Source: Tabrizicola sp. (lineage in GTDB: Bacteria; Pseudomonadota; Alphaproteobacteria; Rhodobacterales; Rhodobacteraceae). Taken from it: a DNA stretch of 64,000 bases. Every line of letters starts with the position of its first letter. Position 1 is the stretch's first letter. This document shows positions 1 through 64,000 of the stretch, in pieces. The stretch is from positions 1 to 64,000 of the forward strand of contig NZ_JAEULO010000049.1 in assembly GCF_016793705.1 (NCBI RefSeq), given 5' to 3'. Below the pieces are notes generated by a model. The model made no database searches. It had not been told where the DNA came from and saw nothing but the letters and a program-made list of their open reading frames with translations. The translations under genes and the position numbers were made by a program.

Positions 1-75
1 CTTGCCATGGCTCTTGGGAAAGAAGGGTTGCAGCCGCGCCATCTGCGCTTCGGTCAGCCAGAAAAGGTTGCTCAT
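1..75 (-). CDS. IS5-family transposase, N-terminal fragment (cut by window edge)
   Basis: Twenty-five codons from an ATG at 75-73 read MSNLFWLTEAQMARLQPFFP and then continue off the window edge. This is the characteristic start of IS5-family DDE transposases (the DUF4096-type N-terminal helix-turn-helix). A purine-rich GAGGAGAC lies upstream as a ribosome binding site. Only the DNA-binding start is visible, so it cannot be judged whether the transposase is intact. The family moves DNA by cut-and-paste within the cell. Confidence 0.75.
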   Translation of the reverse strand, partial: MSNLFWLTEAQMARLQPFFPKSHGK

Positions 76-138
76 CGGTCAGTCTCCTCGCAGAGCCTGA
101 ATCACGCCGAAAGTGGAAGATCAATGGGTCCTGACCCT
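1..138 (-). mobile_element. Partial IS5-family insertion sequence (one end only)
   Basis: The first 75 bases encode, on the minus strand, the N-terminus of an IS5-family transposase. The bases up to about 138 are the untranslated leader and terminal inverted repeat of the same element. Read outward, the end begins AGGGTCAGGACCCATTGATC, a self-complementary tip typical of IS427-group IS5 elements. A CTAG lies at the junction (about 135-140), a common target for this group. The rest of the element lies left of the window, so its other end and target duplication cannot be seen. It has inserted into the 3' part of the AT-rich gene at 102-824. Confidence 0.75.
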
Positions 139-824
139 AGCGTGCCAAGAAGAAGTGAGTTCCCCAGTAAAAATGCGACCATAACAGGCACGACACTATT
201 TAAGACAAAGAGAGATGCAAGCACCTCGCGGAACGAAAACGATCGACTACTACGAATGCTTTGCAAGGCCTCCCAGAATTTTGAGCCATTTACTCCCACG
301 ATGGCACCGAACGAAATAAAACCAATAAGTACAACCGAGAGCAAGAAGGCGATTGAGGATCGCAAATCGAGGAACGTGAAGAAAACTATGCAGAATAATG
401 CAGCAAGACAAATTACCATCATCAAAACAAGTAAGGAAGACAGAAGCAATCGAGTGTATCTATGTGTCCGAAACCTATTCACTTTTGAGAACGGCTTTCC
501 GCGCCTAAGCCCCCTCTTCCTTTCGATCCAACGAGTAATCAATGGTGTCGCTAAGAAACTCACTCGTAAGAATGCAGCGGTTCCAATCAAAAATACCGTT
601 AGGGAAAAACAAGCATTGAACACAAACCTTGAATCAACCAACCCCCTGATGCCAAACCCAAAGTTCGAAGTTAGGCCAAATAAGTAGACCGAGTATATTC
701 CAAGCAAGGATACTATGGCATAGATTGATTTCAGGATCGAGGATATAGGACCAATCGTTCCAGTAGGGCGCTTTCTATAGCGCTTGGTCGTACCGGAATT
801 GATGTACCTTGGCAACTTACCCAT
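102..824 (-). CDS. AT-rich multi-spanning membrane protein, C-terminus replaced by IS sequence
   Basis: A 240-residue open frame of unknown function. Hydrophobic stretches at about residues 30-52, 68-92, 125-152, 158-178 and 207-230 suggest four or five membrane spans, with a basic loop ([10 protein letters not shown]) after the second. Base composition is strikingly AT-rich compared with neighbours, with AAA/ATT/TTA codons rarely seen elsewhere in the window, which suggests horizontal acquisition. The ATG overlaps the lepA stop (ATGGGTAA), so translation could be coupled. The last eleven residues ([11 protein letters not shown]) are encoded by the IS5 terminal repeat, so the native C-terminus has been lost. 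No family was recognised. The frame may now be non-functional. Confidence 0.6.
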
Positions 825-2616
825 CCATCTTCAACGCCGCGATGAACGCTTCCTGCGGGATCTCGACCTTCCCGAACTGGCGCATCTTCTTCTTGCCGGC
901 TTTCTGCTTCTCCAGAAGTTTCTTCTTCCGGGTCGCGTCGCCGCCGTAGCACTTGGCGGTCACGTCCTTGCGCATGGCGCTCAACGTCTCGCGGGCGATC
1001 ACGCGACCGCCGATGGCCGCCTGGATCGGGATCTTGAACATGTGACGGGGGATCAGGTCCTTCAGCTTCTCGACCATCGACCGGCCGCGGGCTTCGGCGC
1101 GGTCACGGTGGACCATCATGCTCAGCGCGTCGACAGGTTCGTCGTTCACCAGGATCGACATCTTCACCAGGTTGTCCTCGCGGTATTCGCTGATCTGGTA
1201 GTCGAAGCTGGCATAGCCCTTGGTCACCGATTTCAGCCGGTCGTAGAAGTCGAACACCACTTCGGCCAAAGGCAGGTCGTATTCGACCATCGCCCGCGAC
1301 CCGGCGTAGGTGAGGTTCAGCTGGATGCCGCGGCGGTCCTGGCAAAGCTTCAGGATGTCGCCGAGGTAGTCGTCGGGGACCATGATCGTGGCCTTGATCC
1401 GCGGCTCCTCGATATGGTCGACATAGGTCAGGTCGGGCATGTCGGCGGGGTTGTGCAGATCGCGGACCTCGCCGTCCTTCATGTGCAGCTTGAAGACCAC
1501 GGAAGGCGCGGTGGTGATCAAGTCGAGGTCGTATTCGCGTTCCAGGCGGTCACGAACGACCTCCAGATGGAGGAGGCCGAGGAAGCCCATGCGGAAGCCG
1601 AAGCCCAAGGCCGCGCTGGTCTCCATCTCGTAGGTGAAGGAGGCGTCGTTCAGGGCGAGCTTCTCGATGGCGTCGCGCAGCGCCTCGAAATCAGCGGCGT
1701 CCACCGGAAAGAGGCCGCAGAAGACCACGGGGACCGAGGGTTTGAAGCCGGGGAGCGGCGCGTCGCAGGGCTTGCGTTCGTGGGTGATCGTGTCGCCCAC
1801 TTTGGTATCGCGGACCTGCTTGATCGAGGCGGTGAAGACACCGATCTCGCCCGGCCCCAGTTCGGCGATGTCCTGCATCTGCGGTTTCAGCACCGCCAGC
1901 TTGTCGATGCCGTAGACCGCCCCGGTCTGCATCATCTTGATGCGGTCGCCCTTCTTCACCACGCCGTCGATGATGCGGATCATGACGACGACGCCGAGAT
2001 AGGCGTCATACCAGCTGTCGACGAGCATGGCCTTGAGGGGCGCGTTGCGGTCGCCCTTGGGGGGCGGCAGGCGGTGGACGATGGCCTCCAGCACGTCGGG
2101 GATGCCGAGGCCGGTCTTGGCGCTGATCGGGATGGCGTCACTGGCGTCGAGGCCGATCACATCCTCGATGTTCTGTTTCACCCGCTCCGGCTCGGCCGCG
2201 GGGAGGTCGATCTTGTTCAGCACCGGCACGATCTCGTGCCCCGCATCCAGCGCCTGGTAGACGTTGGCGAGCGTCTGGGCTTCCACGCCCTGCGAGGCGT
2301 CCACGACCAGCAGCGAGCCCTCGACGGCGCGCATGGAGCGGCTGACCTCATAGGCGAAGTCGACGTGGCCGGGGGTGTCGATCAGGTTCAGGATATAGGT
2401 CTGGCCGTCCCTGGCCGGATATTCGATCCGGACCGTGTTGGCCTTGATCGTGATCCCCCGCTCCCGCTCGATATCCATCGAGTCGAGAAGCTGGGCCTGC
2501 ATGTCGCGCTCGGCGACCGTGCCCGTCGACTGGATCAGCCGGTCGGCCAGCGTGGATTTGCCGTGGTCGATATGCGCCACGATGGAGAAGTTGCGGATGC
2601 GGTCGAGCGTGATCAT
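817..2616 (-). CDS. lepA: Elongation factor 4 (back-translocating GTPase)
   Basis: 599 residues, the same length as E. coli LepA. The start [20 protein letters not shown] contains the G1 P-loop [14 protein letters not shown] (G3) and NKIDLP (G4) follow. The LepA-specific C-terminal domain ends in a basic tail ([20 protein letters not shown]) that contacts the ribosome. LepA binds stalled or mistranslocated 70S ribosomes and has a role in ribosome biogenesis and fidelity under ionic stress. A longer frame begins at 2880, but the ATG at 2616 gives the conserved family N-terminus. Its stop overlaps the start of the AT-rich gene at 824. Confidence 0.97.
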
Positions 2617-2632
2617 GGGCAGGGCGTATAGC

Positions 2633-3256
2633 TTAGCGCGCGGGGGGCGGGAAGGGGTTGCGGGAGGCTGGCGTCTCAAGGGGTTCGGGCACCCGGATAC
2701 CGGGGACGGGGTAAAGTTGCGCCAGGGTGAAGAACAGTTCCGCCTCGACCGACTGTCCTGTCCGGGTATGCTCGCCGACAACGGCAAGCAGGAACAGCTC
2801 CAGGAGGTCAGGCTTGCGATCAGCCCAAACCGTAACCTGCCAGCGCAGCCATTGCCGAAACAGCGCCAGCAGCTCGGCATAAGAGTTCACCATGCTGACC
2901 AGCTTTCCCGGACCCCACATGAGACCGTCTCTCTTCATGACCTCGCGCATCTGGCCGTTCCGCCAGTGGGCCGCCATGTGATCATGCGCGACCCAGAGCG
3001 TCCGGGCATCGAATTGATCATCGCTGTCCAGTGCCACGGCAAGGGCATCGGTCTGACGACGCCGCAGGATGTCCGCGGCGCGCAGGTAGACATGGCTTGC
3101 CTCTCCCACCCAGTCGGACAGCGTGCCCAGGCGCTTGGCAAGCATGTGGTCGCGAAAGTCGTGCTGAATGTCGCCGGCGAAGACTGGCGGGCTTTTCGGC
3201 ATATAGGCCATTTCGGCCCAAGGCTTCGCGACGGGAGGGTCGGTCATGGAAGGCAC
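2633..3256 (-). CDS. Conserved hypothetical protein, about 207 aa
   Basis: An uncharacterised soluble protein with no signal peptide or membrane span. Trp- and His-rich helices are visible ([30 protein letters not shown]). The C-terminus is Pro-rich and disordered-looking. Two starts are possible. The GTG at 3256 has AGGA five bases upstream, while the ATG at 3247 (MTDPPVAKP) lies three codons in. It sits 16 bases upstream of lepA on the same strand, so the two may be co-transcribed. I do not recognise the family. The coding call rests on length, codon usage and position. Confidence 0.6.
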
Positions 3257-3456
3257 TCGATTCCTGGGTCGGCCACTTCATCTTGTAGCAGCGGTGGCAG
3301 AAGCCCGCGAGGGGTTGCGGATTCCCGCCAATTCCGGCCAACCCACTGTAAGGGCTTGAAAAATTGGCGTGGACTTGGCATGATCGCTTCTACAATATGA
3401 CCGGCGGTGGGATGGGTGACGTGCCTGGCCATGCCCGGCGAATGAGGCAGAAGCGA

Positions 3457-3765
3457 ATGAAACCCTACGTGCTTGTGGCCGCCGCTGCGGCCTTTTTCCC
3501 GGTGATGTCCGGTGTTGCGATGGCCGGCCCGATCGAACGGGCCTGCATGGCCTCGGATCGCGGCGGCAACCGCTCGCTCTGCGGCTGCATCCAGCAGGCG
3601 GCGGACATGACGCTGTCGGGCGGCGATCAGAAACGGGCGGCGAAGTTCTTCAAGGACCCGGAAGCGGCCCACGCAACCTGGGTCTCGCAGTCGAAGTCGG
3701 ATGATGCGTTCTGGGAGCGCTACAAGAGCTTTGGCCAGACGGCCGAGGCCTATTGCGCCGGGTGA
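3457..3765 (+). CDS. Small secreted hypothetical protein
   Basis: 102 residues with an N-terminal Sec signal peptide (MKPYVLVAAAAAFFPVMSG, likely cut after GVAMA). The mature domain is about 78 residues and has four Cys (RACMAS, LCGC, AYCAG). This suggests one or two disulfides in the periplasm. The ATG at 3457 is favoured by GAGG nine bases upstream. An in-frame ATG at 3442 would add MRQKR, which is also compatible with a signal peptide. A TACAAT-like -10 element lies at 3391-3396. Small Cys-containing exported proteins of this kind are common in Rhodobacteraceae. No function can be assigned. Confidence 0.7.
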   Translation: MKPYVLVAAAAAFFPVMSGVAMAGPIERACMASDRGGNRSLCGCIQQAADMTLSGGDQKRAAKFFKDPEAAHATWVSQSKSDDAFWERYKSFGQTAEAYCAG

Positions 3766-3777
3766 AGCAGCGGAAGC

Positions 3778-3836
3778 GGTGGGTTGGCACCCACGCTACG
3801 CGCCGGAACCTTTGCTAGGGTGGGTGCCAGCCCACC
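3778..3836. repeat. Imperfect inverted repeat (17-bp arms)
   Basis: The arms GGTGGGTTGGCACCCAC (3778-3794) and GTGGGTGCCAGCCCACC (3820-3836) are complementary with one mismatch and are separated by 25 bases. Each arm is itself partly palindromic (GTGGGT/ACCCAC). The unit lies between a convergent gene pair, just before the terminator. It looks like a REP or BIME-type extragenic element rather than an operator. Confidence 0.55.
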
Positions 3837-3851
3837 GCCCGGTTGAAACGA

Positions 3852-3888
3852 GAAAGGCCCCACCTTCCCTGCGAAGGCGGGGCCTTTT
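3852..3888. terminator. Bidirectional rho-independent terminator
   Basis: The stem AAAGGCCCC...GGGGCCTTTT, extended inward by CCTT/AAGG, has a short loop and an A-run on one side and a T-run on the other. It serves both the small secreted gene (plus strand) and rpmB (minus strand), which converge here. Confidence 0.85.
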
Positions 3889-3905
3889 CGATGAAGTGAG
3901 CCGGG

Positions 3906-4193
3906 TCAGGCCGAGGCTTGCGCCTTGGCGATGTCCTTCTTGATCTTCAGCGCATTGGCCGACAGTTCTTCGTCCTTGGCCTTGGCGAGATAGGCGTCCA
4001 GCCCGCCGCGATGGTCGACCGAGCGCAGCGCCGCAGCGGTGACGCGAAACTTGAACGACTGGCCCAGCACGTCCGAGATCAGCGTGACCTCGTTCAGGTT
4101 CGGCAGGAACCGGCGACGGCTCTTGTTGTTGGCATGGCTGATCGTGTTGCCCGACATCGGCCCCTTGCCGGTGAGTTCGCAGACGCGCGACAT
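3906..4193 (-). CDS. rpmB: 50S ribosomal protein L28
   Basis: 95 residues, normal for alphaproteobacterial L28. It starts [20 protein letters not shown], with the family signature [12 protein letters not shown] and a Lys/Ala-rich C-terminus. L28 binds 23S rRNA near the E site and is needed for 70S assembly. The frame can be extended to 4217, but [10 protein letters not shown] is the conserved start. It is monocistronic, followed by the bidirectional terminator. Confidence 0.97.
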
Positions 4194-4310
4194 TGCGGTG
4201 TTCCTTCGATTCGTCAAAAGCGGGAGAAGGCGGGGAATCCCCGACCCTCGAATGCGATTGGGGGCGTGTAAGGGGAATCCCCGGCGGCGTCAAGCGGTCA
4301 GGGACCGTCG

Positions 4311-4994
4311 TCAGGCCGGGGGATAGGCCCGGTCAAAGCCGGACCGGCCTTTCGCGGTGACAGTCAGGGCGCGGCTGCCCTCGCGGCGGCGAAGCCAACC
4401 CTCGGCCTCCATCCGCGACAGAAGCAGCCGGCCAAGCCGCCCGGCAAGATGGCTTTGCCGTTCGGTCCAGTCGAGACAGTCGCGGCAAAGCGGTGTGCGG
4501 GCAGGAGCGAGGTCGGCCTCGTCAAGACCGAGCCCCCGAAAGAAAGCGCGGCCTTGGGACGTCAGGTCGAGCCCGCCGGGGGTATGGGCAAGGAAGCCAC
4601 GCGTGGAAAGGCTGCGGTACAGCCGGACACCCAGCGCGCCCGCGAGATGGTTGTAGCAAAGCCGCGCCTCGCGCAGGGCAGGGTCGCGGGGGCCGGTCCG
4701 CGACGTGCGCGAAGGCACCTGGCCGGCAAGCGCCATCATCGCCTCGATCAGGCGGGCGACCTCGGGGCTGGCAAGGGACAGGTATTTGTGGCGCCCCTGG
4801 CGATGGGCCTTGAGGAAACCCGCGTCGAAAAGCCTTGCCGCATGTTCCGAGGCGCTGGCCTTGCCAAGGCCAGTGGCGGCGCCAAGCTCGGTCACGGTCC
4901 GGGCGCGACCATCCATCAAGAGCGAAACCATCTGCGCCCGGGCCGGATCGGCAAGGGGGGCGGCGAGATTGGCGATGCTCGGGCTTTCGGTCAT
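4311..4994 (-). CDS. ArsR-family winged-helix transcriptional regulator
   Basis: 227 residues. The N-terminal ArsR-type wHTH (about residues 8-75) includes LADPARAQMVSLLMDGRA, the recognition helix GLGKASASEHAARL and the wing RQGRHKYLSL. A longer-than-usual C-terminal domain carries two Cys (CRDCLDW) and a second winged-helix-like segment ending ALTVTAKGR. It is transcribed away from the DMT permease gene across a 142-bp gap holding a perfect 9-bp inverted repeat at 5036-5059, its likely operator. No classical arsenic Cys motif (CVC) is seen in the recognition helix, so the effector is probably not arsenite. It most likely represses the divergent permease and itself. Confidence 0.85.
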   Translation of the reverse strand: MTESPSIANLAAPLADPARAQMVSLLMDGRARTVTELGAATGLGKASASEHAARLFDAGFLKAHRQGRHKYLSLASPEVARLIEAMMALAGQVPSRTSRTGPRDPALREARLCYNHLAGALGVRLYRSLSTRGFLAHTPGGLDLTSQGRAFFRGLGLDEADLAPARTPLCRDCLDWTERQSHLAGRLGRLLLSRMEAEGWLRRREGSRALTVTAKGRSGFDRAYPPA

Positions 4995-5035
4995 GCGTCC
5001 AGCATGGTGCGGCGGCAAGGCAGCGTCCAGTGGGA

Positions 5036-5059
5036 ATGGTTCGGGAAAGGCCGAACCAT
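5036..5059. promoter_or_regulatory. Probable ArsR operator (9-bp inverted repeat, N6 spacer)
   Basis: ATGGTTCGG and CCGAACCAT are perfect inverted repeats separated by GAAAGG. The site lies between the divergent ArsR gene (starts 4994) and permease gene (starts 5137), where one dimer could control both promoters. Assignment to this ArsR protein is inferred from position. Confidence 0.65.
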
Positions 5060-5136
5060 GGTGCAGGCGAGATCGGACAGGCTGGCTTGCGGTGACGTTT
5101 GGCGCGTGCCACCGATGGCCACAAAAGGGAGACATG

Positions 5137-6030
5137 ATGGCCTTTCCGATCCACGAACTCGCGGCGCTGGCGACCGCGACCTGCTGGGCGACGACGGGAA
5201 TCATCGCCTCGGATGCGATCCGGGCGCTGGGGGCGTTCCATTTCAACCTGATCCGGCAGGTCTTCGTGACGCTGATCCTTGCGGCGGTCGTGCTGGCCTC
5301 GGGGGCTCTCGCCTTGCCGGGGTGGCAGGCGGTGGCGATTCTGGCCGTGTCCGGGGTGGTCGGCATCCTTCTCGGCGACACGCTGAACTTTGCCGCCGTG
5401 GGGCGGCTGGGGCCGCGGCGGGCAGGGGCGGTCTTCGCACTGAACGCGCCGATGGCGGCAGTGCTGGGCTGGCTGGTGCTGGACGAACGGCTGGGGCTTC
5501 AGGCCTGGGCCGGGATCGCGGCGACGGTCGCCGGGGTGGCGCTGGCGATCCTGGGCCGCCCGGCCTCCGGCGCGCACCGGCTGGAGCAGGTCTGGGGCGG
5601 GATCGGGGTCGGTGTCCTGTTCGGCCTCGGGGCGGCACTGGGACAGGCGGCGGGAGCGCTGATCGCGCGGCCCTACATGGCCGGGGGCCTTGATCCCTAT
5701 GTCGGCTCCCTGATCCGGGTTGGGGCATCCGGGCTGGCGATGGGGATACTGGCCGCCCTGCCCTTCGCCCCGCCCCGGCCGCGGCAGGTGTCCGGCAAGC
5801 TGCTGTTTCTGACCGCGCTGACGGCGCTGATCGGGCTGCTTCTGGGCATGACGCTGTTCCTTTACGCCCTTCAGGGGTCGCAGACCGGGATCATCGCGAC
5901 ACTGTCGGCAACGTCACCCGTCATCATCCTGCCGCTCCTTTGGCTGCGGACCGGGCAAAGGCCGTCACTGACCAGTTGGGCGGGGGCGGCCCTCGCGGTC
6001 GCGGGGCTGGCGCTGATCTTCACGCGGTAG
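5137..6030 (+). CDS. DMT-superfamily (EamA) permease
   Basis: 297 residues arranged as two EamA repeats of about five helices each (first near residues 5-140, second near 155-297). Typical repeat ends are VLGWLVLDERLGLQAWAG and ILPLLWLRTGQRPSLTSWAG. The family exports amino acids, amines or other small metabolites across the inner membrane. The second of two tandem ATGs (5134, 5137) is chosen because AGGGAG lies five bases ahead. It is divergent from an ArsR gene with a shared operator, so export is probably induced by the ArsR ligand. It converges with meaB, with four bases between stops. Confidence 0.88.
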   Translation: MAFPIHELAALATATCWATTGIIASDAIRALGAFHFNLIRQVFVTLILAAVVLASGALALPGWQAVAILAVSGVVGILLGDTLNFAAVGRLGPRRAGAVFALNAPMAAVLGWLVLDERLGLQAWAGIAATVAGVALAILGRPASGAHRLEQVWGGIGVGVLFGLGAALGQAAGALIARPYMAGGLDPYVGSLIRVGASGLAMGILAALPFAPPRPRQVSGKLLFLTALTALIGLLLGMTLFLYALQGSQTGIIATLSATSPVIILPLLWLRTGQRPSLTSWAGAALAVAGLALIFTR

Positions 6031-6034
6031 AAGG

Positions 6035-7012
6035 TCAGGCCGGGCGGCCGAGAAGGCGCAGCATCTCGGCGGCGGCGGCCTCGGGCGAGAGATCGCCGCT
6101 GGCCACACGGGCACCGAGACTGGCCATCAGGCCCTTCTGCGGCTCCCGGGAGAGGGCGGCGAGAAGACCCTCGCGGACCTCGGCCTCGAACCAGTGGCGG
6201 GACTGCGCGGCGCGGGCGCGGGTCCAGTGGCCCTGTTCTTTCCGCCATTGAACCAGGCTCTGCATATCCGCCCAGGCCTGGGCCAGGCCTTCGGCTTCCA
6301 GCGCAGACACCGGCAGGGCCTTGGGAAATCCCGCCGGATCCTGCGGGCGGCGGCGCAACAGGTGAAGTGCCCCGGCATAGTCGGCGACGGTGCGCAGCGC
6401 TGCGGGTTTCAGCTCGCCGTCGGCCTTGTTGACGAGGATGAGGTCGGCCATCTCCATGATCCCGCGCTTCACGCCCTGCAACTCGTCGCCGCCTGCGGGG
6501 GCGAGGAGGAGGAGGAACAGATCGGAAAGCTCGGCCACCACGGTTTCGGACTGCCCGACGCCGACCGTCTCGATCAGCACCACATCGAAGCCCGCCGCCT
6601 CGCACAGCGCCACCGCCTCGCGGGTGCGGCGGGCGACACCGCCAAGCTGCGACTGGCTGGGCGAGGGGCGGATGAAGGCGAGGGGGTCGCGCGACAGCCG
6701 CTCCATCCGGGTCTTGTCGCCAAGGATCGAGCCGCCGGAACGGGCGGAGGACGGATCGACCGCCAGCACCGCCACCTTGAGCCCCTGCCCGGTCAGCATC
6801 AGGCCGAAGGCCTCGATGAAAGTGGACTTGCCGACTCCGGGCGTGCCCGACAGGCCGATGCGGAGCGCCTGTGCCCCCTGGCGCAGCGCGTCGATCAGGG
6901 CCAGCGCCTCGGCGCGGTGATCGGGCCGCGCGCTTTCCACCAAGGTGATGGCGCGGGCAAGGGCGCGGCGGTCGCCGGATCGGATCAGTCGGGCGCGTTC
7001 GGTGGTGTCCAT
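6035..7012 (-). CDS. meaB: MeaB/ArgK-family G3E P-loop GTPase, methylmalonyl-CoA mutase chaperone
   Basis: 325 residues. The Walker A motif is GTPGVGKS (about 56-63). The family signature AVDPSSARSGGSILGDKTRM follows, then DVVLIETVGVGQSE (switch II), NKAD (base recognition) and a C-terminal helical dimerisation arm (QSRHWFEAEVREGLL). MeaB gates adenosylcobalamin loading and protects methylmalonyl-CoA mutase in the cytosol. The methylmalonyl-CoA epimerase at 27557-27961 belongs to the same pathway. The mutase itself is not in the window. The SD is GAGAGGG just before the ATG. Confidence 0.93.
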   Translation of the reverse strand: MDTTERARLIRSGDRRALARAITLVESARPDHRAEALALIDALRQGAQALRIGLSGTPGVGKSTFIEAFGLMLTGQGLKVAVLAVDPSSARSGGSILGDKTRMERLSRDPLAFIRPSPSQSQLGGVARRTREAVALCEAAGFDVVLIETVGVGQSETVVAELSDLFLLLLAPAGGDELQGVKRGIMEMADLILVNKADGELKPAALRTVADYAGALHLLRRRPQDPAGFPKALPVSALEAEGLAQAWADMQSLVQWRKEQGHWTRARAAQSRHWFEAEVREGLLAALSREPQKGLMASLGARVASGDLSPEAAAAEMLRLLGRPA

Positions 7013-7118
7013 GGTCCCTCTCGTTTCCGTCTTTCTGCCGGATGCGGGCGGGCTTGGCGAGAGGGCATGGTCGCGCCCGCCTTGAACCGTCGCGTGAGGG
7101 ACAGCGGTTTGCCTTCAG

Positions 7119-7144
7119 CGAGGATACTTGGGCAAAGATGAAAG
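7119..7144 (+). repeat. Dispersed extragenic repeat, copy A
   Basis: The sequence GGATACTTGGGCAAAGATGA, extended to about 7119-7144, matches the repeat units at 13525-13550 and at both ends of 31116-31201. It lies between the starts of divergent meaB and hrpB. Unlike the other copies it has no adjacent hairpin. Confidence 0.45.
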
Positions 7145-7201
7145 ACGGTGCCCGGGCGGGCGGGTCTGGTCAGGTCGTGGCAGGCAGGCCATAAGCGGGG
7201 C

Positions 7202-9637
7202 ATGGCCGACCTGCCCGTCACCTCTGTCCTGCCCGAACTTGCCGATGCCCTCGCGTCGTGCGGGATGGCCGTGTTGCAGGCCCCGCCGGGCGCCGGGAAG
7301 ACAACCGTCGTGCCGCTGGACCTGCTGGCGCGGGCCGTGGTGGCGGGCCGCATCCTGATGCTCGAACCCCGCCGTCTGGCGGCGCGCGCCTCGGCCGAAC
7401 GGATGGCGGAGACCCTGGGCGAGCCGGTGGGGCGAACCGTGGGCTACCGCATCCGGGGCGAGGCGAAGACCTCCGCCGCCACCCGGATCGAGGTGGTGAC
7501 GGAAGGCATCCTGACCCGGATGATCCAGTCCGACCCGGAACTGACCGGCGTCGGACTGGTGATCTTCGACGAATTCCACGAACGCAGCCTGAACGCCGAC
7601 CTCGGGCTGGCCCTCTGCCTGGAGGTGCGCGGCGCCCTGCGCGAAGACCTGAAGCTTCTGGTGATGTCAGCGACGCTGGACGCTGCCCCGGTGGCGGCTC
7701 TGATGGGCGGCGCCCCGGTGGTCACGTCCGAGGGCCGCGCCTTCCCGGTCGAGACGCGCTGGCTGCCCCGGCCCCCCGACCCCTCGCTGCGGCTGGAGGC
7801 GGTGGTGGCGGGCGCGGTGAAGGCCGCGCTGGAGGAGACGGAAGGCGGGATGCTGGTCTTCCTGCCGGGCGAAGGCGAAATCCGCCGGGTGGAGGCTATG
7901 CTGTCCAGCCTCCCGAACGTCACGCTGCGGCCCCTCTTCGGCGCGATGGACTTTGCGGCGCAGCGGGCGGCGCTGGCCCCGGCAGCAGCGCGGAAGGTCG
8001 TGCTGGCCACCTCCATCGCCGAGACCTCGCTGACCCTGCCCGACATCCGCGTCGTCGTGGACGCCGGCCGGGCACGGCGGGCGCGGTTCGACCCGAACTC
8101 CGGCATGTCGCGGCTGGTGACGGAGCGGGTCACGAAGGCCGAGGCCGAGCAGCGCCGGGGCCGGGCCGGTCGGGTCGCCGAGGGCCTGTGTTACCGGCTC
8201 TGGACCAAGGGCGAGGAAGGCGGCCTCGCCCCCTGGCCGCCCGCCGAAATCGAGGTCGCCGACCTCGCCGGACTGGCGCTGGAACTGGCGCTCTGGGGCG
8301 GCACGGACCTGCCCTTCCTGACGCCGCCCCCGCCGGGTCCCCTGGCCGAGGCCCGCAGCCTGTTGCAGGGGCTGGGGGCGCTGGACGCGCGCGGGCACAT
8401 CACCGCGCATGGTCGGACGCTGGCAGGACTGCCGCTGCACCCGAGGCTCGGGCACATGCTGGCGGTGGCCGGACCAGAGGCGGCGACTCTGGCGGCCCTG
8501 CTCGCGGAACGCGACCCGTTGCGCGGCGCGCCGCCCGACCTTGTCCTGCGGATGCAGGCGGTGGCGCGTCCGGGAGCCGAGGCGGACCGGGGCGTGGTGG
8601 AGCGCATCCGGGCCGAGGCGAAGCGGCTGGCAGCGGCGGCGCGTGGGCTGGTCGGCCACGCTGGCGATCAGGCGGGGGGCTCCCCGGCATACAGCCTCGC
8701 CGAGATGGCCGCGCTGGCCTACCCCGACCGGATCGGCCTGCGACGGAAGGGCGAGGCGCCGCGCTGGGTGCTGTCCGGGGGCAAGGGGGCGGCGATGCCC
8801 GCCGGTCTGCCCCTCTCCGGGGCACGGCTGATCGTGGCGACCAACCTCGATGGCGACGCCCGCGAGGCAACGGTGCGGCAGGCGGTGGCGATCAGCGAGG
8901 CCGAAGTCCGCAGGCTCTACGCCGACCGCATCCGCTGGGTCGAGGTTTGCGACTGGTCCAAGCGCGAGGGTCGCGTCACCTCGCGCAATCAAGAGCGGCT
9001 GGGCGCGCTGGTGCTGGACGACCGGCACTGGGACGCGCCGCCCGAAGCGGTGGCGCAAGCGGCGCTCCAGGGGGTGCGGCTCATCGGCCTGCCCTGGTCC
9101 CCGGCGGCGCGGCGGCTGCGGGCGCGGGCCCGGCTGGCGCGCGGCGAGGGCTGGCCGGGCGTGGAGGATGCCGATCTGATGGCCAGCGCCGGTGACTGGC
9201 TCCTGCCGCATCTCTCCGGAGTGCGGACCGAGGCCGACATCCGGGGCCTCGACCTCGTGCCCGCGCTTCAGGGCCTCTTCGGCTGGGACCGGCTGGCCGA
9301 GATGGACCGGCTGGTGCCAGCCAGCTTCGAGACCCCGCTGGGCCGGAAGATCCCGATCGACTACGAGGGCGAAATCCCCGCGATCGAGGTCAGGTTGCAG
9401 GAAATGTTCGGGGTGACGGTGCATCCCGTGGTCGGCGCGGCGCGGCTGCCGGTCCGGATCACGCTTCTGTCCCCGGCGCGAGCCCCGGTGCAGGTGACCA
9501 CCGACCTGCCTCGTTTCTGGGCGACCTCCTACGCGGATGTGCGCAAGGACATGCGCGGCGCCTATCCGCGCCATCCCTGGCCCGAGGACCCGACCCGGGC
9601 CGAGCCGACGCTGCGGGCCAAGCCTCGGGGGGCCTGA
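7202..9637 (+). CDS. hrpB: ATP-dependent RNA helicase HrpB (DEAH-box)
   Basis: 811 residues, the usual length. Walker A is APPGAGKTT (about 27-35), the DEAH-type box is DEFH (about 123-126), motif III is SAT (about 156-158) and motif VI is QRRGRAGR (about 317-324). The helicase-associated HA2/OB region follows, then the HrpB C-terminal domain ending near AYPRHPWPEDP, a conserved family motif. It acts on RNA in the cytosol; its precise substrate is poorly known. The ATG at 7202 (MADLPVTSVL) with GCGGGG upstream is preferred over an in-frame start at 7148. Confidence 0.95.
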   Translation: MADLPVTSVLPELADALASCGMAVLQAPPGAGKTTVVPLDLLARAVVAGRILMLEPRRLAARASAERMAETLGEPVGRTVGYRIRGEAKTSAATRIEVVTEGILTRMIQSDPELTGVGLVIFDEFHERSLNADLGLALCLEVRGALREDLKLLVMSATLDAAPVAALMGGAPVVTSEGRAFPVETRWLPRPPDPSLRLEAVVAGAVKAALEETEGGMLVFLPGEGEIRRVEAMLSSLPNVTLRPLFGAMDFAAQRAALAPAAARKVVLATSIAETSLTLPDIRVVVDAGRARRARFDPNSGMSRLVTERVTKAEAEQRRGRAGRVAEGLCYRLWTKGEEGGLAPWPPAEIEVADLAGLALELALWGGTDLPFLTPPPPGPLAEARSLLQGLGALDARGHITAHGRTLAGLPLHPRLGHMLAVAGPEAATLAALLAERDPLRGAPPDLVLRMQAVARPGAEADRGVVERIRAEAKRLAAAARGLVGHAGDQAGGSPAYSLAEMAALAYPDRIGLRRKGEAPRWVLSGGKGAAMPAGLPLSGARLIVATNLDGDAREATVRQAVAISEAEVRRLYADRIRWVEVCDWSKREGRVTSRNQERLGALVLDDRHWDAPPEAVAQAALQGVRLIGLPWSPAARRLRARARLARGEGWPGVEDADLMASAGDWLLPHLSGVRTEADIRGLDLVPALQGLFGWDRLAEMDRLVPASFETPLGRKIPIDYEGEIPAIEVRLQEMFGVTVHPVVGAARLPVRITLLSPARAPVQVTTDLPRFWATSYADVRKDMRGAYPRHPWPEDPTRAEPTLRAKPRGA

Positions 9638-9794
9638 CGTTGCAGGACGCGGATTTGGGCCGCAGGAAGCCGGAAGCGGGACCGACGGCGCCCGGTCGAT
9701 TTCCTTTCAGCCTTGCAACACGGATTGATCGGGGCGCCCTTCCCCCTGCCCGACGCGCGGATTATGACCGGCGCTAACAGTGAAGAGGCGGACG

Positions 9795-10994
9795 ATGCAG
9801 GGTGATGTTCGGGCGCGGCGCGCGCGGTGGGCGGTGGCGGCGATGTTTCTCGCCAACGGCTTTGTCATGGGGGCATGGGCGCCGCAGATTCCGCTGCTGA
9901 TGCCGCGCCACGGCGTGACGGAATCCATGCTCGGTCTCCTGATCCTTGTGCTCGGCCTGGGGGCGGTCTCGGCCATGCTCTTCGCCGGACGGCTGATCAG
10001 CCTTTACGGCGGTCGGCGGGTGCTGTCGCTCTTCTCGCTCGCGCTGATTCCGGTGCTGCCGATGGTGGTTTTTTCGCCGAACCTCTGGGTTCTCGCGCTT
10101 TTCATGGCGGTCTTCGGCGCGATGGCGGGCTGCATGGATGTGGCGATGAACTCCCAGGCGGTCGAGATCGAGCGGCGGCTGCACAAGGCGATCATGTCCT
10201 CCTCCCACGGGTTCTGGAGCCTCGGCGGCTTCATCGGCGGCTCGGCCGGGGCCTGGGTGATCGCGCAGTGGGGATCCGAGGTGCAATCGCTCATGACCGC
10301 CGGAGTTGTGGCCGGGGTCGTGCTGGCAGCGATGCCCTTCCTCTTGCCCGATGCCCCTCACGGTCCGGCGACCAAGGCAGTGGCGGTACCGAAGACGAAG
10401 CTCTTTCCTAAGGACTTCCACATCTGGTTGCTGGGGTTCCTCGCGCTCTTCTCGATGGTACCCGAGGGGGCGGTGCTGGACTGGGCGGCAATCTATTTGC
10501 AGAAGGAGATGGGGTCGGATGTCTTCGTCTCCGGCCTCGCCTTCGCCTTCTTTGCAGGGGCGATGGCGGTGATGCGTTTTCTGGGCGACACGGTGCGCAA
10601 TCGCTTCGGTGCGGTCCAGACGCTGCGCATTTCCGGCTGGCTGGGGGCGGCGGGTTTGATGGGTGGCGCGCTCGCACCCCAAGACTGGATGGTGATCGTC
10701 AGCTTCGCGGCGGCGGGGCTGGGGGTGGCGAACATGGTTCCGATCCTGTTCTCGGCGGCGGGCAATCACCCGAACCTGCCCTCGGCCAGCGCGATCTCGA
10801 TCGTGACCATGGTGGGATACTGCGGCATCCTGGTCGCCCCCTCGACGATCGGGTTCCTGGCCGAACACGCCGGGTTCCGGCCCACCTATGCCGGGCTTGC
10901 GCTGATCCTGGTGGTGGTGGCGCTCCTCGCCGCGCGGGCGGCGGATGCCGATGCCAGGCGCAGCCTGCCGCCTTCGGCCGCCGCGCCCGCATGA
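9795..10994 (+). CDS. Major facilitator superfamily transporter (YbjJ-like)
   Basis: 399 residues with about twelve hydrophobic segments, beginning RWAVAAMFLANGFVMGAWAP and ending in a Lys-free Ala-rich tail. The MFS loop 2-3 signature is seen as AGRLISLYGGRRV. The sequence resembles the YbjJ/FucP-like branch. The substrate is unknown. The ATG at 9795 has AAGAGG six bases upstream; a GTG at 9780 is also in frame. It is followed by a nested hairpin at about 10995-11034 without a clear T-run, and it converges on the DUF1993 gene. Confidence 0.85.
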   Translation: MQGDVRARRARWAVAAMFLANGFVMGAWAPQIPLLMPRHGVTESMLGLLILVLGLGAVSAMLFAGRLISLYGGRRVLSLFSLALIPVLPMVVFSPNLWVLALFMAVFGAMAGCMDVAMNSQAVEIERRLHKAIMSSSHGFWSLGGFIGGSAGAWVIAQWGSEVQSLMTAGVVAGVVLAAMPFLLPDAPHGPATKAVAVPKTKLFPKDFHIWLLGFLALFSMVPEGAVLDWAAIYLQKEMGSDVFVSGLAFAFFAGAMAVMRFLGDTVRNRFGAVQTLRISGWLGAAGLMGGALAPQDWMVIVSFAAAGLGVANMVPILFSAAGNHPNLPSASAISIVTMVGYCGILVAPSTIGFLAEHAGFRPTYAGLALILVVVALLAARAADADARRSLPPSAAAPA

Positions 10995-11082
10995 GGCGGG
11001 CAGGGGTAAATAAACCCTGAATGCCCACGATCAAGCCATTGATTTTACATGACTCACCCTGCCTGTCCCGCGTGGACAGATT

Positions 11083-11577
11083 TCAAGGCGCGCCCATGTA
11101 GTCGCGCTTGCCCAGTTCCACGCCGTTCGCCCGCAGGATGTCGTAGGCGGTGGTGAGGTGGAAGAAGAACTGCGGCAGGGAGTAGAAGGACAGGAACTCG
11201 TCGCCCTTCAGCACCATGTCGCGGCCCCCGGCCTTGAAATGCACCTCGCGGGCATCGGCATGGGCGAAGTCGGCGGCCTGGAAACTGCCCATGTAGCCCC
11301 GCGCCGCCGCGATCCGGTCCTTCAGTTCCGCAAAGCTTGTCTCGGTGTCCGGGAAGCTCTTCGGCTCCTGCCCCGCCAGCCGGGCCGTGCCGCGCGCCGC
11401 GAAGTCGCAGGCAAGCTGCACCTGGCGGGCAAAGGGGAACATATCGGGGAACAGCCGGGCGGCGAGGATCACCTCGGGCTTGATCTTCTTCGCCTCGCAA
11501 TGCGCTTGGGCCTTGTCGAGGATCACGGCGAGGGCGGAAAGAAAGCGGTCGAAGACGGCGACGGAACGGCGGTGCAT
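11083..11577 (-). CDS. DUF1993 family protein
   Basis: 164 residues, all helical in appearance, with the family pattern near the C-terminus (EFLSFYSLPQFFFHLTTAYD and GVELGKRDYMG). The family is related to DinB-type four-helix bundles and has no established function. The start MHRRSVAVFDRF follows a strong AGGGAGG. A paralogue lies at 28774-29241. The two share the FFFHLT(M/T)AY and GKxDxxG segments. Confidence 0.85.
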   Translation of the reverse strand: MHRRSVAVFDRFLSALAVILDKAQAHCEAKKIKPEVILAARLFPDMFPFARQVQLACDFAARGTARLAGQEPKSFPDTETSFAELKDRIAAARGYMGSFQAADFAHADAREVHFKAGGRDMVLKGDEFLSFYSLPQFFFHLTTAYDILRANGVELGKRDYMGAP

Positions 11578-11663
11578 GGCGGCCTCCCTTGGGGTTTCAT
11601 CCAAGGTGGCGGATGCCGCACGGATTGCCAAGGGGGCGGTTTTCAGGGCGCCCCCCGGCAGGC

Positions 11664-12095
11664 TCAGGCGCGAGCGGCCTCCAGCGTGGCGGCAAGGCGT
11701 TCGAGGATGAGCTTCCAGCCGCCCCTGTGTCCGTCGCGCGCGCCTTCGGACAGGAACCTGACCTGCGACAGCGTCAGCTCAGTACCCTCTGTCACCGGGG
11801 CGAGGCGGATGGTGACTTCGCTGTCGGCGGGGGAATACGGCGATTCCCAGGTGAAGCGGATGAGGCTGTACGGGATGAGCTCTCGGTAGATGCCCTGATG
11901 GGCGATGTCCTTGTCCGAGGTCATCACGATGCGGAAGACGCCGCCGACGCGGGGGTCGGTGCGGGCCTCGGTCACGCGCTGGTCGGCCCCGCCTGCCATG
12001 AAGCGGCTGATGGTGTCGGGGTCGAGCCAGGCGGCATAGACGGCTTCGGGGCTGGCCTTGATCGTGCGGCTGAGGGAAAGGGTGAGATCAGTCAT
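11664..12095 (-). CDS. SRPBCC (AHSA1-type) domain protein
   Basis: 143 residues forming one START-like helix-grip domain. It begins LSLSRTIKASPEAVYAAWLD and ends with the long C-terminal helix GWKLILERLAATLEAARA. The family binds hydrophobic ligands or acts as Hsp90-co-chaperone-like domains. It is the second gene of a pair with an ArsR regulator and overlaps its stop by eight bases. This ArsR-AHSA1 arrangement is common in Alphaproteobacteria and suggests that the protein's production, or its ligand, is under ArsR control. Confidence 0.9.
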   Translation of the reverse strand: MTDLTLSLSRTIKASPEAVYAAWLDPDTISRFMAGGADQRVTEARTDPRVGGVFRIVMTSDKDIAHQGIYRELIPYSLIRFTWESPYSPADSEVTIRLAPVTEGTELTLSQVRFLSEGARDGHRGGWKLILERLAATLEAARA

Positions 12096-12444
12096 CGGTC
12101 TGGTCCTTTGCGAAATGGGCTTCCAATGCGTCGAGCCGGAGCTCCCAGACCGACCGCAGGTCCTGGAACCAGCGGAAGGCCTGTTGCAGCGGCACGAGGT
12201 TCACCTCGATCAGATGCTCGCGCCACCGGGTCCGGCGGCTGACGAGACCGGCCCGTTCCAGCACCATGATGTGCTTCGACACCGCGTTGAGGCTCGTGTC
12301 GAAGCGCGCAGCGATGTCGGTGACGCGAGCGGGGCCTTCCTGCGCCAGGTGCGTCAGGATGGCGCGCCGCGTCGGATCGCCAGCCGCCTTGAGGGTCAGG
12401 GACAGCGGGTCGGGTGCGGGATCGGAGTCGATTCGTTCAACCAT
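12088..12444 (-). CDS. ArsR-family repressor partnered with SRPBCC protein
   Basis: 118 residues. The wHTH spans residues about 15-95: LKAAGDPTRRAILTHLAQEG, the recognition helix FDTSLNAVSKHIMVLERAGL and the wing RRTRWREHLIEVN. It belongs to the subgroup found next to AHSA1 genes, which lacks the metal-binding Cys pair. The gene overlaps its partner (stop inside the SRPBCC start). Two near-identical palindromic sites, one covering its own start codon, indicate autorepression. Confidence 0.9.
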   Translation of the reverse strand: MVERIDSDPAPDPLSLTLKAAGDPTRRAILTHLAQEGPARVTDIAARFDTSLNAVSKHIMVLERAGLVSRRTRWREHLIEVNLVPLQQAFRWFQDLRSVWELRLDALEAHFAKDQTDD

Positions 12445-12492
12445 ATGGATGAATTACGTCAGCTCACGCCATGAGTCAACCATATGGATGAA
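12436..12492. promoter_or_regulatory. Tandem ArsR operators
   Basis: TTCAACCATATGGATGAA at 12436-12453 recurs at 12475-12492 with only its first base changed. The two copies start 39 bases apart. Each is a dyad with core CCATATGG and outer TTCA/TGAA, with one mismatch per arm. The first overlaps the ArsR ATG (12444-12442) and the second lies where its promoter should be. Confidence 0.7.
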
Positions 12493-12501
12493 CGAAAAGG
12501 C

Positions 12502-12536
12502 AAAAGAAAGCCGCGCCGGTCGGAGACGGGCGCGGC
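12502..12536 (-). terminator. Rho-independent terminator of argF
   Basis: On the minus strand GCCGCGCC pairs with GGCGCGGC across an 11-base loop, followed by TTTCTTTT, just after the argF stop at 12547. It separates argF from the ArsR promoter region. Confidence 0.8.
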
Positions 12537-12546
12537 GGGGACCGGC

Positions 12547-13473
12547 TCAGACGCCGAGGCACCAGCGCATCACCGCCTTCTGGGCGTGAAGGCGGTTCTC
12601 GGCCTCGTCGAAGATCACCGAATGCGGGCCGTCCATCACCGCGCTTGTCGCCTCGTCGTTGCGATGCGCGGGCAGGCAATGCATGAACAGGCTGTCGGGC
12701 TTCGCGCGGCTCATCAGCTGTTCGTTCACCTGATAGGGCCGCAGCTGGTTGTGGCGGCGTTCCTTGGCGGATTCCGGGTCGTGCATCGAGACCCAGGTGT
12801 CCGTCACCACCAGGTCGGCCCCCTCGACCGCCGTGAAGGGATCACGCTGGATGGTGATCTTCGACCCCTTCTCGCGGGCGAAGGCGACGAACTTGTCTTC
12901 TGGGTCCAGTGTCTCCGGGCCAGTAAAGGTGAAGTCGAAGCCGAACTGCCCGGCGGCGTGCAGGAACGAGGCCGCGACGTTGTTGCCGTCGCCGCACCAG
13001 ACCACCTTCTTGCCCGCGATGGGGCCACGGTGTTCCTCGTAGGTCATGACATCGGCCATGATCTGACAGGGATGGGTGCGGTTCGTAAGGCCGTTGATCA
13101 CCGGAACGGTGGCATGTTCCGCCATCTCCAGCAGCGTCGCCTCCTCGAAGGTGCGGATCATGATCAGGTCGACATAGCGCGACAGGACGCGGGCAGTGTC
13201 GGCGATGGTCTCGCCATGGCCGAGCTGCATCTCCTTGCCCGATAGCACCATCGTCTCGCCGCCCATCTGGCGGACGCCGACGTCGAAGGACACCCGGGTG
13301 CGGGTCGAGGGTTTCTCGAAGATCAGCGCGACCATGCGGCCCTTGAGCGGGGTCTCGTCGTCGGGCGAACCCTTCGGGCGGCCGTTGCGGGCGGTCTTCA
13401 TCGCCTGGGCATTGTCGATCATGGCCCTGAGGTCGCGGGGGTCGGTCTTGTGGATGTCGAGGAAGTGGTTCAT
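12547..13473 (-). CDS. argF: Ornithine carbamoyltransferase
   Basis: 308 residues. The carbamoyl-phosphate loop is STRTR (56-60), followed by HPCQ near residue 130 and the ornithine-binding and catalytic Cys in HCLPAHR (265-271). It makes citrulline from ornithine and carbamoyl phosphate in arginine biosynthesis, in the cytosol as a trimer. It is downstream of argD on the same strand with an 80-base gap holding a repeat, so the two probably form an operon. Carbamoyl phosphate comes from CarAB (carB at 33125). Confidence 0.97.
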
Positions 13474-13500
13474 GTCGTTTCGCTTTTGGGACCCGTGGAG

Positions 13501-13550
13501 CCGGGGGTTTCACACCCCCGGACCCCCGTGGGATATTTGGGGACAGAAAA
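13501..13550. repeat. Hairpin plus dispersed extragenic repeat, copy B
   Basis: A perfect 8-bp hairpin (CCGGGGGT, 5-base loop, ACCCCCGG; 13501-13521) is followed by GTGGGATATTTGGGGACAGA. The latter resembles the repeat cores at 7119 and 31116-31201. It fills the argD-argF gap and could act as an mRNA-stability or processing element between the two genes. Confidence 0.5.
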
Positions 13551-13553
13551 TGT

Positions 13554-14744
13554 TCAGGCGGCCTTCGCCATGGCTGTGGCGGTCTGGTCGAGCCGTCGCA
13601 GCGCCTCGGCGATGTCGGCGTCGGGGATGTTGAGCGCAGGGAGCAGCCGCAGCACGTTGTCGGCGGCGGCAACGGTCAGGATGCCGGCGTCGTAGCCCGC
13701 CTTCACCACGTCCGCCGGGGCGGGCCTGCATTTCAGGCCGAGCATCAGCCCCTCACCCCGGACAGCCTCGAAGACTGTCGGATGGCGGGCGACGAGGCTT
13801 TCGAGGCCCTGCCGGAACAGCGCCCCCTTGCGGGCAACCTCGGCCAGGAAGGCGGAATCGGCGATGATCTCGGTGACTTTCGCCCCCACGGCACAGCCGA
13901 GCGGGTTGCCGCCGTAGGTGGAGCCGTGGGTGCCCGCCGTCATGCCCGAAGCGGCGCGTTCGCTCGCCAGCACCGCGCCCAGCGGGAAGCCTCCGCCGAT
14001 GCCTTTCGCCACCATCATGATGTCGGGCGTCACCCCCGCCCATTCATGCGCGAAAAGCCGTCCCGTCCGGCCCATGCCGCATTGCACCTCGTCGAAGATG
14101 AGGAGCGTGCCGGTGGCATCGCACAGGTCGCGCAGGCCCTTCAGGCACTGGTCGGGGACCACGCGGATGCCGCCCTCGCCCTGGATCGGTTCGATGATCA
14201 CGGCGCAGGTCTTGTCGGTGATCGCCGCGCGGATCGCGGCGTGGTCGGCATCCGTCACGGGCCATTGCAGATGGGTGAAGCCGGGCATCAGCGGGCCGAA
14301 GCCCTTGACCATCTTCTCGGACCCCGCCGCCGCGATGGCGCCGGTGGAGCGGCCGTGGAAGGCGCCTTCGAAGGCGACGATCTGCGTGCGCTCGGGCTGG
14401 CCCGCGTCATGATGGAACTTGCGCGCCATCTTGATCGCCAGCTCAGCGGTTTCCGTCCCCGAATTGGTGAAGAACACGGTGTCGGCGAAGGTGGTGTCAG
14501 TCAGAAGCCGCGCCAGCCGCTCCTGTTCCGGGATCGTGTAGACATTCGAGACATGCCACAGCTTCTGCGCCTGTTCGGTCAGCACCTGCACCAGCGCAGG
14601 ATGGGCATGCCCCAGCGCATTGACCGCGATGCCCGAGCCGAGGTCGAGGTATCGGCGCCCGTCCTCGGCGATCAGCCAGCTGCCCTCGCCCTTCACGAAG
14701 GACAAGGGCGCGCGGTTGTAGGTCGGCAGGACGGAGGGGATCAT
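13554..14744 (-). CDS. argD: Acetylornithine aminotransferase (class III PLP enzyme)
   Basis: 396 residues. The phosphate-binding segment is FFTNSGTETAE (about 91-101), the PLP pyridine Asp is in FDEVQCGMGRTG (D218) and the PLP Lys is in MMVAKGIGGG (K247). It converts N-acetylglutamate semialdehyde to N-acetylornithine, and may double as succinyldiaminopimelate aminotransferase in lysine synthesis, as known for other ArgD proteins. The ATG at 14744 (MIPSVLPTYNRAPL) is chosen over an upstream in-frame extension. The 290-base region upstream, shared with the divergent Hint gene, must hold its promoter. Confidence 0.95.
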   Translation of the reverse strand: MIPSVLPTYNRAPLSFVKGEGSWLIAEDGRRYLDLGSGIAVNALGHAHPALVQVLTEQAQKLWHVSNVYTIPEQERLARLLTDTTFADTVFFTNSGTETAELAIKMARKFHHDAGQPERTQIVAFEGAFHGRSTGAIAAAGSEKMVKGFGPLMPGFTHLQWPVTDADHAAIRAAITDKTCAVIIEPIQGEGGIRVVPDQCLKGLRDLCDATGTLLIFDEVQCGMGRTGRLFAHEWAGVTPDIMMVAKGIGGGFPLGAVLASERAASGMTAGTHGSTYGGNPLGCAVGAKVTEIIADSAFLAEVARKGALFRQGLESLVARHPTVFEAVRGEGLMLGLKCRPAPADVVKAGYDAGILTVAAADNVLRLLPALNIPDADIAEALRRLDQTATAMAKAA

Positions 14745-15034
14745 GGAACGGGGTCCTTCAGGTGAAAGCCAATGGGTGCCCGAGGGCTGGCTGGGAGTCA
14801 ACTTGGGGAGAGGACAGGCGCGATTGCGCCGATGACGGCGGGACAGGCGTCAGACGCGACGGCGTCGGCGCGAGGCGGGGATATGGGCGGATCCTGCGGT
14901 CATGCCGCGTCAGTAGCGGGAATGGGGCGCGCGGTAAAGCGGTTTCCGATGCGCAGGGTTTTTCGCTGGCAATGACCTGTAAACGCTGGCAAGGCAGGAT
15001 CGGGGGACGGGAAGGTCAGGGGTTCTGGACAGGC

Positions 15035-15967
15035 ATGGTTGCTGAGCGCATCACTGTCGGCGTCTATGCGCTCGACCGGGTGATCCTGCCGAAACCGGCA
15101 GGGGCGAAGGGCTGGGCCGCTCGGCTGGCCGAGGCGCTGCCGGTGCTGACGGACGGTGCAGTGCCGGTTCCGATCCACCTGTCCGAGGGGCCGGAAGGGC
15201 TGGTGCTGACCGAAGACGCCCCGCTTGGGCTGGAGCATCCGGCCGGAAGCGCCGTCGCCGTCGAGCCGGTCGCAGGGCGGCCGGGGTTTTTCCTGCTCCG
15301 CATCGGCGGCAAGGCGGCCGGGCTTTCCAGCGCCCTGCCCTGGAATCCCGGAAGTGAGCCGTCCCTTCACGGCGTGACGCTGCCCGAGGCGCTGGCGGGT
15401 TTTGCAGCGGGCACACTGATCGACACGCCCGACGGACCGCGCGCGGTCGAGACGCTGGTCGCGGGAGAGGTGGTGACGACCCTCGGAAACGGCTCGCGCC
15501 CGCTGCGCTGGGTCGGGCGGCGGCGGGTGGAGGCGGTGGAGATGCTGGCGCATCCCGGCCTTCGTCCCGTGGCCTTCGAACCCGGCATCCTGGGCAATGC
15601 GCGGGATTTGCTCGTCTCGCCGCAGCAGCGGCTGCTGATCGACGACTGGCGCGCCGCAGTCTATTTCGGCGAGGATCGGGTGCTGGTCGCAGCTCAGGCG
15701 CTGGTCGATGATCAGGCCGCGCGGGTGATGTTGCCGGCGGGCGGCATCGACTATGTGATGCTGCTCTGCGACCGGCATGAGGTGCTTTTGGCCGAAGGCG
15801 CGCTGTCGGAGAGCTTCCATCCGGGCGAGACAGGCCTCGCCGCGCTTCTCCCCGAGGACCGGGCGCGGCTGACCGCAGTCTGTCCCGAGCCCGATCTGCT
15901 GCGCCGCCGGGCAGCCTTTCCCATCGTGCGCAACGCAGAGGCGCGGGCGCTCCGGCTGCACCCCTGA
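15035..15967 (+). CDS. Hint-domain (hedgehog/intein-like) protein, Cys1 apparently lost
   Basis: 310 residues. An N-terminal region (1-120) of unknown fold precedes a Hint_2-type domain. That domain starts at FAAGTLIDTPDGPRAVETLV (about 123-142) and continues with WVGRRRVE, LVSPQQRLLID and a C-terminal VMLLCDRHEVLLAEG. Such proteins are numerous in Rhodobacteraceae and often carry CFxxGT at the domain start. Here Gly122 stands where the autoprocessing Cys is expected, so the domain may not self-cleave. The start is uncertain: ATG 15035 (MVAERITVGV) or ATG 14972. It is divergent from argD. The 290 bases between the two (14745-15034) hold no other gene I can support. Confidence 0.75.
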   Translation: MVAERITVGVYALDRVILPKPAGAKGWAARLAEALPVLTDGAVPVPIHLSEGPEGLVLTEDAPLGLEHPAGSAVAVEPVAGRPGFFLLRIGGKAAGLSSALPWNPGSEPSLHGVTLPEALAGFAAGTLIDTPDGPRAVETLVAGEVVTTLGNGSRPLRWVGRRRVEAVEMLAHPGLRPVAFEPGILGNARDLLVSPQQRLLIDDWRAAVYFGEDRVLVAAQALVDDQAARVMLPAGGIDYVMLLCDRHEVLLAEGALSESFHPGETGLAALLPEDRARLTAVCPEPDLLRRRAAFPIVRNAEARALRLHP

Positions 15968-16047
15968 CCCCTTGCAAGAGCCACCCTTGCGGCCCCCTGC
16001 CCCGGACGGATAGAATGCCCGGGTAGCACAGACAGGCGGAGATCGGG

Positions 16048-16647
16048 ATGTCCTGGACGGACGAGCGCGTCGAGACGCTCAAGCGCATGTGGAACGAGGG
16101 CCAGTCGGCCAGCCAGATCGCCAAGGAACTGGGCGGGGTCACCCGCAACGCGGTGATCGGCAAAGTCCATCGCCTGGGCCTGTCGAACCGGGTGGGCGGC
16201 AAGGAAGACGAGGAAGAGGGCGCGTCCGTACCCGCTCCGGTAACGGCTGCCAAGCCAGAACCCGCGCCCCGGCCGGAGCCGGCCCCCCGCGCCGAGCCTG
16301 TGCGCCCGGCAGCGCCTGCGGCTGCGGCCCCTGCGCCGGCATCCAACGTGACGCCGCTGCCGGTCCGCAAGGCGATCATCCCGGCCGGCCAGCCCCTGCC
16401 ACCGCAGCCCAGCCTGAACGAGATCAACCCCGAGGCGCTGGCCTCGGTCCGCGAGGTGGAAAAGCGCGCGCGGAAGCTGACGCTGATGGAACTGACCGAG
16501 CGGACCTGCAAATGGCCGATCGGCGACCCGGCGACGGATGACTTCTGGTTCTGCGGCCTGCCCAGCCTGCCCGGCAAGCCCTATTGCGAGGCGCATGTCG
16601 GCGTCGCCTTCCAGCCGATGAGCGCGCGGCGCGACCGTCGGCGGTAG
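16048..16647 (+). CDS. gcrA: GcrA cell cycle regulator
   Basis: 199 residues. The conserved N-terminal DNA-binding domain (1-50) is SWTDERVETLKRMWNEGQSA followed by SQIAKELGGVTRNAVIGKVH. A Pro/Ala-rich linker spans about 65-115. The C-terminal sigma-interacting domain has CKWPIGDP and FCGLPSLPGKPYCEAH. GcrA binds RNA polymerase sigma70 and activates promoters carrying CcrM-methylated GANTC sites. It is a hallmark of Alphaproteobacteria. SD GGCGGAGA. It is monocistronic, converging with the AsmA-like gene. Confidence 0.95.
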   Translation: MSWTDERVETLKRMWNEGQSASQIAKELGGVTRNAVIGKVHRLGLSNRVGGKEDEEEGASVPAPVTAAKPEPAPRPEPAPRAEPVRPAAPAAAAPAPASNVTPLPVRKAIIPAGQPLPPQPSLNEINPEALASVREVEKRARKLTLMELTERTCKWPIGDPATDDFWFCGLPSLPGKPYCEAHVGVAFQPMSARRDRRR

Positions 16648-16669
16648 TCGGTCAAACTCTATGAACACC

Positions 16670-16702
16670 AAAAAACGCGCAGCCACCCCCGGCCGCGCGT
16701 TT
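16670..16702 (-). terminator. Rho-independent terminator of the AsmA-like gene
   Basis: On the minus strand AAACGCGC pairs with GCGCGTTT around a 14-base loop, with a run of six T. It lies about 85 bases beyond the asmA-like stop. On the plus strand it may weakly terminate gcrA, but there the T-run is only three bases. Confidence 0.75.
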
Positions 16703-16787
16703 CCGCTTCTGTCTCCCGGATGGCGCTGCATGCCAGATTGGGGCTTCCTGGAGACGCGAACATCCTGCGGCGCTGAAGCAACGGGGT

Positions 16788-18773
16788 TCAATTCCCGTTC
16801 AGGATTTCCTCCAGCGCCTTGCGGGCCTGGTCTTCCAGCGCATCCTGCACCCCGCGTTGCGTCGCGTCGCCGAGCGATTCGTCAGGAGCGACCTCCACCC
16901 CAAGTTCTTCCTTGAGCCGCTGTTCCAGTTCGGCCTTGGCTTCCTCTTCCAGCCTGGCGGCAGCGGCCTTGGCTTCCGTCTCCATCTTCTCGCGCGCAAT
17001 GCTTTCCAGGTCGAGCCGGAACTTCGGATCGGCCCAGGTCCCGGTGATCAGGAGGGGTACCATCACCCCGCCCGTCCCGTCCTCGGCCGCCAGTGCGGTG
17101 GGCCGCAGGCGGTAGTCCAGCGTCCGCTCGCCCAAACCGATCTCGCCCACACCCGAGGCGGTGACATAGGGGGCGACCAGCTTCAGGTCGCTGTTCGACA
17201 AGACCCCGCCCGTGATGGTGTAGGTCCCTGCCAGCCCGTCGAAGATGGTCTTCTGCCCCTCGCCCACATAGTTCAGGTCCAGGGTCTTCAGCATCCCGGC
17301 GATGTCGAGGCCCCGCAACTCGCCCTGCCCCAGTTCCAGCGACCCCTTGCCCTTCAGGCTTTTCATGATCGCATCGACGGAATTGCCGACCCCAAGGAAC
17401 TCCAGATCGAAATCGCCGGTCGACACCAGTCGGTCCCAGCCCGCAAGGTCCATCAGCAGGGGTTGCATTTTCAGGCCCGCGAAATTGAGCCGCCCGCCGA
17501 CCGACAGCCCACCACGCCCGTTGACGACGAAATCGCCGGTGATCTGGCCCTCGTAGGCCTGCATCTCGCGGATGTCGATCACCGCGCGGGCGCGCTCGAC
17601 CGTTACCAGCGCACGGGTCTGGCCCAGCTTGAGGACACCCAGATCGACGGCGGGGGCGGCAATGGCGACCTCGGCATCCAGTGCAGCCAAGGCGGAGACG
17701 TCGATTTCGCCCACAGGCCAACCCTCGGCCTCCATCCCGCCCGCCTGGCCACCGCCCATCTCGCCCTCGGGCCCGGTGCCGATGGTGATCGGCCCGGCGG
17801 CCAACTCGCCCTTCAGCTTGTAGCGCGCCTCGCCCGGCAGCAGGTCGAGATCGCCCTTGACCTCGTTCTGGTCCGCCACGATCCCGGCCCCGCGCAGGAA
17901 GGCGGCGCCGGTGCCGTCCATGACAAGCGTGCCGGTGATCTGCAACTTGTCCCGGCCGAGGCCCGGGTTGGGCCGCGCGAGGTCCGACCCCATGAGCGCG
18001 CCCAGCGCCGGAAGGTCCGACAGGTTCGCGCTCAACGCGCCTTCGGCAGCGACCGGGGCATAACCGCCGCGCCCGTCGAAACCGATGGTCGAGCCTCCTG
18101 CGGTCAGGCTTGCGGTCAGCGGAACCACGCGCCCCATTGCAAAAGCGGAAAAGACCCCGCCCTTGAGGTCCAGCGCCACGCTTTGCCCACCGGAAAGCGC
18201 GGTTGCGGTCAGCGTGAAGGGGCCGGAGAAATCGGGGATCGAGAGTGCCGCATCGACATCGTCCAGCGCGATCACCCGGCCCGCCTGCCGGTCGTTGAAC
18301 CGGATGGAACCGCCGGTGACTTCGCCCCGGTCCAGCGTGAATCCGGTCGCTGCGGCAGGCACGCCGCCGTCAGCCCCGGCAGTGCTCGCCGCGAAGACCC
18401 AGTTCGCCTGACCGTCCTTGTCGCGCTCCAGGTTGATCTGCGGCTGGTCGGCGGAAAGGCCGAGGATCTTCACCTCGCCCCCCATCAGCGCGCCGAGGTT
18501 GACGTCGATCGACAGGCTTTCGGCCCGCAGAAGCGGCTGATCGCTTTCCGCCCAATCCGCATTGGCGATGCTGACCGGCCCGGTCGTCACCCCGAGCGAG
18601 GGCCAGAGCCGCGGCTTGACCTCGCCGGTCAGCGCCATCTTGCGCCCCGTCATCGCCTCGAATTGCGCCGAAACCGCCTGGGCGATCCGCTCGGACGGGA
18701 CCATCGCGATCAGCCCGACGGCCACCAGCACGATCCCCGCCAGCGCAACCCCGACCCTGACGATCCAGCGCAT
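16788..18773 (-). CDS. AsmA-family envelope protein
   Basis: 661 residues. A single N-terminal membrane anchor (about 4-25, IVRVGVALAGIVLVAVGLIA) is followed by an AsmA N-terminal domain (ALTGEVKPRLWPSLGVTTGP, DLSIDVN-type repeats). The large periplasmic part is beta-rich, with the AsmA C-terminal signature around MKSLKGKGSLELGQGELRGL. The tail is coiled-coil and Glu/Lys/Ala-rich (EAKAAAARLEEEAKAELEQR). The family is related to bridge-like lipid transfer proteins (TamB/YhdP group) and affects outer-membrane phospholipid balance. SD GAGGAGG before the ATG at 18773. It is divergent from rimO (154-base gap). Confidence 0.88.
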   Translation of the reverse strand: MRWIVRVGVALAGIVLVAVGLIAMVPSERIAQAVSAQFEAMTGRKMALTGEVKPRLWPSLGVTTGPVSIANADWAESDQPLLRAESLSIDVNLGALMGGEVKILGLSADQPQINLERDKDGQANWVFAASTAGADGGVPAAATGFTLDRGEVTGGSIRFNDRQAGRVIALDDVDAALSIPDFSGPFTLTATALSGGQSVALDLKGGVFSAFAMGRVVPLTASLTAGGSTIGFDGRGGYAPVAAEGALSANLSDLPALGALMGSDLARPNPGLGRDKLQITGTLVMDGTGAAFLRGAGIVADQNEVKGDLDLLPGEARYKLKGELAAGPITIGTGPEGEMGGGQAGGMEAEGWPVGEIDVSALAALDAEVAIAAPAVDLGVLKLGQTRALVTVERARAVIDIREMQAYEGQITGDFVVNGRGGLSVGGRLNFAGLKMQPLLMDLAGWDRLVSTGDFDLEFLGVGNSVDAIMKSLKGKGSLELGQGELRGLDIAGMLKTLDLNYVGEGQKTIFDGLAGTYTITGGVLSNSDLKLVAPYVTASGVGEIGLGERTLDYRLRPTALAAEDGTGGVMVPLLITGTWADPKFRLDLESIAREKMETEAKAAAARLEEEAKAELEQRLKEELGVEVAPDESLGDATQRGVQDALEDQARKALEEILNGN

Positions 18774-18927
18774 GCTCACCTCCTCGGATTTTCTTGTTTT
18801 GCGGAAGTCTATGCCCCCCGGCGGCGGGATGCCAAGTCGGGGGGGCCGGACTGGCATCAAATAGCCGAGAGGCAGGCCCCCAGGCCTGGGCTTTCCAGAA
18901 CGCCCCGCCCGGAGTATAGGGCGGCGC

Positions 18928-20307
18928 ATGTCCGAAAACCCGCCGATCCTTCGCCCCGACCTTGCCCGTGCCCTTGTCCCCGACCTGCGGCGCGAGGGCC
19001 AGCCGACCATCGGTATGGTTTCGCTCGGCTGCCCGAAGGCACTGGTCGACAGCGAGCGCATCCTGACCCGGCTCCGGGCCGAGGGCTATGCGATCAGCCC
19101 CGACTACAAGGGCGCGGATGCGGTGATCGTGAACACCTGCGGCTTTCTGGATTCGGCCAAGGCGGAAAGCCTGGAGGCCATCGGCGAGGCCTTGCAGGAA
19201 AACGGCCGGGTGATCGTGACCGGCTGCCTCGGGGCCGAGCCCGACTATATCACCGGCGCGCATCCGAAGGTGCTGGCGGTGACCGGCCCGCATCAGTACG
19301 AAGCGGTATTGGATGCCGTCCACGGTGCCGTGCCCCCCGCGCCCGACCCGTTCATCGACCTTCTGCCCGCCACGGGCGTTTCGCTGACTCCACGGCACTA
19401 CAGCTACCTGAAGATTTCCGAAGGCTGCAATCACCACTGCAAATTCTGCATCATCCCCGACATGCGCGGGAAACTGGTCAGCCGCCCCGCCCATGCCGTC
19501 CTGCGCGAGGCGGAAAAGCTGGTCGAAGCCGGGGTGAAGGAGTTGCTGGTGATCTCCCAGGACACCTCCGCCTACGGGGTCGATCGCAAGCATGACCTCT
19601 CGCCCTGGAAAGGCGGCGAGGTGCGGGCGCATATCACTGATCTTGCCCGGGAAATGGGGAAGCTCGGGGCCTGGGTGCGGCTGCACTACGTCTACCCCTA
19701 CCCCCATGTCCGCGACCTGATCCCGCTGATGGCGGAGGGCCTGGTGCTGCCCTACCTCGACATCCCCTTCCAGCACGCCCACCCCGACACCCTGCGCCGC
19801 ATGGCCCGCCCGGCGGCGGCGGCGAAAACCCTGGACGAGATCGCCGCCTGGCGCGCGGTCTGCCCCGACCTGACGCTGCGGTCGACCTTCATCGTCGGCT
19901 ACCCCGGCGAGACCGAGGCCGAGTTCCATACGCTCCTCGACTGGCTGGACGAGGCGCAGCTGGATCGGGTCGGTTGCTTCCAGTACGAAAACGTCGCCGG
20001 CGCCCGGTCCAACGATCTGCCGGACCATGTGGCGCCCGAGGTGAAGCAGGACCGCTGGGATCGCTTTATGGAAAAAGCCCAAGCGATTTCCGAGGCGAAA
20101 TTGGCTGCCAAGGTTGGAAAAGTGCTAGAAGTGATCGTCGATGCGGTCGATGAGGACGGCGCGACCTGCCGCACGAAGGCCGACGCGCCTGAAATCGACG
20201 GCAACCTCTTCATCGACGAAGGCTTCGAGGGGCTGGCCCCCGGCGACATCGTCCGGGTCGAGGTGGACGAGGCCGGGGAATATGACCTTTGGGGCCGGTT
20301 GGCCTGA
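18928..20307 (+). CDS. rimO: Ribosomal protein S12 methylthiotransferase
   Basis: 459 residues. The N-terminal UPF0004 domain starts near [19 protein letters not shown] and carries three cluster Cys (C in SLGCPK, NTCGF, TGCLG). The radical-SAM motif CNHHCKFC (CxxxCxxC) lies near residue 170. The C-terminal TRAM domain (about 390-459) ends [16 protein letters not shown]. It adds a methylthio group to Asp88 of S12 using two 4Fe-4S clusters. The YPYPHV and FIVGYPGET segments separate RimO from MiaB. It converges with the PRC-barrel gene (17-base gap, no terminator seen). Confidence 0.96.
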
Positions 20308-20324
20308 GTTCCGGCCCCTTCAGA

Positions 20325-20723
20325 TCACAGCCAATAGGGCGAAACGCCGTAATAGTCATAGCTGCGCCGGCGATAGTCCGGGTCGTCGAACCAGCTTTCG
20401 GTCCACGACGGCGCGCCGGTCAGCTGTTCGTGGGTGATATCCGTCACGAAGCCGCCCATGCCGGTGTCATAGCGCAGCTTCTTCCAAGGCACCGGATGCT
20501 CGGCGGCGCCCAGGCCAAGGAAGCCGCCAAAGCGCATCACCGCATAGGCGATCTGCCCCGACTGCTTGTCGATCATCAGATGGTCGATCTCGCCCAGATG
20601 GTCCCCGGTGGGGCTGTAGACCTCGGTGCCGTTGACGTCGGCGCTGGAGACCATGGACGATGGACTGCGGCCATCGCTGCCGTCGGACGCTGCGGCACGG
20701 TCGGCAAAGGGGGCGTCTTGCAT
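20325..20723 (-). CDS. PRC-barrel domain protein
   Basis: 132 residues. A PRC-barrel core occupies about residues 24-85 (SADVNGTEVYSPTGDHLGEI, QIAYAVMRFGGFLGLG, HPVPWKKLRYD). The C-terminus is rich in Tyr, Trp and Asp (WFDDPDYRRRSYDYYG). No signal peptide is seen. PRC barrels mediate protein-protein contacts in photosynthetic reaction centre H subunits and RimM, and free-standing versions in alphaproteobacteria are stress-associated. Strong SD AGGAGG before the ATG at 20723. Confidence 0.85.
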   Translation of the reverse strand: MQDAPFADRAAASDGSDGRSPSSMVSSADVNGTEVYSPTGDHLGEIDHLMIDKQSGQIAYAVMRFGGFLGLGAAEHPVPWKKLRYDTGMGGFVTDITHEQLTGAPSWTESWFDDPDYRRRSYDYYGVSPYWL

Positions 20724-20787
20724 GAAAACCTCCTGTTCTCGGGATACATCCCATGAACCCGGAGGGCCGCCACTTGTTCCCGGCGCC

Positions 20788-21150
20788 CTACCCCACCAGC
20801 ACCACCACCCAGGCCACCCCTGCCGCGATCGCCGCCAGCGCGACGCAGGCCGATCCGCAGTCCTTGGCCTTCTTCGCGCGCGGGTCATGGCCGGGCGAGA
20901 TGTGGTCCACCACTTCCTCGATGGCGGTGTTGATCAGCTCGGCCGCCAGCACCAGAAGCCCCAGCGCCAGGATCAGCGCACGCTCGGCCGGGCTCAGCTG
21001 CAGCGAAAACGCCAGCGCGGCGGACAGGACATTGGCCAGGGTCCACTGCCGCAACGTCTTTTCCGTGGCCCAGGCGGCACGGAAGCCCTCCCAGGACCAG
21101 ATCACCGTATTGGCGAAGCGCCGTGCCTCGGCCGCAAGCATCTCGCGCAT
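20788..21150 (-). CDS. dgkA: Diacylglycerol kinase (prokaryotic, membrane)
   Basis: 120 residues with an amphipathic N-terminal helix (MREMLAAEARRFANTVIWSW) and three membrane spans. The catalytic signature is AAELINTAIEEVVDHISPGH followed by AKDCGSA, as in E. coli DgkA. It phosphorylates diacylglycerol to phosphatidic acid in the inner membrane, as a homotrimer. It is codirectional with the PRC-barrel gene, 64 bases upstream of it. Confidence 0.93.
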   Translation of the reverse strand: MREMLAAEARRFANTVIWSWEGFRAAWATEKTLRQWTLANVLSAALAFSLQLSPAERALILALGLLVLAAELINTAIEEVVDHISPGHDPRAKKAKDCGSACVALAAIAAGVAWVVVLVG

Positions 21151-21225
21151 CCTTCTCTCCCTCCCTGCCCCGGCCGGAAGGTTAGTCGCGGATGCCCCGC
21201 GCGTCGAGCCGTCCGCGACCGTACC

Positions 21226-21600
21226 TCAGGCGTGGCGCAGGACAGCGACCAGCCAAAGCACCGCCCCGAGAAGGATCGCCCCTTCCAGCACCGGGAAGAC
21301 CGGGCCGATGGTGGCTTCGGCGACCCGGCCCGTCATCATCAGGAAGAGGCCCAGCAGCAGAAGCAGCGCCCCCACCTGGTGCAGCCAGAAATGCAGCCGG
21401 GGCAGGGTTCCCTCGGCCAGGCCGGGAACCACCCGGTAGCCGATGCCGAAGACCGTCATCAGCGTGAAGCCGAGCAGGTTGATATGCGCGTGGACCGGCG
21501 CCAGCGTGTGATCGCCGCTGCCCCCCATATAGGCCCCAAACAGGATGCCAACCACAAGATATACCGCACCCATCACGATGAAACCGCGAGATATGGACAT
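21226..21600 (-). CDS. Small haem-copper-oxidase-subunit-I-like membrane protein
   Basis: 124 residues with four predicted spans (about 6-26, 38-58, 72-90, 100-120). The second helix begins HAHINLLGFTLMTVFGIGYR, preceded by PV, resembling the His-containing helix of NorB/cbb3-type subunit I and NnrS-like proteins. At 124 residues it cannot be a full oxidase, which needs twelve helices. Similar short proteins in Rhodobacteraceae are annotated as cytochrome c oxidase-like. ATG 21600 (MSISRGFIVMG) is preferred to an upstream in-frame start at 21687. Three His (H31, H37, H39) could bind haem or metal. The function is unknown. Confidence 0.65.
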   Translation of the reverse strand: MSISRGFIVMGAVYLVVGILFGAYMGGSGDHTLAPVHAHINLLGFTLMTVFGIGYRVVPGLAEGTLPRLHFWLHQVGALLLLLGLFLMMTGRVAEATIGPVFPVLEGAILLGAVLWLVAVLRHA

Positions 21601-21702
21601 GACTGTTCCCCGTTGCTCCAGGGCTCTTACGGCCCGGTGCGACAGGATGTAGCAGGTCCGGCCCGCATCACCAAGAATTTCATGCATGGATGCGAATACG
21701 TA

Positions 21703-22065
21703 TCAAGGCACCTCGCGCAGGGCTGCCAGCGCGGCGCGGGTACAGGTCACGATATGGGAGAAACGGTCGCCGCCCAGATGCACGCCGCCATACCAGCGGG
21801 TGACGACCACGATGCGGTCGGCCACACCCTCGCGCTCCAGCATCTTCAGGATCACCGCCCCGGCACCGGACTCGCCATCGTCGTTCTTCAGCGGGCCGCC
21901 GTCGGACAGAAGCGCAGCCCAGGAATGATGCGTCGCCTTGTCGAACTTGCGGCGACGGCGCAAGGCGGCAACGAAGGCGTCGATGGCGGCCCGGCTGGAT
22001 ACCGTGCCAGCCGCAGCCGCATAGCGCGACCCGCGGTCGCGGACCAGGTCTTCCAGCACGATCAT
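21703..22065 (-). CDS. YigZ/IMPACT-family (UPF0029) protein, short form
   Basis: 120 residues covering only the UPF0029 N-terminal domain. The signature region is DDGESGAGAVILKMLEREGV followed by VVVTRWYGGVHLGGDRF. YigZ of E. coli is about 200 residues with an extra C-terminal domain, which is absent here. The IMPACT family has been linked to translation regulation in eukaryotes; the bacterial role is unclear. A 102-base gap to the downstream membrane-protein gene holds the palindrome ATACGTAT but no full FNR box. Confidence 0.85.
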   Translation of the reverse strand: MIVLEDLVRDRGSRYAAAAGTVSSRAAIDAFVAALRRRRKFDKATHHSWAALLSDGGPLKNDDGESGAGAVILKMLEREGVADRIVVVTRWYGGVHLGGDRFSHIVTCTRAALAALREVP

Positions 22066-22105
22066 GGCGCCATGTTACGCAATCCGGCGGCGCAGGGCCA
22101 GACGC

Positions 22106-22354
22106 TCAGCCAAGTGCCTCGATCCCGGCCTTGTTCGGACAGAAATCCGGCATGGCATCCGCCCCGCCGGAAGCAACCAGCCAGCGCTCACATTCCGCAC
22201 TTCGCCCGCAGGCGGCGCAACGGGCAACCAGATCCTCAAGCTCGTCGCGCTGCAACCATCCCTCAACCACCGCGCGCGGCAGGTTCACGCCGGAAATCCG
22301 CGCCATCCCGCGGGTCAGCCACCAGGCTCTCGGCGCCTCGGGATATCCGATCAT
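22106..22354 (-). CDS. DUF6455 family protein
   Basis: 82 residues with a conserved Cys pattern (ARCAACG, AECERWL, FCPNKAGIEAL) that could bind metal or form disulfides. The family is typical of Rhodobacteraceae and has no known function. No signal peptide is visible. It is codirectional with the M48 lipoprotein gene upstream (79-base gap) and the YigZ-like gene downstream. Confidence 0.75.
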   Translation of the reverse strand: MIGYPEAPRAWWLTRGMARISGVNLPRAVVEGWLQRDELEDLVARCAACGRSAECERWLVASGGADAMPDFCPNKAGIEALG

Positions 22355-22433
22355 TGTCCACCCCCCATTGTCCGATCCCTCTGGCCATCGCGGCCATGCT
22401 GCCCAAGGCCGCGCCAGTCCGCATTGACCCAGA

Positions 22434-23144
22434 TCAAGAGCCGGTCAGTCGCCGGACGGTGGCCGCGACCACCGCCTTGCGCGCCGCATTCGGCGGATGG
22501 CTGCCAAGGAACCGGTCGCCGGGATCGGGCAGCCGGTCGAAAAAGGCGGTGCCGCGCACCGGATCGAAGCCCGCCACCAGCGCGATCTCGGCGCCCAGCG
22601 CATCGGCCTGAAGCTCGAAGTCCTTGGAATAGCTGCGCGCCGCCACCTCGGCCCCCAGATCCTGCGCCTGTTTCACCTCTTCCGGCGTGAGGCCGCTGGC
22701 CTGGGCCAGGATTCCGGCCATCAGCGCCCCGGACATGGCCTGATCCTGCCGCTTCGGGATATGCCCCTCGACATGATGCGCCGCCTCATGGCCCAGCACG
22801 AACGCCAGTTCGTCGGCGTTGCGGGCATCGGCGATCAGCGCCAGCGTGAAGCCGATCACCGGACGGTTGAAGGAATCGATCGTCTGGAAGGCGTTCGGCG
22901 GCTGGCCCGGCCGGTCATCGACAACAATCCGGAAATCGCAGTTCCGCGCCACGCCACGCTCCCGGCAGTAGCGCTCCGCCACTGGCTCCACCCGAGAAAC
23001 AACCGCGACGAAGGTCTGCGCCGCCACGCGCGCGGATGGCACCCCTGCCGCCGGGGCGACCACCGGCGGGGCCGAGGGCACCGGATAGGTGGCAACGCAG
23101 CCCGCAAGCGCAAGAGACAGCAGGCAAGACGAAAGCAGGCGCAT
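22434..23144 (-). CDS. M48-family zinc metallopeptidase lipoprotein
   Basis: 236 residues. The signal peptide ends in lipobox LAGC (Cys16). The zinc motif HEAAHH (HExxH) lies near residue 118, and the third-ligand Glu is probably in the segment ELQADALGAEIAL. The family includes LoiP/BepA-type outer-membrane quality-control proteases and YcaL. It is probably anchored in the periplasm and clears misfolded envelope proteins. It is divergent from the gene at 23268. Confidence 0.9.
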   Translation of the reverse strand: MRLLSSCLLSLALAGCVATYPVPSAPPVVAPAAGVPSARVAAQTFVAVVSRVEPVAERYCRERGVARNCDFRIVVDDRPGQPPNAFQTIDSFNRPVIGFTLALIADARNADELAFVLGHEAAHHVEGHIPKRQDQAMSGALMAGILAQASGLTPEEVKQAQDLGAEVAARSYSKDFELQADALGAEIALVAGFDPVRGTAFFDRLPDPGDRFLGSHPPNAARKAVVAATVRRLTGS

Positions 23145-23267
23145 GGAAAACCCCGAACGGACTGGCCGCAGGGTAGCAAATCCATGGCCGGGGGAAAGGC
23201 GGGCTCACGAAGCTGTCAGCGCTGCGAATCCATTGCCGCCATCTGCCGCAACCGCTAGCCTTGCGGC

Positions 23268-23507
23268 ATGTTCACCATCGAGCACGAATTCGACGCCACC
23301 GTGATCACCCTGGTCGATGAGGGCGAGGACGGACCGCTTCTGGAAGACATCGTCATCAACGCCTTCGAGGATTGCGTGACGGTCGAGCAGGTCGATCCCC
23401 AGACCGACGAGGTGCTGCGCATCACGCTTTCGACGACGCAGCTCCGCGACCTCGCCGCCGCGCTGAACCTGCCCGAGGGCAGCTACCGGCTGGAGCGGAA
23501 GGGCTAA
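23268..23507 (+). CDS. Conserved hypothetical protein, 79 aa
   Basis: A small acidic protein (MFTIEHEFDATVITLVDEGE) predicted to be all-beta followed by a short helix (TTQLRDLAAALNLPEG). It looks like one globular domain. No known family was recognised with confidence. Its last four bases overlap the convergent DUF167 gene. GC bias at the third codon position supports coding. The ribosome binding site is weak (CCTTGCGGC). Confidence 0.7.
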   Translation: MFTIEHEFDATVITLVDEGEDGPLLEDIVINAFEDCVTVEQVDPQTDEVLRITLSTTQLRDLAAALNLPEGSYRLERKG

Positions 23508-23752
23508 TCCAGCCGGAACAGCTTGTCCCGCGCCGTCGCGCCGCGGATCAGGGTAAGCCGCGTCTTCGCCACCCCCATCGCCTTGGCCAGCGCCGCGCGG
23601 GCGGCCTCGGTCGCCTTGCCGCCCTCGGGTGTCTCGGTGACTGCAATGCGGATTTGCCCCTCCACCAGTTCCACCCCCGGACGACGGGCGTTCGGGGTGA
23701 CGCGGATGGCAATCATCGCGCCGGGCCGGGCGAGGTGGGAAAGGCTGGTCAT
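23504..23752 (-). CDS. DUF167 (YggU) family protein
   Basis: 82 residues with the YggU fold signature IAIRVTPNARRPGVEL, PEGGKATEAARAALAKAMGV and a C-terminal LIRGATARDKLFRL. In typical members the last motif is GxxSRxK; here it is GATARDK. The function is unknown. SD AAGGGAT. It converges on, and overlaps by four bases, the hypothetical gene at 23268. Confidence 0.88.
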   Translation of the reverse strand: MTSLSHLARPGAMIAIRVTPNARRPGVELVEGQIRIAVTETPEGGKATEAARAALAKAMGVAKTRLTLIRGATARDKLFRLD

Positions 23753-23793
23753 ATCCCTTGAAAGCCGGGCGAGAGAATTATGGCAAGAGCCCG

Positions 23794-23813
23794 AATTTCT
23801 TGAGCAAGAAATT
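23794..23813. promoter_or_regulatory. Palindrome upstream of the HDAC-family gene
   Basis: AATTTCTTG and CAAGAAATT form perfect 9-bp arms with a 2-base centre. An additional half-like CTTGCTTGAAG lies 12 bases on. It is AT-rich against the GC-rich background, in the 156-base divergent gap, 96 bases before the deacetylase ATG. It is probably an operator. No adjacent regulator gene is present to assign it to. Confidence 0.5.
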
Positions 23814-23908
23814 TGTCAAATCCCTTGCTTGAAGGACCTGGCACTGATCCGGCCGTCTGGCCAAACTCACTCGCCATCCCTAGTTTCCACCGCAAAGGGA
23901 GAGCCCGC

Positions 23909-25012
23909 ATGACCACCGCCTTCTTCTCCGACGAACGCTGCTTCTGGCACGGTGGCGGCAACTACGCCTTCACGCTTCCCGTCGCGGGGCTGGTGCAGCC
24001 CACCCCCGGCGGCTTGCCCGAGAACCCCGAGACCAAGCGCCGCCTGCGCAACCTGATCGAAGTGACAGGCCTGACCCGGCACCTCTCGATGCGCGGGGCC
24101 AAGCCGGCCAGCACGGAAGACCTCCTCCGCGTCCATCCCGAAAGCTATCTTTCCGCCTTCAAAGCCGCCTCCGACGCCGGAGGGGGCGAACTGGGCTTGC
24201 GCACCCCCTTCGGCGCGGGCGGGTATGAAATCGCGGCCCTCTCAGCCGGTCTGGCGAAGGCAGCCTTCCACGCCGTTCTGACCGGCGAGGCCCGGAATGC
24301 CTATTCGCTTTCCCGCCCGCCGGGGCACCATTGCACCGCCGATTTTCCCAACGGCTTTTGCCTGCTGAACAACATCGCCGTGGCGATCCGCGCCGCGCAA
24401 GGACAGGGCCTGGTCCGTCGCGTCGCGGTGATCGACTGGGATGTCCATCACGGCAACGGAACCGAGGCGATCTTCTGGGAAGACCCCGACGTCCTGACGA
24501 TCAGCCTGCATCAGGAGCGGAACTATCCCCTGGATACCGGCGGCGTCGAGGCTCAGGGTGCGGGCGCCGGGACAGGCACCAATCTGAACCTGCCGCTCCC
24601 TCCCGGCACCGGCCACGCGGGCTATCTCCACGCGATGAAGCGGGTGGTCCTGCCCGCACTCGACCGCTTCCGCCCCGAGGCGATCATCGTCGCCTGCGGC
24701 TTCGACGCCGCCGCCGTTGATCCGCTGGGCCGGATGCTCTGCACCGCCGAGACCTTCCGCAGCCTAACCCGCATGGTGATGCAGGCCGCCGACCGCCTGT
24801 GCGGCGGCCGCCTGACCCTTGTCCACGAGGGCGGCTATTCCGAGGTCTACGTCCCCTTCTGCGGCCATGCCGTGCTGGAGGAGCTTTCCGCCGCCCCGGT
24901 CAACGCCCCCGATCCCCTCGCGGCGACGCTGGCCAAACGCCAGCCCGACGCCCGTTTCGACATCTTCGTGCAGCGATGGATCGACGAGGCGGCGGGGGCG
25001 CTCGGCCTCTAG
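23909..25012 (+). CDS. Class II histone deacetylase/acetylpolyamine amidohydrolase-family protein
   Basis: 367 residues. Active-site His pair in RPPGHHC (H140, H141), zinc ligands in DWDVHHGNGT (D178, H180) and CGFDAAAVDPLG (D266), and the transition-state loop GGYSE. Bacterial members deacetylate polyamines, small acetylated amines or acetoin-related substrates in the cytosol. The start at 23909 follows AAAGGGAGAG. It is monocistronic, and its stop overlaps the convergent nuclease gene by four bases. The palindrome at 23794 probably controls it. Confidence 0.92.
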   Translation: MTTAFFSDERCFWHGGGNYAFTLPVAGLVQPTPGGLPENPETKRRLRNLIEVTGLTRHLSMRGAKPASTEDLLRVHPESYLSAFKAASDAGGGELGLRTPFGAGGYEIAALSAGLAKAAFHAVLTGEARNAYSLSRPPGHHCTADFPNGFCLLNNIAVAIRAAQGQGLVRRVAVIDWDVHHGNGTEAIFWEDPDVLTISLHQERNYPLDTGGVEAQGAGAGTGTNLNLPLPPGTGHAGYLHAMKRVVLPALDRFRPEAIIVACGFDAAAVDPLGRMLCTAETFRSLTRMVMQAADRLCGGRLTLVHEGGYSEVYVPFCGHAVLEELSAAPVNAPDPLAATLAKRQPDARFDIFVQRWIDEAAGALGL

Positions 25013-25854
25013 TCCTCGGGCGGTGGCACGTCGCTGTTGCCGGGGGTAATCGCCTCGAAGGGCCAGACGGTCGGGCTGGTATGCGTCACCAGCTTCGCCT
25101 TGTCCCGCGGCGAAAGGCGCGGGAAGAAGGTCAGCCCGGTCCGTGCCTCTATCTCGGGCAGGGACGAGATCGGCGCCGTCTCGGGCCGGGTCGAGGCATG
25201 CTCCTGCGGGACCATCAGCGCCAGGATGTTCAGGTTGCCGGGGCTGTCATAAGGATAGCGCTCCGGCTCGGCGATGATCAGGAACAGCGCCTCGGGCACC
25301 GGGATCAGCTTGCCGGACCTGCGCTGCACCATCGCCGGGTTCGCCCCGAAGACCGGGCCCGCCATCACCCAGACATGCTTGCGCATCGGCGCATAGGATT
25401 TGACGATGCCATGCTCAAGGTTCTTCCAGATGCCCCGATTCATCGGGCTGCGCTGCGGCACGATGTTCGACATCAGGAAGGTCTCGAACTGTGCCACCCG
25501 GCCGAACTGGGTGTTGACCGCGAAATTCGGCACCATGTGACCCCGGTCATAGGTCTTGCCCGCGACCCTTGCATAGCCCTGCGTGCCGATCCGCCAGGCT
25601 TCGGGCAGGCGGGGATCGTCGTAGAAGAACTCGGGTCGCTCGAAATCCAGGTCCCGCACCGCCGCGGCCACCTGATAGGCCGCCCAGAGCGGCTGGCCCC
25701 GGTCGGGGCAGAAGCCCAGCGCATAGCCGTGGTTGACGATGATCTGCACCGGCGGGTTGGACTGCGCATTGGCGGGTGTGCCGAAGAGGCAGAAGAATTC
25801 CAGGAAATGCGCGATGGGGGCCGAAACGGGCAGCAGGCTGGAATTGTCGGACAT
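25009..25854 (-). CDS. DNA/RNA non-specific endonuclease (NUC1 family)
   Basis: 281 residues. The beta-beta-alpha-metal signature DRGHMVPN (His106 as general base) is followed by FLMSNIVPQRSPMNRGIWKN, which carries the metal-binding Asn of the family. The family cleaves both strands of DNA and RNA with Mg. Members are usually exported. Residues 15-31 are hydrophobic and end in ANAQ, which might be a weak signal, but the N-terminus is not basic. A longer frame starts at 25923; ATG 25854 is preferred. Confidence 0.88.
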   Translation of the reverse strand: MSDNSSLLPVSAPIAHFLEFFCLFGTPANAQSNPPVQIIVNHGYALGFCPDRGQPLWAAYQVAAAVRDLDFERPEFFYDDPRLPEAWRIGTQGYARVAGKTYDRGHMVPNFAVNTQFGRVAQFETFLMSNIVPQRSPMNRGIWKNLEHGIVKSYAPMRKHVWVMAGPVFGANPAMVQRRSGKLIPVPEALFLIIAEPERYPYDSPGNLNILALMVPQEHASTRPETAPISSLPEIEARTGLTFFPRLSPRDKAKLVTHTSPTVWPFEAITPGNSDVPPPED

Positions 25855-25997
25855 GGCGTCACCGGAAATGGAACCTGGAAATGCCGTCAGCCTAGCACAG
25901 AACCCGTGTTTCGGGTGTGACAATCCTGAACCCCCGGCGACTGGCGCTGCCCCCGCATTGCCCGTAAGCTGCCCGCGACGAAAAACTCAGGTCTCCC

Positions 25998-26576
25998 ATG
26001 CCCGCTCGCAACGACGCTGCCCTCGCCTTCCTCGCCACCCGCCACTCGCGCCCGGCCAAGCTCTTCTCCCTTCCTGTGCCGACCCGCGACCAGCTCACCG
26101 AAATCCTGACCGCCGCCACCCGCGTCCCCGACCATGGCAAGCTGGAGCCCTGGCGGTTGGTGGTTGTAGAAGGCGCGGCCTTCAAGCGGCTGGCCGACCT
26201 GGCCGAAGCGCGGGCGCAAGAACTGGGCGGCGATGCCGAGATGGCGGCCAAGGGGCGCGGGCAGTATGACCTGGGCCAACTCGCGGTGGTGGTGATCGCC
26301 TCACCCAAGCCATCGCCGAAAATCCCGGCGGTCGAGCAGCTCATGTCCGCGGGCGCGCTCTGCTTCGGCATCCTCGCCGCAGCGCAGGCGGCGGGATGGG
26401 GCGCCAACTGGCTCACGGGCTGGCCCGCACATGACGCCAGTTTCGCCGCCCGCGCCTTCGGCTGCCAGGGCGGCGAGACGGTGGCCGGCATCATCCACAT
26501 CGGCACCCCGCCCGAGGATTTCCCCGACCGCCCGCGCCCGGACCTGTCGAAGCTCGTCACCTGGGCAAAGGCGTGA
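25998..26576 (+). CDS. Nitroreductase-family flavoprotein
   Basis: 192 residues. The FMN-binding start TRHSRPAKLF, the substrate loop RVPDHGKLEPWRLVVVEG and the C-terminal glycine-rich turn with IIHIGTP match the YdjA-like (minimal) nitroreductase subgroup. It probably reduces nitro or quinone compounds with NAD(P)H in the cytosol. It overlaps the next gene by four bases (GTGA) and so forms a two-gene operon. Confidence 0.88.
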   Translation: MPARNDAALAFLATRHSRPAKLFSLPVPTRDQLTEILTAATRVPDHGKLEPWRLVVVEGAAFKRLADLAEARAQELGGDAEMAAKGRGQYDLGQLAVVVIASPKPSPKIPAVEQLMSAGALCFGILAAAQAAGWGANWLTGWPAHDASFAARAFGCQGGETVAGIIHIGTPPEDFPDRPRPDLSKLVTWAKA

Positions 26577-27268
26577 TCTTCACCGCCTTCTTCAAGGCAC
26601 TGGGCCAGCTGGGCGACCGCCGCTTCCGGCGCGTGGTCTTGCTGGGCGTGCTTCTGGCGCTGGCCCTTCTCTTCGGCACCTACGCCCTCTTTCTCCAGCT
26701 GATCTGGTGGCTGTCGCCCGACCAGATCAACCTGCCCGTCATCGGCCCCGTCACCGGGATGCACACGCTCTTGGGCTGGACTTCGGTGCTGTTCATGATC
26801 GGGCTTTCGGTCTTCCTGATGATCCCCGTCGCCTCGGCCTTCACCGGGATATTCCTGGAAGACGTGGCCGATGCGGTCGAGGACCGGCACTACCCGCAGC
26901 TGCCGCCCGCAACGCCCCTCAGCCTGGGCGAGGGGCTGCGCCAGTCGGTCAACTTCCTCGGATTGGTGGTCGCGGTGAACCTCGGCGCGCTCTTCCTCTA
27001 CCCCTTTCTCGGCCCCGGCATCCCCATCCTGTTCTGGGCCATGAACGGGTTCCTTCTGGGTCGCGAATACTTCAGCCTCGTCGCGCTCCGCCGCCTGCCG
27101 CCCGCCGAAGTCAAGGCGATGCGGCGGCGCAACCGCTGGACGCTCTGGGCTGCGGGCACGCTGATGGCCGCGCCCCTGACGGTGCCGATCCTGAACCTGA
27201 TGATCCCGGTCCTGGGCGTGGCGACCTTCACCCACATCTACCATCAGCTTGCCCGCGACGGGCGCTGA
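26573..27268 (+). CDS. EI24-domain (CysZ-like) integral membrane protein
   Basis: 231 residues with four long hydrophobic regions (about 23-48, 60-95, 123-155, 180-205). The FxxLGQLxDRRFRRVVLLGV start and the segment VASAFTGIFLEDVADAVEDR are typical of EI24/CysZ proteins. CysZ imports sulfate in E. coli; in Rhodobacteraceae the family is common without sulfate genes, so the substrate is open. The start is GTG, overlapping the nitroreductase stop as GTGA, implying translational coupling. Confidence 0.82.
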   Translation: MIFTAFFKALGQLGDRRFRRVVLLGVLLALALLFGTYALFLQLIWWLSPDQINLPVIGPVTGMHTLLGWTSVLFMIGLSVFLMIPVASAFTGIFLEDVADAVEDRHYPQLPPATPLSLGEGLRQSVNFLGLVVAVNLGALFLYPFLGPGIPILFWAMNGFLLGREYFSLVALRRLPPAEVKAMRRRNRWTLWAAGTLMAAPLTVPILNLMIPVLGVATFTHIYHQLARDGR

Positions 27269-27279
27269 GATCCGACCCG

Positions 27280-27549
27280 TCAGTGCCGGATGCGCCCGAA
27301 CCAGTCCAGGTCCTCGATGGTGATCCAGCCCGACAGGATCACCGCGACGATCACCGCCCAGATCGGCGTCGCGATCAGCGTTGTGATCCAGGCCTTGCGC
27401 TTCATCACCTCGCCCGCCGGAGCCCCCGGCGGCGTCCCCGGCACGATGTCCTGGGCCTCGTCCTGCGACACCGTGCGCCAGGGCAGCACGCAGAACAGCG
27501 TCATGAACCAGGTGGTCGCATAAAGGACGATGGCGCCGGTGATGCTCAT
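27280..27549 (-). CDS. DUF1467 family membrane protein
   Basis: 89 residues with two spans (ITGAIVLYATTWFMTLFCVL and ITTLIATPIWAVIVAVILSG) flanking a polar loop with GTPPGAPA. DUF1467 is an alphaproteobacterial family consistently found beside the methylmalonyl-CoA epimerase gene, as here (seven-base gap after mce). Its role is unknown. A longer in-frame start at 27717 lies inside mce and is rejected. Confidence 0.88.
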   Translation of the reverse strand: MSITGAIVLYATTWFMTLFCVLPWRTVSQDEAQDIVPGTPPGAPAGEVMKRKAWITTLIATPIWAVIVAVILSGWITIEDLDWFGRIRH

Positions 27550-27556
27550 GTGAGGC

Positions 27557-27961
27557 TCATGCCTGTTCCAGTTCGACCAGGCAGCCGTTGAAATCCTTCG
27601 GATGCAGGAAGAGAACCGGCTTGCCATGCGCGCCGATCTTCGGCTCTCCGCTTCCCAGCACCCGTGCGCCCGAGGCCTTGAGGCGGTCGCGCGCGGCAAG
27701 GATGTCGTCGACCTCATAGCAGATGTGGTGGATGCCGCCCGCCGGGTTCTTCTCCAGGAATCCCACGATGGGTGAACCTTCCCCCAGCGGATGCAACAGC
27801 TCGATCTTGGTGTTCGGCAGCTCGATGAAGACGACCGTCACGCCATGATCCGGCTCGGGCTGCGGCGCACCCACCTTGGCCCCGAGGGTCGAGCGATACT
27901 GCGCTGCCGCGGCCTCCAGGTCGGGCACGGCGATGGCAACATGGTTCAGGCGTCCGATCAT
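27557..27961 (-). CDS. mce: Methylmalonyl-CoA epimerase
   Basis: 134 residues forming two vicinal-oxygen-chelate repeats. Metal-binding positions are seen as NHVAIAV (H7), KIELLHPL, GGIHHICYEV and CLVELEQ. It interconverts (2R)- and (2S)-methylmalonyl-CoA in the propionyl-CoA and ethylmalonyl-CoA routes. It functions with MeaB (6035-7012). SD GAGGA. It forms an operon with DUF1467 and is divergent from the response-regulator gene. Confidence 0.95.
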   Translation of the reverse strand: MIGRLNHVAIAVPDLEAAAAQYRSTLGAKVGAPQPEPDHGVTVVFIELPNTKIELLHPLGEGSPIVGFLEKNPAGGIHHICYEVDDILAARDRLKASGARVLGSGEPKIGAHGKPVLFLHPKDFNGCLVELEQA

Positions 27962-28095
27962 GGGGTCCTCGTCAGTCTCTCGCGCCCGCTTATGCGGCCC
28001 GGGGACGGGCCATGCAAGCGCAGAAGGGTCGCAGGCGTTAACCCGGGCTTTACGGGCCTTGGCGACACTCGCGCCCCAGACAGACGAGGTTTGCC

Positions 28096-28773
28096 ATGCC
28101 CTTTCCCCCCGACGCCCCGGTGCCGCAGGCCGCGCAAGGCCGGGACCGCCTGCCGTTGCAGGGCCTCGCCCTCCTGGTCGTCGACGACAGCCGCTTCACC
28201 TGCGATGCGCTGCGCCTGATCCTGCACCGTGCCGGGGCACGGCTGCGCCGGGCGGAAAGCCTTGAAATCGCTCGGCTGCACAGGGCGTTCCACCGGCCGG
28301 ACCTGGCGATCGTCGACCTTGGCCTGCCCGATGGCCGGGGCGAGGACCTGATTGCCGAGCTTTCCGCCGAAGGCCTGCCCGTGTTGGGCCTCTCCGGCGA
28401 CCCCGAGGGACGCGACGCCGCGATGGATGCCGGGGCGGCGGGCTTCATCGAAAAGCCCATCGGTTCCGCCGCCGCGCTGGTCCGCCTGATTCGCCAGCTC
28501 GCCACCGGCGCGGGCCCGCTGGAGCGCGGGCAGGATACCGCACCGCCCCCGGCCGACCCGCTTGCGCTGCGCGACGATCTGGTCCGCGCCGCCGGGCTGA
28601 TCACCAGGTCGGGCGACCAGCACTATGCGCAATCCTTCCTGCGCAGCCTGGCCCGGGCCGCTGGCGACAGCGCGCTGGAAGCGGCGGCGCAGGACATCCG
28701 CACCGCCTTCGACCGCGCGAAACTAGCCCGGATGATCGAGGAACGGGTGACCTCGTTGGGCAGCCTTGCCTGA
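28096..28773 (+). CDS. Response regulator (REC domain, no recognised output domain)
   Basis: 225 residues. The REC domain covers about 22-140: acidic pocket LLVVDDS, phospho-acceptor Asp74 in AIVDLGLPDGRG, Ser/Thr switch in GLSGD and conserved Lys120 in FIEKP. Residues 150-225 are helical (LVRAAGLITRSGDQHYAQSF) with no HTH, GGDEF or CheX-like motif that I recognise. No kinase gene is nearby. It may signal by protein contact. SD GAGG. Its stop directly abuts the convergent DUF1993 stop. Confidence 0.85.
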   Translation: MPFPPDAPVPQAAQGRDRLPLQGLALLVVDDSRFTCDALRLILHRAGARLRRAESLEIARLHRAFHRPDLAIVDLGLPDGRGEDLIAELSAEGLPVLGLSGDPEGRDAAMDAGAAGFIEKPIGSAAALVRLIRQLATGAGPLERGQDTAPPPADPLALRDDLVRAAGLITRSGDQHYAQSFLRSLARAAGDSALEAAAQDIRTAFDRAKLARMIEERVTSLGSLA

Positions 28774-29241
28774 TCAGAACCGGAAATCCGCCGGATAGGA
28801 ATGGAACCCGTCGAAATCCGCCTTGCCCAGCGGCACCCCGGCCGCGCGCAGGGCGGCATAGCCCATCGTCAGGTGAAAGAAGAAATTCGGTATCCCATAC
28901 AGGTGCAGGAACTCCGCCGCCGTCTGCTCCAATTCGGCGAAGCCCGCGCGGTGGCGGATGATGCGGCTCTCGGCTCCTTCGAACTCGGCCGGGGTCATCG
29001 CCCCCAGCATCGCGCGGGCCACCGCCAGCCTTGGCCCCAGCCCCTGCGGCAGATCGGGCACCTCGCGCCCGGCCAGCGGACAGGTGACGCGCAAGGCAAA
29101 GCCCGCCGCGGTGGCGAACTGCTGGCGGGCCGGGAAGGCATCGGCGATACGCGCATCCAGCGCATCCGGCCCCGCCACCGCCACGATGTCGCTGATGCGC
29201 GATAGGTAGTGGCGGAAGACGGGGACCGAGGCCTGGTACAT
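28774..29241 (-). CDS. DUF1993 family protein, coupled to aspS
   Basis: 155 residues, paralogous to the protein at 11083-11577. Shared features are the [16 protein letters not shown] start and the C-terminal IPNFFFHLTMGYAALRAAGV and LGKADFDGF. The ATG overlaps the aspS stop (TGATG), so it is probably made by translational coupling from the aspS mRNA. The function is unknown; it is likely a helical bundle related to DinB. Confidence 0.85.
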   Translation of the reverse strand: MYQASVPVFRHYLSRISDIVAVAGPDALDARIADAFPARQQFATAAGFALRVTCPLAGREVPDLPQGLGPRLAVARAMLGAMTPAEFEGAESRIIRHRAGFAELEQTAAEFLHLYGIPNFFFHLTMGYAALRAAGVPLGKADFDGFHSYPADFRF

Positions 29242-31037
29242 CAGCTGTCCTTCGGCACCACGCGCAAGGACAACTCCCGCAACTGCTGCAAGGTCGGGTC
29301 CGAGGGCGCGTTCATCAACAGGTCCTCGGCGCGCTGGTTCATCGGGAACATGATGACCTCGCGGATGTTCTGGGTATCGGCCAGCAGCATGACCAGCCGG
29401 TCGATCCCCGCCGCGCAACCGCCGTGGGGCGGCGCGCCATATTTGAACGCCTTGACCATGCCGCCAAACCGCTTGTCGACCTCGCTGTTCGGATAGCCCG
29501 CCAGCTCGAAGGCCTTGTACATGATCTCCGGCTTGTGGTTGCGGATGCCGCCCGAAATCACCTCATAGCCGTTGCAGGCCAGGTCATACTGGTAGGCGTA
29601 AACCTCCAGCGGATCGCCCGACAGCGCCTCAAGCCCGCCCTGCGGCATCGAGAACGGGTTGTGGCTGAAGTCGATCTTCCCCTCGTCGGTCTTCTCGTAC
29701 ATCGGGAAATCGACGATCCAGGCAAAGCGGAAGCTGTCCTTGTCGGTCAGCCCCAACTCCTCGCCGATCACGTTCCGCGCCTTGCCCGCGATGCCTTCGA
29801 AGGCCTCGGGCTTGCCGCCCAGGAAGAAGGCCGCGTCGCCCTTGTCCAGGCCCAGCTGCACCCGGATCGCCTCGGTCCGCTCCGGCCCGATGTTCTTCGC
29901 CAGCGGGCCTGCCGCCTCCATCCCCGACCCATCCTCAGCCTCACGCCAGAAGATATAGCCCATCCCCGGCAGGCCCTGGCTTTGTGCATAGCCATTCATC
30001 CGGTCGCAGAACTTCCGCCCCACCGGCTCGCCAGACGGCCCCTTCGGCGCGGGAATCGCGCGGATCTCGTTGCCCTCGGTTTCCAGCAGCTTGGCGAAGA
30101 TTGCGAAACCCGAGCCGCGGAAATGCTCCGACACCTCCTGCATCCGGATCGGGTTGCGAAGGTCGGGCTTGTCCGACCCGTACCACTTCAACGAGTCCCG
30201 GTAGGCAATGCGCGGCCAGTCGGAATGCACCGTCCGGCCCTTGCCGAACTCCTCGAACAACCCCTGCAACACCGGCTGGACCGCCGCGAAGACGTCGTCC
30301 TGCGTCACGAAAGACATCTCGACATCAAGCTGGTAGAAGTCCGTCGGCGAGCGGTCCGCCCGCGGGTCCTCATCCCGGAAGCAGGGGGCGATCTGGAAAT
30401 AGCGGTCGAAGCCCGCCACCTGGATCAGCTGCTTGAACTGCTGCGGCGCCTGCGGCAGCGCATAGAACTTGCCCGGATGCAGGCGCGACGGCACCAGGAA
30501 ATCCCGGGCCCCCTCCGGCGAGGAGGCCGTGATGATCGGCGTCTGGAACTCGGTGAAGCCCTGGTCCCACATCGCGTTCCGCAGCCAGCGCACCACGTTC
30601 GACCGCAGCATCATGTTCTGGTGCATCGTCTCGCGCCGCAGGTCGAGGAAGCGGTAGGTCAGCCGCGTCTCCTCGGGGTATTCCGCGTCACCGAAGACCG
30701 GCAGCGGCAGCTCCTCCGCCGCGCCCAGAACCTCGACCCCGGTCGCATAGACCTCGACCTCGCCGGTCGGGATCTTGGCGTTGACCAGCGAGGCATCCCG
30801 CGCCTTCACCCGCCCGTCGACCCGGATCACCCATTCCGCGCGCACCTTCTCCAGCGCGGCGAAGGCAGGCGAGTCGCCATCGCACAGCACCTGGGTGATC
30901 CCGTAATGGTCGCGCAGGTCGATGAAGAGCACCCCGCCATGGTCGCGCACCCGATGGACCCAGCCCGACAGCCGGACGGTCTCGCCCACATGGGTCTTGT
31001 TCAGCGCGGCACAGGTATGGCTGCGGTAGGCATGCAT
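29241..31037 (-). CDS. aspS: Aspartyl-tRNA synthetase
   Basis: 598 residues. The N-terminal OB anticodon-binding domain ([20 protein letters not shown]) precedes class II motif 2 ([20 protein letters not shown]), a GAD insert domain and motif 3 ([11 protein letters not shown]). The [11 protein letters not shown] form and the insert mark the alphaproteobacterial type. Discriminating or non-discriminating status cannot be read here; a GatCAB is not in the window. Two tandem ATGs (31040, 31037) precede [15 protein letters not shown] is the SD. The downstream DUF1993 gene overlaps by one base. Confidence 0.97.
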
Positions 31038-31115
31038 CATCGTTCCCCTTCCCAGGGCCTCAAGGTCATCCGGGCCGATACACCTTGCCCCCTGCCCGAA
31101 GTCAACCCCGCCCCC

Positions 31116-31201
31116 TTTCATACTGGCGCAAATATCCCCGCCGGAGGCATTCGACACCAGCCGCAGGAGCCTCCGGCGGGGATACTTAGCCCAGTATGAA
31201 A
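31116..31201. repeat. 86-bp inverted repeat (two facing copies of the dispersed repeat)
   Basis: Outer arms TTTCATACTGG/CCAGTATGAAA (11 bp) and inner arms TATCCCCGCCGGAGGC/GCCTCCGGCGGGGATA (16 bp) are perfect. They are separated by six unpaired bases on each side and a 20-base centre. Each half, read outward, is GGCGGGGATAYTT followed by six bases or so and CCAGTATGAAA, i.e. copies C-left and C-right of the dispersed repeat. The right half overlaps the pabC stop codon (31186-31188). It could act as a cruciform or transcript-end hairpin. Confidence 0.8.
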
Positions 31202-31776
31202 ACCGCCGGGATCAACCCGCGCAGCGCATTGCCGACCCAGAGCCGCACCTTCGGCAGGTCATCGGCCATCAGCACCTCTTCCGGGCAGGCCAGATCGGCG
31301 CGCAAAACGCCCGGCAGCAGGCCGCAGGACAGGGGCGGCGTCCGCAGACCCTGCCCCCGGTCGAAGAAGACATTGGTGATCGTGCCCTCGCAGACCTCGC
31401 CGCGCTCGTTGAGGAACAAAACCTCGTCCAGCCTCTCGGGCAGCGCCGCCCGCGCCCGGTCATAGGCTTCGCGCCGGGTGGACTTGACCCGCAGCCAGGG
31501 GTCGTCCGACCGCAGCCGCTCCGCAGCCAGCCCCACCCGCCACTCCGCCTTGGGGGGCGGCAAGGCGGCCATCTGCCATTCGGCCTTGCCGGAGGCATCA
31601 ACCGTCAATCTGACCCGCGCGGGTTCCTTCGGCAGGGTCAGGTCGCATTTCCAGAAGAACCCCACCCCCGGCCGCGCCCAGCCCAGAAGCGCGCGCGATC
31701 TATTGAGCCGGTCAAGATGCCCCATGATACGGGGAAATCTCTCCCCGTCCCACAGCACCGTCTCGATCAGCTTCAG
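31186..31776 (-). CDS. pabC: Aminotransferase class IV, probable aminodeoxychorismate lyase
   Basis: About 196 residues. Class IV PLP fold signatures are [20 protein letters not shown] near the start, [11 protein letters not shown] (catalytic Lys expected at KSTRRE), [20 protein letters not shown] and [14 protein letters not shown]. With PabB it makes p-aminobenzoate for folate. The start is odd: no ATG fits. A CTG at 31776 overlaps the pabB stop (CTGA) and gives xKLIETVLW, matching family N-termini. A GTG at 31815 would add 13 residues. The 3' end lies inside the inverted repeat. Confidence 0.82.
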
Positions 31777-32906
31777 TCCCGGCTCACCGCCGCCTTCACG
31801 AAGCGCGCCTTCCACAGCGCCTCCTCCCATTCGCCCTCGACGGTCGAGCCATGCGTCAGCCCGCCGCCCACATTCATCACGATCCGGTCGCCCCAGACCG
31901 ACAGAGTGCGGATCGCCACCGAGAAATCCGCCTCGCCCCCGGGCGACATCCAGCCCACCGCGCCGCAATAGACCCCGCGCGGGTGGCGCTCCAACTCGCG
32001 GATGATCTCCATCGCCCGGATCTTCGGCGCCCCGGTGACCGAGCCGCAGGGAAACAGTGCCGCCATCAGCCCCGGCAGCGTCGGCGGGCCGCTAAGCACC
32101 CCCTCCACCGTCGAGGTCATCTGGTGCACCGTCGCATAGGTCTCGATGGCGAACAGCGCCGGCACCTTCACCGATCCCACCCGCGACAGCCGCGAGATAT
32201 CGTTGCGCAACAGGTCCACGATCATCAGGTTCTCGGCCCGGTCCTTGCCCGACGCTGCCAGCTCGGCGATGATCGCCCGATCCTCCGCCGCATCCCGCCC
32301 CCTGGGCCGGGTGCCCTTCATCGGGCGGGTGACGATGCGCCCGCCCTCCAGCCGGAAGAACAGCTCGGGCGAGCGCGACACCACCACCGGCCCGACGCCG
32401 AGGTCGACATAGGCCCCGTGCCCCACCGCCCCCGTGCGCCGGAACGCGCCGTAAAGCCCAAGGGCCGTGCCCTGCAGCGTGGCGGTCATCGGGAAGGTCA
32501 GGTTCACCTGATAGCAATCCCCCGCCGCGATATAGTCGAAGACCCTGCGCGCCGCATTGCCATAGGCGCGCCTGCCGATCATCGGCTCGGGCGCGGTCAT
32601 CCGGGTCAGGTGCCCCTCCGCCGCCGCCCGCTCCAGCACCAGCCCGGCGTCGCGCGGCCCGTCGAACACCCCCAGCGCCAGAAGCGGCCCCGGCCGTTTG
32701 CGTGGCAACAACCGGCGCAGCTTCGGCTCCAGCGCATAGCCTGCCTCATAGGCGACATAGCCCGCGATCCAGGCCCCCGCCGCGCGCGCCGCTTCGGCCT
32801 TGGCCAGCGCCTGGGCCACTTCGCGCGGCTCATGGGCGGCAATGACTTCGCGCGGCGCCGAAAACAGCGCCGCTCGGTCCCCCGGTCCATGCTCCAAAAG
32901 GATCAC
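31773..32906 (-). CDS. pabB: Aminodeoxychorismate synthase component I
   Basis: 377 residues, the chorismate-binding (TrpE/PabB) domain with a short N-terminal region. Signatures are [29 protein letters not shown] (Lys of the active site in PMKGTRPRG), [25 protein letters not shown] and [18 protein letters not shown]. It converts chorismate to aminodeoxychorismate using ammonia from PabA (not in the window). It overlaps pabC by four bases, indicating one operon. The upstream 218-base gap is shared with divergent carB. Confidence 0.94.
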
Positions 32907-33063
32907 TCAGCGCCCCCGTTCCTGCCTTCGCATTACGCCGCCCCCGCCCCGCGCGCCAGAGCCTTTCCCGACCGGCACCGCCCGGATTGCGACAGCTCGT
33001 CCCCTTCCTCCCGGCCCGAATACCGTTGGGGCGCGGATGTCGGAAAGCACACCCGTTTGCCCC

Positions 33064-33091
33064 TTGCGCCCCCCCGGATTCTCTCTATACC
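33064..33091 (+). promoter_or_regulatory. Candidate sigma70 promoter of carB
   Basis: TTGCGC (33064-33069) and TATACC (33086-33091) are spaced by 16 bases, about 33 bases before the carB ATG. The palindrome TTGCGCAA follows in the leader. It is the only AT-containing -10 candidate in the GC-rich gap. The call rests on consensus alone. Confidence 0.4.
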
Positions 33092-33124
33092 CCCCGACAA
33101 TTTGCGCAAAGGATGGGGGCAGAC

Positions 33125-36100
33125 ATGCCGAAGCGGACCGATATCAAGTCGATCATGATCATCGGCGCGGGCCCCATCGTCATCGGCCAGGCCTGCGAAT
33201 TCGACTACTCTGGCGCCCAGGCCTGCAAGGCGCTCCGCGAGGAAGGCTACCGGGTGATCCTGGTCAACTCCAACCCCGCGACGATCATGACCGACCCGGG
33301 ACTTGCGGATGCCACCTATATCGAGCCGATCACCCCCGAAGTCGTCGCCAAGATCATCGAGAAGGAACGCCCCGACGCCCTGCTGCCCACCATGGGCGGC
33401 CAGACCGGCCTCAACACCGCACTGGCGCTGGCCGACATGGGCGTGTTGGAAAAGTACAAGGTAGAACTGATCGGCGCCAAGCGCGACGCCATCGAAATGG
33501 CAGAAGATCGCAAGCTCTTCCGCGAGGCGATGGACCGGATCGGCCTCGAAAACCCCAAGGCCACCATCGTCGCCGCGCCCAAGGTCAACGGCAAATACGA
33601 CATCGCGGCGGGCGTCAAGCAGGCGATGGAGGCGCTGGAATATGTCGGCCTCCCCGCCATCATCCGCCCCGCCTTCACCCTTGGCGGCACCGGCGGCGGC
33701 GTCGCCTATAACCGCGACGACTACGAGGCCATCGTGAAATCCGGCCTCGAAGCCTCTCCCGTCGCGCAGGTGCTGGTCGACGAATCCCTCCTCGGCTGGA
33801 AGGAATACGAGATGGAGGTGGTGCGCGACCGCGCCGACAACGCCATCATCGTCTGCTCCATCGAGAACGTCGATCCGATGGGCGTCCACACCGGCGACTC
33901 GATCACCGTCGCCCCCGCCCTGACGCTCACCGACAAGGAATACCAGATCATGCGGAACGGCAGCATCGCCGTCCTGCGCGAGATCGGCGTCGAAACCGGC
34001 GGCTCCAACGTCCAATGGGCGATCAACCCCGCCGACGGCCGCATGGTCGTGATCGAGATGAACCCCCGCGTCTCGCGGTCGTCCGCCCTGGCGTCGAAAG
34101 CCACCGGCTTCCCCATCGCGAAGATCGCCGCCAAGCTCGCCATCGGCTACACTCTGGACGAGCTGGACAATGACATCACCCGTGTCACGCCCGCGTCGTT
34201 CGAGCCCTCCATCGACTATGTCGTCACCAAGATCCCCCGCTTCGCCTTCGAGAAATTCCCCGGCTCCGAACCCAACCTCACCACCGCGATGAAATCGGTG
34301 GGCGAGGCGATGGCCATCGGCCGCACCATCCACGAAAGCCTGCAAAAGGCCCTGGCCTCGCTTGAGACCGGCCTCACCGGCTTTGACGAGATCGCGATCC
34401 CCGGTGCCCCTGACCGCGCCGCCGTTTCGAAGAAGCTCTCCGAAGTCACCCCCGACCGCCTCCGCGTCATTGCCCAGGCCATGCGCGAAGGCTTCTCGGA
34501 CGACGACATCGGAGGCATCACCGCCTTCGACCCATGGTTCCTCGCCCGCATCCGCGAGATCGTCGAGACCGAGGCGCAGATCCGCAAGGACGGCCTGCCC
34601 CTCTCCGCCGAAGGCCTGCGCAAGCTGAAGATGATGGGCTTCACCGACGCCCGCCTCGCCAAACTCACCGGCCGCGACGAGGCCCAGGTCCGCCGCGCCC
34701 GCCAGCGCCTCGGGGTCAAGGCCGTCTTCAAGCGCATCGACACCTGCGCCGCCGAGTTCGAGGCCCAGACCCCCTATATGTATTCCACCTACGAGGCCCC
34801 CGCGATGGGCGATGTGGAATGCGAATCCCGCCCCACGGCGGCGAAAAAGGTCGTCATCCTCGGCGGCGGCCCGAACCGCATCGGCCAGGGGATCGAGTTC
34901 GACTACTGCTGCTGCCACGCCTGCTTCTCGCTGACCGAGCGCGGTTACGAAACAATCATGGTCAACTGCAACCCGGAAACCGTCTCGACGGATTACGACA
35001 CCTCCGACCGTCTCTATTTCGAGCCGCTGACCCTGGAACACGTCCTCGAAATCCTGCGGGTGGAGCAGGAAAACGGCACGCTGCACGGTGTCATCGTCCA
35101 GTTCGGCGGCCAGACGCCGCTGAAACTCGCCAATGCCCTCCACGCCGAAGGCATCCCGATCCTCGGCACCACGCCCGACGCCATCGACCTCGCCGAAGAC
35201 CGCGAGCGGTTCCAGCAGCTTCTCCACAAGCTTGGCCTCAAGCAGCCGCACAACGGCACCGCCCGCAGCCGCGACGAAGCCTTCGCCGTCGCCAAGGATG
35301 TCGGCTACCCCCTCGTCATCCGCCCCTCCTTCGTCCTTGGCGGCCGCGCGATGGAGATCATCCGCGACGACGCCCAGCTTGACCGCTACATCACCACCGC
35401 CGTCCAGGTCTCCGGCACCTCCCCCGTCCTCCTCGACTCATACCTCTCCGGTGCGGTCGAGGTTGACGTCGATGCGTTAAGCGATGGTAAATCGGTCCAT
35501 GTCGCTGGAATCATGGAGCATATCGAAGAGGCCGGTGTCCACTCCGGCGACTCGGCCTGCTGCCTGCCGCCGCACCAACTGTCCGCCGAGACGGTCGAGG
35601 AACTGAAACGCCAGACCGTCCAGATGGCACTGGCCCTCAACGTCGTCGGCCTGATGAACGTCCAATTCGCCATCAAGGACGGCACGATCTACGTCCTGGA
35701 AGTGAACCCCCGCGCCTCCCGCACCGTGCCCTTCGTCGCCAAGGCCACCGATAGTGCCATCGCCTCCATCGCCGCCCGTCTTATGGCCGGAGAGCCCCTC
35801 TCCACCTTCCCCGCCCGCGCCCCCTATCCGCAGGGCGTCGGCCCCGACAGCCCCCTGCCGCTCGCCGACCCGCTGACGCTGGCCGACCCGAACACCCCCT
35901 GGTTCAGCGTCAAGGAAGCCGTCCTCCCCTTCGCCCGCTTTCCCGGCGTCGACCCGATGCTCGGCCCCGAAATGCGCTCCACGGGCGAGGTGATGGGCTG
36001 GGACCGCACCTTCGCGCTCGCCTTCCTCAAGGCCCAGATGGGTGCCGGGACGATCCTGCCCACCGAGGGCCGCGTCTTCCTGTCCGTCAAGGACATGGAC

Positions 36101-36451
36101 AAGACCCCGGCGCTTGCCACCGCCGCGAAGGACCTTGTTGCGATGGGCTTCACCATCGTGGCAACCAAGGGCACGGCGTCGTGGCTCGCCGCGAACGGAG
36201 TGGCCGCCGAACCCGTCGCCAAGGTCTACGAAGGCCGCCCGAACATCGTCGACCGGCTGAAGAACGACGAGATCGCCATCGTGATGAACACCACCGAGGG
36301 CACGCAGGCCGTCAGCGACAGCCGCGACATCCGCCGCGTCGCGCTGATGGACAAGATCCCGTATTTCACGACGGCTGCGGCGTCAGTGGCCGCCGTGGCC
36401 GCGATGAAGGCGCGGGACGAGGGGTACGGGGTTCGGACGTTGCAGGGGTGA
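33125..36451 (+). CDS. carB: Carbamoyl-phosphate synthase large subunit
   Basis: 1108 residues. Two homologous ATP-grasp halves are visible: the N-half starts [20 protein letters not shown] and the C-half [20 protein letters not shown]. The oligomerisation domain lies between, and an MGS-type allosteric domain forms the last 150 residues (about [20 protein letters not shown] onward). It makes carbamoyl phosphate from bicarbonate and ammonia for arginine (argF) and pyrimidines. carA is not adjacent, which is normal for Rhodobacteraceae. ATG 33125 ([11 protein letters not shown]) follows AAAGGATGGGGG; an upstream in-frame start at 32987 is not needed. Confidence 0.97.
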
Positions 36452-36551
36452 TGCGGGCCCTGTCGTGCCCGTCGCGGCCATGCACCCTTGTGGACGCCAC
36501 CTTGTCGGCTATCTTCATGGGCGGATGGCGTTGAACGGGCGGAGTATGTGA

Positions 36552-37505
36552 ATGGCGGGCGATCCCTATGCCGCGCTTGGGGTAAAGAAGACGGCCACCG
36601 AGGCCGAAGTGAAGGCCGCCTATCGCAAGATCGCCAAGGCCGATCACCCTGATCTGAACCCCGATCCGGCGGCGGCGGAACGCTTCAAGGCGGCGGCGGC
36701 TGCCTATGATCTTCTGAAAGACCCCGAACAGCGCCGCCGCTTCGACGCGGGCGAGATCGACGATCAGGGTCAGGAACGCCCGCAGCGCCGCTATTACCGC
36801 GACCATGCCGAGGCCGCCGACAACCCCTATGCCCGCAGCTACGGCTTCGAGAATGACGCCGACATGGGCGATGTCTTCTCCGATCTTTTCGGCCGCCGTG
36901 GTGCCGCCGGGAGGGCTGGCGCAGAGGGGCGCGGCTTCGAGGGCTTCGCTCAAAGCGGCCAGCAGCGCGATTTCCACATGCGGGGCCAGGATCACCGCTT
37001 CACCCTGCAGGTGGATTTCATGACCGCCGCGAAGGGCGGCAAGACCCGGATCACCCTGCCCGATGGGAACGACCTTGAGGTGACGATCCCCAAGGGCGCG
37101 CAAGACGGCCAGACCATCCGGCTGAAGGAAAAGGGCGGGGCTGGCCTTGGCAAGGGCGGGCCGGGCGACGCCTATCTGACGCTGACCGTCGCGCCCGACC
37201 CCCAGTTTCGCCGCGAGGGCGACGACATCTTCCTGACGCTGCCGATCACGCTTGCCGAGGCGGTTCTTGGCGGCAAGGTCGCCACCCCCACCATCGACGG
37301 CCCGGTCAACCTGACCATCCCGAAGGGCGCGACCACCGGCCAGAAACTGCGCCTGCGTGGCCGCGGGGTGAATGGCGGCGACCAGCAGGTCGAGTTGAAG
37401 ATCGTGATGCCACCGAAGGTGGACCCCGAGCTTGAGGCCTTCATGGAAAGCTGGCGCAAGTCGCATGACTACGACCCGCGCATCGGCATGAAATACGGGA
37501 GTTGA
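36552..37505 (+). CDS. cbpA: DnaJ-type co-chaperone (CbpA-like)
   Basis: 317 residues. The J domain (about 4-68) has the HPD motif in KADHPDLNPD. A Gly/Arg/Phe-rich linker contains MGDVFSDLFGRRG. Two beta-sandwich substrate domains follow (RFTLQVDFMTAAKGGKTRIT; ITLAEAVLGGKVATPTIDGP). There is no Cys-rich zinc domain, so it is CbpA class rather than DnaJ. It stimulates DnaK ATPase. The next gene encodes its modulator CbpM with a one-base TGATG overlap, confirming the pairing. Confidence 0.94.
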   Translation: MAGDPYAALGVKKTATEAEVKAAYRKIAKADHPDLNPDPAAAERFKAAAAAYDLLKDPEQRRRFDAGEIDDQGQERPQRRYYRDHAEAADNPYARSYGFENDADMGDVFSDLFGRRGAAGRAGAEGRGFEGFAQSGQQRDFHMRGQDHRFTLQVDFMTAAKGGKTRITLPDGNDLEVTIPKGAQDGQTIRLKEKGGAGLGKGGPGDAYLTLTVAPDPQFRREGDDIFLTLPITLAEAVLGGKVATPTIDGPVNLTIPKGATTGQKLRLRGRGVNGGDQQVELKIVMPPKVDPELEAFMESWRKSHDYDPRIGMKYGS

Positions 37506-37843
37506 TGATGACCCGTTACTACAGTTCGACCGAAGTCGTTGCGCTGATCGACGACCTGACCGAACCCCGCCTGACCGCCTACCTCCGCGCCAGCATCGTC
37601 GAGCCGGTGGCAACCCCCGACGGCCCCGGCTTCCGCGAAACTGACGTCGCGCGGCTGCAACTCCTCTGCGATCTCGACGAAAACTACACGCTGCCGGAAG
37701 AGTCCTTGAAGATGGTGATGGGCTTGATCGACCAGCTGAATGCAATGCGCGGCGACATGCGCGCCCTGATGCGCGCCGTGGCCTCCGAACCCGACGAGGT
37801 TCGCAGCCGCATCCACAGCAGCATCCGTGTGCTGCGGGGGTAG
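37505..37843 (+). CDS. cbpM: Chaperone modulator CbpM
   Basis: 112 residues with a MerR-like N-terminal wHTH (YYSSTEVVALIDDLTEPRLT, VARLQLLCDLDENYTLPEES) and a C-terminal helix (MVMGLIDQLNAMRGDMRALM). CbpM binds the J domain of CbpA and blocks its activity. The start ATG at 37505 overlaps the cbpA stop (TGATG); a second ATG follows at 37508. The protein is soluble and cytosolic. Confidence 0.9.
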   Translation: MMTRYYSSTEVVALIDDLTEPRLTAYLRASIVEPVATPDGPGFRETDVARLQLLCDLDENYTLPEESLKMVMGLIDQLNAMRGDMRALMRAVASEPDEVRSRIHSSIRVLRG

Positions 37844-38361
37844 GCGGGGGCGGCGAAGAGGACAGGACAAGCAATACGCCTTGACCGTTCTGGGCGCGTT
37901 GCGATCGCCATCGCGGAGCACCAAGGTTGAGCGTGGGTGCCCGCATTCAGTAACATCACGCGATCTGTCCCGCGGCAAAGCGGTCTGGGCATGTGGAGCA
38001 CCCCTTGCCTTCCGGCTCGCACCTCCAGGCAATCGGGCCGGGCGGGCATCCACTGGAGACCTGCCTTTCTGTCCCTCTGGTCCCCCACTTTTGTCTGCCA
38101 CTCCGCGCAAGCGGAGACGACAGCGGGACGAGGCGCCGAATGCTGCATCGCAGGTCGGGGCCAGCCCCGACACGCTTCATTAACCATCCCCTTAACAAAC
38201 CCCTAACGCCCGCGACCAACCCTCTGAAATTCCTCACATTCCCCGATTTGTCCACCGTGGACACCTCTGCCGCCAAGGTCGCTTTCCGCCGCCAACCCGT
38301 CCCCTCCGACTTGGAAACCGTTCCCCGGCCCGCTACTCTCCCGTCCGAAAAGGAGACCCCC
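37844..38361. other. 518-base gene-poor gap with hairpins
   Basis: No convincing protein gene is seen on either strand; frames here have atypical composition. It contains two perfect hairpins (CTCCGC-GCAA-GCGGAG at 38101-38116; GTCGGGGC-CA-GCCCCGAC at 38154-38171), a CtrA-like TTAAC repeat block (38180-38207) and the palindrome TGTCCACCGTGGACA (38249-38263). A small RNA gene or a regulatory leader for the downstream SnoaL-GNAT pair is possible. None of the hairpins is followed by a T-run. Confidence 0.45.
38180..38207 (+). promoter_or_regulatory. CtrA-like TTAAC repeat block
   Basis: TTAACCATCCCC is followed directly by TTAACAAACCCC and then TAAC, i.e. TTAAC-type half sites every 12 bases. 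TTAA-N7-CTAAC (38192-38207) is one base off the CtrA consensus TTAA-N7-TTAAC. It lies about 155 bases upstream of the SnoaL-like gene. The assignment is tentative. Confidence 0.35.
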
Positions 38362-38772
38362 ATGCCCCGCGCCGAGACCCTTGCCCTGATCCGCCGCTAC
38401 TACGACGCCTTCAACGCGGGCGACCCCGAGGGGATGCTCGCCTGCCTGACCGAGGACATCGAGCACCGGGTGAACGAGGGCGGCCACCGGATCGGCAAGG
38501 CGAAGTTCCGGGAGTTCTGCGGCCACATGGGGGTCAGCTACCGGGAGCAACTGAAGGACCTCACGATCTTCGCGACCGACGACGGCAGCCGGGGGGCGGC
38601 GGAGTTCGTGGTCCACGGGGAGTACCTGAAGACCGACCCCGGCCTGCCGGAGGCGAAGGGCCAGACCTACATCCTCCCCGCCGGGGGGTTCTTCGAGGTC
38701 AGGGACGGCCTCATCTCCCGCATCACCACCTTCTACAACTTGAACGACTGGGTCGCGCAGGTTTCCCGATGA
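38362..38772 (+). CDS. SnoaL-like (NTF2-fold) protein
   Basis: 136 residues. The start MPRAETLALIRRYYDAFNAG is a typical SnoaL/ketosteroid-isomerase helix, followed by the cone-shaped beta-sheet (CLTEDIEHRVNEGGHRIGKA) and ending FFEVRDGLISRITTFYNLND. The family binds small hydrophobic ligands; a specific reaction cannot be inferred. Strong SD AAAAGGAGA. Its stop overlaps the GNAT start (ATGA), so the two are a coupled pair. Confidence 0.87.
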   Translation: MPRAETLALIRRYYDAFNAGDPEGMLACLTEDIEHRVNEGGHRIGKAKFREFCGHMGVSYREQLKDLTIFATDDGSRGAAEFVVHGEYLKTDPGLPEAKGQTYILPAGGFFEVRDGLISRITTFYNLNDWVAQVSR

Positions 38773-39365
38773 ACATCGAGGACATCGACGTCCGGGCCCT
38801 GAAAGGCCCCGACCTGGAGGCCTCGCTCGACGGCGTCGCCCAGTTGCGGATCACCGTGTTCCGGGACTGGCCCTACCTTTACGACGGCTCGCTGAAATAC
38901 GAACGGGAATACCTCGCCACCTACCGCGACAATCCCGGCGCGCTCTTGGTGGGGGCGTTCCACGACGGACAGCTGATCGGCGCCTCGACCTCCACGCCGA
39001 TGGAGGACCACGCGCCCGAATTTGCCGCCCCCTTCCGCGACCTCGGCATCGCGCCGGAGAAGATCCTCTACGGGGCGGAGTCGGTCCTCCTCCGCCCCTA
39101 TCGCGGCCTCGGCCTCGGCCACCGCTTCATCGACCTGCGCGAGGCCCATGCCCGCGCCCTGGGGCGGACGCATGTCGCCTTCTGCTCGGTGATCCGGCCC
39201 GAAGACCACCCTGCCCGGCCCGCCGTCCACCGGACCAATGACGCCTTCTGGCGCGGCCGGGGCTATCGGACCTTGCCGGGCGTGGTGGCCCGGTTCAGCT
39301 GGAAGGATCTGGGCGATACGGTGGAAACCGAAAAGCCGCTGCAGTTCTGGATGCGTGAGTTGTGA
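38769..39365 (+). CDS. GNAT-family N-acetyltransferase
   Basis: 198 residues with the GNAT core. An N-terminal helix (QLRITVFRDWPYLYDG) precedes GALLVGAFHDGQLIGASTST and the acetyl-CoA loop in VLLRPYRGLGLGHRFIDLRE (RGLGLG, the Q/RxxGxG/A motif), then a long C-terminal sheet. The acceptor is unknown. It is co-translated with the SnoaL-like gene and followed by a strong bidirectional terminator. Confidence 0.87.
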   Translation: MNIEDIDVRALKGPDLEASLDGVAQLRITVFRDWPYLYDGSLKYEREYLATYRDNPGALLVGAFHDGQLIGASTSTPMEDHAPEFAAPFRDLGIAPEKILYGAESVLLRPYRGLGLGHRFIDLREAHARALGRTHVAFCSVIRPEDHPARPAVHRTNDAFWRGRGYRTLPGVVARFSWKDLGDTVETEKPLQFWMREL

Positions 39366-39370
39366 ATGAG

Positions 39371-39406
39371 AAAGGCCGGCCCGGCTGCCCCGGACCGGCC
39401 CTTTTC
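39371..39406. terminator. Bidirectional rho-independent terminator
   Basis: AAAGGCCGG...CCGGCCCTTTT forms a GC stem with A- and T-runs. It ends the SnoaL-GNAT operon on the plus strand and the NicX-type catabolic operon (last gene, APC permease) on the minus strand. Confidence 0.85.
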
Positions 39407-39418
39407 CAACAGCCTCGG

Positions 39419-40867
39419 TCAGTCGGCCAGGTTCGTCCCCATCCGGGCAAAGCGCGCCGGGTCCGACGACTTCAGCCGCTGCGCCAAGAGGAAGCCGATA
39501 ACACCCCCTGCCGGGATCAGCGCGGGCAGAAGCCAACTGAGGCTGCCGCCAGTGGTCCCGGTCAGATCGCCGTAGTTGACGAAGACGTAGACGAACAGCG
39601 CCGCCATGATCAGGCCGGCGATGGCCGGCAGGATCTTGGTCGACAGGGGCGAGCCGCCGCCCTGCTTGCCGAAGAAGGCGATCACCGACAGCGAGGTGAT
39701 GGCCATCATCCCGATCACCCCCAGGGTGCCGATCTGGCTGATCCAGGTGAACATGTTCAGGATCGGGTCCAGCCCCAGCCCCGCGAAGATCGCCAGCACG
39801 ATCAGCGCGCCGATAGTCTGCACGACCGAGCCGATATGCGGGCTCTGGTGAGCGTCATGGGTGCGGCCGAAAGCCTCCGGCAGCAGCCCGTCACGGCCCG
39901 CGACATAGGAATAGCGGGCGATGTAGTTGTGGAAGGCTGAAAGCGCCGCGAAAAGGCTGGAGACCAGCAGGAGTCCGGCAATCATCGAGATCGTCGGGTT
40001 GGTGTAGGTTTCGGCCAGGATGAAGAAATGCGCCGTCGGATCGGGCAACCCGCCGATGGTTTCCAGAAGCTTGTCGGCCCCCGTTCCGGCAATCATCAGC
40101 CAGGTGGTGAAAACGAAGAAGATGCCGATCATCAGGATCGACAGATAGGTCGCGCGCGGGATGGTCTTCTCCGGGTCCTTGGCTTCCTCGCCGTAGATCG
40201 TGGTGGCCTCGATCCCGATGAACGAGCCGAGGCAGAACAGGATCGCAGCGGTGAGCGAGCCCGAGGTCAGGGCGGAGAAGTCGAGGATGTTGACCGAAAG
40301 CCCGGTCCCTTCCGCCCCGCCCGCGCCCAGGATGGCGAAGTCGACGATCAGGACGATCAGGTATTCAAGGCCCACGAGGACAACCATCACCTTGGCCGAC
40401 AGGTCAACCTGCCGGTAGCCCAGGATGCCAACCAGCGCGATGGCGATCAGGCTGTAGACCCACCAGGGCAGGTTGATGCCGAAACCGCCGAACACCCCGG
40501 CCGAGACGCCGCCCAACAGACCGATCAGGCCGAATTGCATGGTGTTGTAGGCGACCAGCGCCATGATCGACACTGCGCCACCCCAGCTGCCGCCCAACCC
40601 CCGCGCGGCATAGGCGTAGAAGGCGCCGGCGTTGATGACATGGCGGCTCATCGCGACATAGCCGGCCGCGAAAGCCAGCATGACCAGCGTGAGCAGGATG
40701 AAGGTCAGCGGGATGCCGGTGCCATTGCCAAGAAGGAAAGCCAGAGGCATGGCCCCGGCCACCCCGGTCAGCGGGGCGGCGGCCGAGATCACCATGAAGG
40801 TGACGGCGACCAGCCCCAGCGAATTGCGTCGCAGCCGGTTTGGCCCGATTTCGGTGAATTCAGACAT
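39419..40867 (-). CDS. APC-superfamily amino acid/amine permease
   Basis: 482 residues with twelve predicted spans. The first is VAVTFMVISAAAPLTGVAGA, matching the helix-1 unwound region of the APC fold, and SFIGIEATTIYGEEAKDPEK is the conserved segment after helix 6. Relatives import amino acids, amines or polyamines by proton or sodium symport. It is the last gene of the NicX-type operon with an 82-base gap upstream (40868-40949). That gap contains TTAAACTGTTAAG, a possible separate control site. [11 protein letters not shown]. It probably brings in the pathway substrate. Confidence 0.9.
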   Translation of the reverse strand: MSEFTEIGPNRLRRNSLGLVAVTFMVISAAAPLTGVAGAMPLAFLLGNGTGIPLTFILLTLVMLAFAAGYVAMSRHVINAGAFYAYAARGLGGSWGGAVSIMALVAYNTMQFGLIGLLGGVSAGVFGGFGINLPWWVYSLIAIALVGILGYRQVDLSAKVMVVLVGLEYLIVLIVDFAILGAGGAEGTGLSVNILDFSALTSGSLTAAILFCLGSFIGIEATTIYGEEAKDPEKTIPRATYLSILMIGIFFVFTTWLMIAGTGADKLLETIGGLPDPTAHFFILAETYTNPTISMIAGLLLVSSLFAALSAFHNYIARYSYVAGRDGLLPEAFGRTHDAHQSPHIGSVVQTIGALIVLAIFAGLGLDPILNMFTWISQIGTLGVIGMMAITSLSVIAFFGKQGGGSPLSTKILPAIAGLIMAALFVYVFVNYGDLTGTTGGSLSWLLPALIPAGGVIGFLLAQRLKSSDPARFARMGTNLAD

Positions 40868-40949
40868 GTTCCCTCCTTGTTGTGCGCCGCCCGGGTCTTG
40901 AGCGCCTGGGTCAGCGGATACTGCGGATTCCCGAAGATTACTTAACAGT

Positions 40950-41468
40950 TTAACTATCTCCGGTGAGATGTATAGCCCTTCTGTAGGCCCTCTGGCCGTA
41001 GAGCAGCGCCGACGGATTGTCGGACAGCCGCACCGAAGCGACGCGACCGACGATGATGTGGTGCGTTTCCCACAAGAGTGCGGTGGCCAGGCGGCATTCG
41101 AAGGCAGCGGTCGCGCCGGACAGGAAGGGCTGGCCGATAGCGCCCTTCTCCCAGGCGACGCGGTCGAATCGTTCAGCCCGTTCGGACGCGCTGCGCCCGG
41201 CAAAGAGGTTCGATACCTCTTGCTGGTCCTCGGCCAGCAGATTGGCGCAGAAGGCACGGTTTTTCATGATCGCGCTTGCCGCAGGCGACTGGTGGTGGAT
41301 GCAGAGGAGAAGCGACGGATGCTCACCATCCGCCGAGACCGAGGTCAGCGACGACACGGTGACCCCGGCCCGCCCGCCCTCGCCATCGGTGGTGGCAACG
41401 GCGACAAATGTGGCGGCGCGGCTCATGCCCTCTAGAAAGGCGGCGCGCGGATCGGCGGCGTTGGTCAT
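40950..41468 (-). CDS. Flavin reductase (HpaC/RutF-like), monooxygenase partner
   Basis: 172 residues of the split-barrel flavin reductase fold: TFVAVATTDGEGGRAGVTVS, SLLLCIHHQSPAASAIMKNR, FCANLLAEDQQEVSNLFAG and ETHHIIVGRVASVRL. The family supplies reduced FMN/FAD to two-component monooxygenases. The most plausible partner is the ACAD-fold protein at 44764-46107 in the same operon. ATG 41468 is four bases after the stop of the GS-family gene; a start at 41486 would overlap it. Confidence 0.9.
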   Translation of the reverse strand: MTNAADPRAAFLEGMSRAATFVAVATTDGEGGRAGVTVSSLTSVSADGEHPSLLLCIHHQSPAASAIMKNRAFCANLLAEDQQEVSNLFAGRSASERAERFDRVAWEKGAIGQPFLSGATAAFECRLATALLWETHHIIVGRVASVRLSDNPSALLYGQRAYRRAIHLTGDS

Positions 41469-41472
41469 CAGC

Positions 41473-42816
41473 TCACCCAAGATCAAAGAAGCGTTGCAGC
41501 TCTACGTCCGGCACCTTGCGGCGGAATTCGTTGTGCTGAGCTTCGCGCGTGGCGGTGAATCCGTCAACGAAACGTGTGCCGAGCCAGTCGCGCGCAAAGT
41601 CCGAGGCGCGCAGGCGCTGGATCGCCTCGGGCATCGACCGCGCGAAGTCGCGGGCGGGCTCCTGCGCATAGCCGGAGCCGATGACCTCGGGCTCGGGCTC
41701 GACCTGGTTCAGGATGCCAGCAACCCCGGCGGCGATCGTCGCGGCCGCGGTAAGATAGGGATTGGTGTCGGCGCCGGGCAGGCGGTTTTCCACGCGCAAT
41801 GACCCCGGGTCGTGGCCGACCAGCCGGAAGCAGGTGGTGCGGTTCTCGTAGCCCCAGGTCAGGCCGGGGGGCGCGAAGGTGCCGGGGGCGAAGCGGCGGT
41901 AGCTGTTCACCGTCGGCTGGAAGATCAGGGTCATGTCGCCGATGTAAGCCTGCAACCCGCCGAGGAAGTGCCGGAAGGTCTGGCTGACGCCGTTCTTCTG
42001 GCTCTCGTCCCAGAAGAGCGGCTTTCCCGCCTTGTCCTTCAGGCTGATGTGCAGGTGGATCGACTGGCTGTCGGCGGCCTCGTTCCACCGCGGCATGAAG
42101 GTGACGGACCGGCCCTGGCGCAACGCAAGGGCGCGCAGGAAATTCTTCAGAAGCACCAGCTGGTCGGCGGGATCAAGCCCCTGCCCGGCGGCGATGCAAC
42201 ATTCCATGAAACCGCCGCCGATCTCCTCGTGCATCTTCGCGAGGTCGATCTTCAGCGGCTCGCAGATGCCGGCGAGCGCCTCGTACCATTCGGTCTGCAA
42301 CGCCTGGTAGATGATCAGGTCATGGCTGGCATGGGGGGTGGCGGTCTGGAGATTGCGGTAGCCCTTGGCGCGCGCGCTGTCGGGGGTTTCGTCGAAGAGC
42401 GTGTATTCCAGTTCCATGCCGTATTTCGGGAAAAGGTCGGCCTCGGCGGCGCGGGCCAGCACCCGGGTCAGGATCGAGCGCGGGCAGAGTTCGGCGGAGG
42501 CGCCGGTAAAGTTCGACAGGACCAGCAGGTCATGGCCGGGCTTCGACCAGGGCAGGCGGCGCGCGCTGGCAGGGTCGATCCGCAGCGGGTCATCGTGGAA
42601 GTCGCCGGAATCGTCGTTCACGCCGGGCAGGTTCAGATGGACATCCGTGGGGTCGAGCGCGAGCTGTGCCGGGGCCATGCCCATGCCGTTCTTCGCGATG
42701 CCCTTCATGCTCTGGGCCGAGACCATCTGCCCGCGCAGGAGGCCGTTGGTATCGGCCATCGCCACCGTCGCGAAGCGGCTGGCAGGATCGGCGAGGAAGT
42801 CGTCAAGCATCGTCAT
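41473..42816 (-). CDS. Glutamine-synthetase-family ligase (not housekeeping GlnA)
   Basis: 447 residues. The beta-grasp start is FATVAMADTNGLLRGQMVSA. Catalytic-domain signatures are MELEYTLFDE (metal Glu pair), GGGFMECCIAAGQG, SIHLHISLKDKAGKPLFWDE and FAPPGLTWGYENRTTCFRLV with the ENR motif of the family. The YFPEMPH-type adenylylation and C-terminal features of GlnA are missing. Relatives such as PuuA and IpuC gamma-glutamylate amines. Here it may glutamylate the pathway amine or a product. Its ATG overlaps the TetR stop (ATGA). Confidence 0.88.
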   Translation of the reverse strand: MTMLDDFLADPASRFATVAMADTNGLLRGQMVSAQSMKGIAKNGMGMAPAQLALDPTDVHLNLPGVNDDSGDFHDDPLRIDPASARRLPWSKPGHDLLVLSNFTGASAELCPRSILTRVLARAAEADLFPKYGMELEYTLFDETPDSARAKGYRNLQTATPHASHDLIIYQALQTEWYEALAGICEPLKIDLAKMHEEIGGGFMECCIAAGQGLDPADQLVLLKNFLRALALRQGRSVTFMPRWNEAADSQSIHLHISLKDKAGKPLFWDESQKNGVSQTFRHFLGGLQAYIGDMTLIFQPTVNSYRRFAPGTFAPPGLTWGYENRTTCFRLVGHDPGSLRVENRLPGADTNPYLTAAATIAAGVAGILNQVEPEPEVIGSGYAQEPARDFARSMPEAIQRLRASDFARDWLGTRFVDGFTATREAQHNEFRRKVPDVELQRFFDLG

Positions 42817-43484
42817 CTGTCACCTGTCGGGCTGGTAAGCGCGGCCAGTGTCTCCTGGTCCTGCGCGGGGGTGGTGGAATAGGCCTTGAGGAAGACGCGA
42901 AGGCCGTTGGTGATGTAGCGGTCGAGCGTCGCCCGGTCCGGCACCGCGTCAGGCATGTAGAGCGCCTGGGTCCGGGGGGCCGACAGGATCAGGCCCCAGA
43001 GGTCCTGCGCCGCAAGTTCGGCGTCGTCGAACACCAGCCGCCCTGCCTCGCGCTGGTTCTCGAGATAGCGCATGATCCCGCGCAGAAGGTGGTCCGGACC
43101 AGAGGCCTGGTAGGCGCGACCGATCTCGGGGAAACGGCTGACCTCGCCGATGATCAGGCGCGCCAGCGACAACAGGTCGGGCCGCATCACGGTGTCGGCA
43201 TAGGCCCAGGCGAAGGTGATGAGGTCCGCGACCATGCCGTTGTGCGAGGGGTGGTCGAAGACATCCAGCATCAGGTCGCGCTTGCCCAGCATCATCGCCT
43301 GGAAGAGCGATTCCTTCGACGGGAAGTAGGAATAGAGCGTTGGTTTCGTCACCCCGGCCTCGGCCGCCACCGCATCCATCGTGGTGCCGGAATAGCCGCT
43401 GGCCGCAAAGACGGTCAGCGCGGCGTCGAGAATCTGGCGCTCGCGGGTCAGGCGGTTCTGCTGGCGGCGCGGGAGAGCGGTCAT
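42813..43484 (-). CDS. TetR/AcrR-family regulator of the catabolic operon
   Basis: 223 residues. The N-terminal HTH is RQILDAALTVFAASGYSGTT, then MDAVAAEAGVTKPTLYSYFP and SKESLFQ. The C-terminal ligand domain resembles the AefR-like class (LIIGEVSRFPEIGRAYQASG). Its position inside the operon, with four-base overlaps on both sides (ATGA with the GS-family and hydrolase genes), implies autoregulation. The dyad at 47209-47220 before the first gene is the likely operator. Confidence 0.9.
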   Translation of the reverse strand: MTALPRRQQNRLTRERQILDAALTVFAASGYSGTTMDAVAAEAGVTKPTLYSYFPSKESLFQAMMLGKRDLMLDVFDHPSHNGMVADLITFAWAYADTVMRPDLLSLARLIIGEVSRFPEIGRAYQASGPDHLLRGIMRYLENQREAGRLVFDDAELAAQDLWGLILSAPRTQALYMPDAVPDRATLDRYITNGLRVFLKAYSTTPAQDQETLAALTSPTGDR

Positions 43485-44764
43485 GTCAGCCGGTTCAGGA
43501 AGGTCGAAAGATGGCGGTTGTAGAGATCGGGCTGTTCCACGTTGCAGACATGGCCCGCACCGGCGATCACCTCGAAGCGCACGTCGGGGCGGGGGGCGGC
43601 GTCCCAGATGCGGCCCGCGATGCCGCGGATTTCGGCGGGCGGGGCCAGGCGGTCATGTTCGCCGGTCATCAGCAGGACGGGCATGGTGAGCTTGGCGAAG
43701 TCGAAGCGCTCCAGGGGGTTGGTGAAGCAGTTCAGCGCATCGCGGTAGGTCGCTGCCGGGATCGCGGCCATGCTGTCGAAGAGGCGCTGCCGGGTGTCCT
43801 CGCTGGCGTCGGGCCCGGCCAGCACCTTCACCACCGCGGGGGCGAAGTCGGCTGGCACCTGGCCCGCATCCATCGGCACCTCGCGGGAGACGCGGAAGGC
43901 CTCGCGCTCATCCGGGCCGGCCTCGGACATGCCGGTGCAGCCGCCGGAGAGGACGAGACCATCCAGCATCTCCGGATGGCGCATGGCGAAGGAGGTGGCG
44001 ATCCAGGAGCCGTAGGAGAGGCCGACCAGCACCAGCCGCCTTGCACCAAGCTTCTCCGCGACCCGCAGGATGTCGGCGCAGTAATCGTCCACGGTGGACT
44101 GGCGCGGCCCGAGCGTGCTGTCGCCATAGCCGCGCAGGTCCAGCGCAGCCGCGCGCATGGTGGCGCCAACCGCTTGCACCTGAGGCGTCCAGTTCGTGCG
44201 TCCCCCGCCGATCCCATGCAGGAAGAGGCAGAGCCGGTCATCGCCGATCCCGGGTGTCACCGAAAGTGCCAGGCGCGGCAGGTCGTCGAAGATCAGGGTC
44301 TCGAAAGAGACAGGAGGGGACGGCCGCGGTGTCGCCGAGGCCTGCTCGGTGGCCGCCGCCAGCGCCGCGATCCCCGCCTCGAACACGGCCTTCGTGCCTT
44401 CGCAGATCGCCGTCAGCCGCGAGGCCGGGGCCCGGACGGTGGCGGTCCAGCCGACCACCGACCCGCCCGCCTCGGCTGGGGTCACGGTGATCCGGGCGTC
44501 ATAGGCCTCGCAGTCCTTGATCCCCTCCAGATGGGTGTAGCCCAGCACCCGGTCGCTGTCGGAGAGGTAGGTCAGCTGCTCGCGGTAACGCGTATCCTCG
44601 CCCTGCACCGTGAAGGCCCGGACCAAGGCCCCCTGCTCTCCCTGCTCCTCCCGGATCGTCTCGACCCACGGATGCCACGCCCCGCAGAAATCGCGGACGA
44701 CCGACCAGACCGCCTCTGGTGCAAGCGGCACGAGGCCCCTGACCTGCACCACCTCGCGCCCCAT
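43481..44764 (-). CDS. SRPBCC-alpha/beta hydrolase fusion protein
   Basis: 427 residues in two domains. Residues 1-140 form a SRPBCC/polyketide-cyclase-like domain (VRGLVPLAPEAVWSVVRDFC). Residues 155-427 form an alpha/beta hydrolase with oxyanion loop FLHGIGG (181-187), nucleophile Ser250 in GLSYG, acid Asp371 in TGEHDRLAP and His405 in AGAGHVCN. In the nicotinate pathway the alpha/beta hydrolase NicD follows NicX and removes the formyl group from N-formylmaleamate. This hydrolase could play the same step for a related ring-opened product. The fusion is unusual. Start and stop overlap its neighbours. Confidence 0.85.
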   Translation of the reverse strand: MGREVVQVRGLVPLAPEAVWSVVRDFCGAWHPWVETIREEQGEQGALVRAFTVQGEDTRYREQLTYLSDSDRVLGYTHLEGIKDCEAYDARITVTPAEAGGSVVGWTATVRAPASRLTAICEGTKAVFEAGIAALAAATEQASATPRPSPPVSFETLIFDDLPRLALSVTPGIGDDRLCLFLHGIGGGRTNWTPQVQAVGATMRAAALDLRGYGDSTLGPRQSTVDDYCADILRVAEKLGARRLVLVGLSYGSWIATSFAMRHPEMLDGLVLSGGCTGMSEAGPDEREAFRVSREVPMDAGQVPADFAPAVVKVLAGPDASEDTRQRLFDSMAAIPAATYRDALNCFTNPLERFDFAKLTMPVLLMTGEHDRLAPPAEIRGIAGRIWDAAPRPDVRFEVIAGAGHVCNVEQPDLYNRHLSTFLNRLT

Positions 44765-46107
44765 CAGCGCAGCATCCGCAAGGCGCCCGAATCCCCACGC
44801 CAGAGCGAGTTCCGCGCGCCGCCCTCGTCACCTGGCGCCTTATCCAGCTCGTCCATCTCGTAAAGCGCAAGGACCCCGATGTAGTCCTCCATGATCTCGC
44901 TGGTATAGGGGAGCATCAGCGCCCCGCAGCGGCTGTCGCGGTACATGCGCTCCAGCGGCAGCGACTTCAGCATCGACTGCCCACCACAGGTGCGGATCGC
45001 CAGCGCCGTGATCTCCTGCACGCCTTCCATCACGTTGTACTGCGCGGCATACATCCGCAGCACTTCGGCTTTCGACGGCATCCCCTTGGCTTCCGAAAAG
45101 GCCTGCCACCAGAGCGCCCGCATGTTCGCGAGGCGGGCATACATCTTCGATACCGCCACCCGCTTGGTCGCATACATCCGCCGGTCGATCGGCGGCTGGC
45201 CGGGGACGCGGCCTTGCAGATAGGCAAGCGTGAAGTCAAAGGCCCCCTGCGCCACCCCCATGTAGGTGGGGCTGAGGGTGGCCATCATGTGCGGCCAGTT
45301 CGGCAGCGTCTTGCCGAAGATGCCCTTCGGCATGAGGAGGTCGTCTTCCGTGACGAAAACGTCTTTCAGGATCAGGTCGCGGCTGTTCGTCCCCCGCATC
45401 CCCAGCGGGTCCCAGTCGCCCTTGACGGTCAGGCCCGGCGCGTCCTTGTGGACGACGAACAGCATCGTGTCCTCATGCCGCGGCTCCTGACCCTCGAACA
45501 CTTCCGTGCAGACGATGGTGTAGTAGTCGCAATAGCCGGCCAGCGAGGCGAATTTCTTGAACCCGCTGATCTTCCAGCCGCCCTCCACAGGCCGCGCCTG
45601 GGTCTGGTTCGGCTTCGAGGTCCAGTTCTGCCCGCCTTCCGAAATCGGCTGCGAGAAGATCGCGCGTTCCTTCATCGCCCGGGTGAACTGCTTCGCCCGC
45701 AACGGCGCAAAGGCCGCCTTTTCGGCCTCGGACAGGTTCGGCATGTCATACATGAACCGCGACCAGGCCATCGAGGAGTTGTGCATGTTGAAGGTCAGCG
45801 CCGTCGCGCCGCAGTACTTGGCGATCTCGGCCCCGACCATGGCATATTCGCCCATCGAGAAGCCCCAGCCGCCGAATTCCTGCGGGATCGAAAGACCCAG
45901 GAAGCCCGCGTCAGCGAGGTCCTTGTAGTTTTCGGTCGGAAACGAGGCATCGTCGTCCACAGCCTTGGCGCGCGCGGCAAAGACCGGGCCCAGCTCGTTG
46001 ATCTTGCGCATCGCCTCGGCCACCTCGGGGCGGACGCGAGTCATGTCGTAATAGTCCGCAGGGGCGCTCATCGGCATCACGGCGGGGATCGGGGACTGGT
46101 CGGTCAT
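44764..46107 (-). CDS. Acyl-CoA-dehydrogenase-fold flavoprotein, probable monooxygenase component
   Basis: 447 residues of the ACAD fold: FLGLSIPQEFGGWGFSMGEY, the flavin segment ERAIFSQPISEGG, and the helical C-terminal domain with AIRTCGGQSMLKSLPLERMY. In acyl-CoA dehydrogenases the catalytic Glu lies in YEGTSE. Here the aligned stretch is LPYTSEI (Pro about 400), so the base is missing. ACAD-fold enzymes without it (DszC-, HpaB-like) are FMN-dependent monooxygenases fed by a flavin reductase, and one is encoded in this operon. TGATG overlaps link it to both neighbours. Confidence 0.8.
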   Translation of the reverse strand: MTDQSPIPAVMPMSAPADYYDMTRVRPEVAEAMRKINELGPVFAARAKAVDDDASFPTENYKDLADAGFLGLSIPQEFGGWGFSMGEYAMVGAEIAKYCGATALTFNMHNSSMAWSRFMYDMPNLSEAEKAAFAPLRAKQFTRAMKERAIFSQPISEGGQNWTSKPNQTQARPVEGGWKISGFKKFASLAGYCDYYTIVCTEVFEGQEPRHEDTMLFVVHKDAPGLTVKGDWDPLGMRGTNSRDLILKDVFVTEDDLLMPKGIFGKTLPNWPHMMATLSPTYMGVAQGAFDFTLAYLQGRVPGQPPIDRRMYATKRVAVSKMYARLANMRALWWQAFSEAKGMPSKAEVLRMYAAQYNVMEGVQEITALAIRTCGGQSMLKSLPLERMYRDSRCGALMLPYTSEIMEDYIGVLALYEMDELDKAPGDEGGARNSLWRGDSGALRMLR

Positions 46108-47156
46108 CAGGCAAGCTCTCCTTGCAGAACGCCGTCCTTGACGACGACGCGCCCGTCGAGGGCGATGGTGCAGTTGCGCATCGGAAGGTCGAAATGGCCA
46201 AGCGTGTAGCGCCCGGCATACTGGTTGGCCCCGGTGGACCAGAGGAAGCTCCCGGCAATCGCCCGGAACTCCACCGCCTGCATGTCGCGCTTGTCGTACA
46301 TGGCGGCACTGACCCATTTCGCGCCGTGGTTCATGCCCCAGCCGACATGGCTGAGGCCGAAGGCGTTGCGGTCGCCCCACGCCGCCATGTATTCGCGCAG
46401 GTGCAGCGCGTCGATGCCGTCGCCCTTGATGGCGGTGACGAAGTCGTTCTCGATGGTAAAGTCGATGCGGCTGGTCAGGAAGGTCTTGAACGTCAGGTTC
46501 ATGTCACCCACGTCCATCACCACGCGGCCGTTCACCGCATCCTTGCCGGGGAAGGCCAGGCACAGCCCGGCGGGCCAATGCGCCACCGCGCCCGGTTTCG
46601 TCCCGAACCCCGCCGTGCCGCCACAGGGCGCGCCGCGCAGGTCGACCGTGAGGTCGGTGCCGATGGCCGAGGTGACCCGCATCTCCGACGCCTCGCGCAG
46701 CATCTGGATGCCGATCTGGAGCTTGATGTCGTCTTCAGCCTTCGGCTCGGTCCGCTCCAGGATTTCCGGGTGCTCGTTGGTAATGACCAGAAGCCGGGTA
46801 CGCCCGGCGTCCTCGATCTCCGGCCATTCCGGCGCGTGGATCAGCCCCTCGACCGTGCAGTCCACGATCACCTCGACCAGCTTCAGCGCCTCGACCACCG
46901 CGCGGTTGCCCGCAATCGCCCAACTCGTCCCGGTGGACTTGACCGGAACCGGGGCCGTCTGCGCGGGCGTCGGCATCTGGATGTGGAAACTCTCTGCGCC
47001 GAGGTCATAGGCCGCAAGCTCGCACAGATGCACCAGAACCGGCCGCGACTGGGTTTCGCTGATGATCGCGATCTTCGTACCCTTGCCGATCCCGTTCAGC
47101 GCAAAGACGCGGCGGAAGGCGGCAAGCCACTTCCCCTCGACCCGTTCCTGCAGCAT
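46107..47156 (-). CDS. NicX-like (2,5-dihydroxypyridine 5,6-dioxygenase family) protein
   Basis: 349 residues, near-identical in length to NicX of Pseudomonas. The proposed iron ligands of that family are present: His270 in GLSHVGWGMN and His321/Asp323 in GHFDLPMRNC. WPAGLCLAFPGKDAVNGRVV and VMDVGDMNLTFKTF are family blocks. NicX opens the pyridine ring of 2,5-dihydroxypyridine to N-formylmaleamate. The start at 47156 is chosen for the strong SD GGGGAGGA; a frame from TTG 47201 lacks one. It is the first gene of the operon. Some databases label the family as leucyl aminopeptidase-like (M29), which is the main alternative. Confidence 0.8.
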   Translation of the reverse strand: MLQERVEGKWLAAFRRVFALNGIGKGTKIAIISETQSRPVLVHLCELAAYDLGAESFHIQMPTPAQTAPVPVKSTGTSWAIAGNRAVVEALKLVEVIVDCTVEGLIHAPEWPEIEDAGRTRLLVITNEHPEILERTEPKAEDDIKLQIGIQMLREASEMRVTSAIGTDLTVDLRGAPCGGTAGFGTKPGAVAHWPAGLCLAFPGKDAVNGRVVMDVGDMNLTFKTFLTSRIDFTIENDFVTAIKGDGIDALHLREYMAAWGDRNAFGLSHVGWGMNHGAKWVSAAMYDKRDMQAVEFRAIAGSFLWSTGANQYAGRYTLGHFDLPMRNCTIALDGRVVVKDGVLQGELA

Positions 47157-47208
47157 CCGCGTCCTCCCCGACCCCAGGTGCGACGATTCGTCCACCTGCA
47201 AAATGCTT

Positions 47209-47220
47209 TACTGGTCAGTA
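47209..47220. promoter_or_regulatory. Probable TetR operator of the NicX-type operon
   Basis: TACTGGTCAGTA has perfect 5-bp arms (TACTG/CAGTA) around GT and is embedded in the AT-rich TTTACTGGTCAGTATAG. It sits 53 bases before the NicX-like ATG. On the minus strand a TTGACA lies at 47249-47244, with TATACT inside the dyad, although the 21-base spacing is long for sigma70. ACTGACCAGT-type dyads are common TetR sites. Confidence 0.5.
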
Positions 47221-47245
47221 TAGTTTTCTGCGGATGTGTGATCTG

Positions 47246-47688
47246 TCAACGATTTTCGTTGGCAGGTTCGTTTGTCTTTGTGGCACAATGGGTTGCCGAA
47301 CGCTGTCCCCCCAGATCATCCAGAATCGGGCAGTCCGGCCGGTCGTCACCGGCGCAGGCGTGGACCAAATTCTCCAGCGTCGCCTTCATTTCCCGCATCT
47401 CGCGGATGCGCGATTCGAGCGCCTCGACCTGGGCCTCGGCCAGTTGCCGGACGTCCGCGCTTGCCCGGCTGCGATCCCGCCAGAGCGCCAGAAGATCGGC
47501 GACCTTTTCCATCGGAAAGCCCAGGTCGCGCGCCCGGCGGACGAAGCGCAGGACCTGCACCTCCTTCGGTCCATAGGTGCGATAGCCCGACCCGGTGCGC
47601 CCGGCGGGCGGGATCAGCCCCGTCTCCTCGTAATAGCGGATCATCTTCGCCGACACGCCGCTTTCGCGGGCGGCTTCCCCGATGTTCA

Positions 47689-47689
<1 letters not shown>
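47246..47689 (-). CDS. cueR: Copper-responsive MerR-family activator
   Basis: 147 residues. The MerR HTH is MNIGEAARESGVSAKMIRYY followed by the family turn EETGLIPPAGRTGSGYRTY. The dimerisation helix leads to the metal loop CAGDDRPDCPIL, with two Cys eight residues apart, the CueR Cu(I)/Ag(I)/Au(I) signature. It activates copA by untwisting a 19-bp-spaced promoter. The ATG at 47689 (or 47692) overlaps the copA stop (TGATG). Here cueR lies downstream of copA rather than divergent. Confidence 0.92.
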
Positions 47690-50124
<2,435 letters not shown>

Positions 50125-50154
50125 GGTTGATCCTTCCTTTGCGGGGACCACCCC

Positions 50155-50185
50155 CATATGAGGCTTCCCATGATGGGAAGGTCAA
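50155..50185 (-). promoter_or_regulatory. CueR-dependent promoter with perfect dyad
   Basis: On the minus strand TTGACC (-35, 50185-50180) and CATATG (-10, 50160-50155) are separated by 19 bases, the long spacer of MerR-family promoters. The spacer contains the perfect dyad CTTCCCATGATGGGAAG (50164-50180). This matches the CueR-box layout and lies just upstream of copA. Confidence 0.85.
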
Positions 50186-50233
50186 GGCCCCCGCAATCAC
50201 TTTTCCGGCCTCCCGGTCTTTGATCTTGCTTTC

Positions 50234-50249
50234 AATCAAACGTTTGATT
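50234..50249. promoter_or_regulatory. Perfect 16-bp palindromic TetR operator
   Basis: AATCAAACGTTTGATT is fully self-complementary and lies 11 bases before the ATG of the TetR gene at 50261. It is AT-rich against the background. Its position implies autorepression of the whole TetR-HlyD-ABC operon. Confidence 0.75.
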
Positions 50250-50260
50250 ACGGTGCTCGC

Positions 50261-50908
50261 ATGAATGACATCCCTCCCCCCGAAGGCACCCGGCGCGCGC
50301 TGATCGAGGCAGGGCTGCGGCTTTTCGGCCAGCAGGGCTTCGCCGCCACCTCGGTCCGCCAGCTCGCAACCGAAGCCGGGGCGAACATCGCTGCCATCGC
50401 CTATCACTTCGGCAGCAAGGACGGGTTGCGTCTGGCATGCGCCGGGGAATTCGGGCGGCGTCTGGGCGCGGCGATGACCGCAGCCTCGGGCACCACCACC
50501 GCCACGGCAGCGGAGGCGCGGGCGGAACTGCACCGGCTGGTCCGCGGCATGGCGGGCTTCCTGCTCGGCGACGGGGGCGCCAGCGAAGTCGTCCCCTTCA
50601 TGCTGCGCGAACTGGCCGACAGCGGGCCGGGGATCGAGGCGGTCTACACCGGCTTCGCCGAGCCGACCCACCGCAGACTCTGCGCGCTCTGGGGCCTTGC
50701 CGCCGGCACCGATCCGGAAGACGAAGCCACCCGCCTGGCCGTCTTCACACTGGTCGGGCAGCTCATGTATTTCCGCATCGGCCAGCCCGTCGTCGCCCGG
50801 CGCATGGGCTGGGCCAGCATCGGCGCCGCCGAGACCGGGCAGATCGCCGACCGCATCATCCGCAACCTCGACGCCATGCTCGACGCCGACAGGGGGACCG
50901 TGCCGTGA
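50261..50908 (+). CDS. TetR/AcrR-family regulator (CecR-like)
   Basis: 215 residues. HTH: RRALIEAGLRLFGQQGFAAT, SVRQLATEAGANIAAIAYHF and GSKDGL. The C-terminal domain contains EVVPFMLRELADSGPGIEAV and QLMYFRIGQPVVARRMGW, the DUF1956-type ligand domain of CecR (YbiH). In E. coli CecR controls ybhG-ybhFSR, encoding an HlyD-like protein and an ABC exporter. The same order follows here. The stop overlaps the next start (GTGA). Confidence 0.9.
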   Translation: MNDIPPPEGTRRALIEAGLRLFGQQGFAATSVRQLATEAGANIAAIAYHFGSKDGLRLACAGEFGRRLGAAMTAASGTTTATAAEARAELHRLVRGMAGFLLGDGGASEVVPFMLRELADSGPGIEAVYTGFAEPTHRRLCALWGLAAGTDPEDEATRLAVFTLVGQLMYFRIGQPVVARRMGWASIGAAETGQIADRIIRNLDAMLDADRGTVP

Positions 50909-51852
50909 TTCAATGCGCCATTCCGCTCGTGTCGTGGCTGTTCGCCGCCTGCGAGCCGCCGATGCCCTTCGCGACGGGCTATGTCGAAGGCAATTATGTC
51001 GAGATCGCCCCGGTGGCGACCGCGCAGATCCTTGCGCTGCCGGTGGCCTCCGGCGACCGGGTGGCCAGCGGGCAGACGCTTGTCGAGTTGGAAAGGCGCG
51101 ATGCGGAAATCGCGCTGGCGCAGGCCGAGGCTGCGCTGTCGCGGGCGGAAAGCCAGCTCGCCGACCTGCGCCAGGGCAAGCGGCCCGAGGAAATCCGGGT
51201 GATCGAGGCCTCGCTCGCCTCGGCCCGTGCCCAGGCCGAAGAGGCGCGCCGCACCGCCGACAGGCTGCTCGGTCTCGCCGGGCGCGGGGTCGCGACCGAA
51301 ACCCAGCGCGACGATGCCGCGACCGCCGCCGCCGTGGCCGAAGCCCGCGTGACCGAGATCGAGGCCAATCTCGCCGTGGCCCGCCTGCCCGCGCGACCGG
51401 ACGAGATCGCCGCCTCGGAGGCCGCGCTGCGCGAGGCCACCGCCGCCCGCGACCATGCGCGCTGGCAACTGGACAAGCGCGCCCTGACCGCCCCCTCTGA
51501 TGGCATGGTGACCGACATCATCCGCCGCCCCGGCGAGATCGCGGTGGCGGGCCAGCCCGTGCTGGCGCTGCTACCCGACGGCGCCATCCGCCTGCGGCTC
51601 TATGTCCCCGAAGCCGACATCGCCCGCATCGCGCCCGGCGACCGGCTTGCCTTGAGCTGTGACAGCTGCCCGCCTAATCTGTCCGCAACGATCAGCTACA
51701 TCGCCGACGGCCCCGAATTCACCCCGCCGGTGATCTACTCGGTCGACAGCCGCCAGAAGCTCGTCTACCTCGTCGAGGCGACCCCCGCCGACGGCTCCAG
51801 CCTCAAGCCCGGCCAGATCGTCGACGTCGACCTGCCGGAGGGCGCGCCATGA
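50905..51852 (+). CDS. HlyD-family periplasmic adaptor (YbhG-like)
   Basis: 315 residues. A GTG start overlaps the TetR stop. The short hydrophobic N-terminus ends WLFAAC, possibly a lipobox (Cys16). Then come a lipoyl half (VATAQILALPVASGDRVASG), a long coiled-coil hairpin (about 65-190, Ala/Glu/Arg-rich) and the second lipoyl/beta-barrel part (LTAPSDGMVTDIIRRPGEIA). It links the inner-membrane ABC transporter to an outer-membrane channel, which is not encoded here. Confidence 0.9.
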   Translation: MIQCAIPLVSWLFAACEPPMPFATGYVEGNYVEIAPVATAQILALPVASGDRVASGQTLVELERRDAEIALAQAEAALSRAESQLADLRQGKRPEEIRVIEASLASARAQAEEARRTADRLLGLAGRGVATETQRDDAATAAAVAEARVTEIEANLAVARLPARPDEIAASEAALREATAARDHARWQLDKRALTAPSDGMVTDIIRRPGEIAVAGQPVLALLPDGAIRLRLYVPEADIARIAPGDRLALSCDSCPPNLSATISYIADGPEFTPPVIYSVDSRQKLVYLVEATPADGSSLKPGQIVDVDLPEGAP

Positions 51853-52769
51853 CCCCGGCCATCGAGGTCCGCGGGCTGGTCAAGCGCTTCGGCGGCCGGA
51901 CGGTGGTCGACAATGTCTCGATGACGGTCCAGACCGGCGAGATCGCGGGCTTCCTTGGCCCGAACGGCTCGGGCAAGACCACGACGATCCGGATGATGTG
52001 CGGCCTTCTTACCCCCGATGCGGGCGAGGGGCAGGTGCTGGGCCATGACATCCGCCGCGACGGGGCCGCGATCAAGCGCGAGGTCGGCTACATGACCCAG
52101 CGCTTCTCGTTCTACGAGGACCTCACGATCGAGGAGAACCTGAACTTCGTCGCCGGGCTTTACGCGCTTGACCCTGCGCGGAAGGTGGTGGCCGACACAC
52201 TGGCCGACCTTGGCCTCACGTCGCGCAAACGACAGCTGGCCGGCTCGCTCTCGGGCGGCTGGAAGCAGCGGCTGGCGCTGGCCGCCTGCATCATGCACCG
52301 TCCGCGCCTGCTGATGCTGGACGAGCCGACCGCCGGGGTCGACCCCAAGGCCCGGCGCGAGTTCTGGGACGAAATCCACCAGCTTGCCGCCGGGGGGCTG
52401 ACCGTCCTCGTCTCGACGCATTACATGGACGAGGCAGAGCGCTGCCACCGGATCAACTACATCGCCTATGGCAGGCTTGTCGCGCAGGGCACGGTGGCCG
52501 AGATGGTGCGGAATGCGGGTCTCACCACGGTTGTTCTGGAAGGCACCGATGTGGCCGAGGCCGCGCGGCTTCTGCGCGGGATGCCGGGGGTCGACCAGGT
52601 CGCGGCCTATGGCACTTCGCTGCACGTCATCGGTCGCGACGGCGCGGCGCTGCGCCGTTCGGCAGGTGCTGTCGCCCGCCAGACCGCCACCGCGCTGACC
52701 GAAGCGGCACCCAGCCTGGAAGATGTGTTCATACAACTGATGGGCGCGGCACAGGACAACGCGGCATGA
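51849..52769 (+). CDS. ABC transporter ATP-binding protein (exporter type)
   Basis: 306 residues with a single nucleotide-binding domain. Walker A is GPNGSGKTTT (about 37-46), the Q-loop is in YMTQRFSFYEDLT, the signature LSGGWKQRLALAA, Walker B LLMLDEPTAGVDP and the switch His in VLVSTHYMDEAERC. E. coli YbhF carries two NBDs in one chain; this protein has one and should dimerise. The start overlaps the adaptor stop by four bases. Confidence 0.93.
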   Translation: MTPAIEVRGLVKRFGGRTVVDNVSMTVQTGEIAGFLGPNGSGKTTTIRMMCGLLTPDAGEGQVLGHDIRRDGAAIKREVGYMTQRFSFYEDLTIEENLNFVAGLYALDPARKVVADTLADLGLTSRKRQLAGSLSGGWKQRLALAACIMHRPRLLMLDEPTAGVDPKARREFWDEIHQLAAGGLTVLVSTHYMDEAERCHRINYIAYGRLVAQGTVAEMVRNAGLTTVVLEGTDVAEAARLLRGMPGVDQVAAYGTSLHVIGRDGAALRRSAGAVARQTATALTEAAPSLEDVFIQLMGAAQDNAA

Positions 52770-53914
52770 AAGCCGCGCTCGACCGTCTCTTCTCGCTGCG
52801 TCGGCTGCGCACGCTGATCACCAAGGAGGTGATCCAGATGCGTCGCGACCGGATCACCTTCGCCATGATGATCGGCGTGCCGCTGATGCAGCTGATGCTC
52901 TTCGGCTTCGCGATCAACAACGATCCGAAGGGCCTGCCCGCCGCGCTGGTCGCGCCGACCCAGGATCGCTTCACCCGCGCCATGGTCAGCGCGCTGGAAA
53001 CCACCGGCTACTACCGCTTCACCCATGTCGGGCTGACCGCCGCCGAGGCCGAATTCCTGATCTCGCGCGGGGATGTCAGCTTCGTCGTCACCGTGCCCTC
53101 CGACTTCGGCCATCGTGTCCAGCGCGGCGACCATCCGCAGATCCTGATCGAGGCCGATGCGACCGACCCGGCCGTGGCCTCCGGCGCGATCTCGACGCTG
53201 GGCACCGTCGCCGCCGACGCGCTCCTGCGGGAAACCGGGGGCGAGGCCGAGGCCCGGGCCCGCGCCGCCACCCAACTCTCGGTCGTGGTTCACCGCCGCT
53301 ACAATCCGGAAGGCATCACCCAGTACAACATTGTTCCCGGCCTCCTGGGCGTCATCCTGCAAATGACGATGGTGATGATGACGGCGATGGCGCTGACCCG
53401 CGAAATCGAACGCGGCACGATGGAGAACCTGCTCGCCATGCCCGTCACCCCCGCCGAGGTCATGCTGGGCAAGGTCCTGCCCTATTTCGCCGTCGGCGCG
53501 GTGCAGGTGCTGGTCGTGCTCGGCGTCGCCCGTCTGCTGTTCCGGGTGCCCTTCCTCGGCAGCCTGCCCCTGCTTCTGGCGGGGGTCGGGCTCTTCGTCA
53601 TGGCGCTGGTGATCCTGGGCTACCTGATCTCGACTGTCGCGCGCACCCAGATGCAGGCGATGCAGCTGACCTTCTTCTACTTCCTGCCCTCGATCCTGCT
53701 CTCGGGCTTCATGTTCCCCTTCCGGGGCATGCCCGGCTGGGCGCAGGCACTGGGCGAGATCCTGCCGCTCACGCATTTCCTCCGCTTCATCCGGGCCATC
53801 ATGCTGAAGGGCGCGGACCTGCCCGCCGTCAGCCAGCATCTCGCTGTGCTGGCGCTTTTCGTGCTGGTCTTCGCGGTGCTTGCGCTCAGCCGGTTCCGGC
53901 GCACCCTCGACTGA
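52766..53914 (+). CDS. ABC-2 type exporter permease (YbhS/YbhR-like)
   Basis: 382 residues with one N-terminal span (ITFAMMIGVPLMQLMLFGFA), a large periplasmic domain (about 60-180) and five C-terminal spans. EIERGTMENLLAMPVTPAEV is the ABC-2 signature. E. coli has two permeases (YbhS, YbhR); only one is present here, so the transporter is probably a homodimer. Likely cargo is drugs or cationic compounds by analogy. The gene ends three bases from the convergent mlrC stop. Confidence 0.92.
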   Translation: MKAALDRLFSLRRLRTLITKEVIQMRRDRITFAMMIGVPLMQLMLFGFAINNDPKGLPAALVAPTQDRFTRAMVSALETTGYYRFTHVGLTAAEAEFLISRGDVSFVVTVPSDFGHRVQRGDHPQILIEADATDPAVASGAISTLGTVAADALLRETGGEAEARARAATQLSVVVHRRYNPEGITQYNIVPGLLGVILQMTMVMMTAMALTREIERGTMENLLAMPVTPAEVMLGKVLPYFAVGAVQVLVVLGVARLLFRVPFLGSLPLLLAGVGLFVMALVILGYLISTVARTQMQAMQLTFFYFLPSILLSGFMFPFRGMPGWAQALGEILPLTHFLRFIRAIMLKGADLPAVSQHLAVLALFVLVFAVLALSRFRRTLD

Positions 53915-53917
53915 GCG

Positions 53918-55417
53918 TCATGGCCAGACCGTCTCGCGGTCCAGCGGCCAGACCGGGCGACGGACACGGGTATAGGGCCGCAGATGCGCCTGCGGCGTCG
54001 CCAGCGCGCCCGTGTCGCAGACGATGACCCTGCCCGCGATGGGCTCGAAGGCGGCGCGGAAATGCTGCATCGACTTGACCACCAGAAAGCGCAGGCGCGC
54101 GGGCTCGATCCCGAAGGTCCGGACCTGTTGCAGGTCGAGCATCTGTTCGTTCAGGGTGACGACAAGGATGTCGATGCCCTGCACCCGGAAGACCGCGGTC
54201 GGGCCGAAGCTGTGGGTGATCCCGCCCAGGATCGGCCCGTCGCCGGTATAGGTCCCGTCCGACAGGTGCAGAATTTCGCCGGTCAGCCGCAGCGGCCCGC
54301 CACCGAAGGCCGGGTCGCACTTGCCGCCGAGGTCGAGCGTGACCGTCTCCCCTACCCGGTGCCGGTGCAGCAGCGCCGCCGCCCCGGGGTCGATCATCGG
54401 GGCGAAGGCGCCACCCGTCACCCCCGCCTTCAACAGTGCCGCCAGCAGCGCCGTCGCATCGCCATAGGCCCCCGCGCCGGGGTTGTCGGCATAATCGGCA
54501 ATCACCAGCGGCCCCCGGCCTGCATCGAAGCCAGCCGCCTCGACCGCCGCCGTCTCCGGGGTCAGGAAATCGTTCGAGACCGAAGCGCGTTGGTCCCAGA
54601 TCGTCTGCGCCAGCCCCCGCGCGATCTCCCCCGCGCGGGTCGCCGCGCCCTCGTCATGCGTCACCAGCACCGTCACCCCCATCTCGCTTATATCGGCCTC
54701 GGAGAAGGCGGCGTTGATCGATACGGCCAGGATGCCGGGCTCGGCTTCATGCGTGGCGGCGCGGTGGTAAAGCGCAGCCGACTCGGGCACATCGGTGCGC
54801 CCGGCATTTGCCTCGTCCAGCATCGGCAGGCCCAGCCGCAGGGTGCGCGGCCGTATGTCCCCCCGCATCGTGGCATCCAGCAGCCGCGCGGCGTGGCGTC
54901 CGGTGACGCGCATGTCGACATGCGGATAGGTCTTGTAACTGACCAGAATCTGCGCCTGATCCACCATTGCCTCTGTCACCATCGCATGCAGGTCCAGCGT
55001 GACCGCGATCGGCAGGTCCGGCCCCACCACCTCCCGCAGCCTCCGCAGCAGCTCGCCCTCGCCATCCTCGCAGAAGCTCGGGACCATCGACCCGTGCAGC
55101 GACAGCAGGATGCCGTCCAGCGTGTCCCGATGCGCGCGCGCCGCCTCGACGATGATCCCCGCCAGATGCTCGAACGCCTCGCGCGCAACCCGTGCGCCGG
55201 GGTTGGCATGGGCCGAGACAGAATGCGTGATCCGCCAGCCCGCCGCGCGCCCCACGTCCAGAAAGCCCGCAAGCTCGTCGTTCACATCGCCGAAGCGGTC
55301 GATGGCCGCCTGCCCCTCGTCCAACACCTCGTCGCGGAAGTCCTGCAACCCGGTCTCGCCCTTCTTGAAGGTGTTGCTTTCATGGACGAATGAGCCGGTG
55401 AGAACGTGGAAGGGCAT
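53918..55417 (-). CDS. M81-family metallopeptidase (MlrC-like)
   Basis: 499 residues. The N-terminal domain MPFHVLTGSFVHESNTFKKG contains the conserved HExN-like start. SLHGSMV, TLDLHAMVT and YKTYPHVDM supply metal ligands. The C-terminal MlrC domain follows (VIADYADNPGAGAYGDATAL). MlrC cleaves linear microcystin and its Adda-containing tetrapeptide. In non-cyanotoxin bacteria the family co-occurs with peptide ABC transporters and probably hydrolyses unusual small peptides or amides. It is the last gene of the transporter operon, 12 bases after the second ATPase gene. Confidence 0.9.
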   Translation of the reverse strand: MPFHVLTGSFVHESNTFKKGETGLQDFRDEVLDEGQAAIDRFGDVNDELAGFLDVGRAAGWRITHSVSAHANPGARVAREAFEHLAGIIVEAARAHRDTLDGILLSLHGSMVPSFCEDGEGELLRRLREVVGPDLPIAVTLDLHAMVTEAMVDQAQILVSYKTYPHVDMRVTGRHAARLLDATMRGDIRPRTLRLGLPMLDEANAGRTDVPESAALYHRAATHEAEPGILAVSINAAFSEADISEMGVTVLVTHDEGAATRAGEIARGLAQTIWDQRASVSNDFLTPETAAVEAAGFDAGRGPLVIADYADNPGAGAYGDATALLAALLKAGVTGGAFAPMIDPGAAALLHRHRVGETVTLDLGGKCDPAFGGGPLRLTGEILHLSDGTYTGDGPILGGITHSFGPTAVFRVQGIDILVVTLNEQMLDLQQVRTFGIEPARLRFLVVKSMQHFRAAFEPIAGRVIVCDTGALATPQAHLRPYTRVRRPVWPLDRETVWP

Positions 55418-55429
55418 CGGTTGGGCCTT

Positions 55430-56377
55430 TCAGAGCGGGTGGAAACAGGCGACGGGATGGTCGGGGTCATCCGACAGCACCGGGCGTTCGGCCCGGCAGC
55501 GGTCGCTGGCCAGCGGGCAGCGGCTGGCGAAGGCGCAACCCGGCGGCAGGTTGAACGGGCTCGGAATCTCTCCGGCCAGCGGCGCCAGCTGACGGCGACG
55601 GGCCGGGTCGGGGACGAAGGCCGATTGCGTCAGCGCGCGGGTATAGGGATGACGCGGCGCGGCCTTGGCGGTGGGCAGCACCTCGACCACCGCGCCCAGA
55701 TACATCACCACGATCCGGTCGCAGAAATAGCGCACCAGGCCAAGGTCGTGGCTGATGAACAGATAGGTCAGCCCCAGCTGGTCGCGCAGGTCGGCCAGCA
55801 GCGCAATGATCTGCGCCTGGATCGACACGTCAAGGCTGGCGGTCGGCTCGTCCAGCACCACGAAGTCGGGCCGCAAGGCCAGCGCCCGGGCGATGCCGAC
55901 GCGCTGGCGCTGGCCGCCCGACAACTGGTGCGGGTGGCTTTCCGCCATCGCGGCGGGCAGGCCCACCGCCGCCAGCATTTCGTCCAGCCGGTCAAGGGCA
56001 AGCGCCTCGCCCTGCACCCGGAACGGCTCTTCCAGCACGCGGGCCAGGGTGAAGCGGGGGTCGAGGCTGGAATAGGGGTCCTGGAACACCATCGCCATCC
56101 GCCGCCGCATCCGGCGCAACGCGGCGGGCGACAGGCTGGACAGGTCCGTGCCGTCGAAGCTGACCCGGCCCGAGGTCGGCTCGATCAGCCGCAGGACCAG
56201 CCGGGCGAGCGTGGACTTGCCGCAGCCGCTTTCGCCGACGACGCCCACCACCTCGCCCTTGCCGATGTCCAGCGTGACCTCGCGCACCGCCAGCATCTCG
56301 CGCGGGCGGGCCAGCACCCCGCCGCCGGTCTGGAAACGCCGGGTCAGCGCCTCGATGCGGATCAGCGGGCCGGTCAT
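55430..56377 (-). CDS. Peptide ABC transporter ATP-binding protein (OppF type)
   Basis: 315 residues. Walker A is GESGCGKST, the Q-loop in MVFQDPYSSLDPRFT, the signature LSGGQRQRVGIARAL, Walker B FVVLDEPTASLD and the H-loop LFISHDLG. The C-terminal oligopeptide extension carries three Cys (GCAFASRCPLASDRC) typical of OppF/DppF, which bind an Fe-S cluster in some members. It overlaps OppD by four bases (ATGA). Confidence 0.94.
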   Translation of the reverse strand: MTGPLIRIEALTRRFQTGGGVLARPREMLAVREVTLDIGKGEVVGVVGESGCGKSTLARLVLRLIEPTSGRVSFDGTDLSSLSPAALRRMRRRMAMVFQDPYSSLDPRFTLARVLEEPFRVQGEALALDRLDEMLAAVGLPAAMAESHPHQLSGGQRQRVGIARALALRPDFVVLDEPTASLDVSIQAQIIALLADLRDQLGLTYLFISHDLGLVRYFCDRIVVMYLGAVVEVLPTAKAAPRHPYTRALTQSAFVPDPARRRQLAPLAGEIPSPFNLPPGCAFASRCPLASDRCRAERPVLSDDPDHPVACFHPL

Positions 56378-57336
56378 GCGGCCCCCTCCGGGTGATGGCA
56401 GGCGGTGACATGATCCGGGCCGCGCGGGATCAAACCCGGAGCCTCGCGGTGGCACAGGTCCGAGGCGCGCGGGCAGCGCGGGTGGAAACGGCAGCCCGGC
56501 GGAAAGTCCAGCGCGCCGGGCACCGCGCCCGGAATGCCGCGCAGCGCGCCCTTCGCCATGCCATCCTGCGGGATGCAGCCGATCAGCGCGCGGGTATAGG
56601 GATGCGCGGGCGCGGCAAAGATTGGCGCGGCAGGCCCCTCCTCGGCCAGGCGTCCGGCATAAAGCACCGCCACTTGGTCGCAGAGCTGCGCCACGACGCC
56701 CATGTCATGCGTGATCAGCAGAAGCGCCACCCCCCGGTCCCGCACCAGCGCGCCGAGGATCTGGATGATCTGCGCCTGCACCGTCACATCCAGCGCGGTG
56801 GTCGGCTCATCCGCGATGATCAGGTCGGGATCGCCCGCCAGCGCCATCGCGATGACGATACGCTGCTTCATCCCGCCCGACAGCTGGTGCGGCCAGGCCT
56901 CGGCGACCGCAGCGGCCTCGGGGATGCGCAGCTGAGTCATCAGCTCCAGCGTCCGCGCCCGGGCCGCTGCCGGGGTCAGGCCCAGATGCAACCGGCTGAC
57001 CACGTCGATCTGCGCCCCGATCCGCTGCACCGGGTCGAGCGCGGTCATCGGGTTCTGGCTGACAAAGCCGATCCGCCGCCCACGCAGCGCGCGCCGCCCC
57101 GCCTCGCTCATCGCCCCCATGTCCTGTCCGTCGAACCGCACCGCGCCCCCGGTGATCCGCCCGCCGATCAGCGGCAACAGGCCCAGCGCCGCCAGCGCCG
57201 TCAGCGACTTGCCCGAGCCGCTTTCGCCCACCAGCCCCAGGATGCGGCCCCGGTCGACCGACAGCGATATTCCGTCCAGAAGCCGCACCGCCCCGATGGC
57301 GACCTCGATCCGGTCGATCTCCAGAAGCGCGGTCAT
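56374..57336 (-). CDS. Peptide ABC transporter ATP-binding protein (OppD type)
   Basis: 320 residues. Walker A is GESGSGKSL, the Q-loop FVSQNPMTALDPVQRI, the signature LSGGMKQRIVIAMAL, Walker B LIIADEPTTALD and the H-loop LLITHDMG. The C-terminal Cys cluster is PPGCRFHPRCPRASDLC. It pairs with the OppF-type subunit to drive import of peptides or peptide-like compounds. ATGA overlaps on both sides show tight coupling. Confidence 0.94.
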   Translation of the reverse strand: MTALLEIDRIEVAIGAVRLLDGISLSVDRGRILGLVGESGSGKSLTALAALGLLPLIGGRITGGAVRFDGQDMGAMSEAGRRALRGRRIGFVSQNPMTALDPVQRIGAQIDVVSRLHLGLTPAAARARTLELMTQLRIPEAAAVAEAWPHQLSGGMKQRIVIAMALAGDPDLIIADEPTTALDVTVQAQIIQILGALVRDRGVALLLITHDMGVVAQLCDQVAVLYAGRLAEEGPAAPIFAAPAHPYTRALIGCIPQDGMAKGALRGIPGAVPGALDFPPGCRFHPRCPRASDLCHREAPGLIPRGPDHVTACHHPEGAA

Positions 57337-58196
57337 GCCGCCCTCCGCAGCCGGGACCGGATATCCAGCGCGGCGATCAGCGCGTCACCGTAGAGGTTGA
57401 TCGCAACGACGGTGATCGCCACGGTCAGGCCGGGGAACAGGATCACCCAGGGCGCCTTGAACACCAGAGCCGACCCCGCCGACATCATGCCGCCCCAGCT
57501 TGGCACCGGCGGCTGCGCGCCAAGGCCGAAGAAGCCCAGCGTCGCCTCCAGGATGATCGCGTCGCCCGTGGCCAGCATGGCCGAGACCAGCACCGGGGCC
57601 AGCGCGTTGGGCAGGAGATGACGGAACAGGATATGGCCGTTCGAGGCGCCGAGCGAGCGGGCGGCCTCGATGAAGGTCTCGCCCTTCAGGGTCAGGATTT
57701 GCGCCCGCGTCAGCCGGGTGAACTGCGCCAGATAGGCGACCGAGATGGCGATCATCGTGCCCAAGGTGCCGGGGCCGATGATAGCGACCAGGATCAGCGC
57801 GATCAGGATTTCCGGGAAGGACCAGGTCAGGTCCGCCACCACCGTCACCGCCCGGTCGAACCAGCCGCCGAACCAGGCCGCCGCCGCGCCCAGCACCATG
57901 CCGCAGAAGACCGAGACCGCGATGGCCGTGGCGCTGACCGACAGCGAGGTCCGCGCTCCGAAGATCAGCCGGGTCAGCAGGTCGCGGCCGAATTCGTCCG
58001 TCCCCAGCCAATGCGCGGCCGAGGGCGGCTGGTAGGCCTCTTTCAGCGCCTGGATGTCGTAGCCATAGGGCGACAGGACCGGCGCGAAGACCGCCGCCAG
58101 CACGACCAGCGCCAGCCAGAAGCCCGCCACCGCGCCCAGCGGGCGGCGCAGCGCGCGCAGGGGCGCCGGGGCGCGCAGAGAGGCGGGGGCGCTCAT
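57333..58196 (-). CDS. Peptide ABC transporter permease (DppC/OppC type)
   Basis: 287 residues with six spans. The N-terminal OppC segment is WLALVVLAAVFAPVLSPYGY, with the conserved HWLGTDEFGRDLLTRLIFGA, and the EAA loop is IEAARSLGASNGHILFRHLL. It pairs with the DppB-type permease. The start overlaps the upstream permease stop (ATGA). Confidence 0.94.
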   Translation of the reverse strand: MSAPASLRAPAPLRALRRPLGAVAGFWLALVVLAAVFAPVLSPYGYDIQALKEAYQPPSAAHWLGTDEFGRDLLTRLIFGARTSLSVSATAIAVSVFCGMVLGAAAAWFGGWFDRAVTVVADLTWSFPEILIALILVAIIGPGTLGTMIAISVAYLAQFTRLTRAQILTLKGETFIEAARSLGASNGHILFRHLLPNALAPVLVSAMLATGDAIILEATLGFFGLGAQPPVPSWGGMMSAGSALVFKAPWVILFPGLTVAITVVAINLYGDALIAALDIRSRLRRAA

Positions 58197-59119
58197 GCCA
58201 GCGCCGCCCGGACGCGCGGGTCCATCAGGGCTTGCAACACGTCGCCCAGAAGAGTCCCCAGCATCACCGCCATCGCCAGCATCAGAAGGCAGGCCTGCAC
58301 CACCGGATAATCGTGCTGGCTGAGCGACTTGATCAGCAGCGTGCCCAGACCGGGCCGGGCGAAGACCACCTCGACCGTGACCGCGCCCCCCAGGATCCAG
58401 CCGATCCGCAGCGCCAGGATCGTCACCACCGGCATCAGCGCGTGGCGCAACACATGGCGCAGCTGGATGCGCAGTGGCGACAGGCCCTTGGCATGCAGCA
58501 GCAGCACGAAGTCGCGCTCCGCCGCTTCGATCATCGACACACGTGTCACGCGCGCGACCAGCGCCGTGCCGCCCAGCCCGATGGTCAGCACCGGCAGCAC
58601 CAGAGACCCCCAGCCCCGCGCGCCGGAAACCGGGAACCAGCCCAGCCAGACCGAGAAGACCAGCATCAGGATCAGCCCCAACCAGAAGCTCGGCAGGGTG
58701 GACCCCAGGAGCACCCCGCCCATGACCGCCCGGTCCGGCCAACGGTCGCGGTTCAGCGCGGCGACGATGCCCAGCCCCACGCCGACCACCGTCGAGAACA
58801 GCAGCGCCAGCCCCCCCAGCCGCAGCGAATGCGGCAGGGACTGCGCGATCAGGTCGGCCACCGGGCGGCGGGCGACGATGGCGGTGCCGAGGTCGCCCTG
58901 CACCACCTTCGACAACCAGATGCCGTATTGCACCGGCAGCGGCCGGTCCAACCCGTAGCGCATCTCCATCTCGGCGCGGGCGGTGGGCGACGACCCGGGC
59001 TTCAAGAGGTTGTCGATCGGGTCGCCGGGGATGAAATGCAGGATCGAGAAGATGACGACCGATACCGCCAGGAACACCGGCACCAGCATCAGGACCCGTC
59101 GGACCAGATAGGCGAACAT
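58193..59119 (-). CDS. Peptide ABC transporter permease (DppB/OppB type)
   Basis: 308 residues with six spans. It starts FAYLVRRVLMLVPVFLAVSV, followed by FIPGDPIDNLL and RYGLDRPLPVQYGIWL, the classical OppB N-terminal pattern. The EAA loop is LLHAKGLSPLRIQLRHVLRH. It forms the inner-membrane channel with the DppC-type permease. It lies 23 bases after the binding-protein gene. Confidence 0.94.
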   Translation of the reverse strand: MFAYLVRRVLMLVPVFLAVSVVIFSILHFIPGDPIDNLLKPGSSPTARAEMEMRYGLDRPLPVQYGIWLSKVVQGDLGTAIVARRPVADLIAQSLPHSLRLGGLALLFSTVVGVGLGIVAALNRDRWPDRAVMGGVLLGSTLPSFWLGLILMLVFSVWLGWFPVSGARGWGSLVLPVLTIGLGGTALVARVTRVSMIEAAERDFVLLLHAKGLSPLRIQLRHVLRHALMPVVTILALRIGWILGGAVTVEVVFARPGLGTLLIKSLSQHDYPVVQACLLMLAMAVMLGTLLGDVLQALMDPRVRAALA

Positions 59120-59142
59120 GCCGGTGCTCCTGCTGTCGCCGG

Positions 59143-60726
59143 TTACTCCTTCACTTCCAGATCCATGAACATCGCCGACCCGAACGAGGGCGCGTCGATC
59201 TTTTCCGGCACCGAGATGCGGTCCTTGTTGTAGGCCATCGCCTGGACCGGCTGGTAGATCGGCGCCATCGGGAACTGGCTCAGCACATATTCATGATAGG
59301 CGGTGAAGTTGGCGATCCGCTCGTCCATGTTCTTCGCCCCCGTCATCGCGGCGGTGCGCAGCTCTTCGGCTTTCGGATCGTTGAACATCGACACGTTCGG
59401 GTATCCCAGCCGGTCGCCGCCGAAGAACCAGTCGACGATATCGGCGTTGTCCCAGTTGTAGGACCGCACCGCCAGCTGCTGCTCGCCCGTCTTGTACTGG
59501 TCGCGGATCATCGAGCTGTCGAATGTGGTGATCTCGGCCTCGATCCCCACGGCTTTCAGCTGGGCCTGCACCACTTCGGTCAGGCGGCGGAAGATGCTGT
59601 CGCTCTGGGTCCAGAGCGTCACCTTCAGCGGCTGGCCGTCCTTGGCGCGCACCCCGTCCGCCCCCATCACCCAGCCCGCCTCGTCCAGAAGCGCATTGGC
59701 GCGCTCGGGGTCGTAGTGGATCTTCGCGCCGTCCGAGACATGGCTTTCCGGCAGGGCGGAAATCAGGAAGGTGTCCGCAGTCGATCCCACGCCGCCGAAG
59801 ACCGAGGCGAGGATTTCCTCCTGGTTGATCGCCTTCGCCGCCGCCTCGCGCACGCGGATGTCGTCGAAGGGGGCCTTGGTCACGTTGATCGGCATGTACC
59901 AGACATCGGCGCCCGGCAGGGTGACGACGGCAAGATTCGCCTCCTTCTCGATCTCTCCGGTCAGGTCGGGCGGGACCGAAAGCAGCATGTCGACGCCGCC
60001 GGTCTTCAGTTCGAGGAAGGCCGTCGAATCCTCGGGGATCTCGCGGAAAGTGGCGCGTGCGATCTTGGCCGGGCCGTGGTTCGTCGCCAGTTGCGGGCCC
60101 CAGGTGTAGTCGTCATTCCGCACCAGCACGGTTTCCTGGCCGATGCTGAAGCTTTCCAGCTTGAACGGGCCGGTGCCGTAGACCTCGGTCACGCCGAAAT
60201 CGTCGCCGAGGGCGGCAAAGGATTTCGGCTCCACCACGCTCATGAAGGTCGAGGACAGGTTATACAGCAGGTTGGGTTCGGGCCGCGACATGACAAACTT
60301 GACGGTCTGGTCATCGACCACCTCGACCGAGGCAATGGCCTCGGCCATGTAGGCGTTCTCGCCCTCGGTTGTCTTGAACAGCTCGATCCAGGCCTTCACC
60401 GCCTCGGCATTGAAGGGCTCGCCGTTGTGGAAGGTCACACCCTGCTTCAGGTGGAAGGTCCAGGACATGCCGTCGGCGGCCTCTTCCCAGCTTTCGGCCA
60501 GCCAGGGGTGATAGGACAGGTCGGCGGCCTGGCTGACCAGGCGGTCGAAGATCAGGCCCGTCGCCGTGTTCAGCATCGTGGCCTTGATCGGGTTGTAGGT
60601 GGGCGCGCCCACCTCGTTGCCGGCCATCACGAAGACGGCCTCCTGCGCAGTGGCGGCCTGGGCGGCCAGCATTGCGGCCAGGCTGACGCTGGCGGAAAGC
60701 AGGGTCTTGCGGAAGGAATGGGTCAT
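59143..60726 (-). CDS. Peptide ABC transporter substrate-binding protein (SBP family 5)
   Basis: 527 residues. Signal peptide MTHSFRKTLLSASVSLAAML, cut after about residue 27 (ATAQ|EAV). The family-5 signature is LIFDRLVSQAADLSYHPWLA followed by ESWEEAADGMSWTFHLKQGV and FHNGEPFNAEAV. There is no lipobox, so it is a free periplasmic protein. It determines importer specificity, which cannot be read from sequence alone. The gene lies 30 bases after rpiR. Confidence 0.94.
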   Translation of the reverse strand: MTHSFRKTLLSASVSLAAMLAAQAATAQEAVFVMAGNEVGAPTYNPIKATMLNTATGLIFDRLVSQAADLSYHPWLAESWEEAADGMSWTFHLKQGVTFHNGEPFNAEAVKAWIELFKTTEGENAYMAEAIASVEVVDDQTVKFVMSRPEPNLLYNLSSTFMSVVEPKSFAALGDDFGVTEVYGTGPFKLESFSIGQETVLVRNDDYTWGPQLATNHGPAKIARATFREIPEDSTAFLELKTGGVDMLLSVPPDLTGEIEKEANLAVVTLPGADVWYMPINVTKAPFDDIRVREAAAKAINQEEILASVFGGVGSTADTFLISALPESHVSDGAKIHYDPERANALLDEAGWVMGADGVRAKDGQPLKVTLWTQSDSIFRRLTEVVQAQLKAVGIEAEITTFDSSMIRDQYKTGEQQLAVRSYNWDNADIVDWFFGGDRLGYPNVSMFNDPKAEELRTAAMTGAKNMDERIANFTAYHEYVLSQFPMAPIYQPVQAMAYNKDRISVPEKIDAPSFGSAMFMDLEVKE

Positions 60727-60756
60727 GACAGTCCTCTCTGTTTGCTTTTTTCGGTG

Positions 60757-61683
60757 TCAGGTCTTGCCCGGGTTTCGCCCCGGGACGGTATGTCCGATGA
60801 AACCGCCATAGAGCGCCGAGACGCGGGCCATCCGCTCCTCCACCTCGGCGCCAAGCTCGCGGAACACCCCGTTCACCATCAGCCCGATCAACGAAGACAT
60901 GGCGGCGGTGGTGTCCCAGAAATGGTTCAGGTCGGTCGGCACGGCGAAAAGCTCGGTCACGACACCCGGCGCCCAGTCGCAATAGGGGTCGGTGATCAGC
61001 GTCACCGGGATCCCCGCTTCGCGTGCGGCAAGGGCCAGGTCGCGCGTCAGCCGCGAATAACGGCGACCGTCGATCAGCACCAGCGTGGTATCTGCGGCGT
61101 CCGACAGCAGCACTTCGGCAAAATGCCCGCCTGAGACATCGGCCAGATGCACCCCGGCCCGCAGGTATTGCAGGTTGTGCACCAGTTCCGCCGCGTGGCC
61201 GCGTTCGGTCTGGAAGCCCGCCACCCAGACCGAAGGCCGCCGGGCCAACCGCAGCACCGCAGCCTGGAAGACAGGCGTCGCGGCAAATTCATAGACCGCG
61301 ACCAGCGCCGCGATCTCCTGCTCCAGCGCGCGGGCAAGCTCGGCGTTGCCCTGCTGGCTGCGGCGGTGGAAATCCTTCAGCCGGTCACCGATCAGCCAGG
61401 CCTTTTCGCCCAGGTCGACCTGAAGGCTGGATTTCAGGTCCTTCAGGTGGCGATAGCCGATCGACCGGCAGAACCGCCCGACCGAAGCTTCCGAGACGCC
61501 AACCTTGGTCGCCACCGTCGCCGCCGTCTCGAACGGCAGCGAGGGCAGGTTCGCCAGCAGGTAGTGCGCCAGGGTCCGTTCGGCGGGGGTGCCGGCTTCC
61601 GTCGCCTGCGCCAGTCTCTGCCGCAGGTCGCCGGACGGGGCATCGCCCGCGTCCTCCGCCCCCGCAAGTTCGACCTGGTCCAT
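60757..61683 (-). CDS. MurR/RpiR-family transcriptional regulator
   Basis: 308 residues. The N-terminal HTH_6 domain includes ERTLAHYLLANLPSLPFETA and VATKVGVSEASVGRFCRSIG. The C-terminal SIS domain is VWVAGFQTERGHAAELVHNL, VLLSDAADTTLVLIDGRRYS and IPVTLITDPYCDW. SIS-domain regulators usually sense sugar phosphates or amino-sugar derivatives. The gene heads the transporter-mlrC operon and is divergent from the racemase gene (98-base gap), so it probably controls both units. Confidence 0.92.
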   Translation of the reverse strand: MDQVELAGAEDAGDAPSGDLRQRLAQATEAGTPAERTLAHYLLANLPSLPFETAATVATKVGVSEASVGRFCRSIGYRHLKDLKSSLQVDLGEKAWLIGDRLKDFHRRSQQGNAELARALEQEIAALVAVYEFAATPVFQAAVLRLARRPSVWVAGFQTERGHAAELVHNLQYLRAGVHLADVSGGHFAEVLLSDAADTTLVLIDGRRYSRLTRDLALAAREAGIPVTLITDPYCDWAPGVVTELFAVPTDLNHFWDTTAAMSSLIGLMVNGVFRELGAEVEERMARVSALYGGFIGHTVPGRNPGKT

Positions 61684-61781
61684 CGGCGCATCCCCCGCTT
61701 GCGGAGGAGCGTGTCAGGAATCTTTCATTCGGTCAACGATGCAAGTAAGCTAAAATGAACAACCCGCAGCGGAGGACCGCG

Positions 61782-62915
61782 ATGCCTGACCCGACAGCAA
61801 CCCGCGCGCCCCTCCTGATCGACGGGGCGACCCTGCGACTGGTGCGCCTGCCGCTGGTCACGCCCTTCACCATCGCGACCGGCACGCTGACGGAAAAGGT
61901 GTTTCCCCTGCTGACCTTGCGGGCCGACGGGATCGAGGGCCATGCCGAGGGCGTGATGGACCCGCTGCCGGATTATCTGGAGGAAACCGTCGCCGGGGCG
62001 ATGGACCTTCTCGCCACCGTTCTCTTGCCGCAGGTCGTGGGCCAAAGCTTCGCCAATCCCGAATCGCTGGCCCGGAAACTCGCGCCCTGGCGGGCCAACC
62101 ACATGGCCAAGGCCACTGTCGAGATGGCCTTCTGGGACCTCTGGGCGAAATCGCTGAACCTGCCGCTCCAGACCCTGCTCGGCGGCGAGGGCGAGGCCAT
62201 CGACGTCGGCGTCTCACTCGGCATCGGCCCCATCGCCGACACGCTGGACCGGGTGGCCTCGCATCTGGAGCAGGGCTACAAGCGCATCAAGCTCAAGGTG
62301 AAGCCCGGCCATGACATCACGCTTCTGCAAGCCGTGCGCCGCGACTTCCCCGATGCGCACCTGACCGTCGACGCCAATTGCTGCTACACGCTCGCCGACA
62401 GCGACCTGATCCGCCGGATGGACGATTTCGCACTGGATTATATCGAGCAACCCCTGGCCTGGGACGACATCCACGACCACGCCACCCTGCAAAAGCGCAT
62501 CCGGACGCCCCTCTGTCTGGATGAATGCATCCGCACGGTGGACCATGCCCGCAAGGCGCTGCAAACCGACGCGGCGCGGGTCATCAACATCAAGGTCGGA
62601 CGCTCCGGGGGGCACACGGCGGCCCGGCAGATCCACGACCTCTGCGCCGCCTTCCAGGTGCCGGTCTGGTGCGGCGGGATGCTGGAATCCGGCGTGGGCC
62701 GGGCGCACAACATCCACCTCTCGACCCTGCCGAACTTCACCAAACCCGGCGACACCTCCTCGGCCAGCCGCTATTTCACCCGCGACATCATCTGCGAGAA
62801 GCTGGAATGCGTCGGCGGTCGGATGTCGGTGCCGAAGGGCCCGGGCATCGGCGTCACGCTCGACCTCGACTATCTCGCCACCGCCACGCTTGCCACACAG
62901 GACTTCCGGCCATGA
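61782..62915 (+). CDS. Enolase-superfamily N-succinylamino acid racemase/o-succinylbenzoate synthase-like enzyme
   Basis: 377 residues. The capping domain is ATLRLVRLPLVTPFTIATGT. The barrel carries KxK acid-base residues in RIKLKVKPGHD (K170/K172), metal ligands Asp197 (VDAN), Glu222 (IEQPL) and Asp247 (CLDECI), and Lys271 in INIKVGRSGG. WCGGMLESGVGRAHNIHLST is diagnostic of the NSAR/OSBS family. No menaquinone genes are nearby, so racemisation of N-acyl amino acids is favoured over OSBS. ATG 61782 follows GGAGGA; an ATG at 61755 has no SD. It overlaps the GNAT gene (ATGA). Confidence 0.9.
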   Translation: MPDPTATRAPLLIDGATLRLVRLPLVTPFTIATGTLTEKVFPLLTLRADGIEGHAEGVMDPLPDYLEETVAGAMDLLATVLLPQVVGQSFANPESLARKLAPWRANHMAKATVEMAFWDLWAKSLNLPLQTLLGGEGEAIDVGVSLGIGPIADTLDRVASHLEQGYKRIKLKVKPGHDITLLQAVRRDFPDAHLTVDANCCYTLADSDLIRRMDDFALDYIEQPLAWDDIHDHATLQKRIRTPLCLDECIRTVDHARKALQTDAARVINIKVGRSGGHTAARQIHDLCAAFQVPVWCGGMLESGVGRAHNIHLSTLPNFTKPGDTSSASRYFTRDIICEKLECVGGRMSVPKGPGIGVTLDLDYLATATLATQDFRP

Positions 62916-63628
62916 CCGAGGTCATCTTGCGCGACCTTGCCGGGATGGACGAATTCCGCGCCGCCGAGGATCTGCAACGCCAGGTCTGGGGCGAGGGCGA
63001 CCTGCCCGATCCCGCCGACCTGATGTTCGTGATCCAGGCCGAAGGCGGGCTTGTCGGCGGCGCCTGGGCCGAAGGGCGGCTCCTCGGCTATGTCTTCGGC
63101 TTCCCCACCCGCGACCCGCAGGTCCAGCATTCGCACCGGCTTGCCGTCCTGCCGCAGGCGCGCGGCCTGGGCCTCGGCCTCAAGCTCAAGGCCTACCAGC
63201 GCAACTGGTGCTTGCACCGCAACATCACCCGCGTGCGCTGGACCTTCGACCCGCTACGGGCCGTGAATGCCAGCCTGAACATCCACAGCCTCGGCGCCGA
63301 ATCCGATACCTACCTGCCCGATTATTACGGTGAGATGGCCGGGATCAACGCAGGCCTCGGCTCGGACCGCCTCTTGGTCGACTGGGACCTCGCCTCGCCC
63401 AAGGTCGCGGCCCTTGCGGCCCGCAAGCCCCTGCCATCGGCCGACGCCACGCCTCTGCCCCTCGCCCTGCCCGAAGATGTCGAGTCCCTCGCCCGCAGTG
63501 ATCCGCCGCGCGCCGAGGCCCTGCGCCGCGACCTTCGCGCGCTCTTGCAGACGGCTTTTGCCGAAGGGCAGCGCATCACTGGCTTCGACCGAGAGACCCG
63601 CCGCTACCTCCTCGCGCGGTCCGGCTAA
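62912..63628 (+). CDS. GNAT acyltransferase linked to the racemase (COG3375-like)
   Basis: 238 residues. GNAT elements are FRAAEDLQRQVWGEGDLPDP, GGLVGGAWAEGRLLGYVFGF and the CoA loop HRLAVLPQARGLGLGLKLKA. RVRWTFDPLRAVNASLNIHS and LGAESDTYLPDYYG are typical of the group found next to NSAR genes. In Geobacillus a GNAT succinyltransferase, NSAR and a desuccinylase together convert D- to L-amino acids; this protein is the candidate N-acylating enzyme. It is translationally coupled to the racemase. No desuccinylase of the M20 type follows. Confidence 0.87.
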   Translation: MTEVILRDLAGMDEFRAAEDLQRQVWGEGDLPDPADLMFVIQAEGGLVGGAWAEGRLLGYVFGFPTRDPQVQHSHRLAVLPQARGLGLGLKLKAYQRNWCLHRNITRVRWTFDPLRAVNASLNIHSLGAESDTYLPDYYGEMAGINAGLGSDRLLVDWDLASPKVAALAARKPLPSADATPLPLALPEDVESLARSDPPRAEALRRDLRALLQTAFAEGQRITGFDRETRRYLLARSG

Positions 63629-63711
63629 ATCCGCATTGCCTGTTTCGATTTGATGCGAGGTGCGCCGACCGGCGATCATTTCTGGTCGCTTCACCGCGCC
63701 GTACACGGAAA

Positions 63712-64000
63712 TCACGAACCGACTGCACCAGCTCTTCGAATCTCGAAGATGTGGTTCCAGATCACCTCTTCGGCCGGGCTGCGGGTGCCTTTCAGACGGA
63801 CGGCACGGATCGACAGAAGGCAGCTCGGCAGGACCGGCGAGAGGTCACTGATCCGGCCCTGCGCAAGGGCCAGCCGGGCAAGGGTCAGCGGGATCCATGC
63901 CGTGCCAACCCCGGCGGCCGCCAATTCAAGCGCGGCGATGGTGAGCGCGGTTTCCGCCTTGGGTTGGGCGACCGCCCGTCCGGCCAGCGCAGGCAGGATC
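63712..64000 (-). CDS. LysR-family regulator, C-terminal part (runs off window)
   Basis: About 95 codons of the effector-binding domain are visible: AAAGVGTAWIPLTLARLALA, QGRISDLSPVLPS and AVRLKGTRSPAEEVIWNHIF. This is the usual end of LysR-type regulators (periplasmic-binding-protein-like domain II). The N-terminal HTH lies beyond 64000. It converges with the racemase-GNAT operon across an 83-base gap in which I see no terminator. Its target cannot be inferred. Confidence 0.8.
   Translation of the reverse strand, partial: ILPALAGRAVAQPKAETALTIAALELAAAGVGTAWIPLTLARLALAQGRISDLSPVLPSCLLSIRAVRLKGTRSPAEEVIWNHIFEIRRAGAVGS

Follow-up and report, generated by a model that had tools for sequence, protein, structure and literature searches.

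A conserved seven-gene operon combines a NicX-like dioxygenase with a possible flavin monooxygenase and suggests a route for breaking down an aromatic nitrogen compound

Several described systems share components with the operon reported here, which lies in a 64,000-nucleotide stretch of contig NZ_JAEULO010000049.1 from Tabrizicola sp. (hereafter the window). The rut pyrimidine pathway has a RutF-like reductase and a TetR regulator in common with it, but the operon shows no match to RutA, and the RutF and RutR models score far under their cut-offs (for RutF, 123.8 bits against a cut-off of 254.75). In the iac IAA cluster, IacG is the partner flavin reductase, and we know of no NicX-like protein there. 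The likeness to the window operon lies in the oxygenase, as IacA is ACAD-like (available text of PMC6221969). The iif/ind indole cluster shares, if the proposal made below is right, a two-component flavin oxygenase and the end product anthranilate. It uses a styrene-monooxygenase-type oxygenase, an SDR and a cyclase-family/cofactor-independent enzyme, according to the available text of PMC6221969 and PMC9871250; among the seven window proteins there is no IifC-type oxygenase, SDR IifB or IifA. The 2-aminobenzoyl-CoA and gentisate pathways, similar genes for which adjoin the operon in some relatives, are distinct from it and are proposed here as lower routes. In the same family as the operon's dioxygenase is NicX, the 2,5-dihydroxypyridine 5,6-dioxygenase of Pseudomonas putida KT2440. 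Its iron is bound by His265, Ser302, His318 and Asp320, while Glu177 holds N1 and O1 of the substrate, and the E177A enzyme is strongly impaired (available text of PMC7910607). No description of the operon's gene set was found in our literature searches, in keeping with the original remark that no pathway with this set was known, a statement that extends as far as those searches. A search on the homarine pathway gave nothing relevant by title, and a term search of the main text of an IAA-degrader survey (PMC11630574) gave no match in the text available.

The operon consists of seven intact open reading frames on the minus strand between 39419 and 47156, as originally placed. From the 5' end, they encode a NicX-like Fe(II) ring-opening dioxygenase (nicX, 46107 to 47156, 349 aa), an ACAD-fold flavoprotein with Pfam acyl-CoA dehydrogenase domains (44764 to 46107, 447 aa), a fusion of an SRPBCC (Polyketide_cyc2) domain to an alpha/beta hydrolase (43481 to 44764, 427 aa), a TetR/AefR-like regulator (42813 to 43484, 223 aa, PF00440 and PF14246), a GS-family ligase (41473 to 42816, 447 aa, PF00120), a RutF/HpaC-like flavin reductase (40950 to 41468, 172 aa, PF01613) and an APC-family permease (39419 to 40867, 482 aa, PF13520/PF00324). 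Successive spacings from nicX to the permease gene are -1, -1, -4, -4, +4 and +82 nt. The predicted start-stop overlaps are thus present at four junctions, but the other two are gaps, and transcription of all seven genes as a single unit is graded as likely, and no more firmly, because the permease gene stands 82 nt from that of the flavin reductase. The terminator predicted at 39371 corresponds to a hairpin with a 14-pair stem (39371 to 39403) that separates the operon from a convergent GNAT gene. It is stable (-31.5 kcal/mol for a 61-nt stretch, z of -3.07 against shuffles), but its T run is weak, and it is absent from the list of a consensus terminator scan.

The nicX product matches P. putida NicX (7cn3) by phmmer with an E-value of 4.1e-56, its sole PDB match below 0.1, and at 1e-3 neither Pfam nor NCBIfam yields a family for it. 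Identity as a peptidase M29 aminopeptidase, named with the original prediction as the alternative, was rejected, since no M29 match appears either in Pfam at 1e-3 or among PDB sequences below E 0.1, and the iron ligands are present. Homologues in public plasmid records do carry the label 'peptidase M29'. The NicX ligands correspond to His270, Ser307, His321 and Asp323 of the window protein, and so the ligand set is intact as predicted, including the serine, which the prediction had not mentioned. These residues are kept in 93 of 93 clade rows (the Asp in 92), and the equivalents of Arg293 and His189 are also retained in the window protein. In contrast to NicX, the window protein has Tyr for Glu308, a 2-residue insertion before Leu104, different gene neighbours and, at the position of Glu177, Thr181. 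All 93 clade rows have Thr at this position, all six canonical sequences have Glu, and all six members of a group at 40-53% identity have Val or Ile. Because the dihydroxypyridine-holding Glu is replaced throughout the clade, 2,5-dihydroxypyridine is probably not the substrate of the window enzyme. The clade thereby defines a NicX subfamily in which the unusual Ser iron ligand is retained and the dihydroxypyridine-binding Glu is gone.

The ACAD-fold protein gives a fold-comparison Z equal to that of true ACADs, and its best PDB sequence matches are 5gj7, titled a putative acyl-CoA dehydrogenase, and 5z8t, titled a flavin-containing monooxygenase. With the fold and a flavin reductase partner both present in the operon, the predicted role as the oxygenase half of a two-component flavin monooxygenase is plausible, but the protein may instead be a dehydrogenase, as its top NCBIfam models, all far under cut-off, are true acyl-CoA dehydrogenases. 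At what we take to be the position of the SCAD-type catalytic Glu, the window protein has Pro400. A relative in Dolichospermum stands alone, and in Aminobacter the flavin reductase is fused to a LysR substrate-binding domain. The hydrolase predicted in the NicD position is present, but it carries an N-terminal SRPBCC domain (PF10604 at residues 11-139, PF00561 at 180-409) and is only distantly NicD-like, with 24-28% identity over 82-259 aa to three of five canonical proteins, while the remaining two go unmatched at 1e-3. Its Ser250, Asp371 and His405 are invariant in alignments A4 and A6, and it may act as a deformylase or amidase. For the GS-family ligase four NCBIfam models are listed, GlnA included, and it stays below the cut-off of each; the flap GYEAP of 8oow reads GTFAP, with Phe in place of the flap Glu. 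That Glu sits at the ammonium site of true glutamine synthetase. With the flap Glu gone and a score below the GlnA cut-off, identity as a true glutamine synthetase was rejected; perhaps the protein gamma-glutamylates an amine other than ammonia.

Upstream of nicX lies an inverted repeat, CTTAACT-N4-AGTTAAG, which is probably the TetR operator. The window copy, CTATACTGACCAGTAAAG (47206 to 47223, minus strand), has 3 mismatches to the conserved form. The repeat is found with at most 3 mismatches in 78 of 93 upstream regions, against 0.9 expected in shuffles, and all 10 genomes scanned have it 5' of nicX. Its significance lies in this placement rather than in the number of sites, which is not above that of a control, the backwards pattern (0-3 matches per strand in the scanned genomes). 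Additional sites beyond nicX occur once in G000 (contig C73) and once in G152 (contig C86), and used as a regulon marker the repeat revealed no second operon in the genomes scanned. A conserved TTGACA (47244 to 47249, minus strand), possibly the -35 element, shares bases with the stop codon of the CueR-like gene upstream; of the 82 regions in which the repeat shows no more than 4 mismatches, 74 have a TTGAC that starts 25-29 nt ahead of it, and a sigma-70 scan listed no promoters. Together with natural TetR-hydrolase gene fusions (L044, L046, L047 and L048), the conserved repeat offers a direct handle for an inducer search.

The operon is not rare. A search for the same gene set in other genomes, as the original prediction had proposed, shows that it recurs widely, with at least 109 confirmed loci in Rhodobacteraceae and Rhizobiales, among others, and the seven-gene order is repeated on an Ensifer adhaerens plasmid. 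This conservation bears out the predicted coherence of the seven genes. Among the 80 loci listed, the ACAD gene is found in 78, the hydrolase in 77, TetR in 72, the GS-family ligase in 70 and the APC permease in 52, the few missing ACAD and hydrolase genes being due to contig ends. Within the family, the nicX clade (at least 68% identity) occurs in 10 of 149 genomes searched.

The reading that we favour, though tentatively, is that the operon directs TetR-controlled import, hydroxylation, NicX-type ring opening and hydrolytic cleavage of an aromatic nitrogen compound, the ring being most likely indole-type and the product leading towards anthranilate. The reactions, the substrate and the part played by the GS-family ligase are all predictions from sequence. 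The APC permease would import the compound, the ACAD-fold protein and the RutF-like reductase would hydroxylate it, the NicX-type Fe(II) dioxygenase would open the hydroxylated nitrogen ring, and the SRPBCC-hydrolase would cleave the resulting N-formyl or amide product. In the indole-type case, NicX-type cleavage of 3-hydroxyindole would give N-formylanthranilate, since its N-CH=C(OH) unit equals N1-C6H=C5(OH) of 2,5-dihydroxypyridine, and the hydrolase would release anthranilate and formate. Anthranilate could then enter the 2-aminobenzoyl-CoA route or, as 5-hydroxyanthranilate or gentisate, a gentisate-dioxygenase route to maleamate or maleate. That this represents an undescribed O2-dependent indole-to-anthranilate route via a NicX-type Fe(II)-Ser dioxygenase, and with the upstream module the missing genetics of the indole-anthranilate-gentisate route put forward in 1983 for strain In3, is a more specific and rather doubtful proposal. 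If the indole reading is true, it supplies genes for steps known from biochemistry alone, and indole turnover by these bacteria can be tested. Older proposed routes run via isatin, which the present scheme does not use, and indole needs neither a GS-family ligase nor an amino-acid permease.

Neighbouring genes in relatives suggest that the product is an aminobenzoate and the ring of the indole type. A gentisate dioxygenase (best PDB match 3bu7, 5.9e-168) occurs in 35 of the 80 loci listed (28 of the 61 with both flanks long enough), and 9 of the 80 have an anthranilate-CoA-ligase-like gene (best PDB match 4wv3, 'Anthranilate-CoA ligase', 1.2e-80) beyond the 3' end of the permease gene, on the same strand in 8. 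The two are joined by a 2-aminobenzoyl-CoA-type monooxygenase gene (PRK08255-type) in one other genome, G135, where the ligase-like gene shares a strand with the other two and with FAH and nitrilase genes, all of them no more than about 9 kb away. In G134 (L210), the ligase-like homologue overlaps a kynureninase gene (TIGR01814, over cut-off) by 4 nt. The window's own genome carries candidate genes for both lower routes on other contigs, namely ligase-like and PRK08255-type genes on C10 and, on C73, a gentisate module followed by a decayed nicX fragment (residues 104-200, in two frames). Of the 10 nicX-clade family genomes, 6 have the ligase-like and PRK08255-type genes and 3 a gentisate dioxygenase; none has an anthranilate dioxygenase over cut-off, and four (G056, G123, G145 and the 83%-complete G146) lack every lower-pathway gene tested, at the limits used. 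Whole-genome co-occurrence was rejected as proof of an anthranilate product. The ligase-like gene is weakly enriched (6 of 10 nicX-clade genomes against 46 of 139 others), and it may serve tryptophan alone, because its six genomes are the same ones that have a full-length tryptophan 2,3-dioxygenase, which passes the cut-off in 5 and narrowly misses it in G134; in G146 there is only a fragment of that gene, at a contig end.

These neighbours might be no more than members of aromatic-catabolism islands, uninformative about the nicX product, as would fit the 26 of 61 loci with adequate flanks that have neither of them, a genome co-occurrence that is weak both ways (7 of 10 genomes with gentisate dioxygenase, among the 149 searched, lack the nicX clade) and a conserved repeat that belongs to the operon apart from the gentisate module. 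We consider this rather improbable, as each of the 35 gentisate dioxygenase genes shares the strand of nicX and ends 1.2-3.1 kb upstream of it, in Rhodobacteraceae and Rhizobiales as well as in a Chromatiales symbiont and a SAR116 cell, and as the decayed nicX fragment lies behind the gentisate module of the window's own genome. Homology to NicX would by itself suggest the ordinary nicotinate/2,5-dihydroxypyridine (nic) pathway, a parallel drawn in the original prediction, of which membership in the NicX family stands. The pathway itself is very improbable, given the loss of Glu177 throughout the clade and the impairment of E177A. Furthermore, five canonical plasmid loci carry differing combinations of hydrolase, isochorismatase-family and NicE-type genes, and of genes for a Mo-hydroxylase or an FAD monooxygenase, whereas the window operon has a distant hydrolase only and no NicC, NicE, NicF or Mo-hydroxylase genes, and the genes beside the operon in relatives suggest anthranilate instead. 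The original interpretation as a whole is thus partly supported, the observation beneath it being confirmed.

A monocyclic hydroxypyridine, N-substituted or otherwise modified, would be converted by NicX and the hydrolase to maleamate or an N-alkyl maleamate, then by a nitrilase-like enzyme to maleate and by a NicE-type isomerase to fumarate. Genes for the last two enzymes lie directly 5' of nicX in L098 and L099, the L098 isomerase sharing 63-71% identity with the NicE proteins from four canonical loci; loss of the N1-contacting Glu177 fits an N-substituted ring, and a methylamine-type role would account for the GS-family ligase, N-methylglutamate-synthase-like genes, named by eye, being nearby in L043 and L132. 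Such a substrate is nevertheless unlikely, as the isomerase was seen beside nicX in these two loci and can belong to a gentisate module, a homologue in L182 occurring with a gentisate dioxygenase and without nicX, and as the gentisate dioxygenase and the ligase-like gene would be left unexplained. By analogy with Puu-type pathways, an arylalkylamine or aromatic amine, the latter a possible substrate also in the original prediction, might first be gamma-glutamylated by the GS-family ligase and then undergo oxidation and ring opening. The frequency of the ligase and the APC permease among the loci listed, the Phe in place of the flap Glu, a class I amidotransferase-like gene (under model cut-offs) that belongs to the same run of genes in L048, and a further GS-family gene together with a P450-like one (by eye) close to nicX in L046, L060, L073, L092, L122 and L124 all fit. 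The probability of this scheme is low, however, since L123, L128, L131 and L132 lack a GS gene at 50% identity despite a core cassette and a full 3' flank, so that the ligase is not essential, and since no constant amine-oxidising gene was found among the loci.

In some relatives the surroundings include TTT, peptide-type or betaine-type transporters or amidotransferase, P450 or amine-oxidase-like genes (mostly named by eye), which suggests an amine or acid substrate. The cyclase-like protein of L181 has no model matches. Near gentisate modules, L183 has a tryptophan-dioxygenase-like gene and L177 an indolepyruvate-oxidoreductase-like gene, both under their model cut-offs. None of these three is counted here as main evidence, and gentisate modules elsewhere also adjoin unrelated genes, for example in L180.

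The operon at 39419-47156 lies on contig C9 of a 3.8 Mb genome in 73 contigs and consists of seven intact genes on one strand, with junctions of -1, -1, -4, -4, +4 and +82 nt between successive genes and a hairpin at its close. Pfam finds acyl-CoA dehydrogenase domains in the ACAD protein, Polyketide_cyc2 plus alpha/beta hydrolase domains in the hydrolase, an AefR-like TetR domain in the regulator, a GS catalytic domain in the GS-family ligase, a flavin reductase domain in the reductase and an amino-acid permease domain in the APC permease. At 1e-3 neither Pfam nor NCBIfam assigns the NicX-like protein to a family; in the PDB its sole match below E 0.1 is 2,5-dihydroxypyridine dioxygenase (4.1e-56). 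CueR and CopA genes are found directly 5' of the operon (47246-50157), and likewise in loci L055, L059, L075, L078 and L079.

Relatives of NicX occur at 1e-3 in 24 of 149 family genomes, and the clade sharing at least 68% identity in 10. A scan across named genomes confirmed 109 relatives, the best 80 of which come from Rhodobacter, Gemmobacter, Tabrizicola, Cypionkella, Sulfitobacter, Mesorhizobium, Rhizobium and Shinella, a SAR116 cell and a Chromatiales symbiont, among others. At identity limits of 45-60%, set gene by gene, these best 80 loci contain ACAD in 78, hydrolase in 77, TetR in 72, GS in 70, flavin reductase in 63 and APC in 52 cases, contig ends accounting for two ACAD and three hydrolase misses. 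An Ensifer adhaerens plasmid has the identical seven-gene order. Conservation of the NicX-ACAD-hydrolase cassette is secure. In Aminobacter the flavin reductase is fused to a LysR ligand-binding domain; such fusions, missing the DNA-binding half, occur in L037 (19701-20879) and several Rhizobiales loci. SRPBCC, hydrolase and TetR form one protein in four family loci (L044, L046, L047 and L048; 665-666 aa in L044, L046 and L048), an unusual enzyme-repressor type. More distant nicX genes (40-53%) occur in L049 and L051-L054; those of L051-L054 adjoin hydrolase-like, ACAD and AMP-ligase-like genes, and in L049 and L054 genes judged by eye to be Mo-hydroxylase-like lie nearby.

In Pseudomonas putida NicX, iron is bound by His265, Ser302, His318 and Asp320, and 2,5-dihydroxypyridine is contacted by Glu177, His189, Leu104 and His105; alanine at any iron ligand abolishes activity, while at Glu177 or His189 it strongly reduces it (PMC7910607). 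Across 93 clade rows (some genomes counted twice, e.g. L042 and L069), six more distant rows and six canonical sequences, the iron ligands are retained, the Asp in 92/93 clade rows. Position 177 is Glu in 6/6 canonical sequences, Thr in 93/93 clade rows and Val or Ile in 6/6 distant rows; position Glu308 is Tyr in 93/93 clade rows. With the ligands kept and Glu177 replaced, the chemistry should resemble that of NicX, although probably on a compound other than 2,5-dihydroxypyridine. Canonical NicX loci differ in their neighbors, which are varying sets of hydrolase, isochorismatase-family, NicE-type and Mo-hydroxylase or FAD monooxygenase genes.

Of 93 upstream regions, 78 contain an inverted repeat, CTTAACT-N4-AGTTAAG, with up to three mismatches, where shuffling of two-base blocks gives 0.9, and the repeat lies at a near-constant distance from TTGACA; the window copy is CTATACTGACCAGTAAAG (47206-47223). 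Allowing one mismatch, the site precedes nicX in 10/10 genomes scanned, two of which have one extra site each; the reversed pattern, used as a control, matched 0-3 times on each strand. This pattern suggests that the repeat is a putative operator within a local TetR switch.

The neighboring genes bear on the product. Among the best 80 of 109 loci, 35 encode a gentisate 1,2-dioxygenase (best PDB match 3bu7, 5.9e-168), always on the same strand and upstream of nicX, usually accompanied by an FCD-GntR regulator and a FAH-family gene and often by a nitrilase-like gene and a second flavin reductase. In nine of these 80, a ligase best matching anthranilate-CoA ligase lies 3' of the permease. Genome G135 carries this ligase and the gentisate module on one strand, within ~9 kb of a salicylyl-CoA 5-hydroxylase/oxidoreductase-type gene (the L169 homolog scores 1286 bits against a cutoff of 1078); in G134 the ligase gene overlaps a kynureninase. 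The module ends with a NicE-type isomerase in L098 and L099, which fits maleate as end product. In the Tabrizicola genome itself, contig C10 has the ligase and monooxygenase genes and C73 the gentisate module, directly followed by a decayed nicX fragment (L008 13309-13600; residues 104-200, two frames) besides the intact window copy. Taken together, these neighbors suggest that the operon feeds an aminobenzoate.

Were the product anthranilate, an indole-like ring would be the simplest choice of substrate: flavin-dependent 3-hydroxylation would be followed by NicX-type C2-C3 cleavage to N-formylanthranilate, and hydrolysis would yield anthranilate and formate. The ACAD-like protein IacA oxidizes indole, a route via isatin and N-formylanthranilate dates from 1953, and an anthranilate-gentisate branch, its genes not known, from 1983 (PMC6221969). 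The GS-family ligase, with Phe in place of the flap Glu, perhaps gamma-glutamylates an amine. We nevertheless put the probability of the indole reading at well below one half, because four of the ten family genomes with the operon are without ligase, monooxygenase, gentisate dioxygenase and anthranilate dioxygenase over cutoff, seven of ten genomes with gentisate dioxygenase are missing the nicX clade, ligase presence tracks that of tryptophan dioxygenase, the best NCBIfam models for the ACAD protein are acyl-CoA dehydrogenases (all below cutoff), and some relatives have amine- or acid-type neighbor genes, which suggest substrates other than the indole type. Predicted structures, built on thin alignments, are middling (pLDDT 70.6 for the hydrolase and 71.1 for ACAD), and the ACAD model is about as good a match to ACADs as to ACAD-fold monooxygenases, so that its reaction cannot be read from the fold alone.

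An APC permease, an OYE-type flavoprotein and a GcvT-like protein, perhaps an N- or O-demethylation unit, adjoin the gentisate module or operon in L008 (up to 7699) and L037 (20931-25736). A P450-like gene, named by eye, and a second GS-family gene lie near nicX in L046, L060, L073, L092, L122 and L124, five of the six also having an amidotransferase-like gene nearby.
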